The notes under the pieces were generated by a model. It had not been told where the DNA came from. It ran no database searches and worked only from the letters and a program-made list of their open reading frames with translations. Position numbers and translations under genes: made by a program. Positions 1 through 64,000 of a stretch of DNA of 64,000 nucleotides are shown piece by piece. Source of the stretch: Phyllobacterium bourgognense (GTDB lineage Bacteria > Pseudomonadota > Alphaproteobacteria > Rhizobiales > Rhizobiaceae). The number at the start of each line of letters is the position of its first letter. Position 1 is the stretch's first letter. Location: contig NZ_QPJM01000013.1 in the NCBI RefSeq assembly GCF_003337575.1, forward strand, positions 1 through 64,000, in the 5' to 3' direction.

Positions 1-207
1 AGAAGCTGGCCGGCAGGGGGACAACGTTAGCGGGCGGTCTTCGGATCGCATTATTTATCTACCAAGACGCGCTTCGACGACCGCCCGTCTTCCCAGCATG
101 CAAACAATGGCCAGACTCCGAGGAGGGCGTGGCAAGGGGAAAGCACACCCGGTTCTTTGACATGATGGACACAGATTTACGGGAAAGAGGTGGCCGTAGT
201 GAGCGGT
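1..207. other. Leading non-coding stretch with an inverted repeat
   Basis: No convincing gene is seen here. It lies downstream of the minus-strand MotB-like gene. Positions 31-43 and 75-87 form a near-perfect 13-bp inverted repeat (12 of 13 pairs) around an AT-rich 31-nt spacer. There is no T-run that would make it a simple terminator. Confidence 0.4.
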
Positions 208-1239
208 CTAGCGTTCAGTCAGTTTCAGCTCAATACGGCGGTTACGGGCTCGCACTTCAGGTGCTACCCCCGGTTCAAGCGGTTGAAACTCGCCGAAACC
301 CGCAGCGACAAGACGATTTGCCGGAACACCATTGGCGATGAGGAATTTGACGACGGAAATGGCGCGTGCTGACGAAAGCTCCCAATTGTCTCTGAATTGA
401 CCGGTCCCGGAAAGAGCGACGTCGTCCGTATGGCCATCGACGCGCAGAACCCAGTTGATGTCATCAGGAATTTCCTTCTGCAGATCGAGCAGAGCGGCTG
501 CAAGCTTCTTCATCTCATCGGAACCGGCCGGATTGAGGATCGCTGTTCCTGACGGAAACAGCACTTCCGACTGAAAGACGAAACGGTCGCCGACTATGCG
601 GATGTTCTCCCTGTCGGAAAGAATTTCGCGCAGACGGCCGAAAAAGTCCGAGCGATAGCGGTTAAGCTCCTGCACGCGTTGTGCGAGAGCGACGTTAAGC
701 CGCTTGCCGAGGTCGGCAATCTTGGCGTTCGATTCCTTGTCGCGCGATTCCGATGCGTTGAGCGCCTCCTCGAGGGCGCCGATCTGCTTGCGCAACGCCA
801 TGATCTGCTGATTAAGAATTTCAACCTGCGACAGTGCGCGAGCGCTGATCTGTTTTTCGTTCTCAAGGCCTGTCGAAAGCTCGTTGATCTTGCCTTCTGC
901 CGCCGCCCCGGCACCTGCGCCTTGAGACAACAGGGACTGAAGCCGCGATTGCTCATTCTGCGCACTGGTGAGCGAAGCCTGCAAGTTGGCAATCGTATCC
1001 TCGAGATCCTGCTTGTTGCCCTGTTCCAGCGATAACAGCTGTGTAAGCTCGTTTATCTGCGAGTTAAGCCGATTGAGAACTGCATCCTTGCCGGTGATTT
1101 CCTGGCTCAAGAGAAACTGTGCCAGAACGAATACCGAGAGCAAGAACATGATCGACAGGAGCAGCGTCGAGAGTGCGTCGACGAAACCCGGCCAATAATC
1201 GACATGGCGAATGGCTTTGCGGTTACGACCCAGAGCCAT
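208..1239 (-). CDS. MotB/OmpA-like peptidoglycan-binding inner-membrane protein
   Basis: This 343-aa protein has one membrane segment (about residues 17-45) containing a buried Asp (D21). That Asp sits where MotB and TolR carry their proton-binding Asp. A long coiled coil follows (about 48-195) and then an OmpA/MotB-type peptidoglycan-binding domain (about 210-343, with a GHTDD motif and an RNRRIEL-type end). It overlaps the MotA-like gene by one base (TGATG), so the two are translationally coupled and likely form one ion-driven stator-like complex. No flagellar gene is nearby, so a role in envelope energisation is as likely as a motor role. The family is conserved in Rhizobiales, usually annotated as flagellar motor protein or OmpA family. 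The exact function is unknown to me. Confidence 0.8.
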   Translation of the reverse strand: MALGRNRKAIRHVDYWPGFVDALSTLLLSIMFLLSVFVLAQFLLSQEITGKDAVLNRLNSQINELTQLLSLEQGNKQDLEDTIANLQASLTSAQNEQSRLQSLLSQGAGAGAAAEGKINELSTGLENEKQISARALSQVEILNQQIMALRKQIGALEEALNASESRDKESNAKIADLGKRLNVALAQRVQELNRYRSDFFGRLREILSDRENIRIVGDRFVFQSEVLFPSGTAILNPAGSDEMKKLAAALLDLQKEIPDDINWVLRVDGHTDDVALSGTGQFRDNWELSSARAISVVKFLIANGVPANRLVAAGFGEFQPLEPGVAPEVRARNRRIELKLTER

Positions 1240-2261
1240 CAGTTTGCCTTGTCGCGAGCGATAGCATCGCCCAATTTAGCAAGTGTCTGACGAATGGCCT
1301 TTTGTTCGTCGGACTGTTTTTCTACCCAATCGCGCATCATCTGCTGCTCGGACCGCATGTTCTTCACAAGTCCCTGGATGCCTTCGGCAAGGCTTGCCAA
1401 AGCAGCCGTTGTACGCTGGCTCGATCCGCCGGTCTCCTGCATGTTTTGCAGGCGTTCCGACAATGCGCGCAGTTCATCGGAGGCACCACTACTCGCGGCA
1501 TCGAGCGCGTGCAGGTCCGAGCCGAGATCCGTAACGCTTGATAGCCAGTTTTCCAACTCGGTGTAAAAGCGGTTTTGAGCCCGACCCGCCTGCAAGTCGA
1601 GAAAACCCAATATGAGTGATCCGGAAAGGCCGAAGAGCGAGGAGGAGAACGCCGTGCCCATACCGCGGAGCGGAGACTGAAGACCGGCCTTCAGTGAGTC
1701 GAGGACGCTATTGGCATCGCCGGCCCGTGGGTCTAGTGACTGGATAGTCTGGCCGATGGAGCCGATCGTTTCAAGAAGTCCCCAAAAGGTGCCCAGAAGA
1801 CCGAGAAACACCAGAAGGCCGATGAGATAACGGGAGATATCACGGGTTTCATCAAGCCGTGCAGCAATGGAATCAAGCATGGAACGCATCGCGCTGGTTG
1901 AAAGCGCCATGGATTGGCGTCGCCCGATGAGGGCGCGCATCGGCGCGAGCATGATTGGCTTGGCATTCGGATCATTGTTGCCCTTTCGGAAAGAATTGAC
2001 CCAGCGAACCTCAGGAAACAACCGAATAACCTGGCCGAACCCTAGGAGGATGCCCACGACAAGAACGCCAACAATCAAGCCATTGAGACCGGGATTGGTG
2101 GTGAAGAAGACCGATATCTGGCGAAACAGAATGGCGGCAAGAAAGGCAACGATTGCCAGAAAGATCGCCATCGATAAAAGCACGAACCGCGGGCTGGAGA
2201 GCCGGTAAGGATCAAAATCATCGCCGTCCATACCCTGGCGGGTCGAACTGAAATCAGCCAT
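1239..2261 (-). CDS. MotA/TolQ/ExbB-like proton-channel subunit
   Basis: The 340-aa integral membrane protein has two N-terminal hydrophobic segments (about 24-48 and 60-84). A second pair lies around 145-170 and 205-235, with the Gly/Ser-rich pattern of the MotA/TolQ/ExbB fold. I chose ATG 2261 because a GGAGA site lies just upstream. The reading frame stays open to 2453, but that extension does not look like protein. It is directly followed by the MotB-like partner with stop and start overlapping. It probably conducts protons with that partner. The cytoplasmic C-terminal half (about 245-340) is predicted helical. It is distinct from the TolQ at 14499, so the genome carries at least two systems of this class. 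Confidence 0.8.
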   Translation of the reverse strand: MADFSSTRQGMDGDDFDPYRLSSPRFVLLSMAIFLAIVAFLAAILFRQISVFFTTNPGLNGLIVGVLVVGILLGFGQVIRLFPEVRWVNSFRKGNNDPNAKPIMLAPMRALIGRRQSMALSTSAMRSMLDSIAARLDETRDISRYLIGLLVFLGLLGTFWGLLETIGSIGQTIQSLDPRAGDANSVLDSLKAGLQSPLRGMGTAFSSSLFGLSGSLILGFLDLQAGRAQNRFYTELENWLSSVTDLGSDLHALDAASSGASDELRALSERLQNMQETGGSSQRTTAALASLAEGIQGLVKNMRSEQQMMRDWVEKQSDEQKAIRQTLAKLGDAIARDKAN

Positions 2262-2469
2262 CGTGTCGTCTCCGCATCGCAATCCGGTGCACCTAACAGA
2301 TGCACAATGAACATAAAATCGCTTTGCCTGCACGCTTTTCGCGCAAGTCAAATCGATTTCTGCGACCCTAACCGAAATTATGGTGAAATTGAAAGGTGCC
2401 CGAAAGTTGAATTTGCTCCCGTTTGAGCAAAACTCCGTCGTTGTTCCGGACAAGCAACAATTGCAGCGA

Positions 2470-3261
2470 CTAGACTGGCTTTTTCAAGGTCTTTAGAAGA
2501 GCACGCTGGATTGCCTCATTACCCGCGACGATGACTTTACTTTCGATCACGTCTTGCTCGCCATCAAGATTTGTGACGAAGCCTCCAGCCTCGCGGATCA
2601 TGATGATACCGGCGCCAATATCCCACGGTGAAAGACCTTCTTCCCAGAAACCGTCGAGGCGGCCTGCCGCCACATAGGCCAGATCGAGAGCCGCCGCGCC
2701 CATTCGGCGGATACCGGATACTTCGGCCATGACGTTGCGCATCTGCAAGAGGTAGTTACCGTGATCGCCGCGACCGAGGTGGGGAACGCCGGTACCTATG
2801 ACGGAGTCAACCAATTTGCTGCGCCCTGAAACGCGCAGCCGGCGGTCGTTGAGAAATGCCCCGCCGCCGCGCTCTGCTGTATAGAGCTCGTCCATGGCCG
2901 GATTAAAAATGACGCCCGCAACGATCTGGCCCTGGCGCTCAAGTGCAATCGAAACGGCAAAAATCGGAATTCCGTGCAGGAAATTGGTGGTGCCGTCGAG
3001 CGGATCGACCAGCCATCTGTGTTGGCTGTCACTGCCTTCGACGACGCCCGATTCTTCCATCAGGAAGCTGTAGTCCGGACGGGCCCGCCGCAGTTCGGTG
3101 TAGACGATTTCTTCGGCTTTCTTGTCGGCCTGGCTGACATAATCGCCAGGTCCTTTCAACGAGACCTGCAAGTTCTGTACTTCGCCAAAATCGCGAGCGA
3201 GCGAGCGGCCGGCTTTCATAGCAGCTTGCACCATTACGTTGAGAATCGCTGAACGCGCCAT
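2470..3261 (-). CDS. suhB: Inositol monophosphatase family protein (SuhB)
   Basis: The 263-aa cytosolic Mg-dependent phosphatase matches the family in length. Metal-site residues are visible: EE at 69-70, DPLDGT at 86-91 and a WDIGAG motif near 213. The family hydrolyses inositol-1-phosphate and related sugar phosphates. SuhB of E. coli also acts on RNA polymerase antitermination, which cannot be inferred here. It lies 33 bp downstream of efp on the same strand, an arrangement common in rhizobia, so the two are probably co-transcribed. Confidence 0.93.
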   Translation of the reverse strand: MARSAILNVMVQAAMKAGRSLARDFGEVQNLQVSLKGPGDYVSQADKKAEEIVYTELRRARPDYSFLMEESGVVEGSDSQHRWLVDPLDGTTNFLHGIPIFAVSIALERQGQIVAGVIFNPAMDELYTAERGGGAFLNDRRLRVSGRSKLVDSVIGTGVPHLGRGDHGNYLLQMRNVMAEVSGIRRMGAAALDLAYVAAGRLDGFWEEGLSPWDIGAGIIMIREAGGFVTNLDGEQDVIESKVIVAGNEAIQRALLKTLKKPV

Positions 3262-3294
3262 TTCGGTTTATTTCTCCGTCAATTCAAAATTAGC

Positions 3295-3858
3295 TTAATC
3301 AGCGCGGCGAACATAAGTCAGTTCGTTTGTATCAACGACGATACGTTCGCCCGACGAGATAAAGGGAGGCACGAGGACGCGAATGCCGTTTTCCAGAACT
3401 GCCGGTTTATACGAAGACGCAGCTGTCTGACCCTTGACGACCGGATCGGCCTCGGTGATTGCCAGCGTTACGTAGTCCGGAAGCGAAATGCCGATCGGGC
3501 GCTCGTCGTAAAGCTCGACCGTGACCATCATACCGTCCTGAAGAAAGGCAGCGCGATCACCAACAAAATCTTTCTGCAGTTCAAGCTGTTCGTAACTGTC
3601 GGTGTCCATGAAAATCAACGCCTCGCCCTGCTCATAGAGGAAGGAGAAATCCTTCTGCTCAAGGCGGACCTTCTCGACGGTCTCGGCAGAGCGGAAACGC
3701 TCATTCAGCTTGGTGCCATTGATAAGGTTTTTCAGCTCCACCTGATTGTAAGCACCACCCTTGCCGGGTTTGACATGATTGGTCCTGACAGCAACCCAGA
3801 GGCCGCCATCATGTTCGATCACATTGCCGGTGCGGATTTCATTACCGTTGATTTTCAT
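3295..3858 (-). CDS. efp: Translation elongation factor P
   Basis: This 187-aa protein has the three-barrel EF-P fold. The N-terminal KOW-like domain carries the tip loop KPGKGGA, in which K33 corresponds to the Lys modified by EpmA in other bacteria. EF-P relieves ribosome stalling at consecutive prolines. Several neighbours are very proline-rich (TolA and the 32079 protein), making them plausible clients. ATG 3858 gives the canonical MKI(N)GNEIR start. The frame is open further upstream to 4149, overlapping the M20 gene, but that extension is not protein-like. The 145-bp gap upstream probably holds the promoter. Confidence 0.95.
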
Positions 3859-4003
3859 TTGTCTACTCGGATTTGTGTTGAATACCCGCGCCAGTCCTGC
3901 GGCAGCGGTCAAGAATGGCGCTCCAAGACCACAAATTCGTGAAATAGGCAAGAGTGGGCACGAAAACAGCCGTAAGGCGTTCTTCCGATTTTTACCCGCG
4001 AGC

Positions 4004-5167
4004 TCAGGCGGCCAACGCCGTTTCCGCCAATGAGACCCAGTAACTGATGCCATAAGGAATCGCATCATCATTAAAGTCATACGCTGAATTGTGCAGGCTC
4101 GCAGTATCGCCATTGCCGATAAAAACAAAGGCGCCGGGCCGTTTCTCAAGCATATAGGAGAAATCCTCGGCCCCCATCACAGGCGGCATGTCCGTCGTCA
4201 CAGCAGCGTTGCCGACAATCGTCTGGGCGACGCTGACAGCGAACTCTGTTTCCCGCTCATGGTTGAACGTTACGGGATAACCTTGATGATATCTGACTTC
4301 TGCCTTGCCGCCAAAGACTGCCGCAGTCGATTCAGCGACTTCCGTCAGACGTTGTTGCGCAAACGCTCGAACTTCCGGTGAGAGGGTCCTTACTGTACCG
4401 CCAAGCTTGATGACATCCGGAATGACATTAGATGCGTCGCCCCCGTTGAGCTGTGTCACGGATATGACCAGTGAATTCAGAGGATCTGTCTCACGCGACA
4501 CGATTGACTGCAGGGCAAGAATGATATGGGCGGAAATCACCACGGGGTCGATCGCCGATTGAGGCTTTGCCGCGTGGCCGCCGCGACCCGTTACCGTTAT
4601 CTCGAACTCGTTAGTTGCCGCCATGATGGAACCCTTCCGAGTAGCGAATTGACCAATCGGCAGGCCGGGTGCGTTGTGCATGCCATAGACTTCGCTGATC
4701 CCGAAACGCTCCATCAAACCATCGTCGATCATGGCAAGCGCGCCGGCGCCGCCTTCTTCGGCGGGCTGAAAAATGACAGCGATCGTACCTTTGAAGTTAC
4801 GGGTTTCGGCAAGATATTCTGCTGCACCGAGCAGCATTGCGGTGTGCCCGTCATGGCCGCATGCGTGCATCTTTCCCGGAATCTTGGACATCCAGGATTT
4901 TCCGCTCGCTTCGGTGATCGGCAAAGCGTCCATATCCGCGCGAAACCCGATCACTGGCCCATCACCATGCCGCCCGCGAATAATGCCGACCAGACCGGTC
5001 TTGCCAATGCCGGTCTCGACACTGTCGCAGCCAAAGTCGCGCAGTTTCTCGGCGACAAACCGCGACGTTTCATGCACGTCATACATGAGCTCCGGATTTT
5101 CGTGCAGGTGCCGGCGCCATTCAGCGACGTGTTGCTGCATCTCGTGAGCGCGGTTGATCAACGGCAT
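4004..5167 (-). CDS. M20 family amidohydrolase (hippurate hydrolase-like), copy 1
   Basis: The 387-aa metallopeptidase has the M20D (AbgB/HipO/IAA-amidohydrolase) layout. The metal motif HACGHDGH is at residues 101-108, the catalytic/metal EEGG at 137-140, and a lid (dimerisation) domain spans about 185-295. It would hydrolyse N-acyl or N-aroyl amino acids in the cytosol; the true substrate cannot be read from sequence. A close paralogue lies at 53691-54896 with the same motif register. It sits between a Sel1-repeat gene and efp on the minus strand, with 93 bp upstream. Confidence 0.88.
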
Positions 5168-5260
5168 TTTTGGATTCCCATCGGCTGGTTGCAGTATCGG
5201 TACGTTCCGAAATCTATTGCGTGGATGATCAGCGCGTCAACGTGTTGGATCAAGACCAGT

Positions 5261-6319
5261 TCACTGCAATTTATTTGCTTCCGTGATTGCGGCTTGGGTC
5301 TGACTATCATCAAGTCCGGCCATGAATGATTCAAGCTCGGGATCATTCAGCCCTGCACGTTTGGCCACGATGTACCATGCAGCAGCCTTGATGAAATCGC
5401 CCTCGACGCCAATGCCGTCGCGGTAAAGTTTGGCGAGACGCGCTTGCGCTGCGACATTGCCGCCCGTTGCCGCGCGCAACATCCAGCCGAAACCAGCTTT
5501 ATAGTTTTTTGCGCCGCCACGACCTGTAACGAGCCAACTCCCCAGGTCGAGTTGAGCCGTGTCGTATCCCTTCACAGCGGCTTTAGCCAAATACTGCCGC
5601 GCCTTGGCGTCATCGCGCGGAATAGTCAGTGTGCCGTTCGCGAGAATCTGGCTGAGCGCATATTCACCATCGGGAAGGCCCTTGTCTGCAGCTTTCTGGA
5701 ACCAGGGATAAGCGTTTTCGACGCCTGTGGCGCCTGGTCGCTCTTGCAGCAGGATTTGACCGAAATTGAACTCTGCGGGAGCATTTCCGGCGTCTGCGGC
5801 GGCTTTCATCAACTCCTTCGCCCTCTTGGGGTCCTTTGGAGCATATTTCCCCTGGAGCAGAATTACTGCGTAGCGGAATTGAGCTTCTGGTAGTCCCTGA
5901 TCGGCAGCTTTGCCGTACCAGTTTGCGGATTCCTGCATATTAATCGGGACGCCAAGACCACGCGCCAGAATTTCTGCAAGCAAGACCTGGGCATTTGGAT
6001 CGCCGGCCTCCGCTCGCGGCAAAGCCAGGTTGTAAGCCGTTTTGTAGAGACCGCGTTGGTAGGCGCCAAAGGCGTCATCTTCCGGACCTTTGCCAAACCG
6101 CGTCGGGTTGATCGTATCGAGAGCGGGATCATTGGGTGATTTAGGCTTGGCTTGCTTCGGAGTCGTTTCGGGCGAGGCCGGCGTGGCAGGTGCAGGAGTC
6201 GTCGTCGGTTCCACCGCAGGTGTTTGAGCGGTTTGGGCAAGGCCTCCCGCGACAAAAACCGGCATGGCCATCAGTGCGGCCGCAACAGAACAGACGAGCT
6301 TTCCTGATCTTGCTCCCAT
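5261..6319 (-). CDS. Secreted Sel1-repeat protein
   Basis: The 352-aa protein starts with a signal peptide (about 1-29, ending near GGLAQ). A Pro/Thr/Ala-rich linker follows (to about 75), then six or seven Sel1/TPR-like repeats with signatures such as A..WY.KAA..G...AQ to the C-terminus. Such proteins are periplasmic scaffolds and no enzyme motif is seen. Start 6319 is supported by a GAGGA site that lies inside the last codons of the upstream gene (stop at 6324), so the two are translationally linked. The frame runs open to 6436, but that would remove the signal peptide from the N-terminus. Confidence 0.85.
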   Translation of the reverse strand: MGARSGKLVCSVAAALMAMPVFVAGGLAQTAQTPAVEPTTTPAPATPASPETTPKQAKPKSPNDPALDTINPTRFGKGPEDDAFGAYQRGLYKTAYNLALPRAEAGDPNAQVLLAEILARGLGVPINMQESANWYGKAADQGLPEAQFRYAVILLQGKYAPKDPKRAKELMKAAADAGNAPAEFNFGQILLQERPGATGVENAYPWFQKAADKGLPDGEYALSQILANGTLTIPRDDAKARQYLAKAAVKGYDTAQLDLGSWLVTGRGGAKNYKAGFGWMLRAATGGNVAAQARLAKLYRDGIGVEGDFIKAAAWYIVAKRAGLNDPELESFMAGLDDSQTQAAITEANKLQ

Positions 6320-6323
6320 AGAA

Positions 6324-6980
6324 TTATTCCTCAAATTTAGGCGCGTGCTCGTCAAGAAGCCGGTTGGCCTCCCGGACAGCCCCTGCCGGATCTGCTCCAT
6401 CAAAAACGGCCGAACCAAGAGCGATGAATTCCGCACCTGTCGCTACGGCATCGGGGAGGCTGTCGAGGGTATTGCCCGCCTGAATGATACAAGGAATTTC
6501 AACCATGGAAGCCCACCAGTCGGCAAGATCGATGTTGCGCGGGTGCGCCTCCGGCTTGTTGTCGGCGCCAATTTTGCCGAACAGAACATAGTCCGGTTGA
6601 GCTTCACCGATTTCCAGTGCGGTATGACGATTCTTGATGTTGCCGGTGCCGACGATCATTTTGGGCGAAAAGCGCGTCACATTGGCTGCAATGTCAGCTG
6701 CCGGACCCTCGATATGCAGACCATCTGCCTTGACCCGACCGGCGATCTGGGTGTCGCCGACGATGATTGCTGCTACCCCGGCGCTTTGGATAATCGGGAC
6801 GGCAATTTCAGCGAGGGTCTGGAACAGAGCTTCGTCCGCCCCATAGGAGGGCAACAGTACCGAAGCAACATCTCCGCCGGAAAGCGCCGCGTCAAGCAAC
6901 GTCGCAAGTTCATCCCCGCTTGCAGCGGGAGGGGCGATCAAGACGATACGGCAGCGTCGAGGTGTCGGTTCGATGTTCAT
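6324..6980 (-). CDS. Thiamine-phosphate synthase-like TIM-barrel protein
   Basis: This 218-aa protein resembles ThiE/TenI. It has a phosphate-binding style C-terminus (IQAGNTLDS, then ATGAEFIALGSAVF) and a mid-barrel segment with HIEGP. ThiE joins the thiazole and pyrimidine halves of thiamine phosphate. Here the classic pyrophosphate-binding residues are only partly recognisable, and no other thi gene is present, so it may be a divergent homologue with another role. It is first of a run of minus-strand genes and is coupled to the Sel1-repeat gene (4 bp between stop and start). The 218-bp gap upstream separates it from a divergent permease gene. Confidence 0.7.
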   Translation of the reverse strand: MNIEPTPRRCRIVLIAPPAASGDELATLLDAALSGGDVASVLLPSYGADEALFQTLAEIAVPIIQSAGVAAIIVGDTQIAGRVKADGLHIEGPAADIAANVTRFSPKMIVGTGNIKNRHTALEIGEAQPDYVLFGKIGADNKPEAHPRNIDLADWWASMVEIPCIIQAGNTLDSLPDAVATGAEFIALGSAVFDGADPAGAVREANRLLDEHAPKFEE

Positions 6981-7198
6981 GGGTTGCGACCTTACAATCG
7001 TTCTTCATAGACCGGGCAATCGTGATGGAATTCGGGCATAGAGGATGGCGGATGGTTTGAACAGACCCAAAGGTTTCGATTTGCCTTGTTGCAAATTCAA
7101 CATCTTATGTACCAAATCGGAGCATATTTCCAAAAAAGCATTTTTCAATCGTAATGAGCAGAGTTAAAGGAGAAGTACTTCCTGCCGGATTCCCCGAC

Positions 7199-7972
7199 AT
7201 GCCCGATCTTCTGATGAACCCGTGGTTCTATGCTGCTGCTGTCCCGGCCACGATTCTGATCGGGCTTGCCAAAGGCGGGCTTGGTGGCGCGATGGGTCAG
7301 GTCGGTGTCCCGCTCATGGCGCTGGTCATGCCACCGGTTCAGGCTGCGGCGATCATGCTGCCCATTCTGATCATCATGGATGTTGCAAGCCTTTGGTCGT
7401 GGCGCGGCTATCGTGACATGACGACATTGAAAATGATGTTGCCCGGCGGTCTGCTCGGCGTTGGTATTGGCTGGCTCACCGCTTCCATCGTGACGGACGA
7501 CATAGTGAAGCTGATCGTTGGACTCGTTGCGATCATTTTCTTTGCGCGTTACGTCTTCGCAAGCGCGGCGAAGCGCGCGGCCTCACAATCTCATAACGGC
7601 GCTTCGGCCACGCTCTGGTCAACGATTGCCGGATTCACAAGTTTTGTTGCCCATGCCGGTGGCCCACCCTATCAGGTCTATACCCTCCCGCTGCGGCAGG
7701 ATCCAAAGATTTACAATGGCACCAGCGTCATTTTCTTTGCCGTTATCAATGCGATCAAGGTCATTCCCTACTTTGCTCTCGGACAATTTGACGCCACGAA
7801 TTTGAAAGCTTCAGCTGTGCTTGTACCCCTTGCACCCCTAGCGACATTCGCTGGCGCCTGGATCGTAAAGCGGATGCGACCGGAGGTATTTTATCCATTC
7901 ATGTATGCAATGATTTTACTGATGGGCTTGAAGCTCACCTACGACGGAATTGCCAACTTGTCATATTTTTGA
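7199..7972 (+). CDS. TauE/SafE family sulfite/organic-anion permease
   Basis: The 257-aa protein has about eight hydrophobic segments in two repeats. Each repeat carries the family Gly pattern: LIGLAKGGLGGA near the N-terminus and GFTSFVAHAGGPP in the middle. The family exports sulfite, sulfoacetate or similar anions across the inner membrane, and the substrate is not predictable here. I favour ATG 7199 because homologues begin about here with (P)DLLLNPWFYA. An in-frame ATG at 7154 would add 15 residues; neither start has a good Shine-Dalgarno site at normal spacing. It is monocistronic in appearance. Confidence 0.85.
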   Translation: MPDLLMNPWFYAAAVPATILIGLAKGGLGGAMGQVGVPLMALVMPPVQAAAIMLPILIIMDVASLWSWRGYRDMTTLKMMLPGGLLGVGIGWLTASIVTDDIVKLIVGLVAIIFFARYVFASAAKRAASQSHNGASATLWSTIAGFTSFVAHAGGPPYQVYTLPLRQDPKIYNGTSVIFFAVINAIKVIPYFALGQFDATNLKASAVLVPLAPLATFAGAWIVKRMRPEVFYPFMYAMILLMGLKLTYDGIANLSYF

Positions 7973-8101
7973 ACGAAAGTTGATCGGCGCAATCGCAACT
8001 TTTGCCCTATGTCAACATTACTGATCGCAGCCACAAGCGAGTCGCTTCCATCGAGGCCGGGAGCGGAATTACCGTACATTGACAGGATATTGGTGGACGC
8101 T

Positions 8102-9298
8102 ATGACACAGAACCAGCTCAAACAGCGGGACACCCGTATCGACGTTTTCAGGGCTTTGGCTCTTCTGACGATCTTCATAAATCATATTCCGGGGACGGTT
8201 TATGAGAACCTCACGCACAAGAATTTTGGATTTTCCGACTCCGCCGAGGCGTTCGTGTTGATCTCCGGTATCGCCGTCGGTCTCGCATATGGTTCCAGGT
8301 TCGAATCCGGCAGTCGTCTTTTGATAACTCTCAAGGCGTGGCGGCGGGCTGCAACACTCTACTGCGCTCACATCCTCACGACGATCGCTACTTTGGCGAT
8401 TTTCTGTGCCGCAGGCATTTATCTGAAACGCCCCGACTTCATGTCGTTCATCAACATAGGTCCGCTGATGGATCAGCCGGCAAAGGCACTCATCGGAATT
8501 GCGACGATGGGCCATCAGATTGGCTACAACAATATCCTGTCGATGTATGGCGTACTGTTGCTGATGCTCCCGATATTCCTGCTGATCGCGAGAATCAGCA
8601 TTTCTGGCATGGTCGTGCTCTCTGGCATGCTGTGGCTGATATCTGGCGTGTACCAAATCGCTCCGCCAAACTATCCGACCAATGGTGTGTGGTTTCTCAA
8701 TCCGCTGTCGTGGCAGTTCCTGTTCGTTATCGGGATAGCGGGAATTATGCATGTGCGCCGAGGCGGGACCATTGCGTTCAACAAGTATTTGTTCGGGCTT
8801 TCGGCGGCCTATATCCTGATTGCACTCGTTTGGGTGCGTTGGCCATTATGGGGTGTCGATACGTCATTGGGCCTGCCGATGGTCATCACGGGTTTCGACA
8901 AGACATTTCTGTCGTTGACGCGATTGGCCCATATCCTATCACTCGCTTATGTGGTTGTCTCCGTGCCGGCGATCTCTAATCTGGCCCGTCGCGCCCCAGA
9001 TCATCCGCTGGCCATCCTAGGCAAACATTCGCTGCCGGTTTTTGTTGCCGGTACGATGCTCGCCATGGTGGCACAGGTCGTCAAGGTACTGAATCCAGGT
9101 GGTTTGCTGGACGACACGCTCCTGGTCGCGAGCGGGATCATGGCGCAATTTGCCTTGGCCTATTATCTCGAATGGCTGCCGCGTATAGGTTGGGGCGGGC
9201 GTCCGGTACAAAAGCCGGTCAAGCCTCAAATTGCAGTTGCCAGCAAGTTGAGGGATGGGACGATGAAGCCGGCGACGAGCGCAGCGGCCTCGCGATAA
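8102..9298 (+). CDS. opgC: OpgC-type glucan succinyltransferase
   Basis: The 398-aa integral membrane protein has about ten hydrophobic segments and an N-terminal RIDVFRALALLTIFINH motif. That is the acyltransferase-3-like signature of OpgC, in which the His is the presumed catalytic residue. OpgC adds succinyl groups to periplasmic glucans, giving them negative charge during osmoadaptation. ATG 8102 is preceded by a GGTGGA site. The frame extends to 8009, but that start has no ribosome site. No opgGH or ndv genes are in the window. Confidence 0.85.
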   Translation: MTQNQLKQRDTRIDVFRALALLTIFINHIPGTVYENLTHKNFGFSDSAEAFVLISGIAVGLAYGSRFESGSRLLITLKAWRRAATLYCAHILTTIATLAIFCAAGIYLKRPDFMSFINIGPLMDQPAKALIGIATMGHQIGYNNILSMYGVLLLMLPIFLLIARISISGMVVLSGMLWLISGVYQIAPPNYPTNGVWFLNPLSWQFLFVIGIAGIMHVRRGGTIAFNKYLFGLSAAYILIALVWVRWPLWGVDTSLGLPMVITGFDKTFLSLTRLAHILSLAYVVVSVPAISNLARRAPDHPLAILGKHSLPVFVAGTMLAMVAQVVKVLNPGGLLDDTLLVASGIMAQFALAYYLEWLPRIGWGGRPVQKPVKPQIAVASKLRDGTMKPATSAAASR

Positions 9299-9318
9299 AA
9301 TCAACTTTCCTGTTGTCG

Positions 9319-9333
9319 TTAACCAGTCGTTAA
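9319..9333 (+). promoter_or_regulatory. CtrA box upstream of candidate sRNA
   Basis: A perfect TTAA-N7-TTAA site is seen, with TTAA at 9319-9322 and 9330-9333. A TATAAA -10-like element follows at 9345-9350. The box would therefore lie at about -36 to -22 from a start near 9355, the usual place for CtrA-activated promoters. Confidence 0.6.
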
Positions 9334-9354
9334 GCATTACAATCTATAAATTGA

Positions 9355-9456
9355 TCATCCAGTTTTCTGGATTCTTACCAAGTGGTTTGGCCACTTTGTT
9401 TGACGCCTCCCTGTTAGACTCCTGAGAGCCGCCTCGTTTTTGCGGCTCTTTTTTTA
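9355..9456 (+). ncRNA. Candidate CtrA-controlled trans-acting sRNA
   Basis: Three hairpins follow in a row after a CtrA box and -10. They are 9357-9372 (6-bp stem, TTTT loop), 9380-9396 (6-bp stem, 5-nt loop) and 9425-9449 (8-bp stem) with a seven-T tail. A single-stranded CU-rich stretch (GCCTCCCT, 9405-9412) between the second and third stems could pair with Shine-Dalgarno sequences. No open frame of note is present, and opgC ends 57 bp before. The three-stem layout resembles rhizobial sRNAs such as EcpR1, but homology cannot be shown by eye. Confidence 0.5.
9425..9456 (+). terminator. Intrinsic terminator
   Basis: The stem AGAGCCGC/GCGGCTCT (9425-9432 and 9442-9449) has a 9-nt loop and is followed by a run of seven T. 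It ends the candidate sRNA and could also serve opgC read-through. Confidence 0.8.
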
Positions 9457-9472
9457 TGTTCATATCCAAAGT

Positions 9473-9499
9473 TTAAGCCTGACGTTAACCCTTTATTAA
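9473..9499 (+). promoter_or_regulatory. Triple TTAA CtrA-type site before rcdA
   Basis: TTAA occurs at 9473, 9485 and 9496, giving TTAA-N8-TTAA-N7-TTAA. The second pair is a perfect CtrA consensus. Exactly the same 27-bp geometry is found before pal at 18294-18320. It lies about 150 bp before the rcdA start. Confidence 0.6.
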
Positions 9500-9649
9500 G
9501 GATAAACTTGCGCTGCTGTGAGGATGCAGGCAGGTTGCTGGGGACTACTGCTCGCCGACCGTTGTGATACCTCGCTTGCTGTTCCAGTAAGGGAGCACTG
9601 CTTTGGAAAAATCGCGGATCGTGGCAGCGCATTTTAGGTGACAGGGCGT

Positions 9650-10183
9650 ATGATGACCGAACAGGAATTCCACGTAGACAACACGATAAGACTTGCAGAG
9701 CGTATGGTCCGCTCGGAGAGTTTCAATCATCTCTACGATGAAGGCATGAGTCTCGTGGAAGAAGCCGCATTCTACCTTGATGGCGAGGGCCGCGAGGCGG
9801 CCAAACGTCTGTCGCGCATTGCGGCGACGCTTTACGCGGCGGAATCGATGCGGCTGACGACACGTCTGATGCAGGTCGCATCATGGCTGCTTTTGCAACG
9901 GGCGTCGCGTAGCGGTGAGATGACCCTCGAACAGGTGCTTTCTGAAAAAGCCAAGGTTCGGCTTGATACGGATTCGGCGCCCGAAACGGTTATTGGCTGG
10001 GATGAAATTCCGCTATCCTATTGTGATATCGTGCACCGCTCGTTGCGCCTGCAGGCACGCGTTCGCCAAATGGACGATGAGATTTACAATGATGGTGCCC
10101 GTACCGAGCAAAAACGGGCTCTCTCGACCAATCCTGTATCCGATCAGATCAGTTTGTTGGCGACGGCATTCGGCCACCGTTAA
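9650..10183 (+). CDS. rcdA: RcdA, regulator of CtrA degradation (DUF1465)
   Basis: The 177-aa helical protein matches the DUF1465/RcdA family along its length. It has the N-terminal LAERMVRSESFNHLYDEGM region and a central EGREAAKRLSR helix. In Caulobacter, RcdA is an adaptor that helps deliver CtrA and other substrates to ClpXP with CpdR and PopA. ATG 9650 (followed by a second ATG at 9653) has an AGGTGACAGGG ribosome-site region. GTG 9638 is also in frame. A CtrA-type site upstream suggests a feedback loop. It precedes ruvC by 74 bp. Confidence 0.88.
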   Translation: MMTEQEFHVDNTIRLAERMVRSESFNHLYDEGMSLVEEAAFYLDGEGREAAKRLSRIAATLYAAESMRLTTRLMQVASWLLLQRASRSGEMTLEQVLSEKAKVRLDTDSAPETVIGWDEIPLSYCDIVHRSLRLQARVRQMDDEIYNDGARTEQKRALSTNPVSDQISLLATAFGHR

Positions 10184-10257
10184 CGACGCAGAGATTTGTT
10201 TCTCTTTTGTTCACCTTTCTGCTGTCAAGATGTGTGACACATGGATAAGGTTCGGGC

Positions 10258-10785
10258 ATGAAAGAAGCGATTCGTATTATCGGAATTGACCCAGGTCTCC
10301 GGCGGACAGGCTGGGGTATCATCGAGACGTTGGGAAATTCACTACGTTTTGTTGCAGCAGGCACCGTTCTTTCAGACGCCAAGCTCGACCTCGCCTCTCG
10401 TCTCTGTCAATTGCATGATGGTCTTGCCGGTGTGATTCACGCGATGATGCCGCATGAATCAGCCGTAGAACATACCTTCGTCAACAAGGATGCCACGGCG
10501 ACGCTCAAGCTCGGTCAAGCTCGCGGGATCGCACTGCTCGTACCCGCGCTTGCTGGGCTCCATGTTGCCGAGTATGCGCCTAATGCAGTCAAGAAAGCTG
10601 TTATCGGTGTCGGGCACGGGGAGAAAAAACAGATTCACATGATGGTGAAAGTGTTGATGCCGAAGGCTATATTCGACACCGACGATGCCGCAGATGCACT
10701 GGCGGTTGCCATTTGCCACGCACATCATCGGCAAAGCGCAATCGGGCGTATTGCCATCGAACAGAAACTGGCGGCACTCGGATGA
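10258..10785 (+). CDS. ruvC: Holliday junction resolvase RuvC
   Basis: The 175-aa RNase-H-fold endonuclease has the acidic catalytic residues in place: D11 in [15 protein letters not shown]71 in [10 protein letters not shown], and the [12 protein letters not shown] cluster near 140-151. It cuts Holliday junctions after RuvAB branch migration. Its stop overlaps the start of ruvA by 4 bases (ATGA), so translation is coupled. Length is normal for the family. Confidence 0.97.
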
Positions 10786-11399
10786 TCGGAAAGCTCAAAG
10801 GTACGGTCGACGAAATCGGCGAGGACCATGTGATGGTCGATGTGCATGGCGTATGTTACGTCGCCTTCTGCTCGGCCCGGACACTTTCCAACATGCCGGG
10901 CCCGGGCGAGGCGGTTGTCTTGCTCATTGAAACGTATGTGCGCGAAGATTTGATACGCCTGTTTGGGTTTGGCACCGCGCTTGAGCGCGAGTGGTTCCGC
11001 TTGCTGCAAAGCGTCCAGGGTATTGGCGCCAAGGTTGCGCTGAGCGTTCTCGGAACATTAACACCGTCTGATCTGGCCAACGCCATAGCGCTGCGCGATA
11101 TCGCCATGGTCAGCCGGGCGCCGGGCGTTGGCAAGCGGGTCGCCGAACGCATCGTAACGGAACTGAAGAACAAGGCACCAGCCTTTGCCGGTGAGGCGAT
11201 GGGGACGATCGGGCTCAAGCAGGAATTGGGCGAGGGCGTTGCTCCCGCTCCGGTGACGGATGCAGTGTCGGCTTTGACTAATCTCGGTTATTCACGTGAT
11301 CAGGCGGCCAACGCCATTGCCGCTGTGATGAAGGATGCTGGTGAGGGGGCCGATTCTACCAAGTTGATCCGGCTTGGCCTGAAGGAGTTGTCACGCTGA
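10782..11399 (+). CDS. ruvA: Holliday junction helicase subunit RuvA
   Basis: The 205-aa protein has an N-terminal OB fold ([13 protein letters not shown]), two helix-hairpin-helix elements (around 70-140, including [13 protein letters not shown] and [13 protein letters not shown]) and the C-terminal three-helix domain that binds RuvB (around 155-205). ATG 10782 overlaps the end of ruvC. RuvA tetramers hold the junction open for RuvB. RuvB follows after 40 bp. Confidence 0.97.
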
Positions 11400-11439
11400 T
11401 GCGGTTGTTTGAACAAGCAGCTTATGCCAAGACACGCGA

Positions 11440-12480
11440 ATGAGTGATGCCAGCCGCCTGATTTCGCCGGACAAACGTGGCGAGGATCTCGATACCTCGC
11501 TGCGGCCGCAGACCCTTGCCGATTTTGTTGGGCAGGCGGCGGCACGCGCCAATCTGAAGGTCTTCATTGAAGCAGCGAAGTCGCGTGGCGAAGCACTTGA
11601 CCATGTGTTGTTCGTCGGGCCGCCTGGACTTGGCAAAACCACCTTGGCGCAAATCATGGCCAAGGAACTAGGCGTCAACTTTCGCTCGACCTCGGGACCG
11701 GTTATTGCAAAGGCCGGGGATCTCGCCGCGCTTTTGACCAATCTCGAAGAGAACGATGTTCTCTTTATCGATGAAATCCACCGTCTCAATCCGGCAATCG
11801 AAGAGATTCTCTATCCGGCAATGGAAGACTACCAGCTCGATCTGATCATCGGTGAGGGACCTGCCGCCCGTTCGGTAAAAATTGATCTCGCCAAATTTAC
11901 GCTGGTTGCCGCGACAACGAGGCTAGGGCTTTTGACCACGCCGTTGCGAGATCGCTTCGGTATCCCTATCCGGCTCAATTTCTATACGGTCGAAGAACTG
12001 GAGCATATCGTGCGGCGCGGGGCACGGATCATGGGTATTGGCGTCACCGATGACGGAGCGCTGGAAGTTGCTCGCCGTGCACGCGGTACACCCCGTATCG
12101 CCGGACGTCTTCTGCGCCGCGTGCGGGATTTCGCTATTGTCGACGGCAAAGACAAGATCGACCGCGAAACGGCGGATTCGGCACTGTTGCGCCTTGAGGT
12201 TGATTCGCTCGGCCTGGACCAGCTCGACCGGCGTTATCTTGCCATGATAGCGCACAATTTCGGCGGCGGGCCGGTTGGTATCGAAACGATTGCCGCCGGG
12301 CTTTCGGAACCGCGTGATGCGATCGAAGACATCATCGAGCCGTATCTTATCCAGCAGGGATTCATTCAGCGCACACCACGCGGGCGGGTTCTGACCGTCA
12401 ATGCCTGGAAACACCTCGGCCTCAACGCTCCGGCGGATATTATCCAGCAGCAGATCAACCTTTTCCAGGAAGACAGCTGA
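11440..12480 (+). CDS. ruvB: Holliday junction helicase subunit RuvB
   Basis: This 346-aa AAA+ ATPase motor for branch migration has Walker A GPPGLGKT at 60-67, Walker B FIDEIHRL near 109-116, sensor 1 ([11 protein letters not shown]) and a C-terminal winged-helix DNA-binding domain. Its stop codon is immediately followed by the stop of the convergent GH5 gene, with no spacer. It is the last gene of the ruvCAB operon. Confidence 0.97.
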
Positions 12481-13722
12481 TTAAGGGGTCTTTAGCCCCA
12501 AACCTTTCAGAATAACCGGATCGAGCACTCGCTGTTTGTCATCGAGTGTAATGCCGAAAGCACCACCCCATGACCACACCGACCAGGGGAAGCCGCGTTT
12601 GCGCGCGGCTTCGGTCATATCTTTCATATAAGAAGCGCGCCAGTCTGACGGCATGCGAAACTTCTTCTGATACTCCCTGCGTATCATGCCGAATTCGCCC
12701 AGGAAAATGCGCTCGGGGGGGATGTTGTTGTTCTTTCCCCACGCTGCCGCCTTGTCGAATGGTTCATCCAAAGCGGCGAGAACTTCTTTATAGGTGGTCA
12801 CGCCGCCAGCCATTTCGTTGAACCCGACGAGCAGTTCCTCCCGGCGCTCCTTAGGGGCTTTGGTCTCGATTGTTTTCCGAATCGCTGCGAGACGCTCTTC
12901 AAATGCTTTTTCGCCCATCAAATCCGGCGGGTAGGGCAAGCCTTCGACATAGCTCATGGAATCCCCGGTCCAGTCGGCACCTTGATGCGTCAGGACATAA
13001 GGTTCATAGGAATGAAAGGTCCAGATGACATTGTGATCGGCAATGGAAGCAGGATCAACCTTTTCCAGCCCATACGCACTCGACCAGCAGCCGCCAGACA
13101 AAATCAGTGTATGATTTGGCGCTGCCCCACGAGCCGCCCTATGCAACTGCATCAACATCGCGGGCCATTTGGGGAAAAGTGTGGGGTCGCAGTCGATCAC
13201 CGGCTCATTGAACGGTTCAAATGCAGTGGTTGCCGCATCCGTATCGGACAGCGCTTTGCCGAGCCGCCCGACCATCTGCACATATCGTGTGAAGAGTGCT
13301 TCGTCAGCCAGGATGTGGTTTGTGTCCACCTTGCGATCGTCGCTCGGAATTGAATGAAAATCGACAATCACCTTCAGTCCTGCCTTGTGCAGCACGTCGA
13401 CTGTTTCGAGTGTCTCGGCGATCAATTTTTTTACGCGATCTTCCGATGCGTCCTCCAGGAAGATTGCGGGATCGATTGGCATACGGACGAAGTCAAAACC
13501 CGCCGTTCGTATATGCTCCAGATCGCTGATAGTAGTGCCCTGCCGCCATTCGGGGAAGTTATCGAGGACAGACGCTTCGTCCCAGCGATCAGGCCTGGGC
13601 CATGTGGTCCATAGCTCGAGATTGAGACCTCGTTGCATGGTGAAAGTAGTAGCTGATCCAGCCACAGAACCGGCGACCAGACAGAGGAGACAAAGGAGGA
13701 CTCGCAGCAGTGTGAAAACCAA
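12481..13722 (-). CDS. Secreted glycoside hydrolase family 5 protein
   Basis: The protein is about 413 aa. A hydrophobic leader (about 2-22, LLRVLLCLLCLVAG) precedes a GH5-type TIM barrel. The acid/base Glu is in FEPFNEP and the nucleophile Glu in FLGEFGM. The family cleaves beta-1,4 or beta-1,3 glucans and related chains; the substrate is not predictable. No ATG gives a signal peptide. I chose TTG 13722, with GAAGAG just upstream, because translation from it yields a clean leader. ATG 13638 would remove the leader, and the open frame to 13824 would overlap divergent ybgC. It is isolated in its strand, between ruvB and ybgC. Confidence 0.75.
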   Translation of the reverse strand: MVFTLLRVLLCLLCLVAGSVAGSATTFTMQRGLNLELWTTWPRPDRWDEASVLDNFPEWRQGTTISDLEHIRTAGFDFVRMPIDPAIFLEDASEDRVKKLIAETLETVDVLHKAGLKVIVDFHSIPSDDRKVDTNHILADEALFTRYVQMVGRLGKALSDTDAATTAFEPFNEPVIDCDPTLFPKWPAMLMQLHRAARGAAPNHTLILSGGCWSSAYGLEKVDPASIADHNVIWTFHSYEPYVLTHQGADWTGDSMSYVEGLPYPPDLMGEKAFEERLAAIRKTIETKAPKERREELLVGFNEMAGGVTTYKEVLAALDEPFDKAAAWGKNNNIPPERIFLGEFGMIRREYQKKFRMPSDWRASYMKDMTEAARKRGFPWSVWSWGGAFGITLDDKQRVLDPVILKGLGLKTP

Positions 13723-13789
13723 CTCTTCGTATCCTATTTCGTGGGGACTATGGACAAAATGCCTACCAAGGCTGCAAAAAGGAAGGGCT

Positions 13790-14263
13790 ATGGTCGAAAA
13801 CAATTCTTCATCATTAATCGCCACTGGATTGGCCGGGGAGCTTACGGATGCTGGCCATCGCTTGCTGGCGCGCGTTTATTATGCCGACACGGATTTTTCC
13901 GGACTTGTCTATCACGCCCGCTATCTCGAATTTTTGGAGCGGGGCCGTACCGATTATTTGCGCCTTCTCGGCGTGCACCATTCAGAGCTTGTTGACGGGA
14001 AACTTGGCGAAAGCATCGTTTGGGTGGTCCGGCGTATGGAAATAGACTTCAAATCTGCGGCAAGGATCGATGATGTATTGACGATCAAGACGCGAACAGC
14101 GGAAATATCTGGCGCAAGGGTGCGGATGGCGCAGGCCATAAAACGAGGAGATGATCTTCTTATTTCGGCGATCGTAGAGGCGGCCATGATTAACGGTGCC
14201 GGCCGGCCGCGACGATTTCCGCCGGAGTGGATCAAACTTTTTCAGCCAGCTTCGAAGAAATAA
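13790..14263 (+). CDS. ybgC: Tol-Pal associated acyl-CoA thioesterase YbgC
   Basis: The 157-aa hot-dog-fold thioesterase has the 4-hydroxybenzoyl-CoA thioesterase signature VYYADTDFSGLVYHARYLEFLERGRTD in pieces: the catalytic Asp sits in YADTDFSG and the conserved YHARYLEF follows. YbgC hydrolyses short-chain acyl-CoAs and is linked to phospholipid metabolism and the Tol complex. The start has an AAGGAAGG site. It heads the tol block, with a 235-bp gap before tolQ that probably carries a second promoter. Confidence 0.92.
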   Translation: MVENNSSSLIATGLAGELTDAGHRLLARVYYADTDFSGLVYHARYLEFLERGRTDYLRLLGVHHSELVDGKLGESIVWVVRRMEIDFKSAARIDDVLTIKTRTAEISGARVRMAQAIKRGDDLLISAIVEAAMINGAGRPRRFPPEWIKLFQPASKK

Positions 14264-14498
14264 GCGCTGATAATTGCCCGTTGCCCTCAAAACATAAACT
14301 CATCCTTAACCATAACAAATCATGAATAAGACGTGCAGACGACAGGTTTCACGTTAACGCCTTCGTTTTACCAAAATTAACGTAAAGAAGCCGCGTTATG
14401 GTTACTGGAAAATTCCGGTTTTAAGCGTGGCTCATCTGGATTGAGACGATTGCGCCCCCGGTCGACACGCCGGGTTTTCGGATTCGAGGATTGTAGAT

Positions 14499-15206
14499 AT
14501 GGAAAATTTAGCGGTTGCCGTTCAGACATCGGACATGTCCTTGTGGGGGCTGTTCTGGCAGGCTGGGTTTGTCGTCAAGCTTGTGATGGTGGGTCTGCTC
14601 GGCGCGTCGATCTGGACCTGGGCGATTATCATCGACAAAATTCTTGGATTTGGCCGGGCAAAGCGCGCCTTCGACCGTTTCGAGCAAATATTCTGGTCAG
14701 GGCAATCTCTTGAAGAGCTCTACCGCAACCTTGGTGATAAACGCACCACGGGCATGGGCTCAATTTTCATTGCTGCCATGCGGGAATGGAAGAAATCGTT
14801 TGAAAAGGGCGCGCGTTCGCCAATCGCACTGCAAATGCGTATCGACAAGGCGATGGATGTGGCGCTGGCCCGGGAAAGCGACTACCTCGCAGCGCGACTG
14901 ACGTTCCTCGCAACCATCGGCTCGGCTGGACCGTTTATCGGTCTGTTCGGCACGGTTATTGGTATCATGACCTCGTTCATGGGCATCGCGGGGTCAAAAT
15001 CGACCAGCCTTGCTGTTGTTGCACCAGGTATCGCCGAGGCACTGCTGGCAACGGCCATCGGCCTGGTCGCCGCCATTCCGGCGGTTATCGCCTACAACAA
15101 GCTTTCGAGCGACGCTGGAAAACTGACTGCGCGCATGGAAGGCTTCGCTGATGAATTCTCCGCCATACTCTCGCGGCAAATCGATGAGAAACTGCCGCGG
15201 GCTTGA
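14499..15206 (+). CDS. tolQ: TolQ inner-membrane proton-channel subunit
   Basis: The 235-aa protein has three membrane segments: about 18-45, then 135-160 and 170-195. The helices hold the TolQ/ExbB pattern LATIGSAGPFIGLFGTVIGIM and APGIAEALLATAIGLVAAIPAV. With TolR and TolA it uses the proton gradient to drive outer-membrane invagination at division. GAGGATTGTAGAT precedes the ATG. It is distinct from the MotA-like gene at 1239. Confidence 0.95.
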   Translation: MENLAVAVQTSDMSLWGLFWQAGFVVKLVMVGLLGASIWTWAIIIDKILGFGRAKRAFDRFEQIFWSGQSLEELYRNLGDKRTTGMGSIFIAAMREWKKSFEKGARSPIALQMRIDKAMDVALARESDYLAARLTFLATIGSAGPFIGLFGTVIGIMTSFMGIAGSKSTSLAVVAPGIAEALLATAIGLVAAIPAVIAYNKLSSDAGKLTARMEGFADEFSAILSRQIDEKLPRA

Positions 15207-15251
15207 GTAACCGTCCAGTAAACCGATACAGAAATTGTGGGATTTGGTGCC

Positions 15252-15701
15252 ATGGGCATGTCGATAGGTAACAACGGTTCTTCAGGTGGACGCAGGCGTC
15301 GCGGACGCGCCAGCAAGGGCGTGATGAGCGAAATCAACGTTACGCCGCTCGTTGACGTCATGCTCGTATTGCTGATCATCTTCATGGTGACGGCACCGAT
15401 GATGACCGTGGGCGTTCCAATCGATATGCCGGAAACATCGGCACAGACCCTCAACAGCGAAGCTGACCCAATCTACGTAACGATCAATCAACAGGGGCAG
15501 ATCTACCTGCAGGAAACCGAGATTCCGCTGGAGGAGATCGTTCCGAAACTGCAGGCAATTGCCAAGACTGGCTACAACGAACGCATTTTCGTCAAGGGTG
15601 ATAAATCCGCCGACTACGGCACGATCATGAAGGTCATGGCACAGATTTCTGGCTCAGGTTTCAAGAATATCGGTCTCGTCAGTCTTCCGGAGGTTAACTG
15701 A
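15252..15701 (+). CDS. tolR: TolR inner-membrane protein
   Basis: The 149-aa protein starts with an Arg-rich cytoplasmic tail (RRRRGRASKG). One membrane helix (about 31-52) contains the proton-carrying D35 in INVTPLVDVMLVLL. A periplasmic ExbD/TolR domain binds peptidoglycan. ATG 15252 is preferred; GTG 15237 and ATG 15258 are in frame. It lies 45 bp after tolQ and 6 bp before tolA. Confidence 0.94.
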   Translation: MGMSIGNNGSSGGRRRRGRASKGVMSEINVTPLVDVMLVLLIIFMVTAPMMTVGVPIDMPETSAQTLNSEADPIYVTINQQGQIYLQETEIPLEEIVPKLQAIAKTGYNERIFVKGDKSADYGTIMKVMAQISGSGFKNIGLVSLPEVN

Positions 15702-15707
15702 TCAACC

Positions 15708-16817
15708 ATGCGGGCTAGCGTCACATCCTCCGCAATTATCCACGCTGTGGTCATCGGCTGGGGCCTTCTGTCGTTTTCAACGCCGACACCAATGGATATG
15801 GCGAATTCGGAGTCTATGCCGATCGATATCGTTTCAGATATAAGCCAACTGCAGAAGGGCGATAAAAAGGCAGACAGGGCCGAAAAGCCTGCACCCAAGC
15901 CCACCCAAAAACCACAGACAATTCCGGAGGCTCAGAGCGTCGGCGACAGTGAAGTGGACGCAGACATCAAACCTGCTCCAGAGACGAAACCAAAACCGAT
16001 CGAAGCTGCACAGGCGCCGAGGCCTTCGGATGCACCAGTAGCTAAGCCAGATCCGCTGCTGGAACCGAAGCCCGAAGTCAAGCCAGAGCCCAAACCAATC
16101 CCTGTACCGGCAACGGAGGTAAAGACCGAGCCCGCTCCGAAGGAAGAGGTAAAGCCGGATCCAGTGGCCGAGGCGATCAATGAGACCAAATCCGAGCCAG
16201 CGCCAAAAGAGGAAGCGAAGCCTACTCCGACACCTCCGGTAGACAAGCCTGCGGAAGAGGCATTCAAGCTGCCCGATACGGTCGCTAAGCCTGAAGCCAA
16301 ACCGACGCCGCCGGCGCAGACCGCGAAAACGCCGGATCGCAAGGAGGTTCAGGAGAAGCCCAAACCGACGCAAACGGCGGCGACACCCTCCAAAGATAAA
16401 GACGGTATCGCTGATCAAGTCGCAGAGCTTCTGAACAAACAGCAGCCGTCGGCTGGAGGCGCCAAGCGATCAAGCGATCAGGCCTCTCTTGGAGCGAACA
16501 AGGCTACGGGAGGTTCAAAGCTCAGCCAAAGCGAGATGGATGCCCTGAAGGGTCTCATTGAAGGAAACTGGAACAAGCCAGTGGGAGCTGAAGAGACCCC
16601 TGAAATGATTATCGTTGTGAAATTCAGGCTGACGCAGGATGGGGAGATCGACGGTCGGCCCGAGGTCAGCGGCAGCGGCGGTGACTCCGGATTATTGGAT
16701 GCCGTAAAGAGCAGTGCCTTGCGGGCGGTGATGAAATCAGCGCCGTTTAACCTGCCTCAAGATAAATACGACACCTGGTCGAGCGTTGAACTGACGTTCC
16801 ATCCCGGTGCTACCTGA
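15708..16817 (+). CDS. tolA: TolA envelope-spanning protein
   Basis: The 369-aa protein has an N-terminal membrane helix (about 6-24). A long Pro/Lys/Glu-rich periplasmic spacer follows (about 50-255), with repeated units such as EPAPKEE(V/A)KP. A C-terminal TolA/TonB-like domain (about 275-369, with [14 protein letters not shown]) contacts TolB and Pal. The rod is proline-rich rather than the Ala-rich helix of E. coli TolA, which is usual in this order. A GGAGG site lies at the end of tolR. Its stop overlaps an ATG at 16817. Confidence 0.92.
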
Positions 16818-16855
16818 TGTCGATTATAGGCCAGCCAAAAGAGGGCCCTGAACTA

Positions 16856-18172
16856 ATGCCAAAGATACTCCGGACTTTATGTGCAGCTTTCGCGATGGTC
16901 ATGGCGACCTTGATCGTGGCGACGCTACCTGCGAAAGCCCAGCTGAAACTCGATATCACCAAAGGTGTTGTCGAGCCTATGCCAATAGCAATCACGGATT
17001 TTCTTTCCGGCGATCAATTGGGTGCGAATATTTCCAATGTGATCGCTGCGGATCTTGAGCGATCCGGGTTGTTCGCACCTGTCGATAAAGGCGCTTTCAT
17101 CGAGAAGATCTCGAATCCCGATGCAGCACCACGCTTTGAGGACTGGAAGGTTATCAATGCTCAGGCCCTTGTAACGGGTCGTGTTACCAAACAAGGCGAT
17201 GGCCGTCTGAAGGCCGAATTCCGCCTTTGGGATACATTCGCCGGCCAGCAGCTTGACGGCCAACAGTTCTTTACTTCGCCAGAAAGCTGGCGCCGTGTCG
17301 CTCATATCATTGCAGATGCAATCTATGAGAAGCTCACTGGCGAGAAAGGCTATTTCGATACACGCGTTGTCTTTGTCGATGAATCCGGTACCAAGGAAAA
17401 GCGCATCAAGCGCCTCGCGATCATGGATCAGGACGGGGCCAATGTGCGCTATCTTACCAATGGCAAGGACCTTGTCCTGACGCCACGGTTTTCGCCAAGC
17501 CGTCAGGAAATCACTTACATGTCTTTCGAGGGTGGCAAGCCACAGATTTATCTTCTGCAGCTTGAAACAGGTCAGCGCGAGCTTGTCGGTAATTTCCCGG
17601 GCATGACCATTGCGCCCCGCTTCTCACCGGACGGTCAGAAGGTCGTCATGAGCCTGTTGCAGGAAGATGGGAGCGCGAACGTCTACACGATGGATTTGCG
17701 CAGTCGTACCACCACGCGCCTCACGAGTACATCAGCTATCGACACGGGTGCGTCCTATTCTCCCGATGGGAGCCAGGTGGTGTTCGAGTCGGATCGCGGC
17801 GGCCGTCCGCAGATTTACAAGATGGGTGCCGACGGTTCCAATCCGCAACGCATTTCTTTCGGAGATGGTTCTTACTCGACGCCGGTGTGGTCTCCACGCG
17901 GCGATCTGATTGCCTTCACCAAACAGTCTGGTGGCGAGTTTTCCATCGGCGTGATGAAGACCGATGGATCGGGCGAGCGAATCCTGACCAGCGGTTATCA
18001 TGACGAGGGTCCGACCTGGGCTCCAAACGGCCGCGTGCTGATGTTCTTCCGGCTGCCGCCGGGCTCCAACAGCCCCAAGCTGTCGACGGTCGATTTGACC
18101 GGTCGAAATCTGCGTCAGATCCAAACGCCAAATCTCGCGTCGGATCCTGCCTGGTCGCCACTTCTTGAATGA
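16856..18172 (+). CDS. tolB: TolB periplasmic beta-propeller
   Basis: The 438-aa protein has a signal peptide (about 1-28, ending LPAKA), an N-terminal alpha/beta domain (about 35-165) and a six-bladed propeller. Propeller repeats are of the form FSPDG...; examples are [23 protein letters not shown] and GPTWAPNG. TolB links TolA to Pal in the periplasm. I prefer ATG 16856 because it places the signal peptide at the N-terminus. ATG 16817 is in frame and would couple to the tolA stop (TGATG). Pal follows after 230 bp with its own promoter region. Confidence 0.93.
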
Positions 18173-18293
18173 ATCGGTGGAAAAACCAGTCACAACTGAC
18201 AATCGCATCAGTGTTTCAAGACATTACCGCGAATGTCGTCTTTCCGCCTCAATTTGTGCCTTTAGGGTGCAGAACACATTCTGAAATTCGCTG

Positions 18294-18320
18294 TTAATCC
18301 TGGTGTTAAGAGTGGATTAA
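18294..18320 (+). promoter_or_regulatory. Triple TTAA CtrA-type site before pal
   Basis: TTAA is found at 18294, 18306 and 18317 (TTAA-N8-TTAA-N7-TTAA). The N7 pair is a perfect CtrA consensus. The spacing is identical to the site before rcdA (9473-9499). The pal start is 82 bp downstream. Confidence 0.6.
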
Positions 18321-18402
18321 CCCTGTTTCTGAACCGGGCCTTAACCTCGATATGGTTACTGCTTGTTCACCGAAACAATTCAATTCTTAAGGAGTCCAGG
18401 CT

Positions 18403-18906
18403 ATGCGCCGCTTCGAAATGATCGCCCGCAGTCCAGTTTTCGTTGCACTCTTCCTGTCTCTCGCCATTGCGGGTTGTGCTTCGAAGAAAAACATGCCCAA
18501 CAGCGCCGGTGATCTCGGCCTTGCTGGCAGCGCAAAACCTGGTTCTACTCAAGATTTCACAGTCAATGTTGGTGATCGCATCTTCTTCGACGTTGCCTCT
18601 TCCGTCATTCGCGCCGATGCACAGCAGACTTTGGCCAAGCAGGCACAGTGGCTCCAGCGCTATCCGAACTATGCGATCACGGTCGAAGGTCATGCGGACG
18701 AACGTGGCACGCGTGAATACAATCTGGCTCTTGGCCAACGGCGTGCGGCAGCGACGCGCAACTACCTTGCATCTCAGGGTGTACCTGCAGCACGTATCAA
18801 GACACTTTCTTACGGTAATGAGCGTCCGGTCGCCGTTTGCGACAGCGAATCGTGCTGGTCGCAGAATCGTCGCGCCATCACAGTTCTTGGCGGCGCTGGC
18901 AGCTAA
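18403..18906 (+). CDS. pal: Peptidoglycan-associated lipoprotein Pal
   Basis: This 167-aa lipoprotein corresponds to Omp16 of Brucella. Signal peptide II ends in the lipobox LAIAGC, with acylated C25. An OmpA-like peptidoglycan-binding domain follows (about 55-167), with EGHADERGTREYNLALGQRRA and a final NRRAIT. It anchors the outer membrane to the wall and partners with TolB. An AAGGAG site precedes the ATG. A CtrA-type site lies upstream and a strong terminator downstream, so it can be expressed apart from tolQRAB. Confidence 0.96.
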   Translation: MRRFEMIARSPVFVALFLSLAIAGCASKKNMPNSAGDLGLAGSAKPGSTQDFTVNVGDRIFFDVASSVIRADAQQTLAKQAQWLQRYPNYAITVEGHADERGTREYNLALGQRRAAATRNYLASQGVPAARIKTLSYGNERPVAVCDSESCWSQNRRAITVLGGAGS

Positions 18907-18928
18907 CAGCCCGCTGATTCTATCAGGG

Positions 18929-18956
18929 AAAAGCGGCTTTCGGGCCGCTTTTTTTG
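18929..18956 (+). terminator. Intrinsic terminator after pal
   Basis: The stem AAGCGGC/GCCGCTT (18931-18937 and 18944-18950) has a TTTCGG loop and is followed by more T residues. Confidence 0.85.
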
Positions 18957-19066
18957 TTTGGTCTCCGGTCAAAACAAAATTTGGCCGAAGTCACGTTGCT
19001 CGTGTTAGATAAGCTGCCGCAAATCCCAGCGGTGTTTCTATTTCCCACATCAGGGCGGTAAAAGGA

Positions 19067-20074
19067 ATGAATAAACGACTGAAGAGAATGGTGCTGGCAA
19101 TGACGGTGCTGCCATTTCTGGCGACCGGCGTGGGCCATGCTTCAAGCGTTGAGGATGGTTTCCCCTCGCTGACGCCAAAGGCAACCATTATGACGAACGA
19201 TGCGCCCGTGCTGATGGCGCAGGCAGGGGATCCGCGTGTCAGCCAGCTGGAGGAACAGATCAGGCAGCTTACCGGCAAGATCGAGGAACTGAACTTCCAG
19301 ATTCTGCAAATGCAGGAACAAATGCGGAAGGTACAGGAGGACAATGAATTCCGGTTCCAGGAACTGGAAAAGGGCAAGCGCTCAGATGCTGGCGGCAAAA
19401 GCGACCGCAGCGTTGCCTCTGTAACGCCCTCGCGGAAAACCGGGGAGGCATCGACCGATGCCTCCACCAACTCAACGGCGCCCACAATAAACTCGTTGCC
19501 CGATACCACTGATTCCGCTGCTATTGACCCACAAACCGATGCTTCCGGCTCACCACAGCTCGGCGAGCCGCCACGTCCCCTTGGACAAATCGAGTTTGAT
19601 GCCAATGGCAACGTAATTGGTGGTTCCAGAAACGATGCCCCGGCTGGTCCGTCTTCAGATAACACGACGGTCGCAGCGCTGCCGGATACCGATGATCCGA
19701 AGGTGCTTTACAGCCAGGCCTATCAACTGTTCCTGTCTGGCGACTACAAAAGTGCCGAGGCGGCGTTTCGCAGCCACGTGGATCGTTTTCCGAAAGACCC
19801 TGCGGATCCTGATGCGCGATATTGGCTCGGTGAATCGCTTTACAGTCAAGGGCGTTTCCAGGAAGCCGCCTCAGTCTTCCTCGATAATCACAAGCAATTT
19901 CCCGACGCCAAGAAAAGCCCCGAAAATCTTCTGAAGCTTGGCATGACTCTGGCAAAAATGCAGGACCATGAGGTTGCCTGTGCGACGTTTGCCTCGGTCA
20001 ATTCTCGCTATCCAAATATTTCTGCAGCGATCAAAGAGCGCGTGAAGAATGAACGTGCCGCCAACAAATGCTGA
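19067..20074 (+). CDS. cpoB: CpoB/YbgF, Tol-associated division coordinator
   Basis: The 335-aa periplasmic protein has a signal peptide (about 1-26). A coiled coil (about 60-105, rich in Q/E/L heptads) drives trimerisation in the family. A Ser/Thr-rich linker follows, then three C-terminal TPR repeats (about 210-330; LYSQAYQLFLSGDYKSAE, ARYWLGESLYSQGRF). CpoB couples Tol function to septal peptidoglycan synthesis. AAAAGGA directly precedes the ATG. Its last 26 bp overlap the start of tilS. Confidence 0.92.
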   Translation: MNKRLKRMVLAMTVLPFLATGVGHASSVEDGFPSLTPKATIMTNDAPVLMAQAGDPRVSQLEEQIRQLTGKIEELNFQILQMQEQMRKVQEDNEFRFQELEKGKRSDAGGKSDRSVASVTPSRKTGEASTDASTNSTAPTINSLPDTTDSAAIDPQTDASGSPQLGEPPRPLGQIEFDANGNVIGGSRNDAPAGPSSDNTTVAALPDTDDPKVLYSQAYQLFLSGDYKSAEAAFRSHVDRFPKDPADPDARYWLGESLYSQGRFQEAASVFLDNHKQFPDAKKSPENLLKLGMTLAKMQDHEVACATFASVNSRYPNISAAIKERVKNERAANKC

Positions 20075-21428
20075 GCCGGATATTAATCCTGCCAGCGGTT
20101 TCGATGCGATTGATTTCAAGGAGCTGAGATCTGTCGTCGTTGCTGTGTCAGGTGGCAGTGACTCGCTGGCTTTGTTGCACCTTCTGATCAGCTATCGCGC
20201 GACACAAAGCACCTTTCCAGAAATCATTGCCGTTACGATTGACCATGGACTTCGACCTGAATCTGCTGATGAAGCGCATTTTGTCGCAGGGCTCTGCAAG
20301 ACAGCTGGGATTGCGCATCGGATCCTGAACTGGGACGGACCCAAACCGGATACTGGCTTGTCGGCCAAGGCGCGCGAAGTCCGCTACAAACTCCTGTGCC
20401 GTGCAGCGCGCGATGCAGATACTGATATGGTTCTTGCTGGTCATACGCTTGACGATCAGATCGAGACCTTTGTCATGCGCTCTGCACGAACGGGTAAACG
20501 AGGGAGCGAACGGGGACTGGCAGGCATGGCATTGGCGACTTTACTTGATCGCGAGGTCTGGCTCCTGCGACCTTTACTCGACGTCTCACGGGAAAAGTTG
20601 CGCGACTATCTCCGCGCCAGAGGGATTACCTGGCGAAACGACCCCTCCAATGACAATCCAAAGTACGAGCGCGTTCGAATTCGCAAGGCGCTGCGACTTA
20701 TGGATAATCGGGGAATTGCCGGTGAGGTCGTGGTAAAAGCAAGCAAAAGACGCGCGCTGAACGATAAGGTTGCGCGGGTTTTACCGGATTGTGTGACTAT
20801 TTACGATGGCATCCGTGCTGAAGTCAGTCGGGCAGATTTGGGTTTGCAAGAACAGGACGTCCAGCAACTTGTCGTTGCCATTCTGATGGCAACGATGGGC
20901 GGGCAATCATATCTCCCACCAGTAGAAAATTGCGACGGGGTCCTGGAGCATATTCATTCGAAACGTTCGTCCGGACGCATCACAATGAACCGATGTGTTA
21001 TTCAACTCAGGAAAGACAAGGTGCTCATCTACCGGGAAATGCGCTCTTTGCCGAGCATCGTACTCGATCCGGGCAGAAGTGTTGTCTGGGATGGGCGGTA
21101 TCAGATCAGCAATCATACCAACAAACCAATGACCATCACCGCGACTGGCGATAAGGGGCTGGGGTTTCTGGGTGGCGTCCACAATGCCGATTTTCATCGG
21201 CCGTCGGCTTTGTCGAGTCCGGCTGTGGTCGTCGTTGGCGAAATAGCCGGCATTCCGGCCATCGGCGATCACATGAAAGTGCCCAATGGAATTTCTGTGA
21301 CACGGTACCTTGCGCTGTTCGATCATATCCTTTCAGGCTATGATGAAATCCTCGCTCAATCCGTTGCAGAAACCTTTCAACTACAGGGGTACAAGCGATC
21401 TCCTGTAAACCAGATTAATAAGAATTGA
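20049..21428 (+). CDS. tilS: tRNA(Ile)-lysidine synthetase TilS
   Basis: This 459-aa PP-loop ATPase converts the wobble C of tRNA-Ile(CAU) to lysidine. The P-loop SGGSDS is at 34-39. HTLDDQIETF and a C-terminal substrate-binding region are also visible. It starts inside cpoB (26-bp overlap, different frame). There is no other plausible start before the PP-loop except closely downstream, so the overlap seems real. The gene order cpoB-tilS-ftsH-glmM is conserved in rhizobia. Confidence 0.93.
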   Translation: MNVPPTNAEPDINPASGFDAIDFKELRSVVVAVSGGSDSLALLHLLISYRATQSTFPEIIAVTIDHGLRPESADEAHFVAGLCKTAGIAHRILNWDGPKPDTGLSAKAREVRYKLLCRAARDADTDMVLAGHTLDDQIETFVMRSARTGKRGSERGLAGMALATLLDREVWLLRPLLDVSREKLRDYLRARGITWRNDPSNDNPKYERVRIRKALRLMDNRGIAGEVVVKASKRRALNDKVARVLPDCVTIYDGIRAEVSRADLGLQEQDVQQLVVAILMATMGGQSYLPPVENCDGVLEHIHSKRSSGRITMNRCVIQLRKDKVLIYREMRSLPSIVLDPGRSVVWDGRYQISNHTNKPMTITATGDKGLGFLGGVHNADFHRPSALSSPAVVVVGEIAGIPAIGDHMKVPNGISVTRYLALFDHILSGYDEILAQSVAETFQLQGYKRSPVNQINKN

Positions 21429-21524
21429 CGTGAGTTTGAACGCCAGCCTTGGCAATGGCATGCTTCGAACCTATGTTACGTATAAATTCCGCGTCCTTGC
21501 GGTTATGTTTTGATGGGACCCGAT

Positions 21525-23456
<1,932 letters not shown>

Positions 23457-23474
23457 ATGGGGTAATCCAACTTA

Positions 23475-23506
23475 TACAAACGGCCGGTGAAAACCGGCCG
23501 TTTGTA
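23475..23506. terminator. Perfect 14-bp stem-loop after ftsH
   Basis: The arms at 23475-23488 and 23493-23506 pair perfectly around a GAAA tetraloop. The end of the stem is T-rich but no long T-run follows, so termination strength is uncertain. It may instead protect the ftsH mRNA 3' end. Confidence 0.6.
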
Positions 23507-23662
23507 CGAATTGTTCATTCATTTGCGTCAAGTATAATTCCCACACAAATTGTGAGATGCGAAATCGATGGTCTTCTGCAATAAGCGGAGATCGAGCACG
23601 AGCAAACGAGGGCTACTCTTGGCCATATGATAAGGCCAGAGCCCCAAGCATTGGACAATCAA

Positions 23663-25006
23663 ATGGTTCGCAAATATTTTGGGACAGATGGTATTCGCGG
23701 GCAGGCAAACGCCTATCCGATGACGCCAGATATCGCAATGAAGGTGGGTATGGCTGTAGGCCTTGCATTCAAGCGCGGCCAACATCGCAATCGCGTCGTG
23801 ATCGGAAAGGATACACGGCTTTCCGGTTATATGATCGAGACGGCACTGGTGGCCGGGTTCACCTCGACAGGCATGGATGTATTTCTCCTCGGCCCGATTC
23901 CGACGCCGGCTGTCGCCATGCTCTGCAGATCCTTGCGCGCCGATATTGGTGTGATGATTTCAGCATCGCATAATCCTTACCATGATAATGGTATCAAACT
24001 GTTTGGTCCGGATGGTTTCAAGCTCTCCGACGAGATCGAGCTCGAAATTGAGCGATTGATGGAAGAGAATTTGACAGATCGGCTGTCCAGTTTCGATGCG
24101 CTCGGCCGGGCGAAGCGTGTTGACGGCGATATCTATCGCTATATCGAATTCGCCAAGCGGACGATGCCAAAGAACATCTCGCTGGCGGGGTTGCGGATTG
24201 TTGTCGATTGCGCCAACGGAGCGGCATACAAGGTTGCACCCGCAGCATTGTGGGAGCTTGGCGCCGACGTGGTTACGATCAATAACGAGCCCAATGGTAC
24301 GAACATCAACGAGGATTGCGGCTCAACTCATCCACTAGGCTTGATCAAGAAAGTGCATGAAGTCAGAGCCGATATCGGCATCGCGCTCGATGGTGACGCC
24401 GACCGCGTGCTGATCGTGGATGAGAACGGCGCCATCATCGACGGCGACCAGCTCATGGCGGTCATTGCTCAATCTTGGCAAGAGTCGAGCCGCCTGGTCG
24501 GCGGCGGTGTCGTTGCGACAATCATGTCCAATCTCGGCTTTGAGCGCTTCCTGGTCGATCGTGGGTTGACGCTGGCACGCACGCAGGTTGGTGACCGATA
24601 TGTAGTTGAGCACATGCGCAGCCATGGTTTCAATATTGGCGGCGAGCAGTCCGGCCACATTGTGCTGTCGGATTTTTCCACAACCGGCGATGGCCTGGTG
24701 TCGGCCCTGCAGATCCTTGCGGTGGTCCAGGAACAGAACAGGCCGGTGAGCGAGGTCTGCCGCAAGTTCGTTCCTGTGCCGCAGCTGTTGAAAAACGTTC
24801 GTACGACTGGTGGTAAACCGTTGGAGAACAAAAAGGTCAAAAGCGCCATTGATGAGGCCCGGGATCGACTGGGGCAAGCAGGCCGTCTTGTAATCCGGCC
24901 ATCTGGAACGGAACCTTTGATACGCGTCATGGCAGAAGGCGACGACCGCAAACTTGTCGAGACTGTCGTCAACGATATTATTTCGGTGATTTCTTCGGCC
25001 GCATAG
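23663..25006 (+). CDS. glmM: Phosphoglucosamine mutase GlmM
   Basis: This 447-aa enzyme makes glucosamine-1-phosphate for UDP-GlcNAc, which feeds peptidoglycan and LPS. The phosphoserine loop is MISASHNP with catalytic S102. The metal loop DGDADR (around 244) and the C-terminal phosphate loop [12 protein letters not shown] are present. ATG 23663 gives the family start M(V/A)[11 protein letters not shown]. An open frame from 23627 adds 12 unlikely residues. A terminator follows. Confidence 0.96.
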
Positions 25007-25030
25007 AACAACACTACTACGTATTAATGC

Positions 25031-25056
25031 AAATGGGCCCTTGGGCCCGTTTTGTA
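25031..25056 (+). terminator. Terminator after glmM
   Basis: A GC-rich stem (AAATGGGCCC paired with GGGCCCGTTT, one T-G wobble) is followed by a T-rich tail. Confidence 0.65.
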
Positions 25057-25120
25057 TTTTGCCAGCAAACAGCGTCGTTTCCGATTCATTAACGTTAATG
25101 GATATGGTGAAGAAACACGG

Positions 25121-25135
25121 TTAAGCGAGATTTAA
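25121..25135 (+). promoter_or_regulatory. CtrA box before Omp25-like gene
   Basis: A perfect TTAA-N7-TTAA site (TTAA at 25121 and 25132) lies 80 bp before the start. A TCATAT element at 25146-25151 has the same spacing as the -10 after the sRNA box at 9319. CtrA binding near omp25 has been reported in Brucella abortus. Confidence 0.6.
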
Positions 25136-25215
25136 CTTTTCCCCCTCATATTGGTTTCTAACACCTTAGTAGCATTCGCTGCACTTCAATCATTGGGCTT
25201 CGTGAGGGAAACGAA

Positions 25216-25998
25216 ATGAGCACTTTCACCAAACATGCTGTCATGGGTGCAGCGCTTCTGTGCCTGGGTGCTGTCCCGGCATATTCGGCCGACATACAGG
25301 ATCCGCAGGTAGTGGAAGTCCAGCAGTTTGGCGGATGGTATTTGCGCGGCGACATCGGCATGAGCAACCAGCAATTCGATGGATTGGATTATGTGGGCTT
25401 TGCGGATCCTGCTGTTCACGGCTGGCACGATGAGGGAGATTTCGACGCCGGCATAACCGGTCAGATTGGTGTTGGATATCAGTTTAACGATTGGTTTCGC
25501 GCAGACGTCACAGGCCAGTATCGTGGCAAGACCGAGTTCAGCGCTCTGGATTTTTATGATACGGATGGAATTCCGGACAATGGCGATGAGGCAACGAACG
25601 AATACCACGCGAAGAAGTCAGAATGGTTGTTTTTGGCCAACGCCTATACCGATCTTGGTACTTACGCCGGCCTCACGCCTTACGTCGGTGCAGGTATTGG
25701 TGCATCGCGAAATACAATATCAAATTTTACCGATAACAACGCAATTACAGGGGGCGGCGGGTTTGCAGGTTCTGACTCCCAGTGGGAATTTGCATGGGCG
25801 CTGCATGCCGGTGTGGGCATTAAGGCGACTGACCGCATGACAATCGATCTCGGTTACAGCTACCTGGATCTTGGAGACGGCCAGACAGCTAATGCATCCA
25901 ACTTCATCCCCTCGCAAACGCGGCCCAACCCGGAACCGTTCAAATTCAAGGACATTACGTCGCATGACTTCAAGGTTGGCGTGCGCTACGCATTCTGA
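25216..25998 (+). CDS. Omp25/Omp31/RopB-like outer-membrane beta-barrel
   Basis: The 260-aa protein has a signal peptide (about 1-23, ending AYSA). Alternating amphipathic strands typical of an eight-stranded barrel follow (WYLRGDIGMSN, GQIGVGYQFNDWFRADVTG, TPYVGAGIGAS, MTIDLGYSYLDLGDG). The C-terminal VGVRYAF ends in Phe as required for BAM insertion. The family is an abundant structural outer-membrane protein of rhizobia and brucellae. A GAGGGAAACGA region precedes the ATG. The long 5' leader with a CtrA box suggests cell-cycle control. Confidence 0.88.
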   Translation: MSTFTKHAVMGAALLCLGAVPAYSADIQDPQVVEVQQFGGWYLRGDIGMSNQQFDGLDYVGFADPAVHGWHDEGDFDAGITGQIGVGYQFNDWFRADVTGQYRGKTEFSALDFYDTDGIPDNGDEATNEYHAKKSEWLFLANAYTDLGTYAGLTPYVGAGIGASRNTISNFTDNNAITGGGGFAGSDSQWEFAWALHAGVGIKATDRMTIDLGYSYLDLGDGQTANASNFIPSQTRPNPEPFKFKDITSHDFKVGVRYAF

Positions 25999-26022
25999 TT
26001 GATTTTCCAATGGAAATTCGAG

Positions 26023-26062
26023 CGGCAGGAGGTTTCTCCTGCCGTCGTCGTTTTGTATTTTC
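26023..26062 (+). terminator. Terminator after Omp25-like gene
   Basis: The stem CGGCAGGA/TCCTGCCG (26023-26030 and 26037-26044) is followed by a T-rich tract. Confidence 0.65.
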
Positions 26063-26154
26063 TTTATGCCTCTCCTATGCTCCGGACAATTTTGATGTCG
26101 CGCACAAACATATTTCTTGACTGCCAACGACATTTCTCCTAGTTCCCGGAGTGG

Positions 26155-26204
26155 GCCACCTCTCCCCAACGAGAGGCGAGCTATCTGTAAGGATAGGAGA
26201 AAAC
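26155..26204 (+). promoter_or_regulatory. serC leader RNA (two hairpins before the start codon)
   Basis: Two small hairpins directly precede serC. The first is 26159-26176 (CCTCTC/GAGAGG). The second is 26181-26196 (CTATC/GATAG), whose 3' arm runs into the GGAG ribosome site. This matches the position and general shape of the serC RNA motif described upstream of serC in alphaproteobacteria. The ligand or mechanism of that motif is not known to me. Confidence 0.55.
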
Positions 26205-27380
26205 ATGACGACGCTATCAAAGCCGGCGCAGCGCCCGGCTAATCCTAATTTTTCATCAGGTCCATGTGCAAAACGCCCCGGATGGTCGCTCGACGCGCTT
26301 TCCGGCGCCTCGCTTGGTCGCTCGCATCGCGCCAAGGTCGGCAAGATCAAGCTGAAACAGGCGATCGATCTCACTCGCGAAATTCTAGAGGTTCCCGCCG
26401 ATTATCGCATCGGTATCGTGCCGGCCTCCGATACGGGCGCTGTCGAAATGGCACTCTGGTCGCTGCTCGGCGAGCGCGGCGTCGATATGGTCGCGTGGGA
26501 GAGCTTCGGCTCCGGCTGGATAACGGATGTTGTCAAGCAGCTTAAACTTGGCGACGCCCGCACCATCGAAGCAGGCTACGGCGAGTTACCTGATCTTTCC
26601 AAAGTCGATTTCGACCGGGACGTTGTCTTCACATGGAACGGCACGACTTCCGGCGTCCGGGTACCGAATGGCGATTTCATTCCCGCTGACCGCAAAGGGC
26701 TCACCATCTGCGATGCGACGTCCGCGGCCTTTGCGCAGCGACTGGATTTTGATAAACTCGACGTTGTAACGTTCTCCTGGCAAAAAGTGCTCGGTGGCGA
26801 AGGTGCGCATGGCATGTTGATCCTTAGCCCCCGCGCGGTTGAACGGCTTCTCACTTACAAGCCGGCGTGGCCCTTGCCCAAGATCTTCCGGCTCACCTCG
26901 GGCGGCAAGGTGATCGAAGGCATCTTCGCTGGCGAGACAATCAATACGCCCTCGATGCTATGCGTTGAAGATTACCTCGATGCATTGGCCTGGGCGAAGT
27001 CCATCGGGGGGCTTGATGGTCTAGTTGGCCGTGCAGACCAAAATTTTGCTGTTCTAGATGCTTTTGTCGAGCGGACGCCATGGATTGCCAATCTCGCGAG
27101 GGTTCCGGCAACGCGATCCAACACCTCTGTCTGCCTGACGATCGTCGACCCGGATATTATCGCTCTTGATGCAGAAGCCCAGGCGAATTTCGCCAAGAAC
27201 CTTGTGGCGGTGCTGGAGAAAGAGGGCGTCGCCTATGACATTGGCGCCTATCGCGATGCGCCGTCGGGCCTGCGCATCTGGGCGGGTGCCACTGTCGAGG
27301 CAGCTGACCTTGAAGCTTTGACGCTTTGGCTCGACTGGGCTTTCCGGTCGCAAAAAGCTGCTCTGAAACAGGCGGCCTGA
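26205..27380 (+). CDS. serC: Phosphoserine aminotransferase SerC
   Basis: This 391-aa PLP enzyme converts 3-phosphohydroxypyruvate to phosphoserine, and can also serve pyridoxine synthesis. The PLP Lys is K194 in [15 protein letters not shown]. It is the alphaproteobacterial, archaeal-like subtype ([12 protein letters not shown] start). ATG 26205 has a GGAG site; the open frame from 26151 runs through the leader hairpins and is not coding. SerA follows after 84 bp, so the first two steps of serine synthesis are together. Confidence 0.95.
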
Positions 27381-27464
27381 ATTCGGCCAAATGCTGCAGC
27401 ACCGCGGCCGTCGTCGATCGCATTATTCCGATTCAACGCTACTCATTGAAAGATGGAGGCCATG

Positions 27465-29060
27465 ATGGCACCACGTGTACTCGTATCCGATAAACTCTCC
27501 CCTACAGCGGTCCAGATATTCAAGGACCGCGGTGTCGAAGTCGACTATCTTCCAGACCTCGGTCCGGATAAGGAAAAAATGCTCGAAGTGATCGGCCAGT
27601 ACGATGGTCTTGCCATCCGCTCTGCGACCAAGGTTACCGAAAAGTTGATTGCTGCTGCAAAGAATCTGAAGGTTGTCGGGCGCGCAGGTATTGGCGTTGA
27701 CAATGTCGATATTCCAGCCGCCTCACGGCGCGGCATTATCGTAATGAATACACCCTTCGGTAACTCTATAACGACGGCCGAGCATGCCGTTGCCTTGATG
27801 TTTGCGGTCGCGCGCGAATTGCCCGAGGCCGATGCGTCCACGCGCGCAGGCAAATGGGAGAAGAACCGCTTTATGGGTATCGAGATCACGGGCAAGACGC
27901 TTGGGATCGTCGGCTGTGGTAATATCGGGTCCATCGTCGCCGCACGTGGTGTCGGCCTCAAAATGCATGTGATTGCCTTCGATCCCTTCCTTTCGGAAGG
28001 GCGAGCTGAAGAGCTGGGCGTCGAGAAAGTCGAACTCGATGAGCTGCTGGCGCGCGCCGATTTCATAACCTTGCATACGCCGATGACCGACAAGACACGT
28101 GGCATCATCAATGCAGAGAATATCGCAAAGATGAAGGATGGCGTGCGTATCATCAATTGCGCCCGCGGCGGCCTCATCATCGAGAAGGACCTCATTGCCG
28201 CATTGAAGTCCGGCAAGGTGGCCGGCGCTGGCATTGATGTATTCGAGGTGGAACCTGCTACCGAGAATGAATTGTTCCATCTTCCCAACGTTGTCTGCAC
28301 GCCGCATCTTGGTGCTTCTACCAGTGAAGCACAAGAAAATGTCGCGCTGCAGGTGGCCGAGCAGATGTCGGACTATTTGATCAAGGGTGCTGTCTCGAAT
28401 GCGATCAATATGCCATCCATCACTGCAGAGGAGGCACCGCGATTGCGGCCATTCGTCAAGCTTGCAGAGGTGCTCGGAGCATTTGTTGGCCAGGTCACTG
28501 AAGATCCCATCCAGGAAGTGGAGGTTCTGTTCGATGGCTCAACGGCTGCAATGAATACGCGTGCACTGGTAAGCGCCGCTCTGGCCGGCCTTATCCGTCC
28601 TCAGGTGGCCGATGTAAACATGGTCTCGGCGCCGGTCATGGTGAAGGAGCGTGGTATCGTTCTTTCCGAGGTAAGGCGCGATAAATCCGGCGTATTTGAT
28701 GGTTATATAAAGCTCACCGTGAAGACTGCATCGTTGACGCGGTCAATTGCCGGCACCTGTTTCTCGGATGGCAAGCCACGTTTCATCCAGATCAAGGGTA
28801 TCAATCTCGATGCCGAAGTCGGTCCGCATATGCTCTACACAACCAATAATGATACGCCGGGAATGATTGGCTTGCTCGGTACTATCTGCGGCAACAACAA
28901 TGTCAATATCGCGAACTTCTCGCTGGGTCGTGACAATCCCGGTGGAAACGCAATCGCCATGCTCTATCTTGACGAACGGATTCCGGACCATGTTCTGGAA
29001 GAATTGCGCATTAACAAGGCGATCGTTTCTGCCAAGCCGTTGGAATTCGACATCGGTTGA
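27465..29060 (+). CDS. serA: D-3-phosphoglycerate dehydrogenase SerA
   Basis: The 531-aa enzyme commits 3-phosphoglycerate to serine. It has a catalytic/NAD domain (GIVGCGNIGS Rossmann motif near 146) with the Arg of NCARGG, Glu of DVFEVEP and His of TPHLGAST. The intervening (ASB) domain spans about 320-455 and a C-terminal ACT domain about 455-531. Long SerA of this type is often inhibited by serine. ATG 27465 is preferred after a GGAGG site, with an ATG immediately before it at 27462. Confidence 0.95.
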   Translation: MAPRVLVSDKLSPTAVQIFKDRGVEVDYLPDLGPDKEKMLEVIGQYDGLAIRSATKVTEKLIAAAKNLKVVGRAGIGVDNVDIPAASRRGIIVMNTPFGNSITTAEHAVALMFAVARELPEADASTRAGKWEKNRFMGIEITGKTLGIVGCGNIGSIVAARGVGLKMHVIAFDPFLSEGRAEELGVEKVELDELLARADFITLHTPMTDKTRGIINAENIAKMKDGVRIINCARGGLIIEKDLIAALKSGKVAGAGIDVFEVEPATENELFHLPNVVCTPHLGASTSEAQENVALQVAEQMSDYLIKGAVSNAINMPSITAEEAPRLRPFVKLAEVLGAFVGQVTEDPIQEVEVLFDGSTAAMNTRALVSAALAGLIRPQVADVNMVSAPVMVKERGIVLSEVRRDKSGVFDGYIKLTVKTASLTRSIAGTCFSDGKPRFIQIKGINLDAEVGPHMLYTTNNDTPGMIGLLGTICGNNNVNIANFSLGRDNPGGNAIAMLYLDERIPDHVLEELRINKAIVSAKPLEFDIG

Positions 29061-29065
29061 CCATT

Positions 29066-29578
29066 ATGAAGTCCGTCGAAAATGCACCGTGCTGGCGTTT
29101 GATGGAAGCAAGCGATCTTGCTTCTGTCGGCGCGGTTGCGGCTGAGGTTCATCCCCATTTTCCGGAAGATGACGCGGTTTTTTTCAATCGTTTTTCATTG
29201 CACGGGCAAGGTACATATGTTTTTGAGAACGGGGCAACCACTCTTGGTTATGCGATCACTCACCCGTGGAAAAGCTTTGACATTCCGCCTCTGAATACGG
29301 TGCTCGTGGCTTTGCCGGATTGGCCAGACAATTATTATATCCACGATGTAGCGTTGGTGAATGCGGCGCGCGGCAGTGGCGCTGCAAGTGAAATCGTACG
29401 AACGGTGATCGACCACGCCAGACAGCTCGGCTGCCAAACGATCTCGCTCGTTGCAGTCAATGGATCATCGATTTTCTGGCATAGACACGGATTTGAGACG
29501 GTTGATCGATCGGAACTAGTTGAAAAGCTTGCAACCTATTCTAATGACGCCTGTTTCATGCTGCGCCAGCTCCGCTAG
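29066..29578 (+). CDS. GNAT family N-acetyltransferase
   Basis: The 170-aa protein has the GNAT fold. The acetyl-CoA motif A region is IHDVALVNAARGSGAASEIV, with the last strand at FWHRHGFETVD. The substrate cannot be told. It starts 5 bp after the serA stop, so it is likely co-transcribed with serCA. Its last 23 bp overlap the end of the convergent broken EamA gene. Confidence 0.8.
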   Translation: MKSVENAPCWRLMEASDLASVGAVAAEVHPHFPEDDAVFFNRFSLHGQGTYVFENGATTLGYAITHPWKSFDIPPLNTVLVALPDWPDNYYIHDVALVNAARGSGAASEIVRTVIDHARQLGCQTISLVAVNGSSIFWHRHGFETVDRSELVEKLATYSNDACFMLRQLR

Positions 29579-30467
29579 TACCGGCATGTTTGCGGCCGCT
29601 GAGTTCGGCAATCCAGATTCCGCCCAGCACGAGGACCAGCGCTACGCCGTGATAGATTTGGAAGTCCTCGCCCAGCAATGCAACTGCGAGCAATGTTCCA
29701 AAAATCGGAACTGCATTGATAAACAAGCCAGCGCGGTTCGCACCGATATATTCGACGCCTTTGATGAAAAGTACCTGTGCCGCGAGCGAAGGAAAAATGG
29801 CGGTATAAAGGACAACCATTGTTCCTGTGGGGTCGGGCGGGGTCATCGTCCCATTCTGCCATTCCCAAATCGTGAACGGAACGGCCGTAACAAACGCAAA
29901 AAAGGTCATTACCGTCATGAGGCTTTGCCAATTGATGTTTGGTCTAAAGCGTAGCGCGACGGTGTAGCCGCTATAGAGGAGTACCGCGAGAAGCATCAGC
30001 GCGTCGCCAGAACTGACGTCGAGGCTAGCCAAACGTGCGAAACTTCAATGGCCCGCTGTCAAGGCGACTCCAACAAGTGAAAGGCTAAACCCAAAAATCT
30101 GTCCTGGTTGTACACGTGTGCCAAACAACATTAAATTTGCCACGAAAATTACCATTGGTATGCCGGCTTGCTCGATCGTGACATTGATAGCCGAGGTGTA
30201 ATTTAGTGCGCTGTAGAGAGCCATGTTGAAAAATGTGAAGCCGAAAGCGCCTAGTGCGGCTAACATGGGTAGATTTGGTCGCAACTGTTCCCAGTCCCGC
30301 CGAACCTGCTTCAAGCTGAAAGCGCTAATAAAAAGGAAGGCAAGCAGCCAACGCAACAACGTCAGGAGCATTGGAGAAATGTGACCAACAGCGAATTTGC
30401 CTGCAACAGCATTGCCGCCCCACAACAGGGCAGTCGTCAAAAGAAAAACGTAAGCCGTGCGGTTCAT
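29556..30467 (-). pseudogene. EamA/DMT-family permease interrupted by an in-frame TGA
   Basis: The frame codes 303 residues with two EamA repeats (ten hydrophobic segments). Residues 1-140 (MNRTAYVFLLTTALLWGGNAVAG...) and from about 142 to the end (LDVSSGDALMLLAVLLYSGYTVALR...) are in the same frame. They are separated only by TGA at 30047-30045, where relatives usually have Gly (GHG). One substitution (GGA to TGA) explains it. No insertion, frameshift or other decay is seen, so the event is recent or a sequence error. Drug/metabolite exporters of this class need both halves. Confidence 0.8.
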
Positions 30468-30622
30468 AGCTCTGTCGCCTACAATTGATCATCCCGCATA
30501 AATCACCGAGACGACAGGTTTAATCGCGCGATAAAGCCAAATTGGCCGGTTGGCAATCGAAAGAATTGTCGCGCTTTTATGAACCAGCCTGTATAGAAGC
30601 ACCGCATTTAGCGCATAACCCC

Positions 30623-30640
30623 AAAACCAGAATCGGTTTT
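30623..30640. repeat. Small inverted repeat upstream of purA
   Basis: AAAACC and GGTTTT arms lie 6 nt apart in the 263-bp gap between the broken permease gene and purA. It may be an operator or a dispersed palindrome. The rest of the gap shows nothing else clear. Confidence 0.3.
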
Positions 30641-30730
30641 TGAAAGGGTTGTACGCCATTAAAGTGTTGTTGCTGCATCCGAGAGGTAGTCGAGCATAAG
30701 CACTACGAGATTATGATTGAGGAGTTTTGG

Positions 30731-32023
30731 ATGGCAAATGTTGTTGTGATCGGTTCCCAGTGGGGTGATGAGGGCAAGGGTAAGATTGTCGATTGGCTTT
30801 CAGAACGTGCTGATGTCATTGTTCGCTTTCAGGGCGGTCACAATGCAGGTCACACGCTGGTGGTTGATGGCGTTACCTACAAATTGTCTCTTTTGCCATC
30901 GGGCGTCGTGCGCCAGGGCAAGCTTTCAATTATCGGCAATGGCGTTGTATTCGATCCACACGCATTCATTGCTGAAAAGAAGAAACTCGAAGCGCAGGGC
31001 GTTGTTATTACGCCCGAAACGCTGAAGATTGCCGAAAACACGACGCTAATTCTTTCAATTCACGGCGAGCTCGATCGCAGACGCGAAGCTTCCAATTCGG
31101 GTACGAAGATCGGAACGACAGGCCGCGGCATCGGACCGGCCTATGAAGACAAGGTGGGCCGCCGCGCAATCCACGTCCTCGATCTTGCTGATCCGGACAC
31201 GCTGCCTGCCAAGATCGAACGTTTGCTTGCGCATCACAATCCCCTAAGACGCGGTCTCGGCATAGAGGAAGTCGACGGCGCGAGATTGCTTGCTGAACTC
31301 AATGAAGCTGCCCCACATATCTTGCCGTTCATGGACAGGGTTTGGTATGTGCTCGACCAGAAGAAACGAGCCGGTGAACGTATTCTCTTTGAAGGCGCGC
31401 AGGGGACCCTCCTTGATATCGACCACGGCACCTACCCATTCGTGACCTCATCGAACACGGTTGCGGGACAGGCATCGGCCGGATCAGGAATTGGCCCAGG
31501 ATCATTGCACTATGTTCTTGGTATCACCAAGGCCTATACCACGCGCGTTGGCGAGGGTCCTTTCCCGACGGAACAACAGAATGAAGTCGGACAATTTCTT
31601 GGCGAACGCGGCCACGAATTTGGGACCGTTACGGGGCGCAAGCGCCGCTGCGGTTGGTTCGATGCTGTTCTGGTCCGCCAAGCGGTTGCCAACAACGGCA
31701 TCAGCGGTATCGCTTTGACTAAGCTTGACGTGCTGGATGGGCTTGATGAGATCAAGGTCTGTACCGGGTACGAGCTCGATGGTGAAGTAATTGACTATCT
31801 TCCGGCGGGTCAAGGCCAGCAGGCGAGGGTGACGCCGATCTACGAGACTCTGGAGGGTTGGAAAGGGACCACGGCGGGTGCCCGCAGCTGGAGCGAACTT
31901 CCGGCGCAGGCGGTAAAGTACGTGCGTTATGTGGAAGAGTTGATCGGTGCGCCGATCGCGCTTCTGTCCACCAGCCCCGAACGCGACGATACGATACTTG
32001 TTACCGATCCGTTTCATGATTAG
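30731..32023 (+). CDS. purA: Adenylosuccinate synthetase PurA
   Basis: This 430-aa GTP-dependent enzyme joins IMP and aspartate on the way to AMP. The N-terminal P-loop-like [14 protein letters not shown] (8-21), catalytic His in GGHNAGHT and the [13 protein letters not shown] IMP loop (here [14 protein letters not shown]) are visible. GAGGAG 7 bp before ATG 30731 decides the start. It is monocistronic in appearance, with a 55-bp gap to the next gene. Confidence 0.97.
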
Positions 32024-32078
32024 AGTCAGGAGCACGTCCTGGGAGATAATCTTACAACAAAACCATGGGTTTGGGTGA

Positions 32079-33644
32079 ATGGCAGATTTCGTTGCGGTAT
32101 TGAGAAAGACAATTGACGGGCTGGCGGACCCAACGCCGGCGCTACGGCAACGTGTATATGCGAAAGCTCGGGCAACGATTGAGCAGAAGCTTGTAACACT
32201 GAATGCGCCGGAGGCCGTGGCCACACGTCAGATAAAGGCACTTGAAGACGCCATTGTCGAGGTCGAGTCCGATTTTGCACCTGCAGTTGAGGATATCATA
32301 CCCGAACCCGCTCCGGTTTCGCCGCCTCCACCCATTCCAACACCAGTATCAGTACCGGCATCCGCACCTTCGGCGCCCGCTGCTTCGACCAAATCTGCGG
32401 CGCCTTCCTTTGCCAAGGTCGAGACTCAGCCGGATGCACTAGAAGACTTTCTGTCAAGCCACGATGCGGGCGGGTCAACACGTGACAAGAAAGACAATCA
32501 TGATGGCTTTACCTTAACCGGGCCTGTGGATTCAGGACGCGGTCCTGAGGAACGGGATGACGATCTGAGCACAGCCACCGAGGATCGCTCTTCAGGTGAT
32601 TATGGTGTCTATACGCGGGGCCCCCTTAAACGGCCATCGCAACGACGTTCGTTGGTGCCTCTGCTTGGTATAGCAGCCTTGCTACTGATCATTGCTGGCG
32701 CCGGTTATGCGGGCTGGAACTATCGCGACCGAATTGCTCAGGAGGCGACTGCCTTAAAAACCTACCTGGCCAACCTGACTAACAGGGACACGCCGCCAGC
32801 CAAGACCGCGACGAACGAGCCAACGACTCCAGCATCGCCCGCCAAGCCGGCTCAGACCACGCCTGGCCCATCACCCAAGCCCGAGACCGCGGAGTCAAAG
32901 GCTGAACCAAAGCTTACTCAACGTCTCCTCCCGGACGGTCAGGAGATTAATCCTGGCCCTGCGAATGACACTCCTTCACTGGGAGAGGGCACTTCTGTGG
33001 CCGCGTCGACGCCGGATCAGCCGGCACAGCCGCCTCAAGCGCAAGGTCAGCAGCAAGCCGCTGGCCAAACACAGCCACCTGCGGCTCTGCCTATCGGCCA
33101 GAAAGCCTTCTTCTATGAAGAGCGCTCCGGGCAGGATGCAGGAACTGCCGATGCTGGCGGTGTAGTCTGGTCCGTTGTTCAAGAATCGCCCGGTAATGAC
33201 CTTCCACCCGAGCCTGCCATCAAGGCCGATGTAACTATTCCCGACCGGGGCATTAATTTGCGCATGATCATACGGCGCAATGGGGATAAGTCACTTCCGG
33301 CCAGCCATCTGGTCGAGATGATCTTTACTGTGCCGGAGGGCTTTCCAGGGGGATCGATAGATAACGTCTCACGCATGACCTTCAAGGACACTGAGCAAGC
33401 TCCAGGAAGCCCGCTTGTCGCCATTCCGGCCAAGATCGCCGATAATTTTTTCATCATTGCCATGAACGACGCAAAGACAGCTGTCGACACCAACATGTCA
33501 CTGATACGGCGCCAATCGTGGATCGACATACCCATCGCTTATAAGACGGGTAGGCGGGCCCTGATTACACTTGAGAAGGGTTTGCCTGGTGAGAAAGCGT
33601 TTGATGAGGTTTTAAAGTCCTGGGCCGCGAAAGCGGGAGGCTAA
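32079..33644 (+). CDS. Conserved proline-rich single-pass membrane protein of unknown function
   Basis: The 521-aa protein has an N-terminal helical cytoplasmic segment (1-70) and an acidic/Pro-rich region (72-180). One membrane helix follows (about 192-212) after RRPSQRR-like positive charge. A Pro/Ala/Gln-rich periplasmic stretch (about 240-345) leads to a conserved C-terminal domain (about 345-521, GQKAFFYEER...PAIKADVTIPDRGINLRMIIRRN). Similar proteins occur beside rpoH in Rhizobiales. No enzyme motif is recognised. The proline runs would make it an EF-P client. Confidence 0.7.
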   Translation: MADFVAVLRKTIDGLADPTPALRQRVYAKARATIEQKLVTLNAPEAVATRQIKALEDAIVEVESDFAPAVEDIIPEPAPVSPPPPIPTPVSVPASAPSAPAASTKSAAPSFAKVETQPDALEDFLSSHDAGGSTRDKKDNHDGFTLTGPVDSGRGPEERDDDLSTATEDRSSGDYGVYTRGPLKRPSQRRSLVPLLGIAALLLIIAGAGYAGWNYRDRIAQEATALKTYLANLTNRDTPPAKTATNEPTTPASPAKPAQTTPGPSPKPETAESKAEPKLTQRLLPDGQEINPGPANDTPSLGEGTSVAASTPDQPAQPPQAQGQQQAAGQTQPPAALPIGQKAFFYEERSGQDAGTADAGGVVWSVVQESPGNDLPPEPAIKADVTIPDRGINLRMIIRRNGDKSLPASHLVEMIFTVPEGFPGGSIDNVSRMTFKDTEQAPGSPLVAIPAKIADNFFIIAMNDAKTAVDTNMSLIRRQSWIDIPIAYKTGRRALITLEKGLPGEKAFDEVLKSWAAKAGG

Positions 33645-33653
33645 GCAGACGCA

Positions 33654-33679
33654 AAAAGGCCGCATCAGCGGCCTTTTTC
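33654..33679. terminator. Bidirectional terminator
   Basis: A perfect 11-bp stem (33654-33664 and 33669-33679) with an ATCA loop has A-run and T-run flanks. It sits between the convergent 32079 gene and rpoH and serves both. Confidence 0.9.
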
Positions 33680-33695
33680 AATCCAGCAAACTGGT

Positions 33696-34607
33696 TCAAC
33701 GCGCGTCGGAACCCGTCGAAACCAGTGCCTTTTGCTGTCTGACAGCTGCTGCCTTAACGGCGTCCTGCACTTTTTCAAATGCGCGAACTTCGATCTGGCG
33801 AACGCGTTCGCGGCTGATGCCGAACTCCGTTGAAAGATCCTCCAGGGTTACAGGATCATCGGCAAGGCGCCGTGCCTGAAAGATGCGACGTTCGCGGTCA
33901 TTGAGTGACGACATCGCCCCCGTGAGCATCTCACGGCGATTTTCCAGCTCGTCCTGTTCAATCAGCATCGTTTCCGCGCTATCATGGTCATCGACAAGCC
34001 AATCCTGCCAATCGCCGCCGGCTTCACCATCGGATGAACGAATTGGCGCATTTAACGACGCGTCGCCAGACAGGCGGCGGTTCATCGAAACAACCTCTTC
34101 TTCAGAAACACTGAGACGAGTCGCAATCTCCTTGACCTGTTCAGGATTGAGATCGCCATCGTCGAGTGCTTGAATCTTGCTCTTCACCTTACGAAGGTTA
34201 AAGAAAAGACGCTTCTGGTTTGCAGTCGTGCCCATTTTGACCAGGCTCCACGAACGCAAGACATACTCCTGGATCGAAGCCTTGATCCACCACATTGCAT
34301 ATGTGGCAAGACGGAAGCCGCGTTCCGGTTCGAAGCGTTTTACGGCCTGCATCAGACCAACGTTTCCTTCGGATATAACTTCGCCGATCGGCAGGCCATA
34401 GCCGCGATAACCCATTGCAATTTTGGCAACTAGACGCAGATGGCTTGTGACAAGCTTATGCGCGGCTTTCGGATCGGCATGTTCAAGATACCGCTTGGCG
34501 AGCATGTACTCTTCCTGCGGTTCGAGCATCGGAAAGCGACGAATTTCTTCTAGGTAACGGGTCAATCCACCGTCACCACCTAAGATACTTGGAAGATTTT
34601 GGGCCAC
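33696..34607 (-). CDS. rpoH: RNA polymerase heat-shock sigma factor RpoH
   Basis: This 303-aa group-3 sigma-70 factor has region 2 (GLPIGEVISEGNVGLMQAVKRFEPERGFRLATYAMWWIKASIQEYVLRSW, shown in part), the RpoH box QKRLFFNLRK and a region 4 helix-turn-helix (FGISRERVRQIEVRAFEKV). Rhizobia usually carry two or more RpoH proteins; which one this is cannot be said. FtsH, a known RpoH protease, is encoded 10 kb away. The 239-bp upstream gap is AT-rich and should hold its promoter. Confidence 0.95.
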   Translation of the reverse strand: MAQNLPSILGGDGGLTRYLEEIRRFPMLEPQEEYMLAKRYLEHADPKAAHKLVTSHLRLVAKIAMGYRGYGLPIGEVISEGNVGLMQAVKRFEPERGFRLATYAMWWIKASIQEYVLRSWSLVKMGTTANQKRLFFNLRKVKSKIQALDDGDLNPEQVKEIATRLSVSEEEVVSMNRRLSGDASLNAPIRSSDGEAGGDWQDWLVDDHDSAETMLIEQDELENRREMLTGAMSSLNDRERRIFQARRLADDPVTLEDLSTEFGISRERVRQIEVRAFEKVQDAVKAAAVRQQKALVSTGSDAR

Positions 34608-34846
34608 TGAGCACCCCTCCTCATTTTGGAATAGACCCCCATTATCGGCAGGTCCGCATTAACCGCCCACCCAATAGCTTGGCGCGGACAGGATTAGCGC
34701 TATCAATATATAGGTATCATTTTGTCAAAAACACGGTGCATTAAGCAGCGAAACAATCCGTCACACAAATGTGAACAATACGGTCAGGTTTTGCTCATTG
34801 TTAACGAACTCCGGACGTCACTAAAGGTTCCGTCATTCGAACTATA

Positions 34847-35848
34847 TCATGCTCTTTCCTGAAAAGCCTTGATCAATTCGGCCATATCTTCCGGTACTGG
34901 TGCTTCAAACCGCAGGAGCTCGCCGGTCGATGGGTGCTCGAAAGCAAGAAGCCTTGCATGCAGTGCCTGCCGAGTGAAACCCTTGACGATGCTTTGCAAG
35001 GGTTCGTCGAGCTTGTTAGCTTTGGTCTTGTAAGCACTGCCATACTCCAGATCGCCCACCAGAGGTTGGCCTAAATGAGCCATATGGACACGGATCTGAT
35101 GGGTTCTTCCTGTCTCCAGACGGCACTCCACGAGTGATGCAAGGGCGGTTGCGTCCTCCTTGGCGGCATATCGCTCCTTAACCTCGAAATGCGTAACCGC
35201 GTGACGGGCGTCCTCGCGTTCCTCATGGACAACAGCTTGCTTGGTGCGATCTCGATGTGATCTGCCAAGAGGAGCATCGATGGTGCCAGTTGTTCGATCA
35301 GGTGTTCCCCATACGATGGCAAGATACGCGCGCTCCAGATCATTCGTGCGCCCATGATCAGCGAACTGAGCGCTGAGATGACGATGAGCGAGATCGTTCT
35401 TGGCGACGACCATGATGCCGCTGGTTTCCTTGTCGAGACGATGTACGATTCCCGGCCGTCTGACACCGCCGATGCCAGACAGGGTATCGCCGCAATGATA
35501 GATCAATGCATTGACCAAGGTACCGGTCCAATTGCCATTTCCGGGATGGACCACAAGGCCGGCAGGTTTGTTGATAACGATCAGGTCGGCGTCCTCGTAG
35601 AGGATGTGGAGTGCGATATCTTCACCCTTGGGCGTTGCATCTTCGGGTTCGGGGATCTCGATCGTAACGCGAAGACCCTCGCGCAGCTTGTGTTTGGTCT
35701 CGCGGATTGGTTTGCCGTCAATACTTACCTGGCCCCCGCTGATGAGCGATTGGATGCGATTGCGCGAAAGATCTGGCGTCAGCTGCGCCGAAAGCCAGGC
35801 GTCCAGTCTCTTGCCGCTTGAATCAGTATCGGTAATTAGCTCTTTCAA
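34847..35848 (-). CDS. rluD: 23S rRNA pseudouridine synthase, RluD family
   Basis: The protein is about 333 aa. It has an S4 RNA-binding domain (about 20-80) and the pseudouridine synthase domain with catalytic Asp in HRLDKETSG and a C-terminal RTHQIRVHM motif. RluD modifies helix 69 of 23S rRNA. I prefer TTG 35848 (CCGAGG upstream). The first ATG, 35899, would leave only 5 bp to the divergent gene at 35905 and so no promoter room. The alternative adds 17 residues with no family support. Confidence 0.88.
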   Translation of the reverse strand: MKELITDTDSSGKRLDAWLSAQLTPDLSRNRIQSLISGGQVSIDGKPIRETKHKLREGLRVTIEIPEPEDATPKGEDIALHILYEDADLIVINKPAGLVVHPGNGNWTGTLVNALIYHCGDTLSGIGGVRRPGIVHRLDKETSGIMVVAKNDLAHRHLSAQFADHGRTNDLERAYLAIVWGTPDRTTGTIDAPLGRSHRDRTKQAVVHEEREDARHAVTHFEVKERYAAKEDATALASLVECRLETGRTHQIRVHMAHLGQPLVGDLEYGSAYKTKANKLDEPLQSIVKGFTRQALHARLLAFEHPSTGELLRFEAPVPEDMAELIKAFQERA

Positions 35849-35904
35849 AACCTCGGTCCCTTCGTTACAGGAGGCTTGGTTTGAAACCTCGGAGAACATT
35901 ATAT

Positions 35905-36303
35905 ATGGCCAACATCAACCCGGACATCGATAGGGACGAACAGCCCCTTGATCCGGCAATGGAACGGGTCCGGCGCAAGATGATCCGGCTATTGGCTGTT
36001 TCCATCGGTATCATGGTGATCGGTCTTATGGCGGTGCTGGCGGCCATTGTCTACAAGATTAGCCAGCCGGTTCCTGAAGTGGTTACGGCGGTTCGTTCCG
36101 AGGTTCCTGGACAACCACTCGGTGCGGCGCTGACCGGCGAGGCTATAACGCTCGATCCAGGGACGCGGATACTTTCCCACAATCTCACGAACAATACGCT
36201 TTCTTTGGAAACGAGGTTGGCCGACGGAACCCGGCAAATCCTTCTCTATGATATTGCAACCAAACGCGTGGTGGCACGAATTTCGGAAGCCGCTGGCAAT
36301 TGA
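35905..36303 (+). CDS. Small single-pass membrane protein (DUF6476-like)
   Basis: The 132-aa protein has a charged N-terminus, one membrane helix (about 34-54) and a small periplasmic beta-rich domain (TLSLETRLADGTRQILLYDIATKRVVARI). It is conserved next to rluD in rhizobia; function is unknown to me. GGAGAA lies 10 bp before ATG 35905. It is divergent from rluD and precedes tRNA-Glu by 89 bp. Confidence 0.7.
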   Translation: MANINPDIDRDEQPLDPAMERVRRKMIRLLAVSIGIMVIGLMAVLAAIVYKISQPVPEVVTAVRSEVPGQPLGAALTGEAITLDPGTRILSHNLTNNTLSLETRLADGTRQILLYDIATKRVVARISEAAGN

Positions 36304-36392
36304 TAGGGCGAGGGGTTAGTTGGAAGCTGGTGAGAAATCATTATTGCACTTTGCCGTACGCTTGATTATACCCCCTCATAGCTACCTGCGAC

Positions 36393-36467
36393 GCGCCCAT
36401 CGTCTAGCGGTCAGGACGGCGCCCTCTCACGGCGCAAACAGGGGTTCGATTCCCCTTGGGCGTACCA
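36393..36467 (+). tRNA. tRNA-Glu (anticodon CTC)
   Basis: The cloverleaf is complete. Acceptor GCGCCCA pairs with TGGGCGT (one G-T). Anticodon stem GCGCC/GGCGC has loop CTCTCAC, giving anticodon CTC. The T arm AGGGGTTCGATTCCCCT is intact, and CCA is encoded at 36465-36467. It reads GAG codons. Confidence 0.95.
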
Positions 36468-36534
36468 GTATATCCGCATATCATAACCTTTATGCGCGAG
36501 GATGTTCAAACCGCATTGCGAAAGGCCGCGCTTT

Positions 36535-37305
36535 ATGAGGTTGCCTCGGTTTGAAATCCTGACCAAGATCCGGCGGTCTGTAATTTACAGGATTTTGCGA
36601 CCCCGTGCCCCCACGCATCCGGTTGAATTTAGGGGACCAGTCGTGGTCGTAGGGTCGGCACCCGTTTCGACGGTCCCCGCCGGCTTCGGCTCACAGTTTC
36701 ATGTGATCACGGTCAATGGTTCGCAAAGCATTTTGGACAAGTGGGGAGTTGACGTCCCCGACGCGACCTTCATGCAGTTCAATCAGGTTGAGGGGCAAAC
36801 GACCAACGCGCTGCACGTTCGTAAGGTGCTTGACGGAAAACGTACACGGCTCCTTTACGTCGTACGCTGGCCTAAAAGCTTGGACCTGCTTCAACAAGGG
36901 CTCGCGGCGTTCAACTATTCTTATGACCACGTAAAGGTGATCAACCGCTTCAAGCGCATGGCAATGTATGAGGCTGTCATGGGAGACCTCAATGTCGAAA
37001 TCGACGATAATATGAAGTTCTCAAATGGGCTTACAGCAGTCTTTTATGCCATTCTGAGCGGCGCCAAGGTTGTGATTATCAGTGGGATCAATCCTGATTC
37101 GTCAGGACATGTTTACAACGACGCTAATCTGAAACGTTTGCACGCTGGTACCGACAAGCAGATACTACAGGTACTCATCGATCGAGGATATTCGCTCTAC
37201 ACGGCTGATCACGACGTGGCCAAAAACTCCGGCCTTCCCTTATGGACAGATGAAGCTCTCAGCAAATTCAATGCGATGAATGCGGACGCATCGTTTCGCG
37301 CTTAG
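36535..37305 (+). CDS. Putative glycosyltransferase (sialyltransferase-like fold)
   Basis: The 256-aa protein starts with a basic segment. A nucleotide-binding-like motif (GPVVVVGSAPVS, about 35-46) and ITVNGSQSILDKWGVDVPDATF follow. Later, SNGLTAVFYAILSGAKVVIISGINP resembles the S-motif of GT29-type sialyltransferases and Maf/DUF115-like enzymes. The similarity is by eye only, so the donor and acceptor are unknown. It follows tRNA-Glu and is next to two more glycosyltransferase genes. ATG 36535 is chosen; ATG 36502 is in frame but has no room for a ribosome site. Confidence 0.55.
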   Translation: MRLPRFEILTKIRRSVIYRILRPRAPTHPVEFRGPVVVVGSAPVSTVPAGFGSQFHVITVNGSQSILDKWGVDVPDATFMQFNQVEGQTTNALHVRKVLDGKRTRLLYVVRWPKSLDLLQQGLAAFNYSYDHVKVINRFKRMAMYEAVMGDLNVEIDDNMKFSNGLTAVFYAILSGAKVVIISGINPDSSGHVYNDANLKRLHAGTDKQILQVLIDRGYSLYTADHDVAKNSGLPLWTDEALSKFNAMNADASFRA

Positions 37306-37309
37306 CGGT

Positions 37310-37344
37310 ATAAACCGCGTGTCGTTAAAGGCAGCGCGGTTTAT
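37310..37344. terminator. Bidirectional stem-loop between convergent genes
   Basis: ATAAACCGCG (37310-37319) pairs perfectly with CGCGGTTTAT (37335-37344) across a 15-nt loop. It separates two convergent glycosyltransferase-like genes. Confidence 0.65.
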
Positions 37345-37370
37345 TATTGCAAATCCGGACTATCGGAGAT

Positions 37371-38072
37371 TCAGATAGTTTTCCAATTCGGATCGACAGC
37401 GCTGGCGGCCGCGCGCCACTCGTCGGCGTAGTCCACATTCTGCCAATCCTTGAACCAAGGTCCGCCATTGGTGAAGTGGACGGCGTTTGGATAACCGTGC
37501 ACCGGCTTTTCGTTCCAGCCTTCCAGCCAGTTCCATTCAACCGGAACCTCGCCAATTTCGTCGTCTTGCGCCCATTGCATCCGGTGCAGATACGCACCGC
37601 TCTCCCGATTGATAAGTTCCGGGGCGAGTTGGCGTGTTGAGGGGTGATCACAATTGAACAGCATGAACGATGACCAATTTTTGCGCGGATAGCTGGTCTG
37701 GACCTTGCCGTCCATCTTCGTGCCTTCCTTCGGCGTATAGTCGTGCTTGACGCAGACGACCGCTTTCGTTTCATCTCGGTATTCGAGCAGTTTTGCCACA
37801 TCACCGAAAAACAGGAAGTCGCAATCGCAGAAGAGTGCCCAACCCTTATAGCCAGCGAGCCAAGGCGTGAAGAAGCGTGAATAGGTGAACTCGGTCGAGG
37901 CGAGAGGGTCGATATCACGCGTATATGCGCCTTTTTCCACAAGTTCTTCCAACTTGATCGGAATTACGCGAACAGGAATGGTCGCATGTTTCAATACAGT
38001 GCTCTTGGCGACCTCATAGGCGATCGGTTCGCGTGAGTCCCATCCCACGTAGATATCAAGTTCATTCTGCAT
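37371..38072 (-). CDS. Glycosyltransferase (GT8-like, DxD type)
   Basis: The 233-aa protein has an N-terminal YVGWDSREPIAYEVAKSTVLKH segment typical of GT8/GT-A proteins. A DxD metal motif lies in WALFCDCDFLFF (about residues 78-89), with a C-terminal HFTNGGPW that resembles the H..G.KPW motif. It would transfer a sugar from a nucleotide donor in the cytosol; acceptor unknown. It is flanked by two other glycosyltransferase-like genes, one on each side and opposite strand. Confidence 0.75.
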   Translation of the reverse strand: MQNELDIYVGWDSREPIAYEVAKSTVLKHATIPVRVIPIKLEELVEKGAYTRDIDPLASTEFTYSRFFTPWLAGYKGWALFCDCDFLFFGDVAKLLEYRDETKAVVCVKHDYTPKEGTKMDGKVQTSYPRKNWSSFMLFNCDHPSTRQLAPELINRESGAYLHRMQWAQDDEIGEVPVEWNWLEGWNEKPVHGYPNAVHFTNGGPWFKDWQNVDYADEWRAAASAVDPNWKTI

Positions 38073-38462
38073 AATGCCTCGCTTTATATTCTGAGAGTCA
38101 GGGTAGGGTTTTAAACCAAATGCGGAAAAGAAAAACCCCTCATTGCCGCCAAATTGCGGCGCGCATTCCGGCTTTCACGTCAACAATGCTGGCTGCCGGC
38201 ACTCATCGAGTCACACTTGACCTTCCACACGCGCAAGTTTAATCGGTCGGCTTTCTGGGGTCACACCCACCAAAGAACCGATTCTCGTTCAAGGCGGACC
38301 CACCTGTTGAAACGGCATCAAACTTTCTTGTTTCCAAGACTGGAAATCCCCTTCCCATACCGTCCTGGCAGTCCAGCCGCTTTCCCGAGCAGTCGAAGCC
38401 AGTCCTTGCTCACGCGTTGGCGCAATTTCAATGTAAAGAAGCGTCACGATCCGGTTGAATTA
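38073..38462. other. Probable intergenic region with an ambiguous upstream frame
   Basis: This stretch lies between two divergent glycosyltransferase genes. The + frame is open from 38154, but its translation (rich in R, H, S, W, C) does not look like protein, so I treat it as non-coding. A GCCGC/GCGGC hairpin lies near 38145-38160. Promoters for both genes should be here. Confidence 0.45.
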
Positions 38463-39368
38463 TTGTCTCTAAGAAAAGGTGACGTCCGGCCTCTTGGGCC
38501 GAACGATATACCGCTCATCTTTCTGACGCATAACAGCATTCAGTTTCTGCCGTCGTTCCTTGCGCACTATCGAAAATTGGGAATAACGCGATTCTTGTGT
38601 GTGGATGACCAATCGACGGATGGTACTCGAGAAAAACTGCTCGACGAACATGATGTCGATCTCTTCGGTTCGAATATCCGGTATCGCCAGGCAAACGGCG
38701 GCAATCTTTGGCGTGAGGCTCTGGTCCGGATTTATGGAACCAAGCGCTGGTACATGAATGTCGATTGCGACGAGTATTTTATTTATGACGAGTGCGAGAC
38801 GAGAAAGCTGCCAGAGCTGATTGCGGGATTGCAAGCAAAGGGAGTGCTGCACTGCCCGGCACCGATGATCGATTGTTATCCATCAGCCTCACTCAAGTCG
38901 GCGGTCTTCGACGGCTCCTTGGACGTCATGCCTTGGGAGATTGCCAACACCTTTGATCGGCAAGGGTATCGGCTGTTCCGCACCAACTCGGCCATGTCGA
39001 TGATGGGAGGGCCAAGAGATAGGTTGTTGAACTCTCCCGAGTACTATGATGAATTGATGAAATATCCGCTGCTCTATGTTGAACACGATATCGCATTTAC
39101 CATCAGCATCCATAAGCCGTGGCCATTCCACCGCAACTTTTCTCCCATCCATGGCTCACTTCTGCATTTCAAATTCTTTAGTGAAACGGAAGAATTCGTC
39201 AAGAAGGCGATAGAGGGCGGGCAGTATTTCAAGGGTTCTCGTGCCTACAAGACGATGCTTGAGGCAATCACGGCCGGAAGGCTGGACAACCTTACTTCGG
39301 ATGTCTCTGTAAAGTTCGAAAACTCGAAGCAGCTGTCCGGTCTTGGCTTCTTCAAGAGCGTGTTTTAG
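38463..39368 (+). CDS. Glycosyltransferase family 2 protein
   Basis: The C-terminal 300 residues have a GT-A fold: IPLIFLTHNSIQFLPSFLAHYRKLGI, then LCVDDQSTDGT (donor-binding Asp pair) and WYMNVDCDEYF (DxD-like metal site). The start is uncertain. TTG 38463 gives a short N-terminus before the first strand as in relatives, while the first in-frame ATG is at 38154 with an unlikely 103-residue extension. It ends 3 bp before the convergent lldD stop. It is probably active on surface polysaccharide; substrate unknown. Confidence 0.7.
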   Translation: MSLRKGDVRPLGPNDIPLIFLTHNSIQFLPSFLAHYRKLGITRFLCVDDQSTDGTREKLLDEHDVDLFGSNIRYRQANGGNLWREALVRIYGTKRWYMNVDCDEYFIYDECETRKLPELIAGLQAKGVLHCPAPMIDCYPSASLKSAVFDGSLDVMPWEIANTFDRQGYRLFRTNSAMSMMGGPRDRLLNSPEYYDELMKYPLLYVEHDIAFTISIHKPWPFHRNFSPIHGSLLHFKFFSETEEFVKKAIEGGQYFKGSRAYKTMLEAITAGRLDNLTSDVSVKFENSKQLSGLGFFKSVF

Positions 39369-39371
39369 GTT

Positions 39372-40574
39372 TCACGCGTCGGCTGTGCGGGCGCGCTTCT
39401 TCTTCACTTCGGCCATTCGGGGTTTTGTTTCGAGCCCGCTCTTGTAGAGGTTGTTTCGGTCAAGAACGTTGATGTCGCGCTCGCCGCATAGGGCCATGGT
39501 AATATCGAGCTCCTTGCGGATGATCTCCAATACCTCGGTGACGCCTTTTTTTCCGCCGGCACCCAGGCCGTAAAGAAAGGCTCGACCGATATATGTACCT
39601 TTGGCTCCGATGGCGAGCGCCTTCAACACGTCCTGGCCAGATCTAATACCACCGTCGAAGTGCACTTCGATCTTGTCGCCAACGGCGTCGACGATATCTG
39701 CAAGTACTGAAATGGACGAGGGTGCACCGTCAAGCTGGCGGCCTCCATGATTGGATACGATAATCGCATCCGCACCAGTCGCCGCCGCCATCTTTGCATC
39801 TTCGACATCAAGAATGCCTTTGATGATAAGTTTGCCGCCCCACCGTTCCTTTATCCAGGTGACATCGTTCCAGGAGAGACGTGGATCGAACTGTTCGGTT
39901 GTCCAGACTGACAGGGACGACAAATCGCCCACGCCTTTGGCGTGACCGACGATATTGCCGAATGTACGGCGCTTGGTCCTGAGCATCTCCATACACCATT
40001 GTGGACGAGTGGCCATTTGCCAGATGTGTTTCGGTGTAAACTTCGGGGGGGCAGAAAGACCGTTACGCAAATCCTTGTGGCGCTGGCCCAAAATCTGCAG
40101 ATCAAGCGTCAGAACCAAAGCCGAGCACTTGGCAGCTTTGGCACGGTCGATCAAATTATAGATAAAATCGCGGTCGCGCATCACATAAAGCTGGAACCAG
40201 AAAGGCTTGGTTGTCGCCGATGCAACATCCTCGATTGAACAGATACTCATTGTTGAGAGCGTGAACGGAACGCCGAATTCTTCGGCCGCCTGCGCCGCCA
40301 GCATCTCGCCATTTGCATGCTGCATACCCGTCAAGCCGGTTGGTGCAAGAGCGACAGGCATGGAAACTTTCTGGCCGATCATCGTGCTTTCGAGGGTACG
40401 GTCGGTCATGTCGACCGCAACACGCTGGCGCAATTGGATCTTGCGGAAATCCTCTTCGTTTGCGCGATAAGTGCTCTCCGTCCATGCACCAGAATCGGCG
40501 TAGTCGAAGAACATTTTCGGGACGCGCCGCTTGGCTAGTTCTTTCAGATCGGCAATTTCAACTGTCTTTTTCAT
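39372..40574 (-). CDS. lldD: FMN-dependent L-lactate dehydrogenase / alpha-hydroxyacid oxidase
   Basis: This 400-aa TIM-barrel flavoprotein has catalytic His and Arg in SNHGGRQLDG and phosphate-binding GGIRSGQDV, with MPVALAPTGLTGM near the N-terminus. It oxidises L-lactate (or a similar 2-hydroxyacid) to pyruvate and feeds the electron chain. ATG 40574 follows an AGGGCGG stretch. The open frame to 40679 is not family-like. The divergent neighbour is a D-2-hydroxyacid dehydrogenase, suggesting a shared role in hydroxyacid use. Confidence 0.9.
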   Translation of the reverse strand: MKKTVEIADLKELAKRRVPKMFFDYADSGAWTESTYRANEEDFRKIQLRQRVAVDMTDRTLESTMIGQKVSMPVALAPTGLTGMQHANGEMLAAQAAEEFGVPFTLSTMSICSIEDVASATTKPFWFQLYVMRDRDFIYNLIDRAKAAKCSALVLTLDLQILGQRHKDLRNGLSAPPKFTPKHIWQMATRPQWCMEMLRTKRRTFGNIVGHAKGVGDLSSLSVWTTEQFDPRLSWNDVTWIKERWGGKLIIKGILDVEDAKMAAATGADAIIVSNHGGRQLDGAPSSISVLADIVDAVGDKIEVHFDGGIRSGQDVLKALAIGAKGTYIGRAFLYGLGAGGKKGVTEVLEIIRKELDITMALCGERDINVLDRNNLYKSGLETKPRMAEVKKKRARTADA

Positions 40575-40749
40575 GTTCCGCCCTGCAGCAATGGTGCGAT
40601 GGTTTTCACACCAATGTATCCAAAAAGGCAAGCGCCAACTCAACAAATGACTGCAGATAAAGACTTGCTTCATATGCAAATAGTTTGTCTTTGCCCCTCG
40701 AGTGCAGCTATTGTTCTAACTCAGTCTGCACTCGACGGGATCCGATCTG

Positions 40750-41673
40750 ATGGAAAAACAACCTCTCCTCTTGCTTGGCCCTCTCATGCCGTACCTAACG
40801 GAGGAGTTGAAGAAGCGATACGCAACTGAAAAGCTCTACGAGGAAAAAGACGCTCTAGGCTTTCTGCAGCAAAATGCAGAACGCTTTCGCGCGGCGGTCA
40901 CGAGTACGTTCACTGGCCTCAAGGCGGATATGATCGATTTGCTGCCTTCACTTGAGATCGTTTCATCGTTTGGTGTTGGCACCGATTCGCTGGATATTGC
41001 TTACGCGGAAACCAAGGGAATAAAGATCGCCAATACGCCGGACGTTCTCAACGAAGACACCGCAAATATGGCGATCACACTTCTGCTGGCTGCTACCCGC
41101 GACATCGTTGCGAATGATCGTTTCGTTCGGGAGGGGCGCTGGGCAAGTGGGGAAACACCACCCTTGGCGCAGGGGATTGAAGGCAAGAAGATCGGACTGG
41201 TGGGGCTTGGTCGGATTGGCAGCGTCATCGCAAGAAAATTGACTGCTTTTGGCTGCGAAGTCGTTTATCACACGCGCAACAAGAGACACGACGTCTCATA
41301 CGAGTATTTTCCTGATCTGGTCGAAATGGCGCGCAGGTGTTCTGCCTTGATCGCAATTTTGCCCGGTGGGGATGCAACGAAAGGCGTCATTTCACGCGAT
41401 GTGCTACAGGCGCTTGGCTCCGAGGGAACCTTTGTCAATATCGCACGCGGCACAGTCGTCGATGAAACTGCCTTGGTCGAGCTTTTGCAATCGGGAGAAC
41501 TTGGGCGCGCCGGCCTCGACGTGTTCGTGGACGAACCGAACGTTCCCGAGGCCCTGTTTGCACTGGATAATGTGGTGTTGCAGCCGCATATGGGCAGCGC
41601 CACGGTCGAAACGCGCAAGGCGATGGCCGACCGTGTCGTTTCCAATCTGGACAACTACTTTTCAACCAAGTGA
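40750..41673 (+). CDS. D-2-hydroxyacid dehydrogenase (glyoxylate/hydroxypyruvate reductase-like)
   Basis: The 307-aa NAD(P)-dependent enzyme has Rossmann motif GLVGLGRIGS near 148. The catalytic triad is Arg in IARGTVVDE, Glu in DVFVDEP and His in LQPHMGS. The basic residues after the second strand (HTRNKR) favour NADPH. It could reduce glyoxylate, hydroxypyruvate or similar acids. It is divergent from lldD (175-bp gap) and convergent with purU (12 bp). Confidence 0.85.
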   Translation: MEKQPLLLLGPLMPYLTEELKKRYATEKLYEEKDALGFLQQNAERFRAAVTSTFTGLKADMIDLLPSLEIVSSFGVGTDSLDIAYAETKGIKIANTPDVLNEDTANMAITLLLAATRDIVANDRFVREGRWASGETPPLAQGIEGKKIGLVGLGRIGSVIARKLTAFGCEVVYHTRNKRHDVSYEYFPDLVEMARRCSALIAILPGGDATKGVISRDVLQALGSEGTFVNIARGTVVDETALVELLQSGELGRAGLDVFVDEPNVPEALFALDNVVLQPHMGSATVETRKAMADRVVSNLDNYFSTK

Positions 41674-41685
41674 AGGCGCGGGCGA

Positions 41686-42540
41686 TTATCCGAATACAAC
41701 CGTCTTGTGACCGTTGAGCATGACGCGCGATTCGAGATGTTTCTTTACTGCCCGCGCCAGCACTCGGCTTTCAATGTCGCGGCCGGTAGCCACGAAATCT
41801 TCCGCACTCATGGCATGGGTAACGCGTTCGGTCTCCTGCTCGATGATGGGACCCTCATCGAGGTCAGGCGTCACATAATGCGCTGTCGCGCCAATAAGCT
41901 TCACGCCGCGTTCGAAAGCCTGGTGATAGGGCTTGGCACCCTTGAAGCTTGGCAGGAACGAATGGTGGATATTGATGACTTTGCCGAACAACCGTTTCGA
42001 CAAATTGTCTGACAGGACCTGCATGTAGCGCGCCAGGACTACAAGGTCAGCGCCGGTGTCCTTGACGATCTTGAGCAGAGCCTCTTCCTGCTCGATCTTG
42101 TTGTCCTTGGAGACCGGCAGGACGTGATAAGGAATACTTTCATGTTCGGCAAAGCGGCGGCTGTCTTCGTGGTTGGAGACGATCGCAGCAACATCGGCGT
42201 CCAGCCAGCCAACTTTGATCTGGTAGAACAGATGCAACAGCGCATGGTCGAACTTGGATACCATGATGATGATCTTCGGCTTTTTCGATTGGTCAACAAG
42301 ACTGGTTTTCATGTCGAAGCGCTGAATGGCGGGTTTCAAAGCTCGTTCGACATCATCCTTGGTTGTGCCTTCGGCTGCCGTGAAGGCGATGCGCATGAAA
42401 AAGCGATTTGTCTGTCTGTCCCAGAACTGATTGCTCTCGGCAATATTCGCGTCCATGCCGGCAAGCTCCGTCGTTACCGACGCAACGATACCCGGTCGAT
42501 CTTCACAGGAAAGGGTAAGAACATAATTCTTGTCTGGCAT
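41686..42540 (-). CDS. purU: Formyltetrahydrofolate deformylase PurU
   Basis: The 284-aa protein has an N-terminal ACT domain (1-85, DRPGIVASVTTELAGMDANI) and a formyltransferase-like hydrolase domain. The latter has NIHHSFLPSFKGAKPYHQA (catalytic His) and ATAHYVTPDLDEGPIIEQ (catalytic Asp). It releases formate from 10-formyl-THF to balance one-carbon pools. Proximity to serine synthesis genes 13 kb away is probably incidental. It lies directly downstream of cobJ with a 111-bp gap. Confidence 0.93.
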   Translation of the reverse strand: MPDKNYVLTLSCEDRPGIVASVTTELAGMDANIAESNQFWDRQTNRFFMRIAFTAAEGTTKDDVERALKPAIQRFDMKTSLVDQSKKPKIIIMVSKFDHALLHLFYQIKVGWLDADVAAIVSNHEDSRRFAEHESIPYHVLPVSKDNKIEQEEALLKIVKDTGADLVVLARYMQVLSDNLSKRLFGKVINIHHSFLPSFKGAKPYHQAFERGVKLIGATAHYVTPDLDEGPIIEQETERVTHAMSAEDFVATGRDIESRVLARAVKKHLESRVMLNGHKTVVFG

Positions 42541-42651
42541 GGTATCTCCGGGTGCAGGCGATCTGATCTTGCAGGATCATAGTGAGCAGCGTCGAACGGC
42601 GTCGATACAAAAGCGAAGCGCTCAGTCCTTTTTCCGGCATGGACTTTCTGT

Positions 42652-44097
42652 TCAACCTTCGGGCTTGGTTCCGTACCAGCGAGGCGTATAGACCCATTTG
42701 CCGCCGTCCCTGCGTTCAAAACTGCGCGTGAGCGACGATCCGACAATGATCACCGTTCGCATGTCCACCTGATCGGGGGTTAGCTCGGCAAGCGCGATGA
42801 CACGCAAGGTTTCCGCAGGACGGCCGATATCTCGACCAAGGACGATAGGGGTATCAACATTCCGGTACTTGCGCAGGATATCGATGGCGCGTGGCAGTTG
42901 CCAAGGACGATGCTTTGAGATTGGATTGTAGAATGCCATTGCAAGGTCTGCTTCGGCGGCCAATGAAATGCGTTTCTCAATAATCTCCCAAGGCTTCAAA
43001 TTGTCGGAAAGCGAGAGAACACAGAAATCATGGCCGAGTGGTGCGCCACTGAGACTGGCTGCCGCCAACGCAGCGGAAACCCCGGGCAGTATTTCCAACT
43101 CCACAGCATGCCAGGAGACGTCCGCAGATTCATGCAATGCCTCGACCACTGCAGCAGCCATGGCGAAAACACCGGGATCACCGGAAGAAACCATCACGAC
43201 GGACCGGCCCGTTGCGGCAAGCTCGAAAGCGTGTCGCGCGCGCTGCATTTCCTCGCGATTGTCGGTCATATGCAGAGTCTGGTCTGAGCGGAAAGGCCCC
43301 GCCATGCGGACGTAAGTCTCGTAGCCAAGCACATCGTCTGCGTTCTGCAGTTCCCGTTTAACCGCCGGAATCATGAAATCAGGGCTGCCTGGCCCGAGAC
43401 CTACCACTGCAAGCCTCCCACGGCTATGGCCTGCAACGGTAGATTCCAGGGAAGGCAAGCTCGTAAAATCTGTCGGCTTGCGCTGAAAAACCAGATCGCC
43501 TTTTTGGGGTGCAACATCCGAAGATGTAACCAGAATGCGCAGTTCCGCGTCGTCATCCAGAGGAAGGTTGGCCTCCTGAAGCCAAGGTGCGTCCCCCTCT
43601 ATTCTAACAGTTTTGCCTCCAAGCAAATCAGCAATGAACGTCTTGGCATCCTCGGGATTTTTCAATTCGAAGCCCGGGGGAGGATTGAGCAGGCAAGTAC
43701 CGAACCGGAGTTCACCTGATGTCGTTATGGCGGGTGAGATCTTAAGAACAGCTGCAATTTGTCGGGCAAGGACGTTCACGCCTGTTGTGCCACCCAAGAG
43801 GGGAACTACCGCGCTGCCATCATCCGCCACCGCCAGAACGGGCGGTTCGGCGCCCTTGTCACCAAGAGCCGGGGCGAGGGAGCGGATAGTAATGCCGGCG
43901 GCACAGAGAGCGATGACTGCATGACCGTTCTGATAGAGCTGTCGGACTGTTTCGCCGAAGTTCGTGTAGGAGATATCGGCGCCGTCGACGCGGGCTTCCA
44001 ACCCATAGATAGTTACTCCCAGCATGCTCGCTTTGATTCGCAATGCCGTTTCCATGCCGAGCGCCGACAGGGCCACTATGGCTATGGGATATATCAT
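42652..44097 (-). CDS. cobJ: Precorrin-3B C17-methyltransferase with CbiG N-terminal domain
   Basis: The 481-aa fusion has residues 1-225 matching the CbiG N-terminal and central regions ([37 protein letters not shown]). Residues about 228-481 are the CobJ/CbiH SAM-dependent methyltransferase, with [12 protein letters not shown] and [12 protein letters not shown]. CobJ makes precorrin-4 in the aerobic B12 route. CbiG acts in the anaerobic route, so the role of the extra domain here is unclear. It overlaps cobI by 4 bp (ATGA). Confidence 0.9.
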
Positions 44098-44834
44098 TCG
44101 GCGCTACCCGCCCATTTCTCTCCCGGAACGAGAATCAATGAGAAGTAGGGCGAGGATTCGGGATCGACTTCCGCCAATGGAATGATGCGTTGTGCCTCCA
44201 TCGTTGCCCGTTCGACATAAAGCGCCCGATCGAGCAGGCCAAGATCGTCGATTACACCACGCACTTTCGCGAGGTTTTTACCAAGCTTCATGATCGCTGC
44301 GGCTTCGGTGGCGGCGAGCCGGGTTTTCAAATCTTGTGCAGAAAGGACACCGGAGAGAACGGTAAGCGTCTGATTCCGATAGACCAGAGGTGCACCAAGC
44401 ACGGCGGCTCCGCCCAGGACGGAACATACACCTGGCACGACTTCGGTTTCGTAGTCTTCAGCCAGTCTGTCGTGGATGTACATGAAGGAGCCGTAGAAGA
44501 ATGGATCCCCCTCGGCGATAACCGCGACATCGGTTCCCGCGTCGAGATGGGTGCGCAAAAGCGCAGTTATTTCGCCGTAGAAATCGCTGACGATAGCATC
44601 GTAGTTCATATGAGCGGGTAGTATCTCCGTCGTGACTGGATAAATCAGCGGGACGAGAAGCTGCTTCTCATCAAGATAGCGCTCGACGATGGCCAATGCG
44701 TTACCCTTCTTGCCTTTGGCAGCGTGATAGGCGACCACGGGAGCAGACTGAAGCAGACGCAACGCCTTCAATGTAATGAGTTCAGGATCGCCGGGACCAA
44801 CGCCCAGCCCAAAAAGCCGCCCGGGCTTCGGCAT
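44094..44834 (-). CDS. cobI: Precorrin-2 C20-methyltransferase CobI
   Basis: This 246-aa SAM-dependent tetrapyrrole methylase has [18 protein letters not shown] at the N-terminus and [16 protein letters not shown] in the middle. It methylates precorrin-2 to precorrin-3A in the cytosol. ATG 44834 overlaps the cobH stop by one base (TAATG) and the stop overlaps the cobJ start, so cobH-cobI-cobJ are coupled. The open frame to 45335 is the shadow of cobH. Confidence 0.94.
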
Positions 44835-45460
44835 TATTCTTTCTCCGACGCGAGAGCATTGATCGCTGCGGCAGCCATGGCACTGCCGCCGCGGCGGCCA
44901 TGCACGACGACATAGGGAATTCCGCGGCTGTCCTCGGCAAGCGCCGCCTTGGATTCCATCGCGCCGACAAAGCCGACTGGAAAGCCGAGAATCAGCGCCG
45001 GCTTCGAAGCACCTTCGTCGATCATTTCGAGCAATCGAAACAGGGCAGTGGGCGCATTGCCGAAGGCAACAACCGCACCCGCCAAGTGGGGGCGCCATAG
45101 TTCCAAAGCCGCGGCGGAGCGGGTGTTGCCTATGTCGAGCGCCAATTTGGCGACCGAGGGATCTCCCAAGGTGCAAATCACCTGATTTTGAGCCGGCAGA
45201 CGCGACCGTGTAACACCCTCCGCCACCATGCGTGCGTCGCACAAGATCGGCGCGCCGCTCAGCAATGCGTTGCGACCAGCTGTTGCAGCACCCTCGGAAA
45301 ACGCCAGGTCCTGTATCACATCGACCATGCCGCAAGCATGGGCGACGCGCACGGCCAGCTTTTCCAGGTCAGCTGGAATGCCGTTCAAATCGGCTTCGGA
45401 ACGAATGATAGCGAACGAGCGATCATAGATCGCCTGACCGTCGCGGATATAGTCAAGCAT
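44834..45460 (-). CDS. cobH: Precorrin-8X methylmutase CobH
   Basis: The 208-aa enzyme moves a methyl group from C11 to C12 to give hydrogenobyrinic acid. The family core is visible: [26 protein letters not shown] (the His in AHACG is the active-site base) and [16 protein letters not shown] 45460 overlaps the cobG end by 8 bp. A GTG at 45490 is in frame. Confidence 0.94.
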
Positions 45461-46835
45461 ATATTGGCCCCCCAGAGCCGGAATTCTCACCGATCAATTC
45501 GGCAGCTTCGTCGATAGTGACATTGGCAGCCAATAGCTTGCCAAAACGCGACGGTCCATTAGTCGCGCACAGAAAGACGTCGTAACGTCCTGCGGCAGTT
45601 GCCACGAGCGTGATAGGTTTGGCCGAGGGCGACGCACAGGATTTGCTGCAACCGCTCATATGGATTCGCGGAACCGCGGGACTACCCTGCATTAGCGACG
45701 CGAGCTTCAGCCCATCTGACTGGGTGGCTGCCAAGGCCGAACTGCATCCCGCCGACCCCGAACAGCTGATCATCGTCGCAAGCGCTTTTTTAGGATTGGC
45801 GCCCAGTCCGAGTGCTTCGAGCGCAGCGAGCGTTGTCTTTGCATCACCGATTGAAACTTGCGGCAAGAGAACGCTTTGCCAAGGTGTCATGCGCAATGTT
45901 CCGTTGCCATACTTTTCGGCAACGTCTGCCAGCGATTGTAAAAGGCCTGGATCAAGGCGGCCAAGTGGAGGCATGGCGCCTACAAAACAGTGTGAGTTTT
46001 CAGCTTCCGGCGAGGGGCCAAGATGGCCATTTTCGCGGGCAGGGTATCTGCGCCAATTTGTAATCTTCTCACTTCGTATCGGAACTCCGAGGCGCGATTC
46101 CAACTGGTCTACGAGGTATTCGGCCCCAGTTTCGTCCGTCATATGACGGAGGCGCGAAGCTTGCGGGTGTGCACGGCACCATTCGATGAAGATATCGAGC
46201 ATGCCAGTGATGAGACCAAATGCTTGCTTGGTTGCGATGCTACCAAGAGCAGGCTGAGCATCGGCTTTTGTGGGCGGCACGCCTGCAATGCCGAAGGCGA
46301 AGCGCGCCGCACCACTTTCCAGATCGACAGGACTGAGCCAAAGATCATGGGGGTGATCAACCATCGCAACGCTTTCGCCTCCATCAATGAGGATGGAAAA
46401 CTTGGGCGAAAGAGTCTGGTAGAGCAGATTCGTCTGCACGATTGTCAGGACGCGCAGGGCCAGAGGCCGCACGTCCGGCAGCGTCCGGTCAAATCCGGCA
46501 AACGGGCTGATCATAATGTTGCGAACGTCATCGCCGCGGTCGGTCAACGGTCCGAGCCCTGCTTCCAGCAAAGCAGTAACCAATGCTTCTTCCATTTCCG
46601 GACGCACGCCCCGAATCTGCAGATTGGCGCGATTGGTGATTTCGATCGTGCCGTTGCCACAACGCTGTGCTGCATCCGCGACGAAGCGCGCCTGAACTGC
46701 GCTCAGATCGCCAAAGGTCAGTTTCAAACGGCAGATACCGCCGTCGAGGGCCTTTGCCATGCGGAACAACCCAGGGCAGGCAGAGCGCCGTGCGTCGACG
46801 GTTGATCGCTGGATAGTGGTTTTCAGATGGCTCAT
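45453..46835 (-). CDS. cobG: Precorrin-3B synthase CobG
   Basis: This 460-aa member of the nitrite/sulfite reductase-like family carries two ferredoxin-like halves and a 4Fe-4S/siroheme-type Cys set (SCSGSAGC and SGCSKSC, about 365-415). CobG oxygenates precorrin-3A, so it marks the aerobic (oxygen-dependent) B12 pathway. It is first in the cobGHIJ operon and divergent from cobL, with a 116-bp shared gap. Confidence 0.93.
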
Positions 46836-46951
46836 GGCATTGTCGGTTTTACAGGATGCCTCGGGGCGTGCCAACCTTTCTCATAGCGCTCGCTTCGTTG
46901 ACCCAACAAGCGGTTTCGGGCATGCATGGTAGCCGCAATTCGATGGAATGT

Positions 46952-48169
46952 ATGATGACACAATGGTTGACGATTATCGGGATTGGCGAGGATGGATATA
47001 GTGGTCTCGGTCAGAATGCCCGTGATGCCCTCGCAGGTGCTGGAACCATTTTCGGCGGCAAGCGCCATCTGGATCTGTTGCCCGAAGGGCTGACTGGTGA
47101 ACGTATTGCATGGCCCAGCCCATTCTCGGACGCGTACCCCATGCTCCTTGCCGTGCGCGGCCAGCCTGTCGCTGTGTTGGCCAGCGGCGATCCGATGCAT
47201 TTCGGCATGGGTGCCACTCTGACGCACTATGTCGCGGCCGATGAGATGCGAATAATTCCGGCTCCTTCATCATTCTCGCTGGCGGCCGCTGCCATGGGCT
47301 GGCCGATACAGGAGACACAACTGCTGAGTGTTCATGGCAGGCCAATCGAGGCCCTGTTCAAGGCGTTCGCGCCTGGGGCAAAGTTGCTTATTCTCAGCAA
47401 TGATGGAGGCACACCTTTGCGGGTTGCGCAGATGCTGAGCAAAACCGGGTTCGGCTCAGCGCGCTTGACTGTGCTGGAACATCTGGGGGGTGCTGCGCAG
47501 GGGCGAATTGATGGCATTGCAAATGCCTGGAACCAACCTCGCTGTGCCGATCTCAATGTGCTTGCTGTGGATTGCGGCAAAGCGATGCCACCAGCCCGGA
47601 TCTATTCTACGTGTGCCGGTTTGCCCGACGAAGCGTTCGAACATGATGGGCAATTGACCAAACGGGATGTCCGTGCCGTTACTCTGGCATATCTCGCGCC
47701 GCTGCCGGGGGAGCTCTTATGGGATGTCGGGGCGGGTTGCGGCTCGATCGGCATTGAGTGGATGCGCGCACACAGTTCATGCCGGACCTTGGCAATTGAA
47801 GCCAATGACAAGCGGCAAGATTTGATCCTGCGCAACAGCCGGACGTTGGGTGTGCCTGACCTTCAACTTGTGCGCGGTGAAGCGCCGGCGGCTTTGCAAG
47901 GGCTCGCAGAACCCGATGCCGTCTTCATCGGTGGCGGCGTGACCGATGAAGGGGTAATGGAGGCGTGCTGGGAGGGCCTCAAGCCAGGTGGGCGCCTGGT
48001 TGCCAATGCTGTGACAATTCAGAGTGAAATGGCAATTGTTGGCTGGCGCTCCGCCCATGGCGGCGAACTCACAAAGCTTGCTTTTTCGTACGCGCAACCT
48101 CTGGGTGGTTTTGATACGTGGCGTTCTGCTCTGCCGGTTACTGTCTATGCTGTTCGCAAGCCGATGTGA
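46952..48169 (+). CDS. cobL: Precorrin-6Y C5,15-methyltransferase (decarboxylating) CobL
   Basis: The 405-aa fusion has an N-terminal CbiE methylase (1-205, [23 protein letters not shown]). The C-terminal CbiT methylase/decarboxylase (about 215-405) has a SAM motif [16 protein letters not shown]. It makes precorrin-8X. It is divergent from cobGHIJ; cobK and cobM, often adjacent in relatives, are not in the window. ATG 46952 (or the next codon, 46955) is chosen; no strong ribosome site is seen. A hairpin at 46891-46912 lies in the divergent promoter region. Confidence 0.92.
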
Positions 48170-48282
48170 TTGTCCGTCCAACGCAGGAAACATTATGAAT
48201 ACTTACTGGCCTTTTGCCTTCAATAGGGGAACCAACATCACAGTTGTAAGGTTGGTATTCTCTTGCCGGAAAGGAATCTCTC

Positions 48283-49080
48283 ATGGAACTTGATCCTCAG
48301 AACGCGTTTTCCGCAATTCAGACTGGCATTCGTGAAGCAAGCGCCCTTGTTGTTGCTTATGCATTCTCAGTAATTGGCGCAGTTCTGTTGCTGATCATCG
48401 GATTTGTTGTAGCAGGTCTCGTGGAGCGTTGGGTCTATGCCGGGCTTGGGCAAGTCGGCGGCTTTGACCTGACATTGCGCCGGTTTTTTTCCAAGATCGC
48501 GCGCTATGTGGTGCTCGGCCTTGTCGTGGTAATGGTGCTCGGTCAATTTGGTATCCAGACGGCTTCTGTAATTGCTGCCATCGGTGCTGTCGGCTTGGCA
48601 ATCGGGCTGGCTTTGCAAGGAACGTTGCAGAATATCGCAGCAGGAATCATGCTTTTGGCGCTCCGTCCCCTTCGCATCGGTGAATACGTAGAGGTCGGCA
48701 GCGTCAGCGGTACAGTCGAAGAAATCGGACTCTTTGCGACGCGATTGCGTGCTGCGGACGGCATATACATTCTTGCGCCAAATTCGACGCTTTGGACCCT
48801 GCCCGTCAAGAATTTTACCCGAAACGGTATTCGGCGCAATGACATCACGATTACGGTTTCCAACGAGGATGATTTGGACCAGGTGCAGCAATCCTTGATC
48901 GAACAGGCTGAAACCGACGAGCGGGTCAAGAAAGACCCGGCTCCTTCAGCCTTTGTGGCCGAACTGGGTGACGCGACCGCAGCAATAACATTACGCTACT
49001 GGACTTCGGTCAACGAATACCAATCTGCCAAAGCGGATCTTAACAAAAGCGTGATGAACTGGCAGAAGGCTAAAGTTTGA
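48283..49080 (+). CDS. Small-conductance mechanosensitive channel, MscS family
   Basis: The 265-aa protein has three membrane helices. The pore helix has the MscS Gly/Ala pattern (GAVGLAIGLALQGTLQNIAAGIMLLALRPLRIGEYVEVG). A cytoplasmic beta domain and alpha/beta cage follow. It opens under membrane tension to release solutes. Length equals short E. coli MscS. GGAAAGGAATCTC precedes the ATG. A 537-bp gap follows. Confidence 0.92.
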   Translation: MELDPQNAFSAIQTGIREASALVVAYAFSVIGAVLLLIIGFVVAGLVERWVYAGLGQVGGFDLTLRRFFSKIARYVVLGLVVVMVLGQFGIQTASVIAAIGAVGLAIGLALQGTLQNIAAGIMLLALRPLRIGEYVEVGSVSGTVEEIGLFATRLRAADGIYILAPNSTLWTLPVKNFTRNGIRRNDITITVSNEDDLDQVQQSLIEQAETDERVKKDPAPSAFVAELGDATAAITLRYWTSVNEYQSAKADLNKSVMNWQKAKV

Positions 49081-49617
49081 CCTGTTCAAAGGTATGATCA
49101 TAGCCGACCAATAGAATCGGTTACTTGGCCGGCGGAAACAATCCCGCCGAATCCCGCATTTCGGATCGGCCGGTTCAGCAATGACAAATCGACCTTTCAT
49201 TAGCCGACGCGGATCCGAACACTGCCGGGCGGCAACCATTCTCGATTGGTTCCAACGCCGGCCAATTTGAGATTATCATCGGCCCGTTCCCCGCGATATC
49301 TGCGCTGCCTCCTCGTACATGCTTCGCAAACTAATTTAAACTGGCGTGCCGGCCTTGTCATAACCAACGGCACTTTCAGGATTGCTTGAACGAAGCCATA
49401 CCAGCGAAAATAAATACCTCAACTCTCCCTGACACATGTCGGCGTGCTTTTTTGCGTATCCATACGCCCAAGACCAGTAACTGGTGCTGTACCGTTGGAC
49501 TTTTTGGGACGGCAGTGGTATCGGCAGCAATCCGGTCTCTCGGGTGTTTCATATTCTTTCACGGCTCTTATTAGCCGGCGCATCGTGTTTTTTTAGAAGT
49601 ATATTTGGTTTTGAATC
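49081..49617. other. Long intergenic region before the type I secretion genes
   Basis: No convincing ORF is present on either strand. Palindromes seen: 49454-49467 (GCGTAT-CC-ATACGC) and 49473-49485 (ACCAGT-A-ACTGGT), both operator-like and 5 bp apart. A CGGCGG/CCGCCG stem lies near 49130 and an AT-rich stretch just before the ABC gene. It probably holds the regulated promoter of the secretion operon. Confidence 0.4.
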
Positions 49618-51792
49618 ATGAATGATGCAGATATTATTGTTGATGAAGTTTCTCGATCGACTAGCGATAAGGGTAAAGCCGATAGCGGTTTAATCGCGCT
49701 GGCGGCCATTGCCGGTTTTTACCGCATTGCAGCACAGCCCGAAACAATGGCGCACGAATTGGCGCTCAGTAGCGCGGCAAAATCAGAAGACATTTTGAGG
49801 GCCGCACAATCGATCGGTCTTAAATCACGTATCGTGAGCGGCGGCGGCGAAGGCCGGCTCAAGACCATGCCGGTTCCCGCGATTGCTTGTCTTAACGATG
49901 GAAGCTTTGCGCTTCTTGGCGAATCCTCCGGCGGAGATTTCAAACTCATCAATCCGATCGGTTTTAAGTCTAGAGCGATTGGCGGCTCGGAACTTTTGGC
50001 GTTGACGAACGGGATTTTTATTCTGGTTCAGCGGCGTATTGGCGGAGCGGGTGCGTCGCGCGAAGGTTTTGGATTTCGTTGGTTTTTACCGTCGATTTGG
50101 CGTTACCGCAAAGCATTCGGCCACGTCCTGATCGCTTCGCTATTCGTTCAGCTCTTCGCCCTGGTCACGCCCCTGTTCTTCCAGGTCGTAGTCGACAAAG
50201 TGCTGGCGCATCGCAGCTACTCAACACTGATCGTTCTCGTCATTGGTCTGGCCGCGATCGGCCTTTTCGACGTCGTCCTGCAATATCTGCGCACCTATGC
50301 CCTATCACATACGACAAACCGTATCGATGTCGAACTTGGCCGCAGGCTTTTCCGGCACCTCCTCAATCTGCCGCTCAGCTATTTTGAAACGCGTGCAACA
50401 GGACAGACGGTGGCGCGGATACGGGAACTTGAAACCATCCGCAATTTTTTGACCGGTCAGGGTCTGTTTTCCGGGCTCGATCTCGTTTTTACGTTCATCT
50501 TCATCTTTGTGCTATTCTGTTACTCTGCGAAGCTCGCCTGGATCGTTGTCGCGTCGATTCCGTTCTACCTCGCCATCGGTTTTTTGATTCGGCCCTTCCT
50601 AAAGGAACGCATCGACGAAAAATTCGATCGTGGCGCCTATAGCCAGCAGTTATTGGTTGAGACTGTAGTCGGTGTGCAGACATTGAAAGCCTCGGCTGTA
50701 GAACCGGTCGTTGCCGCCGAGTGGGAAGAGAGACTGGCTGCCTATGTCCGCTCGTCGTTTGCTGCAGTCATGCTTGCAGCAAAGGGACAGAATGCTATTC
50801 AGTATATCAGTAAGCTAACCAATGCGGCGCTGCTGTTGTTCGGTGCACAGGCGGTTATCAATGGTGAACTGACGGTCGGCGCGCTCGTGGCGTTCAATAT
50901 GATTGCCGGCCAGGTCGCCCAGCCGATTTTACGGTTGTCTCAGCTGTGGCAGGATTTTCAGCAGGTTCAGGTCTCGATCTCGCGACTTGCAGATATTCTC
51001 AACGCCCCTCAGGAGCCGCGTCCCGCGACACCTATCAGCCTGCCTGCACCAAAGGGCGGTATTGTCTTCAAGGGCGTTACGTTCCGGTACAGTCCCGATA
51101 GCCAGGACGTTCTGAAGGACATCCGCATGGCGATTCGACCGGGCGAGGTAATTGGTGTCGTTGGCCCCTCAGGTTCGGGGAAATCGACCCTTACAAAGCT
51201 CGTACAGCGTTTTTACATTCCCAATAATGGCCAGGTATTTATCGACGGCATGGATATTGCACAGTCTGATCCAGCTTGGTTGCGCAAACATATCGGCGTT
51301 GTGCTGCAAGAAAACATGCTGTTCAACCGCACAATTCACGACAACATTGTGCTCGCCAATCCGGCCATGTCGCGCGAAGGCGTGATGGCGATGGCACGGT
51401 TATCGGGCGCAGACGAATTCATCGCAAAACTTCCGCGCGGTTACGAGACGCTGATCGAAGAGCGCGGCGCTAATCTGTCGGGGGGGCAGCGGCAGCGGCT
51501 GGCCATCGCCCGCGCGTTGGCAACCAACCCGCCAATCCTGATCCTCGATGAAGCGACCAGCGCACTTGACTATGAGAGCGAGCGGATCGTGCTCGGCAAT
51601 ATGCGCGAGATCGTGCGCGGCCGCACAGTGATCATCATTGCCCATCGTCTTGCCACCGTGCGTCACTGCCATCGCATTATCGGCATGCAGGACGGGCGAA
51701 TCGTCGAGGAGGGAACGCACGAGACATTGGTGGCTCGGGAAGGTGGCCTTTACGCGCACCTGTGGAAGCTGCAATCCGGAGGCAGGGAATGA
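49618..51792 (+). CDS. Type I secretion ABC transporter (HlyB/LapB-like)
   Basis: The 724-aa protein starts with a C39-peptidase-like domain (about 20-145). It lacks the catalytic Cys, as in HlyB, so it should recognise but not cleave its substrate. A six-helix membrane domain follows (about 165-450). The nucleotide-binding domain has Walker A GPSGSGKST near 515, LSGGQRQR near 620, Walker B LILDEAT near 640 and the H-loop His in IIAHR. It exports unfolded RTX-type or adhesin proteins with HlyD and a TolC. It overlaps hlyD by 4 bp (ATGA). Confidence 0.92.
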   Translation: MNDADIIVDEVSRSTSDKGKADSGLIALAAIAGFYRIAAQPETMAHELALSSAAKSEDILRAAQSIGLKSRIVSGGGEGRLKTMPVPAIACLNDGSFALLGESSGGDFKLINPIGFKSRAIGGSELLALTNGIFILVQRRIGGAGASREGFGFRWFLPSIWRYRKAFGHVLIASLFVQLFALVTPLFFQVVVDKVLAHRSYSTLIVLVIGLAAIGLFDVVLQYLRTYALSHTTNRIDVELGRRLFRHLLNLPLSYFETRATGQTVARIRELETIRNFLTGQGLFSGLDLVFTFIFIFVLFCYSAKLAWIVVASIPFYLAIGFLIRPFLKERIDEKFDRGAYSQQLLVETVVGVQTLKASAVEPVVAAEWEERLAAYVRSSFAAVMLAAKGQNAIQYISKLTNAALLLFGAQAVINGELTVGALVAFNMIAGQVAQPILRLSQLWQDFQQVQVSISRLADILNAPQEPRPATPISLPAPKGGIVFKGVTFRYSPDSQDVLKDIRMAIRPGEVIGVVGPSGSGKSTLTKLVQRFYIPNNGQVFIDGMDIAQSDPAWLRKHIGVVLQENMLFNRTIHDNIVLANPAMSREGVMAMARLSGADEFIAKLPRGYETLIEERGANLSGGQRQRLAIARALATNPPILILDEATSALDYESERIVLGNMREIVRGRTVIIIAHRLATVRHCHRIIGMQDGRIVEEGTHETLVAREGGLYAHLWKLQSGGRE

Positions 51793-53267
51793 ACGTGCAA
51801 ATGAAAACACCGTCGGTCAAATCAAATCGGCGGCCGTCAAAACGTGTCGCTTCAGACAATGAGTTTCTTCCCGCAGCTCTGGAGATTTTGGAAACACCGG
51901 CATCGCCATTGCGCACTGCCATGATCTGGTTCATTTGCGTACTGGCGGCAGCTACCTTGATCTGGACATGGTTTGGTACATTCGACATCGTTGCCTCTGC
52001 GCAGGGCAAGGTACAGCCGACCGGCCGGGTCAAGGTCATTCAGTCGATCGAGGTCGGCAAGACCATTGCCATACCTGTGAACAACGGAACCAAAGTCAAA
52101 GCTGGCGACGTGCTGGTTAGACTTGACGATACTGAAATCACGGCCGAGCAAACCGCAGGCTTAACAAATCTTTATGCCTATCGGGCCGAAGTCTCCCGGC
52201 GCAAGGCTGTTCAGGTAACGATCGATGATTGGCTCACACACCCAGATGCCATCCGCACTGGCATGGCCTTGAAGCTGGCCTTCCCACAAGACATCCCCGG
52301 CGACATCGCTGCGCGTGAACAGCTCGTCTACAATGCCGATCTCTCGCAGCTCGATGCATCTCTGGACAATCTCGATGCCCAGCGTCAGCAGCGCCAGGCG
52401 GAGGTCGAGGGCCTGGATGAAACTATTGCGGCGCAGCAAAAATTGGTGACGACCTTGACCGAGCGTGTCGCTATGCGCTCTGAACTGATAGCCTCGCAAG
52501 CCGGGTCGAGAGCGCAGGTCATCGATGCACTTCAGCAGTTGCAGGAGGCTCAAGCCACTCTTGCAAGCCAAACCGGACAACTTGCGACAGCCCGCACTGC
52601 ATTGAACGTGGCGGCCAGTGAGTCGGCAAAATTGGTCCACACGTTCGTAGCGGACACTACCGAAAAACAAGCGGCAGCAGCGCGTCAGGTCGATGAATTG
52701 ACACAGCAAGTCGTCAAGTCGAACAATCAAATGCAATCCATGACGATTCTGAGCCCGGTCGACGGGATTGTGCAGGCCTCGGCCATTACCACGGTCGGCC
52801 AGGTGGTTTCGGCTGGCTCCGAATTGATGCGGATCGTTCCAGAAAATGCGGCGCTTGAGATCGAAGCCTATCTCCCCAATCACGATATCGGCTTCGTTTC
52901 GGCAGGCCAGGATGCAGTGATCAAGGTAGAAGCCTATCCGTTCACCCGTTACGGCATGATTGAAGGTCGGGTTTTGCGCGTCGCTACGGATGCCATCCCT
53001 GAACCCGACGCGCAGCAAGTGGAGGCAGAAGCTGCCAAGGAGCTGCAGAGCACGATCCCGACCGGCAATGCCCAGCGCATACAGAACCTGGTGTTCCCCG
53101 TTACAGTCAAACCGAGCAAGATCACGATCGACGTTGACGGCAAAGCTATGCCGCTTTCTCCCGGGATGGCTGTCACCGTCGAGGTCAAGACAGGTAAGAG
53201 ACGCATTCTGGAATACTTGTTCTCACCGCTCGCCGAGATCACATCCCAAGCCATGGGTGAACGGTGA
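51789..53267 (+). CDS. HlyD-family membrane fusion protein
   Basis: The 492-aa periplasmic adaptor has a cytoplasmic tail (1-40) and one membrane helix (about 43-66). A barrel-sandwich lipoyl half follows (SIEVGKTIAIPVNNGTKVKAGDVLVRLDDTE), then a long coiled coil (about 130-330), the second lipoyl half (SPVDGIVQASAITTVGQVVSAGSELMRI) and a beta-barrel. It bridges the ABC transporter to an outer-membrane TolC-type channel, which is not encoded nearby. ATG 51789 overlaps the ABC stop; the frame open from 51762 is discarded. Confidence 0.92.
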   Translation: MNVQMKTPSVKSNRRPSKRVASDNEFLPAALEILETPASPLRTAMIWFICVLAAATLIWTWFGTFDIVASAQGKVQPTGRVKVIQSIEVGKTIAIPVNNGTKVKAGDVLVRLDDTEITAEQTAGLTNLYAYRAEVSRRKAVQVTIDDWLTHPDAIRTGMALKLAFPQDIPGDIAAREQLVYNADLSQLDASLDNLDAQRQQRQAEVEGLDETIAAQQKLVTTLTERVAMRSELIASQAGSRAQVIDALQQLQEAQATLASQTGQLATARTALNVAASESAKLVHTFVADTTEKQAAAARQVDELTQQVVKSNNQMQSMTILSPVDGIVQASAITTVGQVVSAGSELMRIVPENAALEIEAYLPNHDIGFVSAGQDAVIKVEAYPFTRYGMIEGRVLRVATDAIPEPDAQQVEAEAAKELQSTIPTGNAQRIQNLVFPVTVKPSKITIDVDGKAMPLSPGMAVTVEVKTGKRRILEYLFSPLAEITSQAMGER

Positions 53268-53572
53268 AACTAAAGAGTTCGATTGAAACGTTTTGGTTGC
53301 CAGAAGCGTGCCAATGCAACCGCCTCTATCATAAAACAAAACTGCCTCAAACAGGATCAGGCATCACACCTCGCCTCGCACAAACGCCAAGGGCGGTTGG
53401 GCAAGGCACCCAAAAAGGGGCCGCTTCGACTACAGTCGGAAGCGGCCGGAAATTAGTATAAGGGCATATAACAACAAAATATTGCATTTGCTTCGCAACT
53501 GCAAGTACTGCTTTTGAATGAGCACAACGTGGACGTTTTTCTGAATTCGTTCCTTTTGATCGAAAAATGTAG
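53268..53572. other. Intergenic region between hlyD and tRNA-Arg
   Basis: No gene is supported. The main content is the long stem-loop at 53414-53447 and an AT-rich part next to the tRNA 3' end, where a T-run on the minus strand follows the tRNA directly. Confidence 0.4.
53414..53447 (-). terminator. Long stem-loop, terminator-like on the minus strand
   Basis: GGCCGCTT-CGACT pairs with AGTCG-AAGCGGCC (one bulged G, AC loop). On the minus strand it is followed by a CCTTTTT stretch. It may end transcripts coming from the tRNA-Arg side or protect the hlyD end. Confidence 0.6.
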
Positions 53573-53649
53573 TGGTGATCCCGACTGGATTCGAACCAGT
53601 GGCCTACAGATTAGGAATCTGTCGCTCTATCCTACTGAGCTACGGGACC
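53573..53649 (-). tRNA. tRNA-Arg (anticodon CCT)
   Basis: The cloverleaf on the minus strand is complete. Acceptor GGTCCCG pairs with CGGGATC (one G-T). Anticodon stem ACAGA/TCTGT has loop TTCCTAA, giving anticodon CCT (AGG codons). T arm ACTGGTTCGAATCCAGT is intact, and CCA is encoded. It lies 41 bp after the end of the M20 gene on the same strand. Confidence 0.95.
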
Positions 53650-53690
53650 AACTGACCTGACATACTGTTTTTCGCGGCGGTCGCCAAGTC

Positions 53691-54896
53691 TCAAGATGAG
53701 TGGAAATTTCCAGGAGTCCGGTCCCAATCAGGATGCGGGGGAAGAGTACTTTCAGCCAATTTCACCCAGTAACTGATGCCGTGCGGGATTGCGTCGTCGT
53801 TGAAATCATAGGAGGGATTGTGCAGCGAGGCGCTCTCACCATTGCCTATGAAAATAAACGCGCCTGGACGTGCTTCCAGCATGTAGGAGAAATCCTCGCC
53901 GGCCATCATGGGCGCGACTTCCTCATTGACCGCATCATTTCCCGCGACGCTGCGAGCCGTTTTAGCCGCGAAGTCGGTCTCTCGAGCATGATTGAAGGTT
54001 ACTGGATAGTTGCGGGCATAATTGACAGTTGCGGTTGCGCCCAAAGCTCCGGCAACGCCTTCAGCGACCTCGATCAGGCGCTTTTCGGCAAAATCGCGCA
54101 TTTCTGAACGCAAGGTGCGGACGGTGCCAGCGAGTTCGGCCCGTTGAGGAATAATGTTATGGGCATCGCCGGCATGAAACTTGGTGACGGACAGAACGAC
54201 AGAATCAAGGGGGTCTGTACCGCGCGAGACGATGGTTTGCAGGGCATTGACCAATTGAGCGCCGATGACGACGGGGTCAATCGTCCGGTGCGGCTGCGCT
54301 GCATGGCCGCCGCGACCTTCGACAATGATGGTGAACTCATCCGTTGCTGCCATGATAGGGCCCTTGCGAATGGCAAACTGACCAATGGGAAGTCCGGGAA
54401 TGTTGTGCATGCCATAGACTTCCGATATGGAGAAGCGCTCCATCAAGCCGTCCTTGACCATTTCACGGCCCCCGCCGCCGCCCTCTTCCGCAGGCTGAAA
54501 GATAACCGCGATTGAACCACCAAAGTTGCGGGTTTCGGCCAGATATTGCGCGGCACCTAAAAGCATGGCCGTGTGGCCATCATGGCCGCAGGCGTGCATT
54601 TTGCCATCTGTACGGGAAGCCCAGGGCTTACCGGTAATTTCAGTAAGTGGCAGCGCATCCATGTCGGAGCGCAAGCCCACAGTCGGGCCTTCGCCGTGGC
54701 GCCCGCGAATGATGCCGACGACACCGGTGCGCCCAATACCAGTCTCGACCTCGTCGCAACCGAATTGGCGCAGCTTTTCTGCAACGAACCGCGCTGTCTC
54801 ATGCACGTCGAACATTATTTCCGGGTTCTCGTGCAGATGGCGCCTCCACGCGGAGACCTCATCCTGCATTTCGATCGCGCGATTGAGCAAAGGCAT
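53691..54896 (-). CDS. M20 family amidohydrolase (hippurate hydrolase-like), copy 2
   Basis: This 401-aa paralogue of the protein at 4004-5167 has the same register: HACGHDGH at 101-108 and EEGG at 137-140. Identity looks well over half by eye (first 60 residues nearly collinear without gaps). It has a short extra C-terminal tail (about 14 residues, PHPDWDRTPGNF). It should hydrolyse N-acyl amino acids with two metal ions. The acidic-loop residues differ between copies (EEGGAGAL here EEGGGGGR), so substrate range may differ. Downstream is tRNA-Arg. Confidence 0.88.
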   Translation of the reverse strand: MPLLNRAIEMQDEVSAWRRHLHENPEIMFDVHETARFVAEKLRQFGCDEVETGIGRTGVVGIIRGRHGEGPTVGLRSDMDALPLTEITGKPWASRTDGKMHACGHDGHTAMLLGAAQYLAETRNFGGSIAVIFQPAEEGGGGGREMVKDGLMERFSISEVYGMHNIPGLPIGQFAIRKGPIMAATDEFTIIVEGRGGHAAQPHRTIDPVVIGAQLVNALQTIVSRGTDPLDSVVLSVTKFHAGDAHNIIPQRAELAGTVRTLRSEMRDFAEKRLIEVAEGVAGALGATATVNYARNYPVTFNHARETDFAAKTARSVAGNDAVNEEVAPMMAGEDFSYMLEARPGAFIFIGNGESASLHNPSYDFNDDAIPHGISYWVKLAESTLPPHPDWDRTPGNFHSS

Positions 54897-55057
54897 TCGA
54901 GGATAACTCCAAATTCAGGTCTGACATTTCGGTGAACAGAATAAAGGTGTTTTGCCTTTTGCCTGCCACATAAGATAGATAAGGGCATTGCAGCCTGGTG
55001 TGAAGCGCGGCTTAACGCCTTTCCGGGTTGTTTATATAGACAGGTCGGATTTCAGAA

Positions 55058-56170
55058 ATGCGGAAAACTGTAGCACTCTTTCTTTCGGGTTGCGTGATAA
55101 CGATGACCGCTGCATCGGCGGCACTTGCCGGTGCGAATATTACAGTCGACGCCGGCAACGGCGAAATCCTCTCGCAAGAGGATGCTTTCCAACGCTGGTA
55201 TCCAGCGTCTTTGACCAAATTGATGACCGTTTACGTGGTGTTCCGGATGATTGAGTCAGGCCAGGTTACCCTGGATACGCCAATCAAGATCACTGCGTTG
55301 TCCGCCAAACAACCTCCAAGCAAGATGGGCTACAAAGTTGGCTCCGAGCTGACATTGGACAATGCGCTCAAGATCATGATGGTGAAGTCCGCCAATGATA
55401 TCGCCATGGCGGTGGGTGAGACGTTGGGCGGTTCTTCAGACAAGTTTGCTGTGCTCATGAACGCCGAAGCCCAGCGTCTGGGCATGACAGGTTCGCATTT
55501 CGTTAATCCAAACGGTCTTCACTCGGATGACCATTATACAACTGCGCGGGATCTCGCGATCCTGACTCTGCAGTTGCGTCGAGAGTTTCCGCAGTACGCG
55601 CATTATTTTGATATCGAAGCTATCGACTATGGTGGCAAGAAGCTTCAGCCTAATCTGAATGCGCTGATCGGCCGGTTTCAGGGTGCCGATGGCATGAAGA
55701 CTGGTTTTGTTTGCCCGTCGGGCTACAATTTGATCGGCTCCGCAACGCGCAACGGCAGGACGATCATCACGGTTGTGCTAGGCGAATTGAAATTGACAAC
55801 GCGGGCGACGAAGGCAGCGGAACTTCTTGCCAAAGGCTTCGAGACCCAAGGCAGCGGCACGACGATCGATACACTACAGCCCTATGGTGCACCCACGCGC
55901 GACGTGGCGGTCAACATGCGACCGAGTGTCTGTTCGAAAGACGCATCGGGATCCGATACCTGGGACGGCAAGGACCTTGAAGGGCACATCGTTCAGGGGT
56001 CGCCTTATATGAAGAGGATGGAGCATGAACCGGCAGTGGAAAAAGTTGCGCTGCTGCCCGCGAAGGTCAATTCATTGGGGATGGAGTTGAGCCGAGTGCC
56101 TGTTCCAATGCCGCGGCCTGCCCGCTCGTCGCTGACGGATGCGAGTGATGCCTTGAAGGCAGTAAACTGA
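55058..56170 (+). CDS. D-alanyl-D-alanine carboxypeptidase (PBP5/DacF class)
   Basis: The 370-aa secreted penicillin-binding protein has a signal peptide (about 1-24). The active-site motifs are complete: SLTK at 51-54, SAN at 111-113 and KTG at 214-216. It trims the terminal D-Ala of peptidoglycan stem peptides in the periplasm. The C-terminus (about 300-370) ends in a Pro-rich tail rather than a clear amphipathic anchor. Its stop overlaps the start of the CobW-type GTPase (TGATG). Confidence 0.92.
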   Translation: MRKTVALFLSGCVITMTAASAALAGANITVDAGNGEILSQEDAFQRWYPASLTKLMTVYVVFRMIESGQVTLDTPIKITALSAKQPPSKMGYKVGSELTLDNALKIMMVKSANDIAMAVGETLGGSSDKFAVLMNAEAQRLGMTGSHFVNPNGLHSDDHYTTARDLAILTLQLRREFPQYAHYFDIEAIDYGGKKLQPNLNALIGRFQGADGMKTGFVCPSGYNLIGSATRNGRTIITVVLGELKLTTRATKAAELLAKGFETQGSGTTIDTLQPYGAPTRDVAVNMRPSVCSKDASGSDTWDGKDLEGHIVQGSPYMKRMEHEPAVEKVALLPAKVNSLGMELSRVPVPMPRPARSSLTDASDALKAVN

Positions 56171-57309
56171 TGTCCGACGCTCCCATACCGGTGTCGGTCC
56201 TCACGGGCTTTCTGGGATCAGGAAAGACGACGCTCCTCAACCGACTGTTGAAGGATCCAGCTCTGGTCGATACGGCCGTAATTATCAACGAATTCGGCGA
56301 TGTGGGCGTTGATCATCTGCTTGTCGAGAAAGCCAGCGAAGGCATCATCGAGCTTTCCGATGGCTGTCTGTGTTGCACCGTACGCGGCGAACTGGTCGAC
56401 ACGCTCTCGGATTTGATCGACCGATTGCAGACGGGCAAATTGCGGCGATTAAAACGGGTCATCATCGAGACGACCGGGCTTGCAGACCCTGCGCCAGTTC
56501 TGCATGCCGTTATGGGCCACCCGGTGTTGTTGCAAGCCTTTCGTGTTGATGGCGTGATCACCACCGTAGACGCGATCAATGGCATGGCAACGCTCGACGC
56601 GCACGAGGAAGCGATAAAACAGGCGGCTGTTGCTGATCGCATCGTTATAACCAAGACAGATTTGCCGGAAGCTCAAAATGAACTCCCGGCGCTGCGCGCA
56701 AGGCTTGCTGCGTTAAATCCAGGGGCCGACCTGATCGACGTAGCCGACTCGCGCACGGGATATGCGGCGTTGTTCGAATGCGGCGTCTATAATCCAGAAA
56801 CCAAGACCGTCGATGTTCAGCATTGGCTAAAGGCGGAAGCCTACCGTGATCGCGAGCGTGAACACGATCAGATCGATCATGGGCACCACCATGAGCATGG
56901 AGAACACCATCATCACGACGTCAACAGGCACGACGCCAAGATCCGGTCATTCTCGCTGAAACACGATGCCCCGATACCCCTGCACAGTTTCGACATGTTC
57001 CTTGACTTGTTGCGTTCGGCCCATGGCGAAAAATTGCTGCGCGTGAAGGGTATCGTACAGTTAGAGGACGATCCGGAGCGGCCTCTCGTCATACATGGGG
57101 TGCAGCAGATTTTTCATCCACCAGCACGGCTGGCAGCGTGGCCGGATGGTGTTCGCGAAACGCGCCTGGTGTTGATCGTCAAGGATTTACCGAAGAGCTA
57201 TGTCAGCCAACTCTTCAACGCATTTCTTGATCGGCCACAGATCGATATGCCGGATCGTACCGCGCTGATTGACAATCCGTTGGCAATTTCCGGTGTGAAA
57301 CTAGGCTAA
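56170..57309 (+). CDS. CobW/COG0523 family metal-chaperone GTPase
   Basis: The 379-aa G3E GTPase has Walker A GFLGSGKTT (13-21), the metal-binding CxCC motif CLCC (66-69), and ITKTDLPEA for guanine recognition. A His-rich loop (about 237-252, HGHHHEHGEHHHHD in part) precedes the CobW C-terminal domain (about 262-370). Such proteins deliver zinc or cobalt. It is not inside the cob cluster and is coupled to a carboxypeptidase gene, so zinc supply to a client is more likely than cobalamin synthesis. It overlaps tusA by 9 bp at the 3' ends. Confidence 0.88.
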   Translation: MSDAPIPVSVLTGFLGSGKTTLLNRLLKDPALVDTAVIINEFGDVGVDHLLVEKASEGIIELSDGCLCCTVRGELVDTLSDLIDRLQTGKLRRLKRVIIETTGLADPAPVLHAVMGHPVLLQAFRVDGVITTVDAINGMATLDAHEEAIKQAAVADRIVITKTDLPEAQNELPALRARLAALNPGADLIDVADSRTGYAALFECGVYNPETKTVDVQHWLKAEAYRDREREHDQIDHGHHHEHGEHHHHDVNRHDAKIRSFSLKHDAPIPLHSFDMFLDLLRSAHGEKLLRVKGIVQLEDDPERPLVIHGVQQIFHPPARLAAWPDGVRETRLVLIVKDLPKSYVSQLFNAFLDRPQIDMPDRTALIDNPLAISGVKLG

Positions 57310-57534
57310 TGAACCGCATTCGATGTGGAATCGGTGGCCACCGTCGGTGCTGAGTGTTTCGATCAGCCTATGACCTTCAGTCAGGCAAAAATTCGGCATG
57401 TCGATAACAGCTAGCGGGTCGCTTGTTTCAACCCATATGCGGCTACCAGTCATCATATCCGCTAGCTTCCTGCGGGCTTTAAGCACCGGCAAGGGGCAAT
57501 TCAAGCCGCGAAGATCGTATATCTCGGCATTCAT
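57301..57534 (-). CDS. TusA-family sulfurtransferase
   Basis: The 77-aa protein has the TusA/SirA fold with the Cys-Pro motif LNCPLPVLKARR (catalytic C13). TusA relays persulfide sulfur for tRNA thiolation or cofactor synthesis. ATG 57534 follows GGAAAAAG. ATG 57552 is also in frame. It lies downstream of the L,D-transpeptidase gene by 34 bp. Confidence 0.88.
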   Translation of the reverse strand: MNAEIYDLRGLNCPLPVLKARRKLADMMTGSRIWVETSDPLAVIDMPNFCLTEGHRLIETLSTDGGHRFHIECGSLA

Positions 57535-57568
57535 GATTGCTTTTTCCGGCATGATTACTTTCGGGATG

Positions 57569-58840
57569 CTAGTTGCCGATAATCTTCCACCAGGCCTTCT
57601 TCGCAGGGGTTGGCTGTTCGACGGCAGCAGCAGGAGCTTCCGGTGCGATAGCGGCAGTGGTTTGTGGGGTTGGCGTAGATTGTTGGGTGGCTGCCGGGCT
57701 TGACGGCACTGATGGCCGTGCGAGGGTGATGGGTGCTGCTGCAGCCGAGGCCATGCTCTTTCCCATACGCGTTCTTTTAGAAGCGTCGCGCTCCTCCCTT
57801 GCCTTGTCCGCTGCAACGGCAGAAGCCAGGCGAACCATGACCTGTGGCTTCGTTGCCGCGTCCTTGTCCTGCGGCGAAAGTGACGGCGGTTCTTGCGTCA
57901 CGCGCTCACCCCGAGCACGGCGAGCGCTCCAGTCGGCAATGATCTTGGCTTCTGCAATGCCCTGGATGGAGCGGCTAGGCGGTGTGATTTTCCCTTTGCC
58001 GACCATTGTAGAGAATGCGGTCTCGTAGCTGGTTTGGTACGACTGATATGCCATTTTCAGCGATTCTGGCTGATCGGAAGGCGGACACGTTGCTGTCGCC
58101 GCAATCGGTGCATTCGGATCGGACGTGTGATTGAAGACATATTTCTTCTCGCAGACATCCACTTTCGGCGGCACCTTGGTGATTTCGAAGTGATCGTAAC
58201 CTTCTTTCAGGTTCTTCCAGAAGGCGTAATTCGGATCATCCTTGTAGCGCGCCATATTGGCTGCGGTCATGCGGAAAGGATAGGCCTGAAGCTGGATGGA
58301 TTCCTGACCGCCCTTAAACGCATCCCGAGCGAAAGCATAAATCTGCGCGACCTGTGCATCGGTCATTGAGTAGCAACCTGATGACGAGCATGCGCCATGG
58401 ACCATCAAATTGGCACCGGTACGGCCAAGGGCGCGGTCCAATGCATTAGGAAAGCCCGTGTTGAATGAGAGATAATAGCTCGATTTCGGATTCATCTGGG
58501 CTGGGCGAACTGCGTAGAATCCCTCTGGTGCCTGACGGTCACCCTCAATGAACTTGGGGCCAAGTTTCCCCGACCATTTGCAAATCTGGTAATTCGTGAC
58601 CATGTCGTAACGGCCATTGTCCTTGCGTTTCCACACTTCAAGTACGTTCTCTTCCTTGAATATGCGGAACATGACGGGCGATGTAAGGCTCATGCCCTTC
58701 GCCTTCATGCTCTGGACGAGCTTCTCCGGCAACTGCGTCCCGGCACCATTAGGAGCCAGGTCATCGATCGACGAGTTTTGGCAACCCGCTACAAAGAGGG
58801 TCAGCATGAATGCCGCAAGGATATTTGCCAGTGTCTTCAT
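57569..58840 (-). CDS. Lipoprotein L,D-transpeptidase (YkuD family)
   Basis: The 423-aa protein has a lipoprotein signal ending FVAGC (acylated C20). The YkuD domain (about 55-215) has the catalytic motif HGACSSSGC (H148, catalytic C156). A long C-terminal tail is Ala/Pro/Thr-rich. L,D-transpeptidases make 3-3 peptidoglycan cross-links or attach outer-membrane barrels to the wall, as known in brucellae and agrobacteria. The frame is open upstream to 58912, but ATG 58840 places the lipobox correctly. Confidence 0.9.
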   Translation of the reverse strand: MKTLANILAAFMLTLFVAGCQNSSIDDLAPNGAGTQLPEKLVQSMKAKGMSLTSPVMFRIFKEENVLEVWKRKDNGRYDMVTNYQICKWSGKLGPKFIEGDRQAPEGFYAVRPAQMNPKSSYYLSFNTGFPNALDRALGRTGANLMVHGACSSSGCYSMTDAQVAQIYAFARDAFKGGQESIQLQAYPFRMTAANMARYKDDPNYAFWKNLKEGYDHFEITKVPPKVDVCEKKYVFNHTSDPNAPIAATATCPPSDQPESLKMAYQSYQTSYETAFSTMVGKGKITPPSRSIQGIAEAKIIADWSARRARGERVTQEPPSLSPQDKDAATKPQVMVRLASAVAADKAREERDASKRTRMGKSMASAAAAPITLARPSVPSSPAATQQSTPTPQTTAAIAPEAPAAAVEQPTPAKKAWWKIIGN

Positions 58841-59066
58841 TACTGCAGCTGCTACCAGTTTACTAATTGTATCGCGAGGGCCCCTGAAACGCGCGGATCT
58901 CTGGTCCGCCACATCATAAATGCATCTGGTATAGTTGATAAAGCCTTACTTCACTTGCGCAAAATTGCTCTATTGCACAAACGTCACCTGCAACGAATGC
59001 AGGGCGGATTTATGGCAAAGCCCACTGCTCCCAAATTCCGTTACGAAGCCTTGGCCGGAGTCGAAC

Positions 59067-59098
59067 AAAAAAGGCGGCGCACCTGCACCGCCTTTTTT
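59067..59098 (-). terminator. Terminator after the HU gene
   Basis: An 11-bp A/G-rich stem (AAAAAAGGCGG/CCGCCTTTTTT), extended by GC pairs, has its T-run on the minus strand. It lies 20 bp past the HU stop. Confidence 0.88.
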
Positions 59099-59117
59099 GA
59101 AATTTGCGACGAACGAA

Positions 59118-59393
59118 TTAGCCGTTCAGCGCGTCCTTCAGGGCCTTTGCAGGCTGGAAAGCAACTTTCTTGGACGCTGCGATTTTGATCGTTGCGCCCG
59201 TAGCAGGGTTACGGCCTTCGCGAGCGGCGCGCGACTGGACCTTGAACTTGCCAAAGCCTGGCAGCGAAACTTCATCGCCGGCTACGACGGAATCAGTGAT
59301 ACCCTTAAGAACGCTATCAACAATCGCCTTGGACTGAACTTTTGTAAGACCCTGATCAGCGACGAGCTTTTCAATGAGATCGGACGTATTCAT
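59118..59393 (-). CDS. hup: DNA-binding protein HU
   Basis: This 91-aa histone-like protein has the HU/IHF signature GFGKFKVQSRAAREGRNPATG in the beta-arm region. It bends and compacts DNA as a dimer. ATG 59393 follows GAGGAAACCGCC. The frame is open to 59597 upstream, which is not coding. The HU promoter should be in 59394-59597. Confidence 0.96.
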   Translation of the reverse strand: MNTSDLIEKLVADQGLTKVQSKAIVDSVLKGITDSVVAGDEVSLPGFGKFKVQSRAAREGRNPATGATIKIAASKKVAFQPAKALKDALNG

Positions 59394-59597
59394 TTTGGCG
59401 GTTTCCTCAGTATATTCGTTGATCGGAGGCGTCTGTATGGCACGCGATTCCCGCTCTGTCATCAGTAAGAACGCCCAAAAAGCGGGTTTATACCCAGTGT
59501 TTACAGGGTTTTTTGCAAAACTGGCCATGAAATTCAAGATTACGCTCGGAAGAGGCTCGCAAACCGCACCAAGTGATTCGCAGAGTGTGGGCTTCAA

Positions 59598-60539
59598 TTA
59601 GGGCCGTTCAGCATGGAAAGGATCCCTCATTTGCCAGATGGGCGGGTCGCCGATATGGCGCACAAGGTGGTCTACAAACGCTCGAACCTTGGCCGAGACA
59701 TGTCGTGTAGGCGGATACACCGCATATATTTTGTAGGGAACGGGCGTCACATCAGGCAGCGCCGGAATGAGAACACCCGCTCGCAAGGCGTCCGCGGCAA
59801 TGAACATGGGAAGCAGGACCAGACCCAGACCGGCAATCGCCATATCACGCATAGCCTCGCCATTATTGGCGACGATACGGCCATGCATGGTCACCGAGAT
59901 TGGGTCGTTAGGAGAAGCCGGGTTTTCGAATTGCCATAACTGGCTGGTATTGACGTTTGAGTAGTCGATGCAGGCGAAAGAGCTCAGTTCTTCGAGTCGC
60001 GTTGGCAAGCCATTGACTGCGGCAAAAGCCGGGCTGCAGCAAATAATCCTGGCGTCAGTGCAAAGCTTGCGGGCAATGAGGCTTGAATCCTTGAGGATGC
60101 CGATGCGTATGCCGACATCATAGCCGCCACGCACCAGATCGACCATGCGGTCTTCAAGTTCTACCGCGACTTCCAGATCAGGATATTGCCTGGCGAAGTC
60201 GGCAATCATTCGTCCAAGATAAAGAGTGCCGAATGACATCGGAGCGGCAATCCTCAAATTGCCCCTAATGGCGCTATGGCGCTCACCAACGGTATCGGCG
60301 GCTTCAATGATCTCCCGAACCAAGGGCCTGATACGCTCGACAAAGTCGCGGGCGTGGTCGGATGCGACCAACTTGCGCGGCGAACGTTGGAACAGGTCTA
60401 TGCCTAATGCACCTTCAAGATCGGAAATGCGCTTGCTCACCACTGATTTCGAAAGGTTGAGGCGCGCGGCAGTTCCTGTGACGCTGCCGGTTTCCATTAC
60501 GTCGAGAAAAGTGAGAAGATCGTCGAAACGCCATTTCAT
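59598..60539 (-). CDS. LysR-type transcriptional regulator
   Basis: The 313-aa protein has an N-terminal winged helix (about 1-60, FLDVMETGSVTGTAARLNLSKSVVSKRISDLEGALGI in part) and a periplasmic-binding-like effector domain (about 90-300). The subfamily looks like the DsdC/AaeR-type cluster common in proteobacteria. It is divergent from the dioxygenase at 60703 with a 163-bp shared gap, so it likely controls that gene, perhaps in response to a quinone or phenol. Confidence 0.9.
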   Translation of the reverse strand: MKWRFDDLLTFLDVMETGSVTGTAARLNLSKSVVSKRISDLEGALGIDLFQRSPRKLVASDHARDFVERIRPLVREIIEAADTVGERHSAIRGNLRIAAPMSFGTLYLGRMIADFARQYPDLEVAVELEDRMVDLVRGGYDVGIRIGILKDSSLIARKLCTDARIICCSPAFAAVNGLPTRLEELSSFACIDYSNVNTSQLWQFENPASPNDPISVTMHGRIVANNGEAMRDMAIAGLGLVLLPMFIAADALRAGVLIPALPDVTPVPYKIYAVYPPTRHVSAKVRAFVDHLVRHIGDPPIWQMRDPFHAERP

Positions 60540-60702
60540 TGTTTGGTTATAGTGGACGTTAGGCCGGTTTGAAACACCCGTGCCCCTCCTTCGTTCGTTT
60601 TGGTCGAACATAAGTTGCAGAGAACCACTCTTTATCGTCCGCCAGACAACGCAGATATGTACACCAACGGCAATTATGCCCGAACAAACTCAGGAGGCTG
60701 CA

Positions 60703-61656
60703 ATGACCTTACAACTGACAGGCATTCATCATTTGACTGCGATAACGGCAAATGCGCCCGAAAATCTGCGATTCTATACGCAAACGCTCGGTCTGCGACT
60801 GGTTAAGAAAACCGTCAATCAAGACGACACAAGCGCCTATCACCTCTTCTATGCAGATGGAGAGGCAACGCCCGGCACCGATCTTACCTTCTTCGACTGG
60901 CCGGTTGGACCCGAAAGCCGTGGTACTCACAGCATTTCGCGTACGGGTTTGCGTGTGGGCAGCACAGCAAGTCTGGTATGGTGGAAAGCTCGCTTTACCG
61001 AACTCGGCGTAAAGTCCGGTGATATTGGTGAAATCGGTGGCTACGACTCGCTCGATTTTGAAGATGGCGAAGGACAACGGTTCCGGCTCATCGATGATGG
61101 CGCCGCTGGAGCATCGCACCCGTGGGACAGAAGCCCTGTTCCGGCTGAGCATCAGATCCGCGGGCTCGGTCCAATCACCCTCAGCGTACCCGATATTACC
61201 AACACGGAAGCGATCCTTCTTCATGTGATGAATATGCGCAAGGTCAACACTTACCCATCTCCAGATGGTGCCGGGCATGTTCATGTATTTGCAATGGGCG
61301 AGGGCGGCCCTGCTGCTGAATTGCATGTGGCCGTGCAACCGGACCTCCCGGCTGCTAGGCAGGGTGCCGGTGCTGTGCATCACGTCGCATTTCGCGCGCC
61401 GGACGTGCAGCAATTGCATGAATGGACCGAACGTCTGAGCGAATTCCGGATGCCTTCGAGCGGCGAGGTAGAGCGCTATTACTTCCGTTCGCTGTATTTC
61501 CGCGAACCGAACGGCATTCTGTTCGAAATCGCCACAGATGGTCCGGGCTTCACGGTCGATGAGCCTTTGGAGACTCTCGGTGAGGGCCTGTCGTTGCCGC
61601 CGTTCCTTGAAGGTAAGCGCGCTTCAATCGAAGCCGGGCTCAAGCCTCTGTTGTAA
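60703..61656 (+). CDS. VOC-family ring-cleaving dioxygenase (MhqO-like)
   Basis: The 317-aa protein has two vicinal-oxygen-chelate modules. The metal ligands fit His in GIHHLTAI (N-terminal module), His in [10 protein letters not shown] (second module) and Glu in [13 protein letters not shown]. MhqO-type proteins protect against hydroquinones by ring opening or conjugate removal. AGGAGG 5 bp before ATG 60703 decides the start. It faces a fused homologue across a bidirectional terminator. Confidence 0.85.
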
Positions 61657-61663
61657 CGAAATT

Positions 61664-61692
61664 GAACAGGCCGGAGAAACTTCGGCCTGTTC
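61664..61692. terminator. Bidirectional terminator
   Basis: GAACAGGCCG (61664-61673) pairs with CGGCCTGTTC (61683-61692). It lies between the stops of two convergent genes. Confidence 0.8.
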
Positions 61693-61694
61693 TT

Positions 61695-63242
61695 CTATGC
61701 GGTCAGCCATTGCTGGACGGCGTCAATGTCGTGCGGTCCGATTTCATGATCAGCGGACACTGCTTTCACGGTAATATCGGCTCCGGCGCCCCGCAGTTCC
61801 GCCTCCAACGCGAGCGCATGCGCTCCAAACAGATCGTGGTCACCGGTAATTGCAAGAACTTTCACCTCACGAAGATCAGCCTTGGGCGTCTCTTCCAGCA
61901 CTTTTGTTGCACGCAACAAAACTGCATTGCGGACAATGCCCGGATGCAGTTGCATCATTGCCGCGATAATGTTCGCGCCATTGGAATAGCCGAGAAAAGT
62001 AGTCCGTTGGAGATCCAGGTTGTAGGCTTCAACTGCGCCCTCTATAAACGCGGCAAGTGCTTCGGCCTCCGATCGAATGTCCTTTTGATCAAAGCTCAGT
62101 GGTCCAAAGCGCCGGAACCAGCGGGCCGAACCCTCTTCCGTGCTGCGTCCGCGCAAACCAATCAAGGTGGCGTGCGGGGCAACCTTCGAGGCAAACGGCA
62201 TAAGACTGGTCTCATTGCCTCCCGATCCATGCAGGAGGATCAGCTTTTGTCCAGTGGTGGTCTCCGGGATGTAGACCCGGTGAATGAACGGAAACTCGCG
62301 ATAGATGAAGCGCGCGTCTTTCGGCAAGCCAAATTGCGGCAGCATGACTTTCAGGTTTTCAGCTTCCTCAGCGAAATGCGGTGGTATGAACAGTTCGGTG
62401 CCAAGCTTCTCTAGTGTTTCATCGATCAGCATGCCGGGGCCGTCGGTAGCCATTTCGAGCAGGCTGCCACCAGGCTCGCGCACGTAGATCGAATGGAAAT
62501 ATTTCCGGTCATGCATTGCCGTTGCGGTCATTCCGCTTGCTACCAAGCGATCATACGTTCCCGTTACAATGGGAATGTCCGCAGCGCGAAAAGCGATATG
62601 GTCTATGGTGCCTGTTCCGGGCGCCGAGCTCCAGAAGCCCGTTGCGTCGCGAACGTCGATACAATCGCCGGAGGTTGAAACCATTCTTGTGATCGTTTCG
62701 GTTTTCTCGCCTGAAATGTAAGAAAAATAATCTGCAAGGAATGTGCACGTTTCCTGCGGCTTTTCGGTCAGTATTGTCGCGCCGCAGATGCGTTTGATCG
62801 TATCAGATGCAGGAATGTCGCCACCGACCCAAAGATCGCCGCCCTTTACGGCATGAGTTCCCACGAGCTTCACGATCACGCCGTCGGGATCATGTAAACG
62901 CAGCACCGGTTCGCCGAATTCCTGTGCTGGCCCTGAGGTAGCAATGTTGAATTGCAGGGCGCGTGTCAGCCAGAAGCCGATGCTATTAGGGGCAATAGCG
63001 AGCGAGATTTCGCTTGGCTGCCCGTAACCAACGCGGCCGGGCGAACCATCTTCCCACACGAGAAAGGTAATCAGAGAGCCAGGATTGCCTGATGCGTCCC
63101 CATAAAGGAGATGGAGTTGGGTTGCGTCTTCATAACCGCCCGTGCGCTTGACGAGGCGCAGACCGAGGAAACCGGCATAAAAATCAACGTTTGCCTGAAC
63201 CTTCCGCGTGATCAGGGTGATGTGGTGAATGCCGCCTGTCAT
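61695..63242 (-). CDS. Fusion of MhqO-like dioxygenase and MhqD-like alpha/beta hydrolase
   Basis: The 515-aa protein has residues 1-300 forming two VOC modules like the neighbour (GGIHHITLIT, TIDHIAFRA, GSLLEMATDGPGM). Residues about 325-515 form a phospholipase/carboxylesterase-type hydrolase with oxyanion LLHGSGGNE, nucleophile elbow GYSNG, Asp in ITGDHD and His in ADHEIG. GGGAGATACTC precedes ATG 63242. In Bacillus these two activities are separate quinone-resistance genes (mhqO, mhqD), so the fusion supports a joint role. Confidence 0.88.
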   Translation of the reverse strand: MTGGIHHITLITRKVQANVDFYAGFLGLRLVKRTGGYEDATQLHLLYGDASGNPGSLITFLVWEDGSPGRVGYGQPSEISLAIAPNSIGFWLTRALQFNIATSGPAQEFGEPVLRLHDPDGVIVKLVGTHAVKGGDLWVGGDIPASDTIKRICGATILTEKPQETCTFLADYFSYISGEKTETITRMVSTSGDCIDVRDATGFWSSAPGTGTIDHIAFRAADIPIVTGTYDRLVASGMTATAMHDRKYFHSIYVREPGGSLLEMATDGPGMLIDETLEKLGTELFIPPHFAEEAENLKVMLPQFGLPKDARFIYREFPFIHRVYIPETTTGQKLILLHGSGGNETSLMPFASKVAPHATLIGLRGRSTEEGSARWFRRFGPLSFDQKDIRSEAEALAAFIEGAVEAYNLDLQRTTFLGYSNGANIIAAMMQLHPGIVRNAVLLRATKVLEETPKADLREVKVLAITGDHDLFGAHALALEAELRGAGADITVKAVSADHEIGPHDIDAVQQWLTA

Positions 63243-63314
63243 GAGTATCTCCCAGCCTGTCAATATTCGACTGTTACGGGGTAGAAAGCAGGGATGCAAC
63301 ACCTAGAGAACATC

Positions 63315-63425
63315 TCTAAAAAACAACACCCACCGCGGGAGCGGTGGGTGCTACTTGTAAAGATCAGCTGGGAGGAGACTGATCTCTAGACCATCCGTGA
63401 CTTGGGAGGAGAACGTCCCGGAGGT
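63315..63425 (-). ncRNA. Tandem cuckoo/CcsR-type sRNA hairpins downstream of DUF1127
   Basis: Reading the minus strand from the DUF1127 stop, hairpin 1 is 63421-63395 (CCG/CGG and GAC/GTC pairs around a mismatch). Hairpin 2 is 63385-63361 (7-bp AGATCAG/CTGATCT stem). Both loops carry the same TCTCCTCCCA, so each exposes CUCCUCCC (63411-63404 and 63377-63370). A strong terminator follows. This is the hallmark of the cuckoo/CcsR/alpha-r14 family, often co-transcribed with small DUF1127 genes and processed from the 3' UTR. Confidence 0.75.
63318..63350 (-). terminator. Terminator of the DUF1127-sRNA transcript
   Basis: A perfect 10-bp stem (63341-63350 and 63327-63336) with a 4-nt loop is followed on the minus strand by TTGTTTTTTA. 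Confidence 0.9.
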
Positions 63426-63438
63426 TAATCGAATTTAC

Positions 63439-63588
63439 TCACTGAGCCGAAGCGGCCTTCCTGGCGACGAAAGAGATATCGCCGCGGGAGATACCAAGGT
63501 CGTTCAGTTCACGTGCGGACAGGCGGTTCAATTCCGTGACAGTGTCACGATAGCGGCGCCAGTTATTGTAAGAGCGGATCAGGTTCAT
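63439..63588 (-). CDS. Small Arg-rich DUF1127 protein
   Basis: The 49-aa protein has the family pattern SYNNWRRYRDTVTELNRLS, then ARELNDLGISRGDI. DUF1127 proteins of about 50 residues bind RNA in Rhodobacter (CcaF1) and affect phosphate and carbon metabolism in Agrobacterium. AAGGTGAGTGAA precedes ATG 63588; the frame is open to 63663 but that part is not family-like. Two sRNA hairpins start 18 bp after its stop. Confidence 0.9.
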   Translation of the reverse strand: MNLIRSYNNWRRYRDTVTELNRLSARELNDLGISRGDISFVARKAASAQ

Positions 63589-63660
63589 TTCACTCACCTT
63601 GTAAGTTCTTGTTTGTTTGATCATTTTTCGATCATGCTGCTCATATAGTAGACAGCCTGC

Positions 63661-63682
63661 CAAACTTGCAGTGACAAGTTTG
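63661..63682. repeat. Inverted repeat upstream of the DUF1127 gene
   Basis: CAAACTTG (63661-63668) and CAAGTTTG (63675-63682) are perfect 8-bp arms with a 6-nt gap, 73 bp before the DUF1127 start. It could be an operator. Confidence 0.4.
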
Positions 63683-63758
63683 CATAGCTGCTCTGCAACG
63701 AAATGAGGGGTTGACCGTGAGAGCTGATGAGAAAACGGGAAGCTTTCTCCGGTTGAAA

Positions 63759-64000
63759 TCAGGCTTGTGCTCTTGCTTTAGATTTTGGCGTTTTGGATGG
63801 TCGGCGCGGCTGGGTTGATTTGTCTGTCTTCCGTTCCGCCAACAACTTGTCGGCCTTTTTTGCCGCCGCTTCGCATCGCTCGCGAAATTGTTCCACTTCT
63901 TCTTCCGGCAGGTGCTCGATACCAATAAAGGCATTCCTGGCTTTGCCAACACGAACCAGCTCATCGAGTTTCGCCTGGATGGCTACGCTATCGCGATTTT
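63759..64000 (-). CDS. Low-affinity iron permease family protein, C-terminal part
   Basis: The last 79 residues are visible; the gene runs off the window end. They read NRDSVAIQAKLDELVRVGKARN and then FIGIEHLPEEEVEQFRERCE, the conserved cytoplasmic end of the PF04120 low-affinity iron permease family, followed by a basic tail (KADKLLAERK, PRRPSKTPKSKARA). The membrane part is outside. Frame: first complete codon at 63998-63996. No start can be judged. Confidence 0.8.
   Translation of the reverse strand, partial: NRDSVAIQAKLDELVRVGKARNAFIGIEHLPEEEVEQFRERCEAAAKKADKLLAERKTDKSTQPRRPSKTPKSKARAQA

Follow-up and report, generated by a model that had tools for sequence, protein, structure and literature searches.

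The closest described relatives of the small RNA (sRNA) considered here belong to two separately named families, BjrC1505 and SmelC671. BjrC1505 is the Rfam family RF02356, of which Madhugiri et al. 2012 is reportedly the founding paper. SmelC671 comes from Sinorhizobium meliloti, where a deep-sequencing table places a 100-nt RNA at 2986421-2986520 (PMC2873474). The family RFMSmelC671 is described as having relatives in Rhizobiaceae, Brucellaceae, Phyllobacteriaceae, Bradyrhizobiaceae and Methylobacteriaceae and as carrying a conserved CUCCCUGU between variable hairpins and a 3' terminator (PMC3927594). The S. meliloti RNA Sm84 lies between SMc03988 and SMc03989, all in forward orientation; it gave array signals under acid, base, cold, heat, oxidative and salt stress and a Northern band of about 80 nt where 110 nt were expected (PMC2573895), and its promoter was called constitutive and sigma-70-like (Valverde 2008; PMC2573895).

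Three further sRNAs are useful for comparison. EcpR1 (SmelC291) resembles the RNA described below as a rhizobial trans-acting sRNA with a conserved loop seed and a cell-cycle link, but it has two stem-loops, is under stringent-response control and occupies another locus; its GC-rich SL1 loop is described as pairing with gcrA and dnaA (PMC4414408). CcnA of Caulobacter crescentus is likewise a non-coding RNA downstream of a CtrA box and has a CCCC loop, yet it is 182 nt long and lies in the origin of replication (PMC8959179). MmgR is described with an anti-Shine-Dalgarno (anti-SD) loop and, unlike our RNA, is under NtrC and AniA promoter control (PMC7143759).

The gene rcdA has its own record in CtrA studies. 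ChIP-seq in S. meliloti detected CtrA at the rcdA promoter region, and rcdA mRNA was unchanged on CtrA depletion (PMC4433202). In each of the three agrobacterial lineages, rcdA (atu3742) has several transcription start sites (TSSs), and the CtrA sites are reported to be at a greater upstream distance than those of Caulobacter (PMC10469942). The terms sRNA, small RNA and non-coding never occur in PMC4433202, and neither CtrA nor rcdA is mentioned in the main text of PMC3927594 or in PMC2873474. No statement on CtrA control or rcdA linkage of the RF02356/SmelC671 sRNA was found in the literature surveyed, which was represented in part by excerpts and lay outside the founding BjrC1505 paper; the CtrA promoter and rcdA linkage of the RF02356 family are provisionally regarded as new.

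The window analysed here is a stretch of DNA of 64,000 nucleotides. The nearest named genomes, judged by RcdA, are Phyllobacterium (96% identity). A sequence-only reading had proposed a CtrA-activated sRNA of about 100 nt between opgC and rcdA. Direct reading of the window confirmed the annotated elements at their coordinates, and the CtrA box, TATAAA, three hairpins, C-rich segment and T7 tail all lie where that reading had put them; it had overlooked a second perfect box at 9485-9499. The elements are as follows.

8009..9298, + strand: opgC (PF10129), the upstream neighbour; its neighbourhood with the sRNA is not conserved.
9319..9333, + strand: CtrA box TTAA-N7-TTAA, TTAACCAGTCGTTAA, read directly; predicted site of the sRNA promoter.
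9345..9350, + strand: TATAAA, -10-like, read directly, with position-wise conservation over 72 anchored promoters.
9357..9455, + strand: small RNA of RF02356 (BjrC1505), probably equivalent to Sm84/SmelC671, from model matches; 5' end by analogy with SmelC671.
9357..9372, + strand: hairpin 1 (AUCCAG/CUGGAU), ATCCAGTTTTCTGGAT, from fold and covariation.
9380..9396, + strand: hairpin 2 (AAGUGG/CCACUU), AAGTGGTTTGGCCACTT, from fold and covariation; another hairpin in the Rhizobium-type variant.
9398..9419, + strand: weak hairpin 3 with loop CCUCCC (9406-9411), from fold and covariation; absent from the Rhizobium-type consensus structure.
9402..9415, + strand: motif GACGCCUCCCUGUU, presumed target-binding seed, from conservation counts; its core is also in the published SmelC671 model.
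9405..9412, + strand: C-rich segment GCCTCCCT, read directly.
9424..9455, + strand: intrinsic terminator with stem 9424-9450 and T7 9449-9455, read directly and from fold and covariation.
9485..9499, + strand: second CtrA box TTAACCCTTTATTAA, perfect, between terminator and rcdA; probable rcdA promoter site.
9638..10183, + strand: rcdA (DUF1465, PF07323), with start GTG 9638 or ATG 9650/9653.

Past rcdA, the gene annotation of the window continues with ruvC and then ruvA. The 5' end of the sRNA is inferred from the 100-nt S. meliloti transcript to a precision of a few nucleotides: with the 3' end of SmelC671 aligned on the terminator, the start falls on the A before hairpin 1, at about 9357, and the box then spans roughly -38 to -24. 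The open reading frames of at least 20 aa overlapping 9340-9460 encode 24 aa (+ strand), 41 aa (- strand) and 72 aa (- strand). A simple promoter and terminator scan detected no sigma-70 promoter and no terminator at the sRNA, the predicted terminator loop being 9 nt and the limit of the scan 8. TTAA-N7-TTAA occurs at four sites in the 64 kb against 0.31 expected, a number reached in 0 of 100 shuffles, and two of the four flank the sRNA, at 9319-9333 before it and 9485-9499 after it.

The sRNA gene itself is already known. The covariance-model search proposed with the sequence-only reading returned a full-length match of window 9310-9455 to RF02356 (model positions 1-140 of 140); its 75.3 bits exceed the gathering score, which is 50. 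The window RNA and BjrC1505 are alike in sequence, structure and length; the window RNA differs in its Phyllobacterium-like host and a shortened hairpin 2 loop. RF02356 positions 1 to about 45 (window 9310-9356) seem to be promoter DNA including the CtrA box; the model treats this box as paired, several such pairs are non-standard in the window, and a trimmed model without the promoter part would be cleaner. Because RF02356 contains the CtrA box, a second covariance model, R1, was built from the RNA alone on an alignment (A2) of 30 loci. The MmgR/suhB model RF00519 shares CCUCCCU and GACU motifs and a terminator with the window RNA, which scores 23.3 bits, below the gathering score of 41.

Kinship with EcpR1, which the sequence-only reading had raised, did not hold up. 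Similar size and a cell-cycle neighbourhood speak for an EcpR1 ortholog; the EcpR1 gene, however, lies between celR2 (pleD) and rpmG, the window RNA between opgC and rcdA, and in the S. meliloti sources EcpR1 (SmelC291) coexists with Sm84/SmelC671. An Rfam scan of the rpmG locus of the window's genome was also empty, which bears on EcpR1 only if Rfam includes a model for it. EcpR1 is set apart here by its described structure, control and locus, and orthology is improbable in the extreme. At the promoter level the nearest analogue appears to be CcnA; RF02356 was unmatched in 14 control genomes, which include Caulobacter vibrioides if the control set is as named.

The family is widespread in the order of the window. 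At E<=1e-3, RF02356 was detected in 51 of 59 relatives (47 above cut-off) and in 37 of 41 genomes of the order (33 above cut-off), two sets with 24 genomes in common in addition to the window's own. With stricter filters it was found in 30 of 289 genomes of the class (14 above cut-off), these including the window's own and two of its order. None of the 14 control genomes was matched in any of the three surveys. Four genomes contain second, weaker family matches (G057:C439:1919-2061, G051:C3:296794-296931, G059:C110:66803-66925 and G268:C15:29-175), and the second copy in G059 (L292) also has a perfect CtrA box.

Linkage to rcdA is conserved as well. In the RF02356 survey of relatives, rcdA lies downstream within 1.5 kb in 28 of 30 loci and was not found within that distance in the other two; opgC is near the sRNA in only 3 of the 30. 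R1 detects the RNA ahead of rcdA in 79 of 80 rcdA loci, which are the best 80 of 595, chosen by RcdA similarity only; these 79 loci are related, many being from Mesorhizobium, and are not independent. The proposed placement between opgC and rcdA is conserved on the rcdA side and not on the opgC side. The sole exception among the 80, where R1 detected no RNA before rcdA, is Pseudaminobacter arsenicus; its locus (L066, 2111-2420) keeps the second CtrA box and has no detectable sRNA, apparently a natural loss.

Outside the order, R1 gave seven matches in six genomes (with the window's own genome included, 7 of 115). Of six matches examined, four lack a detected rcdA next to the RNA; rcdA is present at one, and at another there is a weak match to rcdA. 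A quinone oxidoreductase homolog is a neighbour at 42 of the 158 loci examined, some within the order and some beyond it. Since these include class members without a detected adjacent rcdA, the ancestral gene order may have been oxidoreductase, sRNA, rcdA. In L036, L039 and L052 the oxidoreductase gene is divergent.

Proximity to rcdA in the same orientation, together with the several TSSs of agrobacterial rcdA (PMC10469942), would also suit a leader or attenuator of rcdA, in which the terminator is read through in some condition and the hairpins act in cis. Against this stand the conserved terminator, the second box between terminator and rcdA, and the persistence of the RNA outside the order where no adjacent rcdA was detected, and we consider such a leader improbable. 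A trans-acting sRNA of about 100 nt, with its own CtrA-activated promoter, a separate rcdA promoter and an anti-SD seed, is in our view the likely identity of this RF02356/SmelC671 member.

A perfect TTAA-N7-TTAA stands 25-27 nt before the R1 model start in 68 of the 79 loci; seven further loci have a one-base variant at the same site, and the last four retain the 3' TTAA at that position and carry a single mismatch in the 5' half-site (judged by eye). Of 5876 control windows taken from other parts of these loci none had such a box, and of 15800 shuffles 20 did; all 79 upstream windows are mutually different, though related. Among 72 anchored promoters, the box is followed by GCTTTA and then, about 12 nt past the box, by a -10 of the form TTTACT/TATTAC, at about the spacing of TATAAA in the window; hairpin 1 starts 24-26 nt past the box in 71 of them. 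TTAA-N7-TTAA thus occurs at conserved spacing to the -10 and to the RNA start, as in a CtrA-type promoter. A perfect box also lies strictly between RNA and rcdA in 73 of the 79 loci. The earlier proposal of an sRNA of about 100 nt, transcribed before rcdA from a CtrA-type promoter of its own, is therefore borne out, as far as sequence comparison can tell, by conservation of RNA, box and linkage over the order.

Since it is retained at loci without a detected adjacent rcdA, the upstream box appears to belong with the RNA. The seven R1 matches outside the order, which are free of the box bias of the Rfam model, have a perfect box in five cases and a one-mismatch box in two. Where no adjacent rcdA was detected, a perfect box stands at the usual distance in L035-L037 (one genus), L039, L047, L052 and L156 and a variant box in L005, L009, L050, L053 and L060; L048 and L058 have neither, while L045, L056, L057, L059 and L155 gave no clear reading or are of doubtful membership. 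These loci were found with RF02356 and are biased, as that model contains the box. That the box seems to travel with the RNA is decisive for the promoter reading.

The sRNA could instead be real and constitutive or stress-controlled, with the upstream box serving mainly as a distal rcdA site, or with CtrA repressing the sRNA. The sigma-70-like promoter assigned to Sm84 and its detection in six stresses (PMC2573895) would accord with this, as would the status of rcdA as a known CtrA-site gene and the closer position of the second box to it; the six-stress signal does not point to strict cell-cycle control. The fixed spacing of the box to the RNA and its retention without a detected adjacent rcdA count against this explanation, which we hold to be rather unlikely, though less so than a leader. 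In the preferred reading of a CtrA-activated sRNA, phosphorylated CtrA would bind TTAA-N7-TTAA over the -35 region of the sRNA promoter and activate initiation about 24 nt downstream of the box. The sRNA would end at its own terminator, rcdA would start from a separate promoter with the second CtrA box, and the CCUCCC loop would act as an anti-SD seed that blocks ribosome binding on several mRNAs. We infer CtrA binding, activation rather than repression, cell-cycle timing and target repression from these conserved features.

The RNA is structured. The fold of 9353-9456 has -35.2 kcal/mol (z -5.18), as stable a fold being reached in 0 of 200 shuffles, and it adds to the three hairpins noted before the weak hairpin 9398-9419, which exposes CCUCCC. 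The stems, whose conservation and covariation had been proposed as a check, fared well: in A2, 98.7% of 745 cells are paired, and both partners have changed in 8 of 25 pairs, compared with 1.6 for shuffles and 0-2 for slid structures, figures that lean towards the A2 structure as it was derived from that alignment itself. The doubly changed pairs are spread across all four helices. On the weakest measure, further pair types, the result was equalled in 15 of 500 shuffles; the sequences are related and many pairs are invariant. The 30 rows of A2 were selected for containing GACGCCTCCC, whose invariance, with much of helix 3, is by construction. Covariation supports rather than proves the predicted stems, helix 3 least.

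Because of this selection, the motif was recounted on sets not chosen for it. GACGCCUCCCUGU is present in 30 of 30 loci of the RF02356 survey of relatives (13 nt identical) and in 59 of 79 R1 matches, or 59 of 66 when 13 Rhizobium-type loci are excluded. The core CUCCCUGU occurs in 76 of the 79 and is missing in L108, L116 and L117. The 13 Rhizobium-type loci, grouped by eye with L117, L118, L126 and L130 excluded, have a different hairpin 2, no hairpin predicted over the seed and an invariant UUUCUCCCUGUUUUACCUUGAGAGCCGC.

The loop sequence CCUCCC complements ribosome-binding sites, and an anti-SD role for the conserved loop would fit. Translational repression in trans is inferred from this complementarity together with the anti-SD loop of MmgR, whose model is weakly similar. 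The C-rich loop might alternatively bind a protein or another RNA (Hfq, the ribosome or a sponge) and not mRNA ribosome sites. Thirteen identical nucleotides exceed what mRNA-pairing seeds usually need; this identity in 30 of 30 loci, and the lack of a conserved mRNA target in our searches, would agree with such binding. It is nevertheless a slim prospect, as ribosome-binding sites are complementary to the core CUCCCUGU and the C-rich stretch recurs weakly in the models of MmgR and SorY, MmgR being described with an anti-SD loop (PMC7143759).

Target searches yielded no conserved mRNA target, and the one class of genes that had looked frequent among the candidates came up just as often with a control pattern. 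Repression of rcdA itself was considered: over 79 loci the seed against the locus's own rcdA 5' region gave a mean z of -0.32, with 4 of 79 below -2, and a mean energy of -16.3 against -15.0 for 573 other gene starts, 29% of which were stronger still; rcdA is probably not a target. For pdhA, ACAGGGAGTGAGATATG is present in 4 of 4 Phyllobacterium genomes searched, translation confirming pdhA in three. Among 30 loci of the order, the window's own genome alone has ACAGGGAG ahead of the start, and pdhA was dropped as a conserved target; CAGGGAGG precedes a candidate upstream start in two more loci of the order (L270 and L275). Transporter binding proteins were rejected as a target class, AACAGGGAG before ATG performing no better than the scrambled ACAAGGGAG. 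Among the matches listed, crude signal peptides were seen in 21 of 87 proteins for AACAGGGAG and 19 of 63 for ACAAGGGAG, and within the top 25 families SBP_bac_8 counted 2 of 87 against 4 of 63, Peripla_BP_6 3 against 3 and NMT1 4 against 3. From the matches listed, 120 and 80 sites, respectively, were used, of which 33 and 17 were excluded as reading frames below 60 aa. The AACAGGGAG set omitted G023, G025, G027, G031 and G034 and further rows (contig ends, one duplicate and some without noted reason), and own-genus sites are absent from its listed matches.

In S. meliloti (CP090106.1), a Rhizobium-type RNA is flanked by a DUF1192 gene and rcdA, and both boxes are present. Under the Rhizobium-type model R2 this RNA reaches 120.6 bits, compared with 46.2 bits (E 9.3e-9) for the window, and the Rhizobium-type loci scanned fall below the RF02356 gathering score. 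The window RNA fits the SmelC671 description, with CUCCCUGU between variable hairpins and a 3' terminator, and Sm84/SmelC671 appears to share with it the place before a DUF1465 gene, order and strand. They differ in that Sm84/SmelC671 has hairpin 2 replaced, the seed hairpin lost and the seed UUUCUCCCUGUUUUACC in place of GACGCCUCCCUGUUAGAC. Order and strand agree for S. meliloti, where 6S is followed by the sRNA, itself flanked by two forward genes and preceding DUF1465. The sRNA and 6S are 12.8 kb apart in strain Ak57 and 14.2 kb apart in 1021, and SMc03989 equals rcdA by gene counting only. On this fit, with a 6S spacing that differs by about 1.3 kb between strains, identity of the counterpart with Sm84/SmelC671 is very probable, not proven. 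If Sm84/SmelC671 is the ortholog, transcription of the family in S. meliloti is supported; the Northern band, at about 80 nt, falls short of the expected 100 to 110 nt (PMC2573895). SmelC764, which has an RF00519 match, was rejected as the counterpart, since a SAM riboswitch, its published neighbour, was not found in the 18 kb of the locus. The 3.7-Mb record CP090106.1 (L218/L223) is titled plasmid pSymB and is probably mislabelled, as it contains 6S RNA, rcdA and further genes whose place in strain 1021 is the chromosome.

The conserved box unites the separately named BjrC1505 and SmelC671. Neither RF02356 nor SmelC671 is given a function in the literature surveyed, and the box would indicate what regulates the family and when in the cell cycle it is likely to act. 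The ChIP and mRNA results in S. meliloti and the agrobacterial pattern of TSSs and CtrA sites both fit a CtrA-driven sRNA promoter lying upstream, which offers a testable reason for CtrA at S. meliloti rcdA without a change in rcdA mRNA (PMC4433202). If the reading is correct, the core cell-cycle circuit of plant symbionts and their relatives would have a post-transcriptional arm. More tentatively, and with the balance of our judgement slightly on the side of doubt, an ancient, class-wide CtrA output may be an anti-SD sRNA between the quinone oxidoreductase gene and rcdA, with CtrA driving both the sRNA and, via the second box, the adaptor for its own destruction. The rhizobial CtrA peak at rcdA would then mainly drive the sRNA, which would explain an rcdA mRNA unresponsive to CtrA depletion.

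Two minor observations concern the rest of the window. The other perfect TTAA-N7-TTAA sites, at 18306-18320 and 25121-25135, are possible CtrA boxes, and a serC leader RNA (RF00517) matches at 26149-26201 with 66.2 bits, above its gathering score.
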